A DNA stretch of 32,767 nt from Candidatus Thalassarchaeum sp. Lineage in GTDB: Archaea > Thermoplasmatota > Poseidoniia > Poseidoniales > Thalassarchaeaceae. The stretch covers positions 1 to 32,767 of the forward strand of contig JAKUOE010000007.1 in NCBI GenBank assembly GCA_022449845.1, written 5' to 3'. Under the pieces are notes generated by a model. It did not search any database and was not told the origin of the DNA. It worked only from the letters and a program-made list of their open reading frames with translations. The translations under genes were made by a program, and so were the position numbers. Of the stretch, positions 1-32,767 are shown one piece after another (within the stretch, counting starts at the first letter, position 1; every line of letters begins with the position of its first letter).

Positions 1-1548
1 GTTGGAGGGTTCAGCGGGTTGCATGCAGGGCTTGAAGCGCAAAGTCCGACGTTGACGAATCTCTATCCCCCCAACTTGAAATTTGGAATTTCGATGTGGG
101 CCTTTGCGTTCTTCTTGGGTGGACTAGGCGTTGCGGGACAACCACAAGTGGTGTCCAGAGTGATGACGTTGGGTTCTGATAGTGACCGAAAACAAGCCAT
201 GATCTGGTTCTTTGTTTGGCAGACTCCTTTCATTGGACTCATGCTCCTCATCGGTTTTGCGAGTCGGGTTTTGTTCGGTGGTCTCGGATTCGATCCTGAG
301 CTCGGTCTGCCGATTCTGGCGATGGGAACAATGCCTGCCGTCGGTGTGGGGATGATTCTCGCATCCATTTTCGCAGCAACGATGTCGACTGCAGATAGTC
401 AAGTCCTCGCGTGTACAGCTGCGATTACCGACGATATCAAACCGGAATGGAGAGGGGATTACAAGACGACGAAGATTGTCACACTTGTCGTGGCGGCTTT
501 CGCCACACTGATTTCTATCGGTGGACTGTACATCCCTGGTGGAGACTCTGTCTTTGCTCTGGTTGTTCTTGCAGTGTACGGACTCGGTGGTATTTTCATT
601 CCACTGTTGACGATTCGCTGGATGGGATACAAGCCGGATTCAACACATTCGATTGCCATGATGGTTGCAGCATTTGCTGGAGTCATTGGTTGGCTTCTGC
701 TTGGATTCGGTGGTGCAGATGGAATCTTCCCTTCAGTGCCCGGCATGGGTGCGGCATTCGCCACTCACTTCATCCTGAACCAAGTTCGAACCCCCGAGGT
801 CTCATCGCTTGGAAGATTCAATTGGCCAGATCAGAAAAAATTGGGTGCAATCGCAGCGGCAATCCTCATTCCATTCTGTGCCTTTGAGGTCTCATATCTC
901 GTTGCAAACCAAAATTCATCAGAGGGTGCCGGCGATTATATCGTGATTGTGCAAGAGAATTGGCATACATTGGGTGAAGGTACTGAGTACGTTTCCGATG
1001 GGGAAACGCTGACACTTGAATTCAATACTGATTCAATCGAATCATGGCCAAATGGTGACAATGTGGTGGGTGTCTGTGTTTCACTCACATATTCTGAGGA
1101 TGAAACCAGCAGCGGTTTGGGTTGCGGCGTGCTGTCAAGTGGAGATCCTGAGCCAGATACGATTACTGGGGCAATTGCGCATGGTGAATTCAATGCATCC
1201 GACTCACGAACAAATGAGGAATCTTATGGGTTAAATGTTGACATCGTTTGGTGGTATGATGGATACTGGATTGATAATATGAGTGAAATCTGGATTGAAG
1301 ATGGAGACTATTGGGTTTATTCTGTTTCAGGATATAGCGAATCAGAAATAGAAGACAAACTGGATGTTGGAGGCGTGGGCCTTGGTGACTACACAATTGA
1401 CATTACAGTCGATGTTGAAATGGGTGGAGGCACTGAGTGTACACACAATGATGATGGAGAAGAGGTGGAGTATGACATTGAAATCAAAACCATGAGTTAT
1501 ACAATCATTCCATTTGATGAATTCTTCGATGACCTCGTTTTAGGCTGA
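1..1548 (+). CDS. Sodium:solute symporter (SSS/PutP-like), C-terminal part, with about 200-aa C-terminal non-membrane extension; 5' end outside window
   Basis: Frame is open to base 1 (VGGFSGL upstream of the first listed M). Motifs include GGLGVAGQPQVVSRVM and GMILASIFAATMSTADSQVLACTAAITDDI, typical of SSS TM helices. Several hydrophobic helices are followed by an acidic, Trp/Tyr-rich tail. Confidence 0.85.
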   Translation, partial: VGGFSGLHAGLEAQSPTLTNLYPPNLKFGISMWAFAFFLGGLGVAGQPQVVSRVMTLGSDSDRKQAMIWFFVWQTPFIGLMLLIGFASRVLFGGLGFDPELGLPILAMGTMPAVGVGMILASIFAATMSTADSQVLACTAAITDDIKPEWRGDYKTTKIVTLVVAAFATLISIGGLYIPGGDSVFALVVLAVYGLGGIFIPLLTIRWMGYKPDSTHSIAMMVAAFAGVIGWLLLGFGGADGIFPSVPGMGAAFATHFILNQVRTPEVSSLGRFNWPDQKKLGAIAAAILIPFCAFEVSYLVANQNSSEGAGDYIVIVQENWHTLGEGTEYVSDGETLTLEFNTDSIESWPNGDNVVGVCVSLTYSEDETSSGLGCGVLSSGDPEPDTITGAIAHGEFNASDSRTNEESYGLNVDIVWWYDGYWIDNMSEIWIEDGDYWVYSVSGYSESEIEDKLDVGGVGLGDYTIDITVDVEMGGGTECTHNDDGEEVEYDIEIKTMSYTIIPFDEFFDDLVLG

Positions 1549-1664
1549 AATCCTGTTTTGTTCCTTGAGGCTTATACGCTGTCGCGTTGCCCGAGCGGTT
1601 TGCGGCCTGCTGGCCCCTCCGCATTGGGCGTAGGGAGGACCTGGAGCCGTGGAGCGCGAGGCAC

Positions 1665-3785
1665 ATGGCAAGAAAGTCATCCGGAATGCAGCAGGCAAGC
1701 ATCAGTGAATTCTTTGAAAAGAACAAACACTTTCTGGGCTTCGATACGCTACCACGGTCGATTATCACAGCAGTCAAAGAATCCGTTGACAATTCATTGG
1801 ATGCGGCGGAAGAGCACCGAATTTTACCGGATCTCGACATCGAAATTCGGAAGGTCCCTGGGAAGAAAGACGAGTTGCTACTCATCACGCGGGACAATGG
1901 TCCAGGCATTACGCAGAAGGCCATCTCGAAGGTGTTCGGCTCGCTTCTCTTTGGTTCCCGATTCCATACCATTCGTCAAACGCGTGGGCAGCAGGGAATT
2001 GGAATCACGGGTGTGGTGATGTACAGTCAACTGACGACTGGGAAGCCGACGTCTGTCATCTCGAAGGTCGCCAAGGAGGCGGGGGCAGTTCGCGTCAACA
2101 TCGGGTTGGACACCAAGAAGAACAAAGCTATCATCAGTAATGAGAAGCGATTTCCAATCGAAGAAACCAATGAGGCAAAGGGGTTACACTGGATTGGGGA
2201 TCACGGCATTCGAATCGAGGCGCGGATGAAAGCGAAGTATCAACGTGGAAAACAATCGGTGCATCAATATCTCAAGATGACGAGTATTGTGAATCCACAT
2301 GCAAGTATCAGTTTCAGAGCCATCGATGAAGATGGTTCGATAATCGATGAGGCATCGTGGCCACGGGTCACCGATGAATTACCACGACCGGTCAAGGACA
2401 TCAAACCCCATCCACACGGATTGGAAATTGGAACCTTGCAGCGATTGCTCAGGGATGCGAAACCACCCACAGAAGGTGGTGGGGCGCGAACACCCTTGCG
2501 CTATTTCCTCCGAGATACCTTCTCCTCACTATCCAACACCCGCTGTGAGGAAGTGATTGAACTCGCTCAACTATCGGCAACTCGCAAACCGGGTAGTCTG
2601 AAGCCCGACGATGTCAACAATTTGCTCGCCGCTTTCAGCAAAGTCCGTCTTCCTGCCCCTCCGACAGATTGTTTGTCCCCCATCGAAGATCTCCTCATCA
2701 AGAAAGGGCTGTCAAAAGCCATCGATTCAAGATTCGTCTCGACAGTGACCAGAGAGCCCAGAGTGACCAATGGAAATCCGTTCCAAGTGGAAGTTGGGCT
2801 CATCTTTGGAGGTGACCTGCCGGGAGATCAACCGATTCAGGTCCTTCGATTCGCCAATCGAGTTCCACTGATGTATCAACAGGGTGGATGTTTACTCACG
2901 AAGGCTTTGGAATCAGTCGATTGGAAGCGATATGGGCTCGATCATCCTGGTGGTAGGGGTATTCCAAAGGGACCGGCTGCAGTGCTCATTCATCTTGCGA
3001 GTACCAATGTTCAATTTACCAGCGAAGCCAAAGAGGCGCTCGCTGACAACGTCGATGTTCATGATGAGATTCGGCTTGCGATGCTTGAAGTTGGTCGAGG
3101 ACTACGAAATCACCTCAAGAAGCAAAAGCAAAAGGCGAAGGCGCAGGAGAAATTCGAACTCGTCAACATCATTTTGCCAGAGATTCATGACAAAGCCATC
3201 GCCATTCTCGAAGAGGAACCATTGCCTCTCGCCCCTGTGATTACAAAAATCATGAATGCGGTGTTCATTGAAGAAAAGGTTGAGTGGGAAGCTGAAGGAA
3301 AATTAACCCGGGCCAGTATCGAGATCTACAACTACACGGCTCGTCCGCGCGCATACACATTATTGTCAACATGGCCAGAACGTGAAGGTGTCGAAATGGT
3401 TGACAACCCACTTGGGGGTCGCCGTGAAGCAAAGGGTCTGTGGGCATGGAAACTTGAAACAATGGAACCGGGTACATCAACGACAGTCTCGTTCGCAGTC
3501 AACGGATTATCGAAAGGAGTCTGGTCTGAGATTGACATCTTTTTCCGAGGTGCAGGGGACATCATCGGTGCAACGAAACTCGATGAAGAAATTCTCGCCG
3601 AAATGCTGCGAGAAGAAGAGGCGGGTGTCGAACATGAAGACGAGGATGATGTGGATTCTCCAGAAGTTGTGATTGATTCTGCGGCCGTAGAAGAGAGCCC
3701 AACTGTGATTGTCAATGAAGAAAATGAGGAAGCCGCCGAACCTGAACAAGGTTGGTTTGGTGTCGGCCGAGGTGAGGAAGAATGA
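1665..3785 (+). CDS. top6B: DNA topoisomerase VI subunit B (ORF opens at TTG 1587; ATG 1665 preferred)
   Basis: GHKL ATPase motifs: AVKESVDNSLDAAEE, ITRDNGPGI, GQQGIGITGVVMYSQLTTGKP. The N-terminal QQASISEFFEKNKHFLGFDTLPRSI matches archaeal Top6B starts. Followed by top6A with a 4-nt ATGA overlap. Confidence 0.96.
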   Translation: MARKSSGMQQASISEFFEKNKHFLGFDTLPRSIITAVKESVDNSLDAAEEHRILPDLDIEIRKVPGKKDELLLITRDNGPGITQKAISKVFGSLLFGSRFHTIRQTRGQQGIGITGVVMYSQLTTGKPTSVISKVAKEAGAVRVNIGLDTKKNKAIISNEKRFPIEETNEAKGLHWIGDHGIRIEARMKAKYQRGKQSVHQYLKMTSIVNPHASISFRAIDEDGSIIDEASWPRVTDELPRPVKDIKPHPHGLEIGTLQRLLRDAKPPTEGGGARTPLRYFLRDTFSSLSNTRCEEVIELAQLSATRKPGSLKPDDVNNLLAAFSKVRLPAPPTDCLSPIEDLLIKKGLSKAIDSRFVSTVTREPRVTNGNPFQVEVGLIFGGDLPGDQPIQVLRFANRVPLMYQQGGCLLTKALESVDWKRYGLDHPGGRGIPKGPAAVLIHLASTNVQFTSEAKEALADNVDVHDEIRLAMLEVGRGLRNHLKKQKQKAKAQEKFELVNIILPEIHDKAIAILEEEPLPLAPVITKIMNAVFIEEKVEWEAEGKLTRASIEIYNYTARPRAYTLLSTWPEREGVEMVDNPLGGRREAKGLWAWKLETMEPGTSTTVSFAVNGLSKGVWSEIDIFFRGAGDIIGATKLDEEILAEMLREEEAGVEHEDEDDVDSPEVVIDSAAVEESPTVIVNEENEEAAEPEQGWFGVGRGEEE

Positions 3786-4888
3786 GCGTAACACAACGAA
3801 AGACGACGGAAGAAGTCGTGGAGAATCTCCATGGCGTAGCCAGAGAGATGTACAAGCGAATGGCGAAGGGCGAAGCCCCTACGATGACGCTGCCAGTACG
3901 GACCAAGAACAACATCGGATTCGATAAAAAATTGGGGGTTTACAAGTATGGTAGTAAACGCTCTATTCGGGATGCTACGAGCCTGGGTAGTGCCAGACAA
4001 TTGCTCCGGGCGTTGCATATCATCGAATTCATTGAAGAAATGATTGACAGTGAAAAATCGTCCACGCTTCGTGAAATGTACTACATCTCGGAAGCATGGG
4101 GGCACGGAAAATTTGGTTCTCAAAATGAGAGCAACAATCTCGCCGAGGATCTAGAGATTGTCACGAAATGCCTGCGTGAGGATTTCAAGCTCCGCCCTGA
4201 AGAAGATGGGGCGCGAATGATTGGTAATCTCACGCTCAACGAACGGAATCGGCGAGGCGAGTGGATGCGAATCAATGCTCGTGATGATGTCGGAGATTCG
4301 GGGTATGGCGTACCCTACAATGTCGAATCAGAGAAAATCGAATTGGTGGAGCATGATATCGATTTCATCATGGCCATCGAGACCGGTGGTATGTTCGATC
4401 GATTGGTTGAGAATGGATTCGACGAAGATTTCCGTTGTGGCCTACTTCATCTGAAAGGGCAACCTGCCCGGTCAACGCGTCGGATTCTCAAGCGGATGAA
4501 TGAGGAATGGAATGTGCCAATCATTGTCTTCCTCGACGGTGATCCCTGGTCGTTCCGTATTTTCGCAAGTATTGCCTATGGTGCAATCAAGACGGCGCAT
4601 ATCTCAGAATATCTCGCGACACCCTCCGCTCAATATCTTGGAATCACTGCCGATGATATCGAAGCGTACGATCTTCCCAGCGATAAATTGTCGAGCAAGG
4701 ATGTCGAGGCACTGAAAGCCGAACTGAGTGACCCTCGATTCGCTGACGGTTGGTGGCAAGAACAGATTCAGATGATGCTCTCGTTGGATAAAAAGGCTGA
4801 ACAGCAGTCTCTCGCCAAGTATGGTCTCGATTTCGTAACCGATACCTATCTTCCCGAAAAATTGGCTGAAATTGGCCTTGGACCCTGA
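3782..4888 (+). CDS. top6A: DNA topoisomerase VI subunit A (Spo11-like)
   Basis: Catalytic-Tyr context LREMYYISEAWG; Toprim motifs IMAIETGGMF and IIVFLDGDPWSFRIFASIAYGAIKTAH; start overlaps the top6B stop. Confidence 0.97.
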   Translation: MSVTQRKTTEEVVENLHGVAREMYKRMAKGEAPTMTLPVRTKNNIGFDKKLGVYKYGSKRSIRDATSLGSARQLLRALHIIEFIEEMIDSEKSSTLREMYYISEAWGHGKFGSQNESNNLAEDLEIVTKCLREDFKLRPEEDGARMIGNLTLNERNRRGEWMRINARDDVGDSGYGVPYNVESEKIELVEHDIDFIMAIETGGMFDRLVENGFDEDFRCGLLHLKGQPARSTRRILKRMNEEWNVPIIVFLDGDPWSFRIFASIAYGAIKTAHISEYLATPSAQYLGITADDIEAYDLPSDKLSSKDVEALKAELSDPRFADGWWQEQIQMMLSLDKKAEQQSLAKYGLDFVTDTYLPEKLAEIGLGP

Positions 4889-4925
4889 ACATAACAGACA
4901 TGAACGTTGACGAAGAGGCAGGACT

Positions 4926-5780
4926 GTGAGTGCAAGCAAGTGGCCGAAAAGGCTCGCTTTGACCGGGGTGGTAATGCTCGCCATATCGATGGCAGTCGTG
5001 TGGTCTGAATACGACGATATTGTCGAAATTATGGACCCTACAAATGAAAACCTGTTGGCATTGGAAGATGGTGAATCGGGTGAAGTGAACATCAGTAAAT
5101 CTCACTCCTATCTCATCTTCAGATTGAAGGACACGCCTGTGAATTGTACGATTACTGAAGTCGCCACTGGAGCTGAAGTTGACATTGATGATCCCTCGTT
5201 CATCTTCAATCGGGAAGGGACCAACGGCAAGATATACCACGCAGTCGGTTCATTTGTCCCTGAGGCTTCAGGGATGCATCTGATTGAGAATACAGGGGAA
5301 AATAATGGGACTTCGCTGTGGGTCGTGGACGAATACGAACTCGATGATGATTCGAACTCTCTGTATTTGTTCCAAGCAGGATGTTATGGATTGTTGTGTG
5401 GGGGTTGTTTACTTCCAATCTCTTTCTTGGGTTGGTTCGTGAATCGAAAGAAAGGGCAACAGCCCGGATTGGTCATGCAGACCGAAGATGGGCGGGTGGT
5501 ACCAATCGGTCCGTCTGATGCCCCGCTACAACAAAGAATTCCGACAACTGATGAGGTTTGGAGAAGTGTTCATGGTGGTGAAGTCATCGATTTGACGGTT
5601 CAACAAGCACCTCCATCAGAGCCAGAAGTTCCGGCACCCTTTGCAGATCGTCCCGACCGGGTGGGTGAATTGGCCAAGGGGGTTGATGAGATAGAAACCG
5701 TCGATGATTCGGCCCCAGAATCGAGTGACGAAGAGACCGAAACCACAGAACGCAACTGGAAGACGTGGGACGAAGGGTGA
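4926..5780 (+). CDS. Hypothetical membrane protein (two predicted TM segments, external beta-like domain, acidic cytosolic tail)
   Basis: GTG start. TM1 LALTGVVMLAISMAVVW; TM2 LFQAGCYGLLCGGCLLPISFLGWFVNRKK; acidic C-terminus. No family recognised. Confidence 0.7.
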   Translation: MSASKWPKRLALTGVVMLAISMAVVWSEYDDIVEIMDPTNENLLALEDGESGEVNISKSHSYLIFRLKDTPVNCTITEVATGAEVDIDDPSFIFNREGTNGKIYHAVGSFVPEASGMHLIENTGENNGTSLWVVDEYELDDDSNSLYLFQAGCYGLLCGGCLLPISFLGWFVNRKKGQQPGLVMQTEDGRVVPIGPSDAPLQQRIPTTDEVWRSVHGGEVIDLTVQQAPPSEPEVPAPFADRPDRVGELAKGVDEIETVDDSAPESSDEETETTERNWKTWDEG

Positions 5781-5832
5781 TTCAGACGAGGATTCATAGG
5801 GGTCCTTTGGCTAGTTAACATCGGGTTGTGAA

Positions 5833-6585
5833 GTGGTCACCGATTTCGACACCGCGCTTTCAATACTTGAAAATGGCACGCGGCGTGCCATTCTTGAGCA
5901 TCTGGTGAGGGAGGCTCACTACCCTCTGCAATTGGCTGAATTGCTCGAAGTTTCTCAACAAGCAATCATGAAACATCTGAAAGTTCTCGAAGATGCTGGA
6001 TTCGTTGTCAGTGAGAAGGTTCCCAGTGAGAAAGGGGGTCCTCCAAAGAGAATCTACGCAATTACGCAATCCTTCTCTCTTCGACTTGATCTCGGACCCG
6101 ATTTATTCCGTGCTGAACACCGGCAATTGCCTGCAGGTGGTCCTGCTCGATTGTCAAGCCGTTTGCCCAACGATGCGTTGAGTGTGGCTGAACGTGTGGG
6201 GACGCGTCGACGTTTGCCTATGGCTGAGGCAATGAGCATGCTTTCAGAATTGAACAATGAATTAGATCGGCTCGATGCTGAACGTGATGCGCTCATCGCA
6301 CTTCATCAACAAATCAAGCAGAAAGCGAGTCGCGTTGTCGATGATACGTTTGAAATCTACGAAGAGAGGCAACTCGCTCATGTCTTGCTAGAAGCACCCC
6401 GTAGACCTGTTGATCTCGATCAATTCTGTGCTGGGATGCAGATACAACCTCAACGCGCCGAAGAGATGATGGATGCACTCCGCGGGATTATGATGCGTCA
6501 ACTCGGTGCCGAAACGGGAACCATCATCGCGGCCGAGGACGATCGATTGTTGCCCTGGTGGTTGGCCAAGGCTGACCCCAAGTGA
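5833..6585 (+). CDS. ArsR-like winged-helix transcriptional regulator
   Basis: N-terminal wHTH: ALSILENGTRRAILEHLVREAHYPLQLAELLEVSQQAIMKHLKVLEDAGFVVSEK...PPKRIYAIT. A coiled-coil-like segment and a further C-terminal region follow. Confidence 0.85.
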   Translation: MVTDFDTALSILENGTRRAILEHLVREAHYPLQLAELLEVSQQAIMKHLKVLEDAGFVVSEKVPSEKGGPPKRIYAITQSFSLRLDLGPDLFRAEHRQLPAGGPARLSSRLPNDALSVAERVGTRRRLPMAEAMSMLSELNNELDRLDAERDALIALHQQIKQKASRVVDDTFEIYEERQLAHVLLEAPRRPVDLDQFCAGMQIQPQRAEEMMDALRGIMMRQLGAETGTIIAAEDDRLLPWWLAKADPK

Positions 6586-6593
6586 GTCTGCAA

Positions 6594-9500
6594 TCAGAAT
6601 CGCATTTCGTCATCAATTGAAAGCATGCTCGACTGCGCATCGACGCGGGCAAGAGCTTCGCGACGGCGGGCGACCATGACCATTCCAGCAACGGCCATCA
6701 GTGCGATGGTGAGCAGTAGAATCATGGTCGGAACCGACCATTCTCCTGCGGCCTCCAATGCGACGTCGATCCAACCGTTCTCACTCGACAGTTCGCCGAG
6801 GTCCTTCCGGTTGTTCGCTTCATTCGCCTCAATGATGAGGTTGCCCGGATCAACAATCACAGACACGTCGTGGTTACCAGCCGTGACTGGGTACAACAGT
6901 GTAATCTCAACCGCTTCAGCAGAACCGCTGTCATCTGGTGGCATCAGCGCACCGATGACTTGTCGATAAGCGACATTCTCCTCTGAACAGATGTTGTTGC
7001 GGAGGTTGTCCTGAGTTTCATCCTCACAAAGTACGATATTGATGTCCGTCGCGTGAACGTTTCCGCGATTGATAATCTGGACGTTGATCGGAATCATATC
7101 CCCAACAGGAGCCTCGACGCGCACAGCTGAGACGTCGATGAGTTCGAGGTCAGGTGCGCGAAGACGGATTCGCAGAACTTGTTCATTCGTGTCACATGGG
7201 TAGACGTTGTCCACGACACCATCGTTATCCGCATCAATCGTACAACTGTCTAGCCATGATGCGGTTTCATCGGTATCACCATTGGGTGAACCGCCGTAAT
7301 TTGATAGGACCTTGATTCCAATCTCACGATTGGCCAGCATAGCTGCCGGACTGATGTCGATAATGACCATCACTTGCACGGTAGTGTACGCTGGCATCTC
7401 AGCCAAACTCCAGGTTCCATCGGCATGGAGAGCGCAGCCGTACAATGGTGCGGCCTGACCAACTCCGAGTTCTTCACAAGGAATCTCACGAGGCAGTTCT
7501 GTGTCGAAATCCTCAACCATAGCAAAGGAGACATCCCAACTCGTCAATGAACCCATGCTGGGCTGATCGTTCCAATCATTGCCACTCTTGGTGTGGTTGT
7601 GTAGCGTGGGAATATCTGGGACGTTACCATTGTTGGTCACATTCAGAAGATAACGGACTGTGCGACCGGGCGCAGTGGTCTTGATTTGACTCTCAACGGT
7701 TTCATCAAGCCAGATTTGCATGTCATGGAACTGATTCACCGTGATATCAAACAAAATCGCATCACGCTCATCAGTGCCGTCGAAATATTCCTCACTGTAT
7801 ACCTTGACAACGACCTGATAGGTGCCTGCTACAATTTGACCAGGGATGTTGAGAATCACATCAACAGTCTCCGCATTATCGCGCTCAAGCTCTGACAAGG
7901 TTGCACGGGGAATTTCGATGTCCCAGAGTAATTGTGAACCGTTGCTGTCGGTGATTGAGGCCGTACGCATATCGTAGCGATCTGGGCCGTTACCGTCGTT
8001 CGTGGTGGTCACGGGAATGACCAGTGCTTGCCCTGGGTCTACAGCGTGAGATGTCTCTTCGGCTGTCATGTCCAAATCATACACGTGAATCACATTGGTG
8101 GATAGAATCACTGAGTCTGAGACTCTAGATGCGCCCTGCAGGTGAGCCTTGACTGTGATTGCAGGACCCAACCCAGCAGTTGCGTTCAGTGGGGCACAGA
8201 CGATGACACCAACCTCTCGTGGTACATCGATAATGGACCAATGGCGTGGTTTACTCATCTCCCCTTCATTTCCACCCGGAGCATTTGAGAAATCGAGATC
8301 CACAGTCCAGTGGTCATACTGCCATTCATTCATCGGCATACCATCTGGCTTGAGTTCAGGTGCACCTGGCGTCGTGAAAATCAGGTAACCGGGTGCGAAC
8401 TTCTTGATGACATCGATTGTGTACGTGTGGCAATCACCAGGCATCACGTATTCCGATGTATCGAAAATCTCGAAGATGATGTTGCCTGTAGAACGGATAC
8501 TGACGTTGACCCACAATTCCAGAACGTCATACGTTCCTTTGTCGAGGCTCTTGACCGGTTCGCCCATCGACCATCCTTTCAGATACAACGCGAACGTACC
8601 CGGATCTTGGGTCGTCGGCACGGAAATCTCGAGGTTCTTGGTCACGGATTGTCCGGGGTCAAGGCTGACCATCAATGGGAAGTTGATTTGCCAACCCCAA
8701 GGCAATAGCCATTCTTGTTGACCCTGCAGCGTTGTGGGGTCATAGAAAGCAAAGGTGTCGAACACGTTGCCCGTATTGGTAATCGTAATCGAGAAAATCG
8801 CAGTCTCGCCTTGCTCGACATCCGATTGGTAATGGCTCGTCTCTAACTCAATGCCGTGGACCACGTCCATCAGAGTGAGTGTCAAACGGTCGCTTCGAAT
8901 CGCTGGATCCTTGTAAGATACTGCAGAGACGACGATTTGCGCCAATTCGTCCTCATTCGCCTGATAAATCGACGGGGCGCGCACACGCAGATAGACGCGG
9001 ACAGATTCCCCTCCCATCAAGAAAATGGGCGTTTCTGGGAAAATCGCAGTGTGATTGTCTGAGAAGAACAGATTGGCCGTCCAATTCACAGGCACACCGG
9101 ATAAATTCACAGCAAACGTGTCGGAGACCAAATCGATGGGGCCTGGTGTGGAGTTGTTCACAGTCAGATTGTAGATTGTCTGCTCACCCGGTTCGATGAC
9201 GTGGTAATACGTCTCATCCTCGGCCAATTCCACATCAACCTGTCCAGTCAAGACGTGGGTGTAACATAACGTGTAGGCGCCGTTATTCGAATTCTCGTTG
9301 CATTTGTTGGTATCAGACCACGCAATATGCGCACCACTTCCAAGGTCATTTGCAAACGCTGGTGGTTGCGAAAGATCGGGCGCACGGCCATTGTTTGGGC
9401 CGAGTTTGTCACTTTGCCATTCGGTGACGTCGACGCGCTCCCATGGATCTAGAACGGCAGCGGCAATGCTGTTTAGAGGCCAATCACCAACATCGTTGGT

Positions 9501-11603
9501 ATGGTTCAAGCGAGTGTACATGATGGACTCGCCCTGAGACGTGTTTGAGTTCTCAAGCCATGAAAGGTGGATGTTGTTCTGGTTGTCAGAGAGAATCTGC
9601 GGCATGTACGACGAGGCTCGCCAGGGATCATTCGGATTGACGTTGGCATATCCCTCAACATAGGAAATTCTGGTATCGACGATTTTCTTGATACCGTAAG
9701 TGGGCAGGCCACCTGAAACGCCGTCCCATTCTGCTGAACCGCGTAGGCGGAGGCGGGAATAGTAGACTTCGTAGTTGTCGTCTTTGTCAAAACCATAGTC
9801 GCGAGTGTCCATCCATGTAAGATGTGTATCTCCACTGTTGTCAATCGCGAGTGCTGGATGTAGACTGAATGCGTCATCTAGAGTAACACGGGTATCATTG
9901 ACCACAACAAGGTGACCGTAGCCATTCGAATCTTGACTTGGGCCGAGATCCTCGGTGTAGCGATTGTTGGATTCGTCGGTTCCAGATTGTCCGTAGACCC
10001 AACCAGGTGCTGGATTCTGAATCTTTGAGTATGGATCCAAGACAGTCATGTAGATTTCACGACTGTTGTTGGTTGCTAGGAAAACCATTGCCTCAACCAA
10101 TGTAGCCATGTTGTTGGCTGAAGATGCGGGGAAAGCATACACTTGTCCTCCAGCATCAGTATTTCGGGTTGTGGAACCTGGACAAATTCGCGGGTTCATA
10201 TTCACCTGCCCGTTTGGACATTGTGCGAGATCTTTCATGTGACTTGCAACTTGGTTGTTTGCGCCCCAAGATGAACCATAAATTCCCACAGGGATTACTC
10301 CTGCATCAACGCAAGCGTCGTGAGCTTCGTTGATACTGGCAATGTCATCAGATTGTTGGGGTGGGTCTCCACCCTTGGGTCCCTCGTCACTGATTGGAAT
10401 GATAATCTTGGTTGCATTTGGATTCCATTTGTGGTCGTGTGTGGTCGGTGGGTTTCCGGGGACGTTGCCCTGTGCATCTACCCAAGACAAACATGACCAA
10501 GCACTACCTGGTCCCCAATCTTCACCTTGGTAACCGCCACTTTGTGCACCACCATTGTAGATGGTTGAGTGTAGTTTGACGAGGCCGCCCGAGTCATCTC
10601 CTAGCGTAAGGTGATTGGATCTTGGGTTCTCGTGGTGAGGTGGACTAGAACATGCGCCGCTTGTTGCAGCACTTGGGAAAAATCCACCCAATGCATACAA
10701 TGTTTCGAATACCGAGATGTTCGCCTCTTCAAGCATAGGCTTGATTCCGGGGAATGTGCCGCCGTTGGACCATGAGCCGCCGTAGAAAACAACACACATG
10801 TCGGCCCATTCTGAATACATGGAACCTGATGTATCGATTGCTGAAACAATCTCCACCTTTCCACCACGGGTATCATCCCATGCAATCTGCACGAAATCAT
10901 CTGCATCGATTGCGATGTCAGGGTGGCCTTTGTGCCCAATGATGGGCGTCAATAGCGTGCTGTCAATCGCTGTGATTGCTTCACGGGATGCCTCATCGAT
11001 CTCTAGGAATTTGTAGTAAATTTGTGGTTGTTGGAAATACTTGTCGTGTCGATCGTACGAGTCTTCCCACACGATGTGGACATTGTCCTGACTGTCAACT
11101 GCGAGTGCGGGCCAATCTCGGTTCTGTTGTCGGCGTACAACTTCTGTATCATCGATAATTGAGATTGTGCTGTCATCAGCAGATGTGCCATCCTGATCGT
11201 CCAAGCTAGGGTCGAGTAGCGTGTACAGGATTTCGTGTTGGCTGGCCTTGTTGGCCCATGTGACGTGGACGCGGTCCTCTGAATCGATGTCGATATCGGG
11301 GTGCCAAGCACGATGGCCGCCGCCGTTCGAAATTTGGGTGACGTCGATGACGGTTTGAGCACGAGGATCTAGCATCGTGTAGTAGAGATGCTGTGTGTTT
11401 CGTGACCAGATGACGTGGATGTTGCCTTCGCTATCACTTGTCATCGATGCCATTCGTTCGTTGACTGCGCCACCATCGACAAGTTGCACTGCGTCAGTAA
11501 TGACCACAGATGCACCTTGAGCAGTTGGTGGTGTGTATGCAACCAATGTTGTGCTCATCAAGAAAATCATCACCATTGTGATGCTACCATATTTGTTGTT
11601 CAT
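6594..11603 (-). CDS. Large secreted/cell-surface protein: N-terminal signal, beta-propeller-like repeats, inserted VWA domain, several CARDB/NEW3-like Ig repeats, C-terminal TM anchor
   Basis: 1669 aa. Signal-like N-terminus ITMVMIFLMSTTLVAYTPPTAQGA. Repeats of the type D(S/A)xxxxHxxWxD; VWA MIDAS DTSGSM; repeats such as VEQGETAIFSITITNTGNVFDTFAF and VRVEAPVGDMIPINVQIINRGNVHATDI; terminal TM PTMILLLTIALMAVAGMVMVARRR. Confidence 0.88.
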   Translation of the reverse strand: MNNKYGSITMVMIFLMSTTLVAYTPPTAQGASVVITDAVQLVDGGAVNERMASMTSDSEGNIHVIWSRNTQHLYYTMLDPRAQTVIDVTQISNGGGHRAWHPDIDIDSEDRVHVTWANKASQHEILYTLLDPSLDDQDGTSADDSTISIIDDTEVVRRQQNRDWPALAVDSQDNVHIVWEDSYDRHDKYFQQPQIYYKFLEIDEASREAITAIDSTLLTPIIGHKGHPDIAIDADDFVQIAWDDTRGGKVEIVSAIDTSGSMYSEWADMCVVFYGGSWSNGGTFPGIKPMLEEANISVFETLYALGGFFPSAATSGACSSPPHHENPRSNHLTLGDDSGGLVKLHSTIYNGGAQSGGYQGEDWGPGSAWSCLSWVDAQGNVPGNPPTTHDHKWNPNATKIIIPISDEGPKGGDPPQQSDDIASINEAHDACVDAGVIPVGIYGSSWGANNQVASHMKDLAQCPNGQVNMNPRICPGSTTRNTDAGGQVYAFPASSANNMATLVEAMVFLATNNSREIYMTVLDPYSKIQNPAPGWVYGQSGTDESNNRYTEDLGPSQDSNGYGHLVVVNDTRVTLDDAFSLHPALAIDNSGDTHLTWMDTRDYGFDKDDNYEVYYSRLRLRGSAEWDGVSGGLPTYGIKKIVDTRISYVEGYANVNPNDPWRASSYMPQILSDNQNNIHLSWLENSNTSQGESIMYTRLNHTNDVGDWPLNSIAAAVLDPWERVDVTEWQSDKLGPNNGRAPDLSQPPAFANDLGSGAHIAWSDTNKCNENSNNGAYTLCYTHVLTGQVDVELAEDETYYHVIEPGEQTIYNLTVNNSTPGPIDLVSDTFAVNLSGVPVNWTANLFFSDNHTAIFPETPIFLMGGESVRVYLRVRAPSIYQANEDELAQIVVSAVSYKDPAIRSDRLTLTLMDVVHGIELETSHYQSDVEQGETAIFSITITNTGNVFDTFAFYDPTTLQGQQEWLLPWGWQINFPLMVSLDPGQSVTKNLEISVPTTQDPGTFALYLKGWSMGEPVKSLDKGTYDVLELWVNVSIRSTGNIIFEIFDTSEYVMPGDCHTYTIDVIKKFAPGYLIFTTPGAPELKPDGMPMNEWQYDHWTVDLDFSNAPGGNEGEMSKPRHWSIIDVPREVGVIVCAPLNATAGLGPAITVKAHLQGASRVSDSVILSTNVIHVYDLDMTAEETSHAVDPGQALVIPVTTTNDGNGPDRYDMRTASITDSNGSQLLWDIEIPRATLSELERDNAETVDVILNIPGQIVAGTYQVVVKVYSEEYFDGTDERDAILFDITVNQFHDMQIWLDETVESQIKTTAPGRTVRYLLNVTNNGNVPDIPTLHNHTKSGNDWNDQPSMGSLTSWDVSFAMVEDFDTELPREIPCEELGVGQAAPLYGCALHADGTWSLAEMPAYTTVQVMVIIDISPAAMLANREIGIKVLSNYGGSPNGDTDETASWLDSCTIDADNDGVVDNVYPCDTNEQVLRIRLRAPDLELIDVSAVRVEAPVGDMIPINVQIINRGNVHATDINIVLCEDETQDNLRNNICSEENVAYRQVIGALMPPDDSGSAEAVEITLLYPVTAGNHDVSVIVDPGNLIIEANEANNRKDLGELSSENGWIDVALEAAGEWSVPTMILLLTIALMAVAGMVMVARRREALARVDAQSSMLSIDDEMRF

Positions 11604-11712
11604 ATTCTTCGACCCCCGGAGAACATCTCCAGCGTTCTGATAACGCTATTTCACTCCTACTTAACCGAAACCCTCTGCGGTCAGTTTCGCGCAAGCGCGC
11701 GCGTGAGGGGAT

Positions 11713-12333
11713 TCAAGCCCATTCAGAGGGGTCAAAGCCAGTTCCGAAACCACCAGTTTCGTCGGTCTCAACCTCGCGTGTCGAATGGGTGGCTTCAGGC
11801 TCGGGTTGGTTGCCGCCCTTGGCCCAATCATCTACAGGGCCAGGCTTCCCAATTCCAGGACCATAGGAGAATTTGATTTCATGGATGACTGACAACTTGG
11901 ATAACCACAATCGTCGGAGTGTTTGCATCACTTCATTCTGCGTGACCCCATCGAACCATGTAGGCATTGAGAGATTGAATGCTTGCAAGGGACCTGGTTT
12001 TTCCTCTCCGTGCCCTACATGTAACACCCAATCAACATGTGATCGAGTGAGGCGGAGGCGTGTTTCATGAAGCCATTCTTCCCAACCATGGGCGTCGTCA
12101 TTCGCATGTTTGGCCATCTCATCTTGTTGTCCAGCATCGACTTGTGTGACACTGGAAATGACCAACAAATTGCGACCCTTTGGAGATAAGACATTGAACA
12201 GATGTCCATGCTTGGTTGGAGGGTATCTGACTAGAAAATGAAAGTCAGCCCGTGGGTCTTCGCGATCCCTGATTTCAAGTCCTTCACCGGACAACCATTT
12301 CCGCACATTTCCCTCGATATCCCGGGTCGCCAT
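11713..12333 (-). CDS. Conserved hypothetical archaeal protein (possibly DUF2299-like)
   Basis: 206-aa ORF, MATRDIEGNVRKWLSGEGLEIRDREDPRADFHFLVRYPP..., filling the gap between neighbours. Family assignment is from memory only. Confidence 0.55.
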   Translation of the reverse strand: MATRDIEGNVRKWLSGEGLEIRDREDPRADFHFLVRYPPTKHGHLFNVLSPKGRNLLVISSVTQVDAGQQDEMAKHANDDAHGWEEWLHETRLRLTRSHVDWVLHVGHGEEKPGPLQAFNLSMPTWFDGVTQNEVMQTLRRLWLSKLSVIHEIKFSYGPGIGKPGPVDDWAKGGNQPEPEATHSTREVETDETGGFGTGFDPSEWA

Positions 12334-12354
12334 GTACGTGTGGCGGACGCCGAC

Positions 12355-13896
12355 CTATTTCAGCGCAGCGAGCAAATCGTGGATGTCCTTGAGAATCGGT
12401 ACATTGGTTGAGTTGCGGCCAAATCGATTGATGCAGCGCGCATCTCTAGAGATGATGTGTAAATCCCATGCTAGAAGGGCAATCTTGTTTGAAAGGTGGA
12501 AGGCGAATGGGAGCAATACGGTGATGAGGACAATGTGTAATGCGCTGATTGTCAAAGGTCCAAAGAATGCGTAGAGCGCGAATATCGCCATGGGGATGGG
12601 CCAAATAATCATCGGACCCAGCATCGCCGCGAGGAAATGGTAGGTGGTTCTTGCATCCAATCCTTCATCCGTATTGTCCCCTAGAATTTTCGCAATTAGA
12701 ATCATCACGCCGCTTCCATACAATGTCAATGGCGCGGCGAGTAGGGCGAGAACAATCGCAGGAAGCACAGCGAGGTGTTCCTTCATCGAAGGTGTGCGCA
12801 AACCATCGGAATCCAGTGCTCGACCATCCAGCCCTACAGAATGGAGGGCTTTGCCGACTCGATTTGCAGGTTCTTGCAATGAAATGAGATTGTTGGGTTC
12901 TAATCGAATCTCCTCCCGAATCGTGCGGGCCGCCAAGACTTCTTCGCGCCATGAATTCAATCTCTTCCCTTTGGCAATCGAGCGAAGGTGGCCAAGGACG
13001 TGCCAGGTCCGATGCTCATCCCAAGTGGATGCGTCGGGAGTCAGGGGGGTTAGATCTTCACGAACTTGGTCTCGTAGTGTGTTAACTGTGTCAGCTGGGG
13101 CTTCGACCCATTCACCTTCGAGAAGCCGCTTTCGATCTTCGACAGAATGAACCGCATCCTCAAGCGAAATCGGGTTGCCGTATTCGAACCATGCATCTGT
13201 TCTGAAGTACCATGAAACTCGGTAATGCAATCCCACTGGAAGGAGGTGAGGAGGGGGTGCGCCACGCTCTCGGGCGATGGAATTTGCAGCAATGACAGAG
13301 CGCATTGGACCGGTTCGAAGGCGGCGCATCATGGAATCTTCATGGGATGTTCCTTCTGGGAACAGGGCACTCCCATGTCCATTGGCAATACATTCTGCAA
13401 GCGTCAACATGGTCTTCGAATTGATTCTAGAGGCGGCTTCTGCCGATGCGCCACCGCGCGCGCGTTCGGCTTGCCGGATTATGGGTTGAGATCCAGAAAT
13501 GGATGCGATGTGTCCAATCAATGGGCGTGTGAGTAAATCGTGGCGGCCCCCGAACACCAACTTCTTCGGTTGTGTGACAAGAATGGTGGCTGAGTCAATC
13601 AATGCGTTTGTATGCCAAGCAACGGTGAGTACGCCCGCCTCTTCTGAGATATTTTCTTGGCCGGTGATTTCGATGGTTCTGAACTGCTGCCGAAGAGCCA
13701 ATCGACACATACCTCTGATGAGATTGTAAAACCACAGAACACCGGGGTGTTCACCTGGTTTGGAAGCATGTCTACGTCGTTTCTCAATCTTGTCGACATC
13801 AATCTGTGATGCGCTTTTGGAAAGTGGAGGAAGGATGTCGCCATGATGATCGACAGCACCATCATCGCCAGATTGAACTGTCTGCTTCGCCATCAT
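12355..13896 (-). CDS. PlsC-superfamily acyltransferase, SCT1/GPT2-like glycerol-3-phosphate/DHAP acyltransferase type
   Basis: Motif I AWHTNALID (H-x5-D form), motif III FPEGTSHEDSMMRRLRTG, LLPVGLHY; C-terminal hydrophobic segments (LPAIVLALLAAPLTLYGSGVMI, GPMIIWPIPMAIFALYAFFG). Confidence 0.82.
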   Translation of the reverse strand: MMAKQTVQSGDDGAVDHHGDILPPLSKSASQIDVDKIEKRRRHASKPGEHPGVLWFYNLIRGMCRLALRQQFRTIEITGQENISEEAGVLTVAWHTNALIDSATILVTQPKKLVFGGRHDLLTRPLIGHIASISGSQPIIRQAERARGGASAEAASRINSKTMLTLAECIANGHGSALFPEGTSHEDSMMRRLRTGPMRSVIAANSIARERGAPPPHLLPVGLHYRVSWYFRTDAWFEYGNPISLEDAVHSVEDRKRLLEGEWVEAPADTVNTLRDQVREDLTPLTPDASTWDEHRTWHVLGHLRSIAKGKRLNSWREEVLAARTIREEIRLEPNNLISLQEPANRVGKALHSVGLDGRALDSDGLRTPSMKEHLAVLPAIVLALLAAPLTLYGSGVMILIAKILGDNTDEGLDARTTYHFLAAMLGPMIIWPIPMAIFALYAFFGPLTISALHIVLITVLLPFAFHLSNKIALLAWDLHIISRDARCINRFGRNSTNVPILKDIHDLLAALK

Positions 13897-13914
13897 ATCA
13901 CCCTATGAATCGAA

Positions 13915-14349
13915 TCAATGAGATTGTAATCGCTCGGACAATTCTGCTAACGCCGCAAAATCAGGGTCTCCACCTGGAGGCGGGGAGTCGGGCCAGCAAG
14001 CGAGTAGAGTGAGGCCTCCATCTCCAAACGTCCGCGGGCACACGTGAATGTGCACATGGGGGACTTCTTGGCCAGCGGTTGGTCCATCGTGGACCCCGAC
14101 GGAGAAATCTTGTGTGCCAAACTCTGCTGTGAGGCGTCTCTGCACTTCAACCACGCCCGCCATCAGTCCTTGCAGGCTTTCTGAAGAGAGATCGGCAAGT
14201 CGCTGGGCTTGTTCTTTGGGAACGACCAATGTGTGTCCTGCTCGACGCGGATAGATGTCCAAGAAGGCGTACCAATGATCACCTTCTGCAACCTTGGATG
14301 AGGGGATTTCACCTTGGATGATTTTTGTGAACAAAGTCGGTTCGTCCAT
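13915..14349 (-). CDS. HIT-family (histidine triad) hydrolase
   Basis: Histidine triad VPHVHIHV and upstream HTLVVPKEQAQRLADL; typical 144-aa length. Confidence 0.93.
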   Translation of the reverse strand: MDEPTLFTKIIQGEIPSSKVAEGDHWYAFLDIYPRRAGHTLVVPKEQAQRLADLSSESLQGLMAGVVEVQRRLTAEFGTQDFSVGVHDGPTAGQEVPHVHIHVCPRTFGDGGLTLLACWPDSPPPGGDPDFAALAELSERLQSH

Positions 14350-14374
14350 GGTCCTCGGATGATGCTATGCATCA

Positions 14375-15994
14375 TCAATCCGACTCATGGAGACCATCGT
14401 AATTTGTGCCCAAATAGGCGGCCCAACTGAGGTGATTGGGTGTGGTCGCATTCAAATCCATTCGCGTGACTGTCCAAGATGCGGTAGTGGATGAATAACC
14501 CGTTGTTGTAGTCGCAATCAATTCCAAGTCTCCATCCTGATCCAAATCGACAATGGTGGGAGTTCCTATGCTCATCTCACTTCGATTGTAGAGTTCTGTA
14601 TTCTCAAAATTACATGAGTTGAGAATGGATGCTTGATTGTGGAAAATGTAGGCTTCATTCCCAGAAAATAGTTCACCTGCACCCCGAATCATCAGAATCT
14701 CATCTCGGCTATCTCCGTCTAAATCTGCAGCCAAGGGACTGGTGAAACTGGTGTGTTCAGTGTCCTCTATCCAAAGGATTTGGCCGGTGGCCCCATCGAC
14801 CAACAAACTCGTTGAACCGGTGTACATTGGGAAGGCACCAATGACGTAGTGCGTGAATACATCTGGAACGGCGTCATCTGTGAAGTAACCAATGGCTGGT
14901 GATGCCCAAGATTCGGCGTCTGTGACCGTTCCACCGGATGTGTGGTCTTTGACATCAATCGACCAGATTTCAGAATAATTTCGTCCATCGATTGCTAGCA
15001 ATCGACCATCAAATGTACTCACGACGAGGTCCTGAATTCCATCGAGTGTGAGGTCGGCGATGGATGGGGGAGCCATGACGCCCTTCGCCACGTTCGGGGT
15101 TGGATCAACAATTCGCTGGGCGCTGGTGAGATCACCGGCCATGATGGCGTCGATGGAGGTCGTCCAAAGTCCTCCATCCCAAGTCTCACCACCCGTCCCA
15201 AAGAGGACTTCAATTTCCATCGAGGGATGAGGGTGATAGAGGAGGGGAGACATGTATGTCTCACGACCATCAGGGGTATCGGCCACGGCAAGAAGTTCGC
15301 CGGATGCGCCTGAAATAATCATCAGATATCCGTTGTCGCGTGGAGCACTGGGTCCCTGTGTGGGGTCACCTCCGTTCGAAGTCAACCAATCCTGGATGCC
15401 GTCCTGATTCTGATCGGCAATGAAGTGACCTGTGTAGAATTGATACCATTGTTCGCGTTCATCATTGTTAGAATCGAATTGCCAGATGATGCTGCCATCG
15501 ATTCCACTGAGTGCGAACAGTTGGTGATTGCGGCCGCCTAGAATCACGTCGAGTGTGTCATCTCCATCGAGATGGGCAAATTGAGCGGAGGCAAACATCT
15601 CGCCTGAGGCATTGTTCTCCCAGAGGAGTGTACCATTCGAACCATCCAACGCGATAATGCTGCCCGTCACTTCTTCTTCGATTCCTGTGCCCACTACGAT
15701 GTCAAGGATATCGTCCCCGGTGAGATCAACAGTGTGTAGAGATGACATCATCCGATTGGATCCCGTAGCTGTCCAACTTGTTGCAAATTCTGATGAAGGT
15801 GTGGAGGAACAGGTGTGAACTGTTGCGCATTCGCTTCCCTCTGGACATGGAGGGTGGTCTGGAATCGCTAAATCTGGAACGGTTCGAGTGTCTTCATTGA
15901 CTTCCGTTGAATCAGGAATGTTGGCTACTTGGATTAGGAGAATCAAAATCACGGTTAGGATTGCAACTCCCTTGTAGTCAGAGATGGAGCGCAT
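14375..15994 (-). CDS. Secreted FG-GAP/integrin-alpha-like beta-propeller protein
   Basis: N-terminal TM/signal GVAILTVILILLIQVANI. Repeated Ca-loop-like motifs: DLTGDDILDIVVG, HLDGDDTLDVILG, DQNQDGIQDWLT, DLTLDGIQDLVVS, DLDGDSRDEILM, DLDQDGDLELIAT. Confidence 0.87.
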   Translation of the reverse strand: MRSISDYKGVAILTVILILLIQVANIPDSTEVNEDTRTVPDLAIPDHPPCPEGSECATVHTCSSTPSSEFATSWTATGSNRMMSSLHTVDLTGDDILDIVVGTGIEEEVTGSIIALDGSNGTLLWENNASGEMFASAQFAHLDGDDTLDVILGGRNHQLFALSGIDGSIIWQFDSNNDEREQWYQFYTGHFIADQNQDGIQDWLTSNGGDPTQGPSAPRDNGYLMIISGASGELLAVADTPDGRETYMSPLLYHPHPSMEIEVLFGTGGETWDGGLWTTSIDAIMAGDLTSAQRIVDPTPNVAKGVMAPPSIADLTLDGIQDLVVSTFDGRLLAIDGRNYSEIWSIDVKDHTSGGTVTDAESWASPAIGYFTDDAVPDVFTHYVIGAFPMYTGSTSLLVDGATGQILWIEDTEHTSFTSPLAADLDGDSRDEILMIRGAGELFSGNEAYIFHNQASILNSCNFENTELYNRSEMSIGTPTIVDLDQDGDLELIATTTTGYSSTTASWTVTRMDLNATTPNHLSWAAYLGTNYDGLHESD

Positions 15995-16045
15995 GGTGCT
16001 GGGAGGGGTTCTAACCTCTTATCGTTGGTTGCTTCGGTGCGGCGT

Positions 16046-17638
16046 TTAACTGCGAAGAGTCAGTTTCGTCACAGAGCCATCATTGCCTGCGAGAGAGTGT
16101 TTGGCCTGCTTCGCATCTGTCTCAGGATGATCGGTGCGAACGTGCGTGCCCCGACTCTCTTCACGTGCCAATGCAGCAGAGACGGCTGCTGCGGCGACTG
16201 AAAGTAAACCCTGTGTTTGAAGCATAGAGACCATCTCCGTATTCATCACCGGACTCGTGTCGGTGATGCTGACTTTCATTTCCTGAAGTTCTTGAATCGT
16301 AGATGCGGCGTTCGATAGGCCTGATGCGTCACGCTCTGAACCCATGTGTGTGCGCATGGTGCTAGCCAATTTTGACTGAATGGCACCTGAACTGGCGCCA
16401 TCTGAACCAGCCTCAGTCAATATGGAATCGTGGAGATGGTGGGCATCGGTCAAGGCAACAGAAATTGCACTCGATGCTGTGTGCTTAGATGACGATGCAT
16501 GTCCTGCTGCTGAAGTTCCCGAGATCATCCCACTGCTCAATGCGCCGAGAAGGTGGTCGCCACTGTTGACTGCGGCTCCATGTAGACCTGAACAGGCTGC
16601 ATCACCTGCTGCGAAAAGTCCGGGTAGAGGGGTGTCCCAAGACCCATTGATTACGTTCCCTGATACATCAACGGGAATCCCGCCAATGGTTGATCCTGCA
16701 ATCGGCAGAAGGGGAATCAATTGCTCAGTGCAATCGATTCCACAACGAGAAGACAAGGTTGCGGCAACCCCTGCAAACCATGGTGAATCCGAACGTGGAA
16801 TGCCAGTCAGATCCAACGATGCACCACCTGCAGAGAGAATGGCTAGAGCAAGTGCATCGGGTCCGTCGTCCATGGGTAGAGGTTGGCCTTCTAGGTCACT
16901 GATTGTGCCACCGGATCCAAGAACATCAAGAGGAAGGCAAAGTGTTGTCTCAGCAACCGTCAGTGGATGCATGGACGTGAATTCAAGATTGGCCAGAGCG
17001 ATACCGGAACGTAGTGCTAGATGAGCCGATGTGCCCATTGCGATTCCATCACCGTTCCAAGCACTCTGGAATCCGGAACCTGCAAGCAGAATTGATTTGG
17101 CTTGAATTCCAAATACCTCTCCAGATTGGATATCGAGTGCAATCAGGCCGCATGCTCGACCTGTATCGATTACAAGGTCAAGAATTTCAATATCGCCGCG
17201 ACGAGGGATATTGCGCTTGATGCATTGTTCTTCAAGAATGGAGCGAACTTCGCGCAGTGTTGAGTCGCCGGTGCTCGCAGTCCGGGGGTTTGATTGTCCG
17301 GGCAATTGTCCTAGGTGGGGTGATCCGTTGCGATCGCGGCGAAGATTCAAGCCCCATCGCTCCAGTTCAGCAAGAAGTTCCACAGCTGTATTGGTTGATG
17401 CGGCAACGACATCGCTCTCGCACAAATCGGCGCCGACACGTTTTGTGTCTGCGGCATGAGTCGATGAATCGGTTTCTCCAGACGATGCAGCCAATCCGCA
17501 ACTCATTGCGTCGGCTGAGGAAGATGAGGGGGATGTTGGGCTCAATACGGTCACCGTTGCACCTTCATCAGATGCGGCAATGGCAGCACGGAGTCCGGCA
17601 ACACTGCCTCCGACGATGACGACATCCCAAGCCTGCAT
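16046..17638 (-). CDS. FAD-dependent oxidoreductase, SdhA/FrdA/NadB flavoprotein family
   Basis: Rossmann motif WDVVIVGGSVAGLRAAIAASDEGATVTVLS; LEFTSMHPLTV; GLFAAGDAACSGLHGAAVNSGDHLLGALSSG; SDH-like C-terminus ALAREESRGTHVRTDHPETD. Confidence 0.82.
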   Translation of the reverse strand: MQAWDVVIVGGSVAGLRAAIAASDEGATVTVLSPTSPSSSSADAMSCGLAASSGETDSSTHAADTKRVGADLCESDVVAASTNTAVELLAELERWGLNLRRDRNGSPHLGQLPGQSNPRTASTGDSTLREVRSILEEQCIKRNIPRRGDIEILDLVIDTGRACGLIALDIQSGEVFGIQAKSILLAGSGFQSAWNGDGIAMGTSAHLALRSGIALANLEFTSMHPLTVAETTLCLPLDVLGSGGTISDLEGQPLPMDDGPDALALAILSAGGASLDLTGIPRSDSPWFAGVAATLSSRCGIDCTEQLIPLLPIAGSTIGGIPVDVSGNVINGSWDTPLPGLFAAGDAACSGLHGAAVNSGDHLLGALSSGMISGTSAAGHASSSKHTASSAISVALTDAHHLHDSILTEAGSDGASSGAIQSKLASTMRTHMGSERDASGLSNAASTIQELQEMKVSITDTSPVMNTEMVSMLQTQGLLSVAAAAVSAALAREESRGTHVRTDHPETDAKQAKHSLAGNDGSVTKLTLRS

Positions 17639-17718
17639 GATATCACCGAGTGTTCTTGTCGAATTGAAGGCGCATCATAAACGCACCCCTTGTGATGCAT
17701 CCTGAATGGTCTTCGCAC

Positions 17719-19224
17719 CTACGGTGCGATAAATTTCGAGTGGTCACTATGTGCAAGTGCCTGATTCTGCCACCGTCTGGCGACCGTGCGAGCCACACCC
17801 ATTCGACGCCGTAATGATTCGCCACCACTTGAGCGAGGGTGTACTTCTGTCCAGAGTGTATGCGAACTAATCGTCTCTCCATCAACGTGGCGAATCGAGA
17901 TCCGCACGGGTCTTCGGCCCTCGATATCATCGGCCCATGCAACACCCAACCAAAGAACGTGGGCCGCACCCACCAAATTACTGAGCCAGGTCACCGCATC
18001 TTCTTCATCATTCGACCACATCGGGAGAGGATGGTTTGGAGGAGTCAAAGGAGTGGGTGTCAATCGAAAACTTTGCCGCGATGGTTGTCCATCCGGAACA
18101 TGAACCTCCAATTCAATCGGGATGGAGTCTGTTCCTAGATTGTTGACCATGACAAAGAGGTCACCCCGAGATTCGCCACAACGGAGTGGTAAGCTAGCAT
18201 CCATCCTCCAAGAATGGCCGGCAATCGATTCATTGTGATCCATGAGTCCGAATTGAAGGCGGTCTATCTGTCGGAACAGGTCACTCTGCCATGCTCGAGT
18301 GTGGCCCATCAATCTGGAAAGTGTGGGCAGATCAAGATGAGGGTTGTTGAGGATTGTCGATTCTACGTTCTTAGCGCTCACCAGTTTCTCAAATTCCTCA
18401 ACCAACTGATTGTGAGATAGCATACTTTGACCATGTAGATGGATTAAGTGGAGGGAGTGTTCAATCGCTTGCTTTGGGTTGATTCTCTTCTTGAATTTGT
18501 CCTCAAGGCTCTCCTTCCATCGTGTAAATCGGGTCGCGCTCTCCGGGTCTAAGTGAGCCAGAAGAATCTCGGTTAATGGGTCCTGTAACGTACTCTTGTG
18601 CTGACTGGGGGCGTGATGGACGAGGAATGGGAGATCGTCCGAATGATTGGGCGTGCGGCGTTCGACAAGAATTGAATGTGCAACGGCAATACTCGCGGCC
18701 AAAATACTGGAGACCAATAGCAAGCCACGTGTCTCATCACCGGCTGGGAAGCGATCCGCCAACCAAAGCAAGAATGAGAATGTCAACAAATTGATGAAGC
18801 GCATGTGTTCGTGAAGACGTGATTCAGTGAGCGTGTTGAGGATGCGTTCGATACTGCTGTCTCTCTCACCTCTTGTGCGGCCCCTAGCTCCCAGGCGGTC
18901 AAGTCCGACCCAAAGCGCGAAATTACTTGCAAGTACGGATGGGCCAAGGAAACAGATAGTGAATGCCCCTGAGATAATCGCAGCCAGTGTGGGGTCGATT
19001 GTCTCTGGAATCGCCATGACGGCAACCGCTGTCAAAATGGCCAGTGTTGGAAGGAAGTTCCGCACGAGAGTCCATGACCATGTATTGGCGAGGCGGCCCC
19101 AGAAACGTCGGCCTTTCTCCATTCGATTGAGGCGGTTGGCGATCAAATCCTCTAGGCCATCATCGAACTCAAAACCCTCCCCATAAGGGCGAGGGAGAAT
19201 CACACCACCATCGTCGCTCGCCAT
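17719..19224 (-). CDS. Hypothetical membrane protein, 501 aa
   Basis: Long ORF in the coding block. Hydrophobic segments FLPTLAILTAVAVMAIP, AAIISGAFTICFLGPSVLASNFALWVG, LLLVSSILAASIAVAHSIL. No recognised family. Confidence 0.7.
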   Translation of the reverse strand: MASDDGGVILPRPYGEGFEFDDGLEDLIANRLNRMEKGRRFWGRLANTWSWTLVRNFLPTLAILTAVAVMAIPETIDPTLAAIISGAFTICFLGPSVLASNFALWVGLDRLGARGRTRGERDSSIERILNTLTESRLHEHMRFINLLTFSFLLWLADRFPAGDETRGLLLVSSILAASIAVAHSILVERRTPNHSDDLPFLVHHAPSQHKSTLQDPLTEILLAHLDPESATRFTRWKESLEDKFKKRINPKQAIEHSLHLIHLHGQSMLSHNQLVEEFEKLVSAKNVESTILNNPHLDLPTLSRLMGHTRAWQSDLFRQIDRLQFGLMDHNESIAGHSWRMDASLPLRCGESRGDLFVMVNNLGTDSIPIELEVHVPDGQPSRQSFRLTPTPLTPPNHPLPMWSNDEEDAVTWLSNLVGAAHVLWLGVAWADDIEGRRPVRISIRHVDGETISSHTLWTEVHPRSSGGESLRRRMGVARTVARRWQNQALAHSDHSKFIAP

Positions 19225-19314
19225 CGTAACAGGACAGGTGAGTCAGTAATAGGTCATCAGCGTGACGCTGAGCGCTGCCGCAACCTCCTTCTATGTCGGA
19301 CATGAGGAATGGTT

Positions 19315-19388
19315 GGGCGCGTCGCATAGCTGGATATTGCACCGGCCTCCTAAGCCGGGTTCCGTGGGTTCGAATCCTGCCGCGCCCG
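19315..19388 (+). tRNA. tRNA-Arg (anticodon CCT), CCA not encoded
   Basis: Acceptor GGGCGCG/CGCGCCC, anticodon stem-loop CCGGC-CTCCTAA-GCCGG, T-loop GGTTCGAATCC, discriminator G. Confidence 0.95.
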
Positions 19389-19393
19389 TCAAA

Positions 19394-20533
19394 TCAACTC
19401 ATGGCTAGGCCGTGGCGTCGGCCTGCATCAGACACTTGATGCAGGAAATGTTCAATCTGGATTCGAGGATGAATCGTACGTCGTAGAGATGTGTCACAAT
19501 TCGCCAAGGCATCGAGCACTTCATTTCGTAAGGAAGGAGGTAGCATGAGGCGGTTTCCGACGATCTCAGTATGGATCTGATGGATTACATCTTCAGCATC
19601 GAGCGCATGGACCCCCATCATCTCATCCAATTGACCCATGGCACCCTCAAGGGTCTTCACGTTGCGACGGCCCTGTTTCTCCCAGCGCCACTCAATCACT
19701 CGGCCCCGCAAGGCGAGTTCAATCATCCTTCGAGCGTGCTGGAGGGTGCTCTCTGATACTACATCGTAGAGGCGGTTTCTCTCACCTGTCATCTCACGTC
19801 GGGCCAATAGTTCGGTTGTGAACAATGCCTTGCGTAGGTTGCCACCCGATACATGTGCAATGTCTTCTGCTAGACCGGTGGCGAGTGTGATATTCTCAAG
19901 AAATGCAACCTTGCCAACAGTTGCGACAATTTCCTCGGATTCAATCGCAGGTATTCGGATGTGCTGCATCCGGCTTCTCAGCGCATCGATGATTCGGCTG
20001 GGGGCCCTCGCTGTGAAGATGAAGCGTGTTGTATGAGACTCCGATTCCATCATTCGACGGAGGTAGGGTTGGCGCCGCGAGCCGAGATGGTCGGCATCTT
20101 CAATGACAATCAGACGGCTGACCGGTGCGCGTCCAAATTCCATCGGTGACTCCTCTCCGCATGGGGCCTCACCGACATCTCCAGACCACATATTGCGATC
20201 AAAGGCATCGAGGCTGGTTCGACTTGCGAGCGTATCCGATGACTGAGCGCCTTCAGGTCGTAGAAAATTCTCAAATTTCTTCATTGCACCGGCTTGCCGA
20301 GAAAGGTCGCGGGCCTGGAGAACGTGGCAGGTTGCTTTCCAACCCGGACCCAGGACCTGTCGGGCGACCAAACGCCAAGCAGCGGTCTTGCCTACACCAG
20401 CAGGGCCTGTAATCAGCAAATGGGGAGGATTGCCGGAAGAACTGGCTCGGATGAATTGTTCACGAACAGGCCCGGGCACGGCCAACGCATCAAACCGCTT
20501 GGGTGCGTGAGTGGAAAGCCAGGAGGCCATCAA
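19394..20533 (-). CDS. Replication factor C small-subunit-like AAA+ ATPase, divergent
   Basis: Walker A LLITGPAGVGKTAAWRLVAR; Walker B-like RLIVIEDADHL; sensor 1-like HTTRFIFTARAPSRIIDALRSRMQHIRI; lid-like VSGGNLRKALFTTELL. Confidence 0.82.
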   Translation of the reverse strand: MMASWLSTHAPKRFDALAVPGPVREQFIRASSSGNPPHLLITGPAGVGKTAAWRLVARQVLGPGWKATCHVLQARDLSRQAGAMKKFENFLRPEGAQSSDTLASRTSLDAFDRNMWSGDVGEAPCGEESPMEFGRAPVSRLIVIEDADHLGSRRQPYLRRMMESESHTTRFIFTARAPSRIIDALRSRMQHIRIPAIESEEIVATVGKVAFLENITLATGLAEDIAHVSGGNLRKALFTTELLARREMTGERNRLYDVVSESTLQHARRMIELALRGRVIEWRWEKQGRRNVKTLEGAMGQLDEMMGVHALDAEDVIHQIHTEIVGNRLMLPPSLRNEVLDALANCDTSLRRTIHPRIQIEHFLHQVSDAGRRHGLAMS

Positions 20534-20570
20534 CGATTGCGGGGGTGTCGCAGTCTTTCAACAAAACGTT

Positions 20571-20717
20571 TCAGATGGCATCCAAGGTCTTGTGACCCTG
20601 GCGGCGCGGCTTGACAAAAATACGGAAGCCACAAGCCTTGCAGGCAATTCCGGTTCGTGTACCTTCAAACTCATCGAGGTGACCACAGCGTAGACACTTG
20701 TACGTAACCCTAGGCAT
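20571..20717 (-). CDS. rpoP: DNA-directed RNA polymerase subunit Rpo12 (RpoP, RPABC4-like zinc ribbon), 48 aa, not in supplied ORF track
   Basis: Translated by hand: MPRVTYKCLRCGHLDEFEGTRTGIACKACGFRIFVKPRRQGHKTLDAI*. CxxCG...CxxCGxRIxxKxR pattern, purine-rich GGGAGGGG upstream, tight spacing to neighbours. Confidence 0.87.
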   Translation of the reverse strand: MPRVTYKCLRCGHLDEFEGTRTGIACKACGFRIFVKPRRQGHKTLDAI

Positions 20718-20784
20718 CGATTGGGCCGCCCTGCCCCTCCCATTTGAAGCCGTCGCCTACGATGGTGTGCCAATTGGGGGCCGT

Positions 20785-21378
20785 TCAGGGTGCTTGGCGG
20801 TATTCTCGACAGATTTCAATGAAATTCTGGAACATGTTTTGACCATATTCGGAATCATTCACCTCGGGATGAAATTGGAGGCCGAATCGATCTCCTGTTT
20901 CATTTTCCATTCCTTGGACACGGCAAGAGGAGCTGCTCGCTGTGATGAAGAAGCCGTCGGGCATAGCACTGACTTCATCATTGTGTGATTCCCAAACGAT
21001 TTGAGAATCCGGAGTACCGACGAAAATCTTCCCGCCTCCGTTGACGAGTTGGATACTTGCGGCTCCAAATTCTGGTTCTGGGGCTTCAGCCGCTCCACCT
21101 CCATAGTAGCCAGCCATGAATTGGTGTCCAGCACAAATGCCCAATATTGGGATTTCAAGTTCAAGATAAGCGCCGCAGTTGCCGAGTTCTCCAGTCAACC
21201 CTACACGGGCTGCGCCACCTGAGAGAATGAGGCCATCCAATTCACGAAGTTCTGAGACTGGAGTCATGTTGTCGATGATTTGAGTGTCCACCCCGAGGTA
21301 CCGTAACATTCTCCATTCTCGATGGGTCCACTGACCGCCATTATCGACGACATCGATGACCAATGGAGTGTCACTCAT
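20785..21378 (-). CDS. guaAA: GMP synthase, glutamine amidotransferase subunit (archaeal subunit A); start at MSDTPL preferred over 21408
   Basis: Class I GATase: IDNGGQW-like VVDNGGQWTHREWRMLRYLG, LILSGGA, ILGICAGHQFMA, catalytic His/Glu region FGLQFHPEV. Confidence 0.93.
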   Translation of the reverse strand: MSDTPLVIDVVDNGGQWTHREWRMLRYLGVDTQIIDNMTPVSELRELDGLILSGGAARVGLTGELGNCGAYLELEIPILGICAGHQFMAGYYGGGAAEAPEPEFGAASIQLVNGGGKIFVGTPDSQIVWESHNDEVSAMPDGFFITASSSSCRVQGMENETGDRFGLQFHPEVNDSEYGQNMFQNFIEICREYRQAP

Positions 21379-21419
21379 TGGTCTGTCGCGAGGTTGGCGC
21401 TCAATCAAGGTGGCGGCAC

Positions 21420-22448
21420 TCAGAGGTCCGCGAGTTCGCTGAGGTAGAGAATTCGCATGCTGTGCTCAAAGGCTGCAGCATGGCCCCAGGCCTCCAGCAA
21501 ATCAGCGCCCAGAGCGTACACTCCATGTCCGCGAGCGACGAACAATTTGTTCCCCGTCTGTTTGAGCGCCTCTGTAATCTCAACCAGATAGCCTTCCATG
21601 TCATCGTACTGAACATCGACAATCGTCGCACGACCGAAATTCGAACGGCCTTCGAAATCTGTGGGGACCAAAGCGTATCGATCCTTCTCGAGACTCAGAG
21701 TTGTGGTGTACGGTGCAGCGACATGAACACATGCGCCACGACCCTCGTGCTCAAGGCTGGCAATCGACAAGGCCACACTGTGAATCTGCCAATCCTCGTT
21801 TGCGCTGTTTGGCGCGGCATCTCCGAGGCGGCCAGTGATTAGATCCTTCTCATTCATCAGACCCAATGCAGCACCTTGGCGTGTCGTGTGAATCAGACCG
21901 GGTGAAGTGGTCGAGAGGAGGCTGAATGAACCCGATGTTCCATGAAGAAGGCGCTCTTTGTGCAACTGGCGACCCAATGTTGCAAACATGGAAACGACCT
22001 CTCCGGGGACCACGTAACCATCACCGACAATGGGGGGCATGGGTGGGTTTTCAACCTCTTGAATCACTTCACCTGCCGCGGCCATTCCTTGCTTGAGGGT
22101 TGCATTCTCTTCCCGCAATTGTTCCAATTCCACCTTCTCATCGCCATCAACCGTACGCTTGACTGTCTCGATTTTTTCCTGTCCGGCTTCAATCACGATT
22201 GAGGAGCCGCTGTGCATTGTCTGAGCACCGGTGGGGGCTGATGGTGCGGAAGAAGGCGGGCCGGTTGGAGGTGTCGAACCGCCACCGAACATCGCACGCC
22301 CTCCGGAACCTTTGCCGGGCGGGCCACTTGGTGGTCCGCTGGGTGGACCTGAGGGGGGTCCTGATGGAGGGCCTGATGGGGGTGCGCCAGTCACCTTTTC
22401 GAGCATCTCATCTGAGCCGTCATCTTCGTCAACAACCTCATCGCTCAC
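21420..22448 (-). CDS. Class II aldolase/adducin-like protein with Pro-rich (SGPP)n and coiled-coil N-terminal extension; start reassigned (GTG 22448 or TTG 22460)
   Basis: C-terminal LGRQLHKERLLHGTSGSFSLL...GLIHTTRQGAALG...IHSVALSIASLEHEGRGACVHVAAPYTTTLSL...VARGHGVYALGADLLEAWGHAAAFEHSMRILYL is class II aldolase-like. The longer track ORF (to 22712) reads antisense through tRNA-Asp. Confidence 0.75.
   Translation of the reverse strand: MSDEVVDEDDGSDEMLEKVTGAPPSGPPSGPPSGPPSGPPSGPPGKGSGGRAMFGGGSTPPTGPPSSAPSAPTGAQTMHSGSSIVIEAGQEKIETVKRTVDGDEKVELEQLREENATLKQGMAAAGEVIQEVENPPMPPIVGDGYVVPGEVVSMFATLGRQLHKERLLHGTSGSFSLLSTTSPGLIHTTRQGAALGLMNEKDLITGRLGDAAPNSANEDWQIHSVALSIASLEHEGRGACVHVAAPYTTTLSLEKDRYALVPTDFEGRSNFGRATIVDVQYDDMEGYLVEITEALKQTGNKLFVARGHGVYALGADLLEAWGHAAAFEHSMRILYLSELADL
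22321..22386 (-). repeat. Tandem degenerate 12-nt repeat coding (SGPP)x5
   Basis: Minus strand encodes PPSGPPSGPPSGPPSGPPSGPPGKG; + strand shows repeated ggtggtcc/gggtggacc/ggggggtcc units. Boundaries approximate. Confidence 0.85.
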
Positions 22449-22479
22449 GGTCGCACCCAAACGGCGGAACAAGTACCGA

Positions 22480-22486
22480 TTAAATA
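22480..22486 (+). promoter_or_regulatory. Putative archaeal TATA box for tRNA-Asp (also possibly for the divergent aldolase-like gene)
   Basis: ccgatTTAAATAcagg centred about 30 nt upstream of the tRNA 5' end; the reverse complement TATTTAA lies about 35 nt upstream of GTG 22448. Confidence 0.5.
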
Positions 22487-22512
22487 CAGGTCCGATGTCG
22501 CTTGTCCGCCCA

Positions 22513-22585
22513 GCCCCTGTAGTGTAGTGGCCTATCATGGAGCCCTGTCGAGGCTCCGACCCGGGTTCAAATCCCGGCGGGGGCG
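22513..22585 (+). tRNA. tRNA-Asp (anticodon GTC); genomically encoded CCA at 22586-22588
   Basis: Acceptor GCCCCTG/CGGGGGC, anticodon stem-loop GAGCC-CTGTCGA-GGCTC, T-arm CCGGGTTCAAATCCCGG, discriminator G followed by CCA. Confidence 0.96.
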
Positions 22586-22599
22586 CCAACAAGTGCCTA

Positions 22600-23646
22600 T
22601 TATGTGGCCTTACGAGCATCCAATCGGCAAAGATCTGCAGAGGCCGAATAGGAGCGTCGGCGTTCAAGTTCAGCTTCTGGCCCGAGAATGTCACGGACAC
22701 GGACTTGAGCATCTTGGAATTCTGAGTGCTCTATGATGGCCCATCCACGAACCAACCCTCCTGGCCGAATCAATGGGAGTAGTTCGGGTAGGTGTTCCAA
22801 CGTGTCGTGAGGAATGTTCACTAGGAGGATGTCGAATTTCTCGCACATTTCTGGACGTTCTTTGAGTAATCGGGCATCCGCACATTCGATGGTTGCCGAA
22901 GGGTGTTGGATATTCTCTCGAAGGAACTCCGCGGCAGATGGATTCAGGTCACCTGCAAACAATTCCTCAATCAAATCAGGTTCGGATATCAAAGGTAGGA
23001 GCGAGGGTCCGACACCTGCGTATGGGGCACAGATGATCAAGGGGCGACCCAATTCTTCACGGAGATTCAGGGCGGTGGCGAGAGTACCTTCTCGTTCGTG
23101 AGAAAGTCTGGACGAGTAGTATACCGTTGTGGGATCCGTCCACAGATAATTCTCATTCTCAAGAATACGGGTGCGTGTCGTCGATTCATGACCATCGCGA
23201 ACGGCCAATAGATTGAGGTCGCGCACGCGAAAGTCTCCGATGACTCCACCATCTTCGAATACCGCTCGTGTGCGCGAGTGTTGGCGAAGGAGTGCTTCGC
23301 CAATGGCATCTCCATGTGGCCTTTGTTCATCATTCAGTTTAATGAGAATCAAGTCACCGATGAACTCATGGCGGCGCGGCCATTCAACCGATTCGACAAT
23401 GTCTGTGGGAAGAATATCGACAAGATGGTCGCGGTATGTCCGGGGTGTTTGGGTATCCACTTCAATGTCTACAATCGGGTAGTGTGCAGCAACCGAGGGT
23501 GTAGGATTGTCAATGAATGGGATTAGGCGGCGTTCAGAATCAGATGGATCTGTTTGCACCCGCGCACCCTCGGGCAGAGCGGATTCAGCCCGGAGTTGCT
23601 GGAGAATACGGTCCGTATCTGGGCTCGGCACGCTCAAATGAAGCAT
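22600..23646 (-). CDS. trm5: tRNA (guanine-N1)-methyltransferase, Trm5 family
   Basis: WTDPTTVYYSSRLSHERE, ICAPYAGVGPSLLPL, AGDLNPSAAEFLRENI, ILLVNIPHDTLEHL (variant of the NPPY-like motif), and Trm5-like N-terminal HYPIVDIEVDT. Confidence 0.85.
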   Translation of the reverse strand: MLHLSVPSPDTDRILQQLRAESALPEGARVQTDPSDSERRLIPFIDNPTPSVAAHYPIVDIEVDTQTPRTYRDHLVDILPTDIVESVEWPRRHEFIGDLILIKLNDEQRPHGDAIGEALLRQHSRTRAVFEDGGVIGDFRVRDLNLLAVRDGHESTTRTRILENENYLWTDPTTVYYSSRLSHEREGTLATALNLREELGRPLIICAPYAGVGPSLLPLISEPDLIEELFAGDLNPSAAEFLRENIQHPSATIECADARLLKERPEMCEKFDILLVNIPHDTLEHLPELLPLIRPGGLVRGWAIIEHSEFQDAQVRVRDILGPEAELERRRSYSASADLCRLDARKAT

Positions 23647-23700
23647 ATCACTCGATGGTGTCGACGGGGCTGCCCCGCTTGACGATGACGGAGGGAGACG

Positions 23701-24474
23701 ATGGGTGAAAATGGTCTCTGGTTAATCGGATTAGGTCCTGGTGATTTGCAACAAATGACGGTTGCAGCACTGGATGCTGCCCGCTCCGCAGATCACCGAT
23801 TTCTCGAGGGTTACACCGCTCTATTGCCTCCAGATGAGTTGGACTGCATGGAGGCGTTGATTGGGTCATGGGAAATGAGAATGAGATCGGCGGTTGAAAC
23901 CCCCGATGACTTACTCTCTCTGGCCCAATCCTCGAAAGTCGCCCTCCTGGTCGTCGGAGATCCGCTTCAAGCAACGACACATGTGGATTTGCAAATTCGC
24001 TGTGAAGAATTGGGTGTTCCATGTCACATCGAACATGGTATTTCGATTACAACCATCGTCACAGGTGCCGTGGGGTTGCAGTCGTATCGATTTGGGCGAC
24101 AATGCACCTTTGCCTATCCATACGGAGAATATCTCCCCACATCTCCGCTAGAAATTATTCTCGCCAATCGCGAACGAGATTTACACACACTGGCACTTCT
24201 CGATTTGGACCCAACTGGGATGGGGGAAGGTGAACAACACCCCATGACGCCAGAAATTGCCGTCGAGGTTCTTCGCAGAATGGCGAAGGCATTGGAGGGC
24301 GATGTCGAGAGTTGGACTCTGGTCCTCTGCTCCGACATGGGAACAGATGATGCGCGCATTTCAGTGGGTTCGCCTGTCGAAATCTCAGGGATTAAAGGGG
24401 GGCGCCTCCATTGTCTCATTGTGCCTGCAAAACTTCACGATGTTGAAGCCGCTGCGCTGAAAAGGTGGGATTGA
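23701..24474 (+). CDS. dph5: Diphthine synthase (Dph5/DphB)
   Basis: MGENGLWLIGLGPGDLQQMTVAALDAARSADHRFLEGYTALL, LLVVGDPLQATTHVDLQIRCEELGVPCHIEHGISI, TFAYPYGEYLPTSPLEIILAN are characteristic. Confidence 0.95.
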   Translation: MGENGLWLIGLGPGDLQQMTVAALDAARSADHRFLEGYTALLPPDELDCMEALIGSWEMRMRSAVETPDDLLSLAQSSKVALLVVGDPLQATTHVDLQIRCEELGVPCHIEHGISITTIVTGAVGLQSYRFGRQCTFAYPYGEYLPTSPLEIILANRERDLHTLALLDLDPTGMGEGEQHPMTPEIAVEVLRRMAKALEGDVESWTLVLCSDMGTDDARISVGSPVEISGIKGGRLHCLIVPAKLHDVEAAALKRWD

Positions 24475-24477
24475 GAT

Positions 24478-26154
24478 ATGGCCGGGCCAAGTAAAGTCGA
24501 ATTCCCTGGCCAAAAGAAACAGCGAATGCGTGCCAGAGGGACGAAACGTGCCTCTGCAGGGGTTCTAAAGCGGCTCGAGAAGAATCTGGCTGACCTGTTG
24601 GAGGACCCCCACTCAAAGATTCCAATCGTTGCCTATACTGTAAAACGCGCACGGAAAGATCCTGTGCAGAAATCTCTGAAAGAATGCGCGAAGGTGATCT
24701 CCAAAAAGAACGATCGCAAATGGTTGGGCAAGCGCATGGTGAAGCGGCGAGGAGATGCTGTTGCCCGTGGACTTGCAGGCTCATTGCATGCAGCTCATGA
24801 TGATGAGCGCAGTATGGTTGCAGTTTTCGAACACCCCATCTTCGGCACTTCCTCATTTGTCCGGCGCGGTGTCGCCAAACCCACACATCTCGTCTCATTC
24901 CAAAATCATGGACATCCGCGCCAACGATTGCTAGCATGGGAAGAGCATGCGAAGAAAGGATGGTGGTTCTTCTCAATGGAAGATGGTGGAATCATCTGCA
25001 CTGGAAGTGAGGCAAATCCACCTGAAGGTTGGCTAGAGGGTGGTCTTGCCGAAGCCCCTATGAAATTCACACAGAAAGGTGGTGTTCATTGTTCTCCATC
25101 GGCCACACCTGAACAAATGGATGGTGTTCACCTCAAAGTGGGGGAAACTGTTGTCATTTTGGACGAGAAAGATTTGGCGAGTGTTGGTGAAGAGGAATCC
25201 GTGCCTCGTTCAGTTGCATTCCGAATGATGCCCCCGCGATTGGTCGATTTTGCCGATGTCGAATGGAATTGGCGTCCAGAAGGGTGGCCTGAAGACAAAG
25301 CGTTGCCAGCGGTGGCTCAGGAAAGGGTGGATGAAGTCATTGAAGCGTGGCTCAACCTCTCTGTCACCGATTCGCAACTTACGCGAGCCTTGCGCAGAGC
25401 ACTGTGTCTCAACATGAACGAAGGGTGCATCATCGGAGAACGCTGGTGGGCCATGGATGACAGAGCATCGATGATTGAAGCAATCAATGGATCTCCACCT
25501 GAGAAGGCTGCGCTTGAACTCATCTTTTCAGAGGCGTTGGAAGAGGGTGGTCTCCACGTTCGAGGTGATGGGACATTTGAGGAACTTGACGACGATGTGC
25601 TGAGACTTGAGGAAACATCCTGTCATGCAAACCTCGTCGCGCTGTGGCCCCAGTGGGGTGAACTTGTGCTTGAGGAAATCTATGGAATCACTGGAGATGA
25701 TGCTGAGGCAATCATCGAGAAGCAAGTCAAGAGAAAGCAAGGGTTCGGTGCATTCCTCAAGAAGATGGAAGCTGAACGCGCTGAACACCTCATGCTATCC
25801 AGATTCCCATGGAATGAAGGAGACATGGACGGATTGTGTGGACGTGCCGATTCACTTGTGCGCAAGGCGCGAATCGATGGTGTGGGCAGTACAATCACCA
25901 TGGCCAAGAAGGGAAAGACTCCCACCGACGAAGCCATCGGTTGGGCCTGGATTAATGTTCATGAAAGATCCGAATCCGAAGGTTGGCACTTCGGCTCGGA
26001 TGCGCGCGATAAGGGTGGAGACTGGGTGCCTGCGCTGAAGGCGTTGTATGAAGCCAGTGCTGTGCTCGCGGAAGGTGGTTCGTCAGATGATTACATCGAA
26101 GCGATGCGGGCATTTGCTGCGCGAAGTGGTGCATCTGACTTCATAGAAGTGTAA
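24478..26154 (+). CDS. Hypothetical protein, 558 aa, probably co-transcribed with dph5
   Basis: Starts 3 nt after the dph5 stop. Basic N-terminus KKQRMRARGTKRASAGVLKRLEKNLADLL; no recognised domain motifs. Confidence 0.75.
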   Translation: MAGPSKVEFPGQKKQRMRARGTKRASAGVLKRLEKNLADLLEDPHSKIPIVAYTVKRARKDPVQKSLKECAKVISKKNDRKWLGKRMVKRRGDAVARGLAGSLHAAHDDERSMVAVFEHPIFGTSSFVRRGVAKPTHLVSFQNHGHPRQRLLAWEEHAKKGWWFFSMEDGGIICTGSEANPPEGWLEGGLAEAPMKFTQKGGVHCSPSATPEQMDGVHLKVGETVVILDEKDLASVGEEESVPRSVAFRMMPPRLVDFADVEWNWRPEGWPEDKALPAVAQERVDEVIEAWLNLSVTDSQLTRALRRALCLNMNEGCIIGERWWAMDDRASMIEAINGSPPEKAALELIFSEALEEGGLHVRGDGTFEELDDDVLRLEETSCHANLVALWPQWGELVLEEIYGITGDDAEAIIEKQVKRKQGFGAFLKKMEAERAEHLMLSRFPWNEGDMDGLCGRADSLVRKARIDGVGSTITMAKKGKTPTDEAIGWAWINVHERSESEGWHFGSDARDKGGDWVPALKALYEASAVLAEGGSSDDYIEAMRAFAARSGASDFIEV

Positions 26155-26206
26155 TCTCCTTGGCCGGGAATTTGTTTATGGGCCATTCCAGTGGTGGTGA
26201 TTCATA

Positions 26207-26584
26207 ATGGAAGAGTCGCAAATTGCAGGTATCCCCTCAAAGATTCCCGACTACGAAGAATCTGAAAATGTGAAATTTATTCAACATAAGGGAGAATGGA
26301 TTGCAATTGAAGTCGAGCCCTTTATTTGGCGATGGTTTTTCTTTGGTTTGTGGATGTCAGCGTTCTGGGTTATACCCTCGACGGCGTCAATAGAGGGTTT
26401 TTGGTACGGGCCTGAGTATAGTGAAATTGGTGTAATGATTTGCTGGCTTTGGCCACTCACTGCAGTGGTGACTTCAATTTGTGGACTCGGGCTTGGAAAC
26501 AAGGCACTAATGACTGGAGCACTTGTGGGAATGGCAATCAGTCCACTACTCTGGTTCATGGGATGTATGGTAGTGGCGCCATGA
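26207..26584 (+). CDS. Small hypothetical multi-TM membrane protein, 125 aa
   Basis: Hydrophobic segments RWFFFGLWMSAFWVIP, IGVMICWLWPLTAVVTSICGLGLG, ALVGMAISPLLWFMGCMVVAP; GGTGGTGAT upstream of ATG and a tttgtttatgg TATA-like stretch further upstream. Confidence 0.7.
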   Translation: MEESQIAGIPSKIPDYEESENVKFIQHKGEWIAIEVEPFIWRWFFFGLWMSAFWVIPSTASIEGFWYGPEYSEIGVMICWLWPLTAVVTSICGLGLGNKALMTGALVGMAISPLLWFMGCMVVAP

Positions 26585-26608
26585 GTAATCAGGCATTGGG
26601 ATGTTGAC

Positions 26609-27781
26609 CTAACCAAGGGCCTGTGAGATATCTTCCCAAAGATCGTCAACGTCTTCGATGCCAATACTCACTCGTACAAAGCCTGGGACAACTCCTGCGG
26701 CCATTCGGATTTCTTCTGGAACAGACATGTGACTCGTGTTGAATGGGCATTCGATTAGGCTCTCAACCCCACCCAAACTCGTGGCTTCAAAGAAAATCTT
26801 CAGTTTGCGCATGAAGCCCAATGCAGCAGCGTCTCCACCGTCAATGACGAATGCAAGCATCCCAGTTCCCTTGGGCATAATCCGCTGACCGACCTCATAA
26901 TCAGGGTGGCTCGCCAAAGAAGGATGGATGACATTGGATATCTTCGGGTGGGCTTCCAATCGCTTGGCAATCTCTGCCGCGTTGGCGCAATGAATGGGCA
27001 TGCGGGCGCTCAGTGTGCGCATGCCTCGCTCAAGCAGGTAGCAGGCGTGTGGGTCGGGTGAGCCACCAAAGTGGACCTTCTTGGGGAACAATTCTGCGAT
27101 GAGATCCTTGCGTCCAACAACCGCTCCACCAACAATATCTGAATGGCCACCGAGATACTTGGTGGTTGAATGAATGACAAGGTCGCATCCCATTTCGACC
27201 GGTTGGCAACCCCATGGTGTGGTGAATGTGTTGTCGATGACCAACAGAAGGTCGTGGGCTCGAGCAATGGCGGCCATGGCTTCGATGTCGCAGACCTTCA
27301 AAACGGGATTGGATAGGCTCTCGATGTAGAGCATTTTGGTATTCTCTTGGATCGCGGCCTCATAGGATTCAGGGTCGCGCATATCGGCCATACCGACCTC
27401 AATGCCGAATCGGGGAAGTTCCTCAGTCATCAGCCCGTATGTTCCACCGTAAATGTCTGGATTCGCTACAACGTGATCGCCTTTGGAAAGTAAGCCCATC
27501 AAGACGGTGGAAATCGCCGCCATTCCACTCGCGAAAAGTTCGCCGTCCTCGGCACCTTCCATCGCACAAATCTTCGCAACGCACGCCTCGGAATTCACAC
27601 TAGAGAGTCTGGAATAGATGAGGGTGTGCTGAGCTCCATCAGCCCACCCTGCGTAGCGCTCATCGGTCAGATAGTAGGTGGATGATTGGAAAATGGGGGT
27701 ATTCACGGCACCCTCGATATGTTGTGTACCTGAATGGACTGAGCGGGTTGCGAACCGTTTGTCCGCATCCTCGTCGGCCAT
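26609..27781 (-). CDS. Cys/Met metabolism PLP-dependent enzyme (cystathionine gamma-synthase/lyase type); start at MADEDADKRF preferred over 27811
   Basis: TRSVHSGTQHIEGAVNTPIFQSSTY, FASGMAAISTVLMGLL, LLVIDNTFTTPW, PLP-lysine region DLVIHSTTKYLGGHSDIVGGAVV, ERGMRTLSARM. Confidence 0.93.
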   Translation of the reverse strand: MADEDADKRFATRSVHSGTQHIEGAVNTPIFQSSTYYLTDERYAGWADGAQHTLIYSRLSSVNSEACVAKICAMEGAEDGELFASGMAAISTVLMGLLSKGDHVVANPDIYGGTYGLMTEELPRFGIEVGMADMRDPESYEAAIQENTKMLYIESLSNPVLKVCDIEAMAAIARAHDLLLVIDNTFTTPWGCQPVEMGCDLVIHSTTKYLGGHSDIVGGAVVGRKDLIAELFPKKVHFGGSPDPHACYLLERGMRTLSARMPIHCANAAEIAKRLEAHPKISNVIHPSLASHPDYEVGQRIMPKGTGMLAFVIDGGDAAALGFMRKLKIFFEATSLGGVESLIECPFNTSHMSVPEEIRMAAGVVPGFVRVSIGIEDVDDLWEDISQALG

Positions 27782-27828
27782 GTTACGGGTGCGGCTTATC
27801 CAGCATTTCAATCACGCGCTCTGAGCCT

Positions 27829-28143
27829 CTAGTCAGAATCGACCCAATCCGCGTATTCTTGTGTTGAATCAGCAGCCCAATGGATGATTTGTGGAACTTC
27901 ATATGGATGAGATTCCTTCAATGCAGACAACACCGACTCAAGGCGGGATTGAGAGGTCTTCAACTGTAAACGCCACTCGGAAGACGATTCGATTTTACCT
28001 TCCCATTTGTATGTAGATTGGATTGTTGAATGTTGCACGCAAGCCGCACCGGCTTCCAACAACATCTGAGAAAATGATCCAATTTCCGCCTCAATCCATG
28101 TACCGGGGAGGGTTGTTTGGACAATGTGAATTCTTGAGGTCAT
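27829..28143 (-). CDS. cutA: CutA1-like divalent-cation tolerance protein
   Basis: QTTLPG...LLEAGAACVQHSTIQSTYKWEGKIESSSEWRLQLKTSQSRLESVLSALKESHPYEVPQIIHW. Confidence 0.9.
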   Translation of the reverse strand: MTSRIHIVQTTLPGTWIEAEIGSFSQMLLEAGAACVQHSTIQSTYKWEGKIESSSEWRLQLKTSQSRLESVLSALKESHPYEVPQIIHWAADSTQEYADWVDSD

Positions 28144-28152
28144 GGTTCTGGG

Positions 28153-29553
28153 ATGGGGGCAATGGCCATGAAATCAACGCCCCAACGCTTGAAGACCGTA
28201 TGGCTCAGCCTACGGCTGGGTGTGAGAATGGATTGGGAATCGCCGATTGATTCTGGACCCGTTCCTGAAGATGGTTCCACGTTCGATGTAATCGTCGTGG
28301 GAGGTGGGCCTGGTGGAAGCGGTGCGGCCGGGTACATGGCGATGAAGGGACACAAAGTTCTGCTATTGGAGAAAGCTGTTTGGCCTCGTGACAAGACCTG
28401 CGGGGATGCTGTTGGTGGGAAATCGCTCAAGCATGTGGAAGAGTTGGGTGTGAAACTGACGCTGGAAAAAACACCTCATTTCAGGGTTGATTCAATCATC
28501 TTCGGTGGCCCAAATGGGAAAGAGGTGCGGATTGCCCTCCCTGAAGATGAGGTTGAAAATCGAGAGGCTGGATACAGCCTGCCCCGCCGGCAATTCGATA
28601 CGTTGCTATTTCAAAATGCCAATGAAAAAGTGTTGGAATCCGGCGGCTCAGTAATCCAGAATTTTTCAGTCAAGGAAGTCCACATCGAAGATGGTGTTGT
28701 GAAGGGAATCTCCGGAGTTGTTGGTGGTGAAAGCCTGCATTACAGTGCACCGCTCACGATTGGAGCTGGAGGTTACAACTGTCCTGTATCTCGGGCTGTT
28801 ACGGCCCACCATGAAGAGCCAATGGTTGACAAAGCACACTACTGCGGTGCATTTCGAGAGTATTGGACAGGTGTAGAAGGATGTGGTGATTGGTCGGGTG
28901 CGATTGAAATTCATTTCATTGAAGGGGTTCTTCCTGGATATTTCTGGATCTTCCCCGTTGGCGATGGAGTGGTCAATGTGGGCATCGGCATGGTCATGAC
29001 AGAAATGGACAAACAGTCGGTGAAACTTCGTGGGTTACAAGATTGGGTCATCAATGAATCTCCAAAATTCAAGAAACGATTTGCGAACGCGAAAAAGGTG
29101 GAAAAATCGGGCAAAGGTAGCATGTTGCCATTCGGTAGTCCGCGGAAAAAACCACCATCATTCCAGCCCCGACGGGTCGCGATGGCTGGGGCGATGTGCA
29201 TCGGTGATGCGGCTTCGTTGGTCGATCCGTTCACCGGGGAAGGCATTGGGAATGCATTGCTTTCTGCTAAGTTGGCCTCGACCATTTTTGATCTAGAAAA
29301 ACACAAGGAAGGATTTACTTCAGAATCCGCGGAAGAATATCAAGTTAAGTTGTGGGATGAACTCTCTGCGGAATTAACAAACTCATACAAACTACAGCGT
29401 TTAGTCAAGAAAAAGCGGCTGATGAATTTCTTCATTGGGAGGGCTGTGAAGAAAGTCGAGTTGCAACGCGCCCTGACTGACATGATTGCTTCCAAGGAAG
29501 CGCAAGGCCAATTCCACTCGAAATGGTGGATGTTCAAGACCCTATTTTTCTGA
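28153..29553 (+). CDS. Geranylgeranyl reductase family FAD-dependent oxidoreductase (start may be ATG 28228)
   Basis: FDVIVVGGGPGGSGAAGYMAMKGHKVLLLEKAVWPRDKTCGDAVGGKSLKHVEELG, GYSLPRRQFDTLLF, GYFWIFPVGDGVVNVGIGM, CIGDAASLVDPFTGEGIGNALLSAKLA. Confidence 0.92.
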   Translation: MGAMAMKSTPQRLKTVWLSLRLGVRMDWESPIDSGPVPEDGSTFDVIVVGGGPGGSGAAGYMAMKGHKVLLLEKAVWPRDKTCGDAVGGKSLKHVEELGVKLTLEKTPHFRVDSIIFGGPNGKEVRIALPEDEVENREAGYSLPRRQFDTLLFQNANEKVLESGGSVIQNFSVKEVHIEDGVVKGISGVVGGESLHYSAPLTIGAGGYNCPVSRAVTAHHEEPMVDKAHYCGAFREYWTGVEGCGDWSGAIEIHFIEGVLPGYFWIFPVGDGVVNVGIGMVMTEMDKQSVKLRGLQDWVINESPKFKKRFANAKKVEKSGKGSMLPFGSPRKKPPSFQPRRVAMAGAMCIGDAASLVDPFTGEGIGNALLSAKLASTIFDLEKHKEGFTSESAEEYQVKLWDELSAELTNSYKLQRLVKKKRLMNFFIGRAVKKVELQRALTDMIASKEAQGQFHSKWWMFKTLFF

Positions 29554-29562
29554 TGTGATACG

Positions 29563-30351
29563 ATGGATGCTACCTTGAATGATATCGATGCGGTCTTCCT
29601 TGATTTAGATGGTACGATGTATCTCGGTTCTGATTTAATTCCCGGGGCGATTGATTTTCTTGATCGCTGTTCTGAACGGGGGGTTCAACGGTTTTTCTTG
29701 TCCAATAATAGCAGCCGATCTGTATCTCAATACCTCAAGAAATTGGACGGATTTGGAATCCCTGCGACAGCAGATGATGTGCTTCTTTCTACGCATGATT
29801 TGATTTCTTGGTTGCATGGTTTCGATTATGATCGCGTCTACCTGGTCGGTACTGAAGGGATGCGACAAATGTTGGAAGATGAAGGATTGACAATGGATGC
29901 GGAGAATCCTGAGATTGTCGTACTTGGCTATGATACAGAAATCACATACGAAAAAATCTCAACCGCATCGATACACATGCACAAAGGTGTTCCAATGGTT
30001 GTGAGTCATCCCGATGTTGTTTGTCCTTCACCCGATGGTGGGTTGCCGGATACAGGTGCTTTCATGGCCATGTTTGAGGCGACGACTGGAGTCAAGCCCA
30101 TTCATGTCTGTGGGAAGCCAGAGCCTGGGATGATTCTGCATCGAATCAAGTCGTTGGGTTTGGATCCGGCTCGCTGTGCGATGGTCGGGGATCGGCTCTA
30201 CACCGACATGGCGATGGCGACTCGAGCGGGTGTCAAGGGGATTCTCGTTCTGTCTGGAGAGGCGACGATGGAGGATGTCGAGGCATTGCCTAACGGGGCA
30301 GAACAACAACCCAGCCTCATCGTCGAATCTGTGGATGATTTGCTGCGCTGA
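29563..30351 (+). CDS. HAD-superfamily phosphatase, class IIA (NagD/PGP-like)
   Basis: DAVFLDLDGTMYLGSDLIPGAIDFLD, FFLSNNSSRS, GKPEPGMILHRIKSLGLDPARCAMVGDRLYTDMAMATRAGVKGILVLSGEAT. Confidence 0.93.
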   Translation: MDATLNDIDAVFLDLDGTMYLGSDLIPGAIDFLDRCSERGVQRFFLSNNSSRSVSQYLKKLDGFGIPATADDVLLSTHDLISWLHGFDYDRVYLVGTEGMRQMLEDEGLTMDAENPEIVVLGYDTEITYEKISTASIHMHKGVPMVVSHPDVVCPSPDGGLPDTGAFMAMFEATTGVKPIHVCGKPEPGMILHRIKSLGLDPARCAMVGDRLYTDMAMATRAGVKGILVLSGEATMEDVEALPNGAEQQPSLIVESVDDLLR

Positions 30352-30402
30352 CGGCGATGTCGTAAGGGTCCGAAAATCAATGTTGTTGGCCCTTAGAGTA
30401 GC

Positions 30403-31872
30403 GTGGACTTCAAGTGCCCATTTGCAAATTCGCGGCGCGTGAGTGCGAATCCGCCGTTGTCTGGTGCACCCTCATGTGACGTGAGTGCGCTGCCTCTGGT
30501 GGAGGATTGGCCGCTTCTTCCAAATCATGAGACGCACATGACTCGTCTTGCGCAATTTGGAGTCATCGAATTGGAAGAGGTATTGGACGCCATGCGGCAG
30601 TGTCCACGAGGATTGCATGCGTTGTCATTCCCATTGGGTGAAGAAGTTACGAATTTGGAAGCCTCCAGTCTCAGAATCCCATGGTGGACGGGGAAAATGC
30701 ACCATTCCTTGCTCCCTGGATTGTTTGAAACGTGTCAAATCATGCAACTTCTCCAAATAGAGAAAGGCGACTGTGTGCTGTTAATCGGGCCCCGTGGAAA
30801 TTGGTGGACTGAGTTACTGATGTATATTGGCGCCGAGAGGATTGTGGTCCTTGAGCCTGATGAAGTTCGTCGTGAAGTGTTGATTGAACGGTGGGGTGAA
30901 TTGCGACTGGATGTTGTCGCCAAGGCCTTTGATTGCGAAATCGACATGATCGGGGTGGATCAACTGGATGACTACACACCGCAGGATGGTTTTGATCGTG
31001 TACTCTCAACTGGAATGTTTCCCTCTTTGCCCCTCAGTATCATGATGCGGGTCCAAGACCAGGGATACGCGGTGTTACCCATAGAGAATGAGGGGCGTAG
31101 CATGTTGCAACTCATACAGCACCACGGCAAGGGTGAACTGATGGCGCAATCGGTTGCCTGTTGGGATGTTGATCCATGGCCAGATGAAATTCTAATCGCC
31201 TTTGAAACGGGTGCTGCAATCGAACGAGGAGATGAGTTTGATGAGACTCGTATGGCTGTTGAACGGGCTTGGTGTGAGGCCAATATGATGCCCACGCGCG
31301 ATCGATTTGGGCCGGCTCGGATGTTGGACATGGTCGAGCGGGTCTGGTATTCCATTGACCCTGTACATTCGGATGTTCTGGATGGTGAATCTGGAGGATT
31401 GCGTGAACTGGTGTCTGATGATATGTTCCGAATGGGTCATGTTCTGTTACAGATGGGAATTTTTGAGTTGGCTTCGGAACATCAAGGTGAGGCGTTCAGA
31501 TTGGCGCCGACTGCGGAATCTGCGACCTTCCTCGGTTGGGCTCTTTCAGAGATGGATGATTCGTGGGGTGCGTTGGGCTGGTGCCGCAAAGCCATCGAGA
31601 CCGATGATCGGTTGGGCAATCCATGGAATGATATTGGGGCCATTCTACTACAGATGGAGCAGCCCACGGCTGCAATCCCATGGCTGGCGGCAGCGACGCG
31701 GGCTCAACGGTATGATGCGCCTGGACACCCCTGGTCCAATCTCGCACGCGCGCACGATACCCTCGGGAATCGAATGGCTGCCTTTGATGCGGCGCGAACT
31801 GCACTGGAACATGCACCGAACGATGAAAACTGTTTGAGAATCATCGATGATCTCAGTGGGTTCCTACTCTGA
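30403..31872 (+). CDS. Protein-L-isoaspartate O-methyltransferase-like domain fused to C-terminal TPR-like repeats (start uncertain; GTG 30403 or ATG 30538)
   Basis: PCMT-like layout ...HHSLLPGLFETCQIMQLLQIEKGDCVLLIGPRGNWWTELLMYIGAERIVVLEPDE...QDGFDRVLSTGMFPSLPLSIMMRVQDQGYAVLPIENEG; C-terminal RMGHVLLQMGIFELASEHQGEAFRLAPTAESATFLGWALSEM... TPR-like helices. Confidence 0.65.
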   Translation: MDFKCPFANSRRVSANPPLSGAPSCDVSALPLVEDWPLLPNHETHMTRLAQFGVIELEEVLDAMRQCPRGLHALSFPLGEEVTNLEASSLRIPWWTGKMHHSLLPGLFETCQIMQLLQIEKGDCVLLIGPRGNWWTELLMYIGAERIVVLEPDEVRREVLIERWGELRLDVVAKAFDCEIDMIGVDQLDDYTPQDGFDRVLSTGMFPSLPLSIMMRVQDQGYAVLPIENEGRSMLQLIQHHGKGELMAQSVACWDVDPWPDEILIAFETGAAIERGDEFDETRMAVERAWCEANMMPTRDRFGPARMLDMVERVWYSIDPVHSDVLDGESGGLRELVSDDMFRMGHVLLQMGIFELASEHQGEAFRLAPTAESATFLGWALSEMDDSWGALGWCRKAIETDDRLGNPWNDIGAILLQMEQPTAAIPWLAAATRAQRYDAPGHPWSNLARAHDTLGNRMAAFDAARTALEHAPNDENCLRIIDDLSGFLL

Positions 31873-32767
31873 TGATTGCGGAGTGATGAGCACGTTGCTT
31901 CCGTCGCGGTCAATGATTGGAAGTTCGAGTGTTGAAGAGGATGGTAGTACGTGAACTGTGCAGGCGTTACCGCAGGCTGGTGCAAGGTAGTCTTCTCCTT
32001 GTTCTGACATGATGAAGGTGAGGCCGTGGCCCGCAGGTAGTATTGCGTCAATCGCTTGAAATTCCATCATCATGGTTACAACCACTCCTGGAATGACGGT
32101 CTGCGCATCGTAACCACCTGCGTGATATCGAATGTCCATCGTCGCGTGACCGAGTCGAAGGCCTGTTTCCGCATCTTGCATTTCGATGAAGACTTGCCCG
32201 CCATCAAAGGTAGGAACCGCTTGCAAGTGAAGCGATACTAGGCCTGCGATGTGCAAATCTGTATCACTCATTGCTGGGCACTCAACTGTGACCACTTGGC
32301 CGCCACCGACCACCGGTGCGCCACCGCCAAGGCAGGCGCCATCATTGCTGCATTCACTCATGTCTAGCGACAGGCGCTCAACGTCGAGAGGGGGCCATGT
32401 TTCCTCAATACGCCACTCACCATCGTTGCGCTGAACTTGAGCGTGTAGTGCTGGTGCTGGACCGATGCCCTTGAGGTAGTACTCCATCCATTCGAACAAG
32501 TCCTGGGCCCAATCCCAGCGAGTCATGTTGTGGATGGCTTCGCCGCCGTAGCCTGAATCCTGATTGTTGTGTTTTGTCCATTGATCTGGGTAGTTGTGTT
32601 CCCATTGACCAATCATTCCGGCAACTTCGTAGCCGTTGTCGATGTATTCCTGATACCAATTCACACCAGGGGGTCCGCCAAACACTTGGTGAGGGTCGAC
32701 GTTCCAATCTTGCAATCCTTGGACCCAGTAGATGCTGCCATTGTATGTACCGAGGGCTTTGTCGATA
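31864..32767 (-). CDS. CocE/NonD (X-Pro dipeptidyl-peptidase S15-like) hydrolase, C-terminal part; N-terminus outside window
   Basis: Frame open to the window end (DKALGTYNGSIYWVQGLQDWNVDPHQ). IGQWEHNYPDQW and a beta-sandwich-like C-terminal domain (ALHAQVQRNDGEWRIEETWPPLDVERLSL...ADTDLHIAGLVSLHLQAVP-type) fit the family. Confidence 0.7.
   Translation of the reverse strand, partial: IDKALGTYNGSIYWVQGLQDWNVDPHQVFGGPPGVNWYQEYIDNGYEVAGMIGQWEHNYPDQWTKHNNQDSGYGGEAIHNMTRWDWAQDLFEWMEYYLKGIGPAPALHAQVQRNDGEWRIEETWPPLDVERLSLDMSECSNDGACLGGGAPVVGGGQVVTVECPAMSDTDLHIAGLVSLHLQAVPTFDGGQVFIEMQDAETGLRLGHATMDIRYHAGGYDAQTVIPGVVVTMMMEFQAIDAILPAGHGLTFIMSEQGEDYLAPACGNACTVHVLPSSSTLELPIIDRDGSNVLITPQSSE

Follow-up and report, generated by a model that had tools for sequence, protein, structure and literature searches.

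A probable VWA-type insertion in one blade of a seven-bladed surface propeller protein of Marine Group II archaea

The window analysed here, a stretch of 32,767 nucleotides, belongs to a MAG of Marine Group II (Poseidoniales) whose nearest records are Candidatus Thalassarchaeaceae. It contains an open reading frame on the minus strand (6594–11603) that encodes a protein of 1669 amino acids, the N-terminal part of which was read by a first-pass annotation as a seven-repeat β-propeller with a whole VWA domain inside one blade. This architecture raises the question of whether the VWA-like segment interrupts a single propeller or lies between two separate domains, and what such a head would do. 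Our analysis favors the former arrangement. The gene probably encodes a Poseidoniales type I membrane protein in which a VWA domain located in the B–C hairpin of blade 4 of a seven-bladed propeller acts at the cell surface, where it binds ligands or mediates adhesion through a metal.

Organization of the protein and continuity of the propeller

All parts of the protein are encoded on the minus strand. A signal peptide (amino acids 1–30, 11514–11603), read from a hydrophobic stretch followed by TAQG-A, precedes blades 1–3 and strands A and B of blade 4 (amino acids 34–248, 10860–11504), a region that carries motif copies 1–4 and is covered by profile hits 1–219 across Poseidoniales genomes. The inserted VWA-type domain (amino acids 249–512, 10068–10859) is followed by strands C and D of blade 4 and by blades 5–7 (amino acids 513–790, 9234–10067), where motif copies 5–7 and profile hit 210–504 are found, with cysteines 768 and 780 located in blade 7. 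The first-pass annotation had also reported CARDB/NEW3-like repeats and a C-terminal membrane anchor, and both are present. The former constitute a stalk of Ig-like β-sandwich domains of the DUF7507, NEW3-like and CARDB types (amino acids 791–1615, 6759–9233), for which the Pfam matches to CARDB (1.4e-10) and DUF7507 (2.4e-8) are both above the cut-off. The latter is a single transmembrane helix (amino acids 1623–1645, 6669–6737) that coincides with the hydropathy maximum of the protein (2.66 over 19 residues). A short cytoplasmic tail of about 24 residues (amino acids 1646–1669, 6597–6668) displays a conserved RR and a conserved [QK][ST]S in the family tail alignment.

The propeller is built of seven D-x-x-G-N-x-H-x-x-W...YYTxLD repeats. 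A generalized form of this motif recovers all seven sites within residues 1–812, and 2000 shuffles of the same region produce an average of 0.024 hits and a maximum of 2. The positions of the seven motifs, of IVSAIDTSGSM (with D257 at 10835) and of the strand that resumes after the insert are those given by the first-pass annotation. The resuming strand, SREIYMTVLDPYSK (10023–10064), is strand C of blade 4. The loops that connect strands B and C measure 6, 8, 15, 274, 15, 11 and 16 residues in blades 1 to 7, respectively, and in each of the 37 family members that were compared, truncated ones included, blade 4 is the only blade whose B–C loop is long. The protein contains no S-x-D-x-G-x-x-W motif, which canonical Asp-box (BNR) propellers carry between strands 3 and 4; one homologue has a BNR_4 match (1.7e-5).

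The comparison with homologues that lack the insert, which the first-pass annotation had proposed as a check, supports a split blade. A profile made of the joined flanks of the insert (A2) gives two-piece matches in Poseidoniales genomes, which stop and restart at the junction, and finds propellers without the insert in other Thermoplasmatota families; no Poseidoniales copy without the insert was seen in this search. One of the insert-less proteins, L129 (668 amino acids, from another Thermoplasmatota family), contains exactly seven blades, followed by a transmembrane segment and two winged HTH domains. Its alignment to the profile crosses the junction unbroken, blade 4 to blade 4 (i-E 2e-19), so that IAWSERDGNNVEIFSSIIDPYGE of L129 corresponds to IAWDDTRGG[VWA]NSREIYMTVLDPYSK of the 1669-residue protein.

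The structural evidence is of lower quality. An AlphaFold2 model of the head (residues 30–812), folded from shallow alignments (20–23 sequences) with the head drawn from 20 orthologues, has a mean pLDDT of 44.5 and a pTM of 0.54. This low-confidence model retains the four-strand rhythm of the blades and has the insert leaving the propeller after strand B of blade 4 and returning at strand C. Its top Foldseek matches in the PDB are β-propellers, namely PLL lectins, sialidases, BT3686-type glycoside hydrolases and their relatives. Several of these propeller matches cover nearly the whole query and two span 782–788 columns with a TMt of about 0.6. We regard these matches as supportive of one propeller rather than as proof. 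At the sequence level, no significant PDB match was obtained for the full-length protein, for the insert or for the propeller. Closure of the ring cannot be proved from so weak a model, which leaves some room for a VWA domain placed between two separate domains, such as units of four and three blades or a pair of incomplete propellers. Such an arrangement is nevertheless very improbable considering that (i) strand C of blade 4 comes after the insert, (ii) the seven blades of L129 are contiguous and in register without it, and (iii) the whole-length Foldseek matches are to single propellers.

The inserted domain

The insert comprises about 262 residues and is supported as VWA-like at the level of sequence comparison. 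Of ten family members, two have a match to Pfam VWA (PF00092), the better one at E 0.004; the insert of the 1669-residue protein itself gives no score. In a profile comparison with HHalign, the insert matched 27 Thermoplasmatota VWA domains with a probability of 87% and a score of 44.7; 30 column-shuffled controls reached at most 1% and a score of 19, and the propeller profile reached 0.05%. The first 60 columns of the insert, which are dominated by the DxSxS strand, gave 94.5% on their own.

The DxSxS and β4 Asp residues expected of a MIDAS are strongly conserved. Three of them, D257, S259 and S261, belong to the MIDAS-like DTSGS (amino acids 257–261, 10821–10835) and are invariant in 27 orthologues. 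The same is true of D406 of ISDEGP (10386–10388), a MIDAS-type aspartate after β4 that aligns with the aspartate of the VWA LTDG motif and is invariant in the broader set as well (37 of 37). A candidate for the second-loop MIDAS threonine, S/T367, is conserved in most members in a locally uncertain alignment. The β1 DxSxS and β4 Asp regions of the insert align with those of PF00092 VWA domains of Thermoplasmatota. The insert differs from these domains in being about 80 residues longer, in having six cysteines (270, 318, 371, 431, 462 and 474) that are invariant in all 37 members, and in carrying the family-specific motifs ExWGP and SDEGP.

For the insert alone, AlphaFold2 reached a pLDDT of 41.8, and a Foldseek search with this low-confidence model returned no VWA domain and no hit at E 0.001. 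Because the quality of the model is poor, this check of the fold is uninformative. Of the two structural expectations attached to the first-pass annotation, the one concerning the propeller gains support from the top PDB matches, and the VWA fold of the insert is left unconfirmed. The VWA assignment stands on sequence, through DTSGSM, the Pfam matches and the HHalign comparison.

Weak relatives of the VWA domain occur in another family of the same phylum (f5), in proteins without a run of propeller motifs. The domain thus seems to be a module not confined to propellers.

Distribution, gene neighborhood and possible role

Nearly all members of Marine Group II have the protein. Family matches are found in 57 of 59 relatives and, at E 1e-6, in 122 of the 146 genomes of the class, all from families f1 and f2. 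The sister family f3 has no match at this threshold and yields weak generic propeller matches at a looser cut-off; viral contigs contain no relatives. Every member of the protein family that we saw has the insertion, and no member was found in f3; the insertion is therefore old and appears to be ancestral to the order.

Across paralogues, invariant columns make up 16% of the VWA domain and 4–8% of the propeller parts. The VWA domain is therefore the best conserved large part of the protein, which suggests that it carries the function. In the paralogues L064–L068, an extra 145–275 residues, for which Pfam gave no match, are nested inside the VWA domain near its last helix. Two other paralogues, L060 and L061, have an unchanged architecture and a damaged MIDAS (DSSGGM and DSSTGM, respectively), and metal binding is thus not needed in every copy. 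In one genome, a second copy (L024:12559-14211), a frame of 551 amino acids cut by the contig end, lies directly downstream of the first.

The putative function put forward by the first-pass annotation, adhesion or the binding of a ligand by way of a metal, is reasonable and, at the cell surface, the most likely one. In Asp-box propellers, the 2–3 loop forms the variable, functional top face (PMC2716378). Were this also true of the present protein, both termini of the VWA domain would lie side by side and fix it to the variable top face of the propeller, from which the MIDAS would point outward. The stalk would lift the head off the membrane, and the MIDAS metal could bind an acidic group of a ligand, either a protein or a polysaccharide. 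The simplest reading is that an acidic ligand is bound through the metal in adhesion or capture; most likely, the protein would adhere to particles, polymers or other cells, or capture a surface partner.

The gene neighborhood bears on a different possibility. Directly upstream, on the same strand, is a DUF2299 gene (11713–12333, minus strand; Pfam PF10061, 3.5e-14), which is syntenic across the order; on the other side, a convergent gene (5833–6585, plus strand) encodes an ArsR-type HTH regulator (Pfam HTH_20, 3.9e-13) and is syntenic in most of the order. The gene order DUF2299, VWA-propeller, ArsR-type HTH is kept over most of the order. The head could be mainly a sensor, with ligand binding by the propeller and the VWA domain relayed via the transmembrane helix and the tail, perhaps to the neighboring HTH regulator. 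The conserved short tail and the synteny of the HTH gene are in line with this idea, as is L129, in which a propeller, a transmembrane segment and two winged HTH domains form the layout of a one-component sensor. However, the tail of about 24 residues holds no known signaling domain, the HTH gene is convergent and hence not co-transcribed, and genes of Topoisomerase VI are often found near the VWA-propeller gene, so the neighbors may simply be housekeeping genes. We therefore consider a sensor unlikely.

Further along the window, a gene at 14375–15994 (minus strand) encodes an FG-GAP/FAM234-like propeller protein of 539 amino acids. This gene lies close to the HIT, acyltransferase, DUF2299 and VWA-propeller genes and shares their strand. 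FG-GAP repeats are those of the integrin type.

The size of the protein, its richness in Ig-like domains and the occurrence of an orthologue in nearly every genome would also suit an S-layer-like structural component of the envelope, in which the VWA domain joins neighboring subunits and binds no outside ligand. N-glycosylation sequons are located mostly in the stalk, and the stalk resembles a putative S-layer protein model weakly, below the cut-off. Even so, we judge a structural role of this kind to be distinctly unlikely.

Adhesion or ligand capture remains the preferred reading. Among the planktonic archaea of surface ocean waters, none are more abundant than Marine Group II, of which no representative is in culture and for which adhesion is thought to be important (PMC6461757). 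A surface protein that nearly all of them carry, and whose head could plausibly bind in a metal-dependent manner, is therefore a concrete candidate receptor.

Comparison with known systems

Searches of an open-access literature collection returned no description of a propeller from archaea or bacteria with a VWA domain inserted in it. A homologous architecture is found in L129, which shares the seven-bladed propeller and the repeat motif and resembles a one-component regulator bound to the membrane, encoded in a related Thermoplasmatota genome. It differs from the 1669-residue protein in having neither the VWA insert nor the Ig stalk, and in possessing cytoplasmic winged HTH domains. Type 2 (interrupted) Asp-box propellers such as the Vibrio cholerae sialidase likewise consist of one propeller with a binding domain inserted into it (PMC2716378), but the inserted domain there is lectin-like, and canonical Asp-boxes are absent from the archaeal protein. 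Bacterial integrin-type propellers were analyzed by Chouhan et al. without I domains, and had no TM helix (PMC3192720).

The overall layout is reminiscent of the α subunits of vertebrate α-I integrins (such as α-L, α-X and α-E), in which a MIDAS VWA domain is set in a seven-bladed propeller head and a β-sandwich stalk leads to a single transmembrane helix and a short tail. The GFFKR tail motif is known from integrins. We tried and rejected membership in the integrin α family, as the archaeal protein has no FG-GAP match, carries its insert in another blade and another loop, and has no GFFKR after the transmembrane helix. Integrin α subunits have FG-GAP/Cage repeats and an I domain located between blades 2 and 3; the I domain is a chordate innovation, and the α subunit pairs with a β subunit (PMC3192720, PMC12422189). 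The archaeal insert, in contrast, emerges from blade 4, in the loop that joins strands B and C. It is quite improbable, in our view, that the protein is an independently evolved archaeal counterpart of α-I integrins in the full sense, in which a MIDAS VWA domain on the top face of a propeller head, itself carried by an Ig-like stalk, would bind its ligand through the metal and pass a conformational signal across the membrane via the conserved tail. Because the propeller family, the blade and the loop all differ, we read the likeness to the α-I integrin layout as convergent. This suggests that a head of the α-I type, a VWA domain on a propeller, has had at least two origins, with different propeller families and different insertion points.
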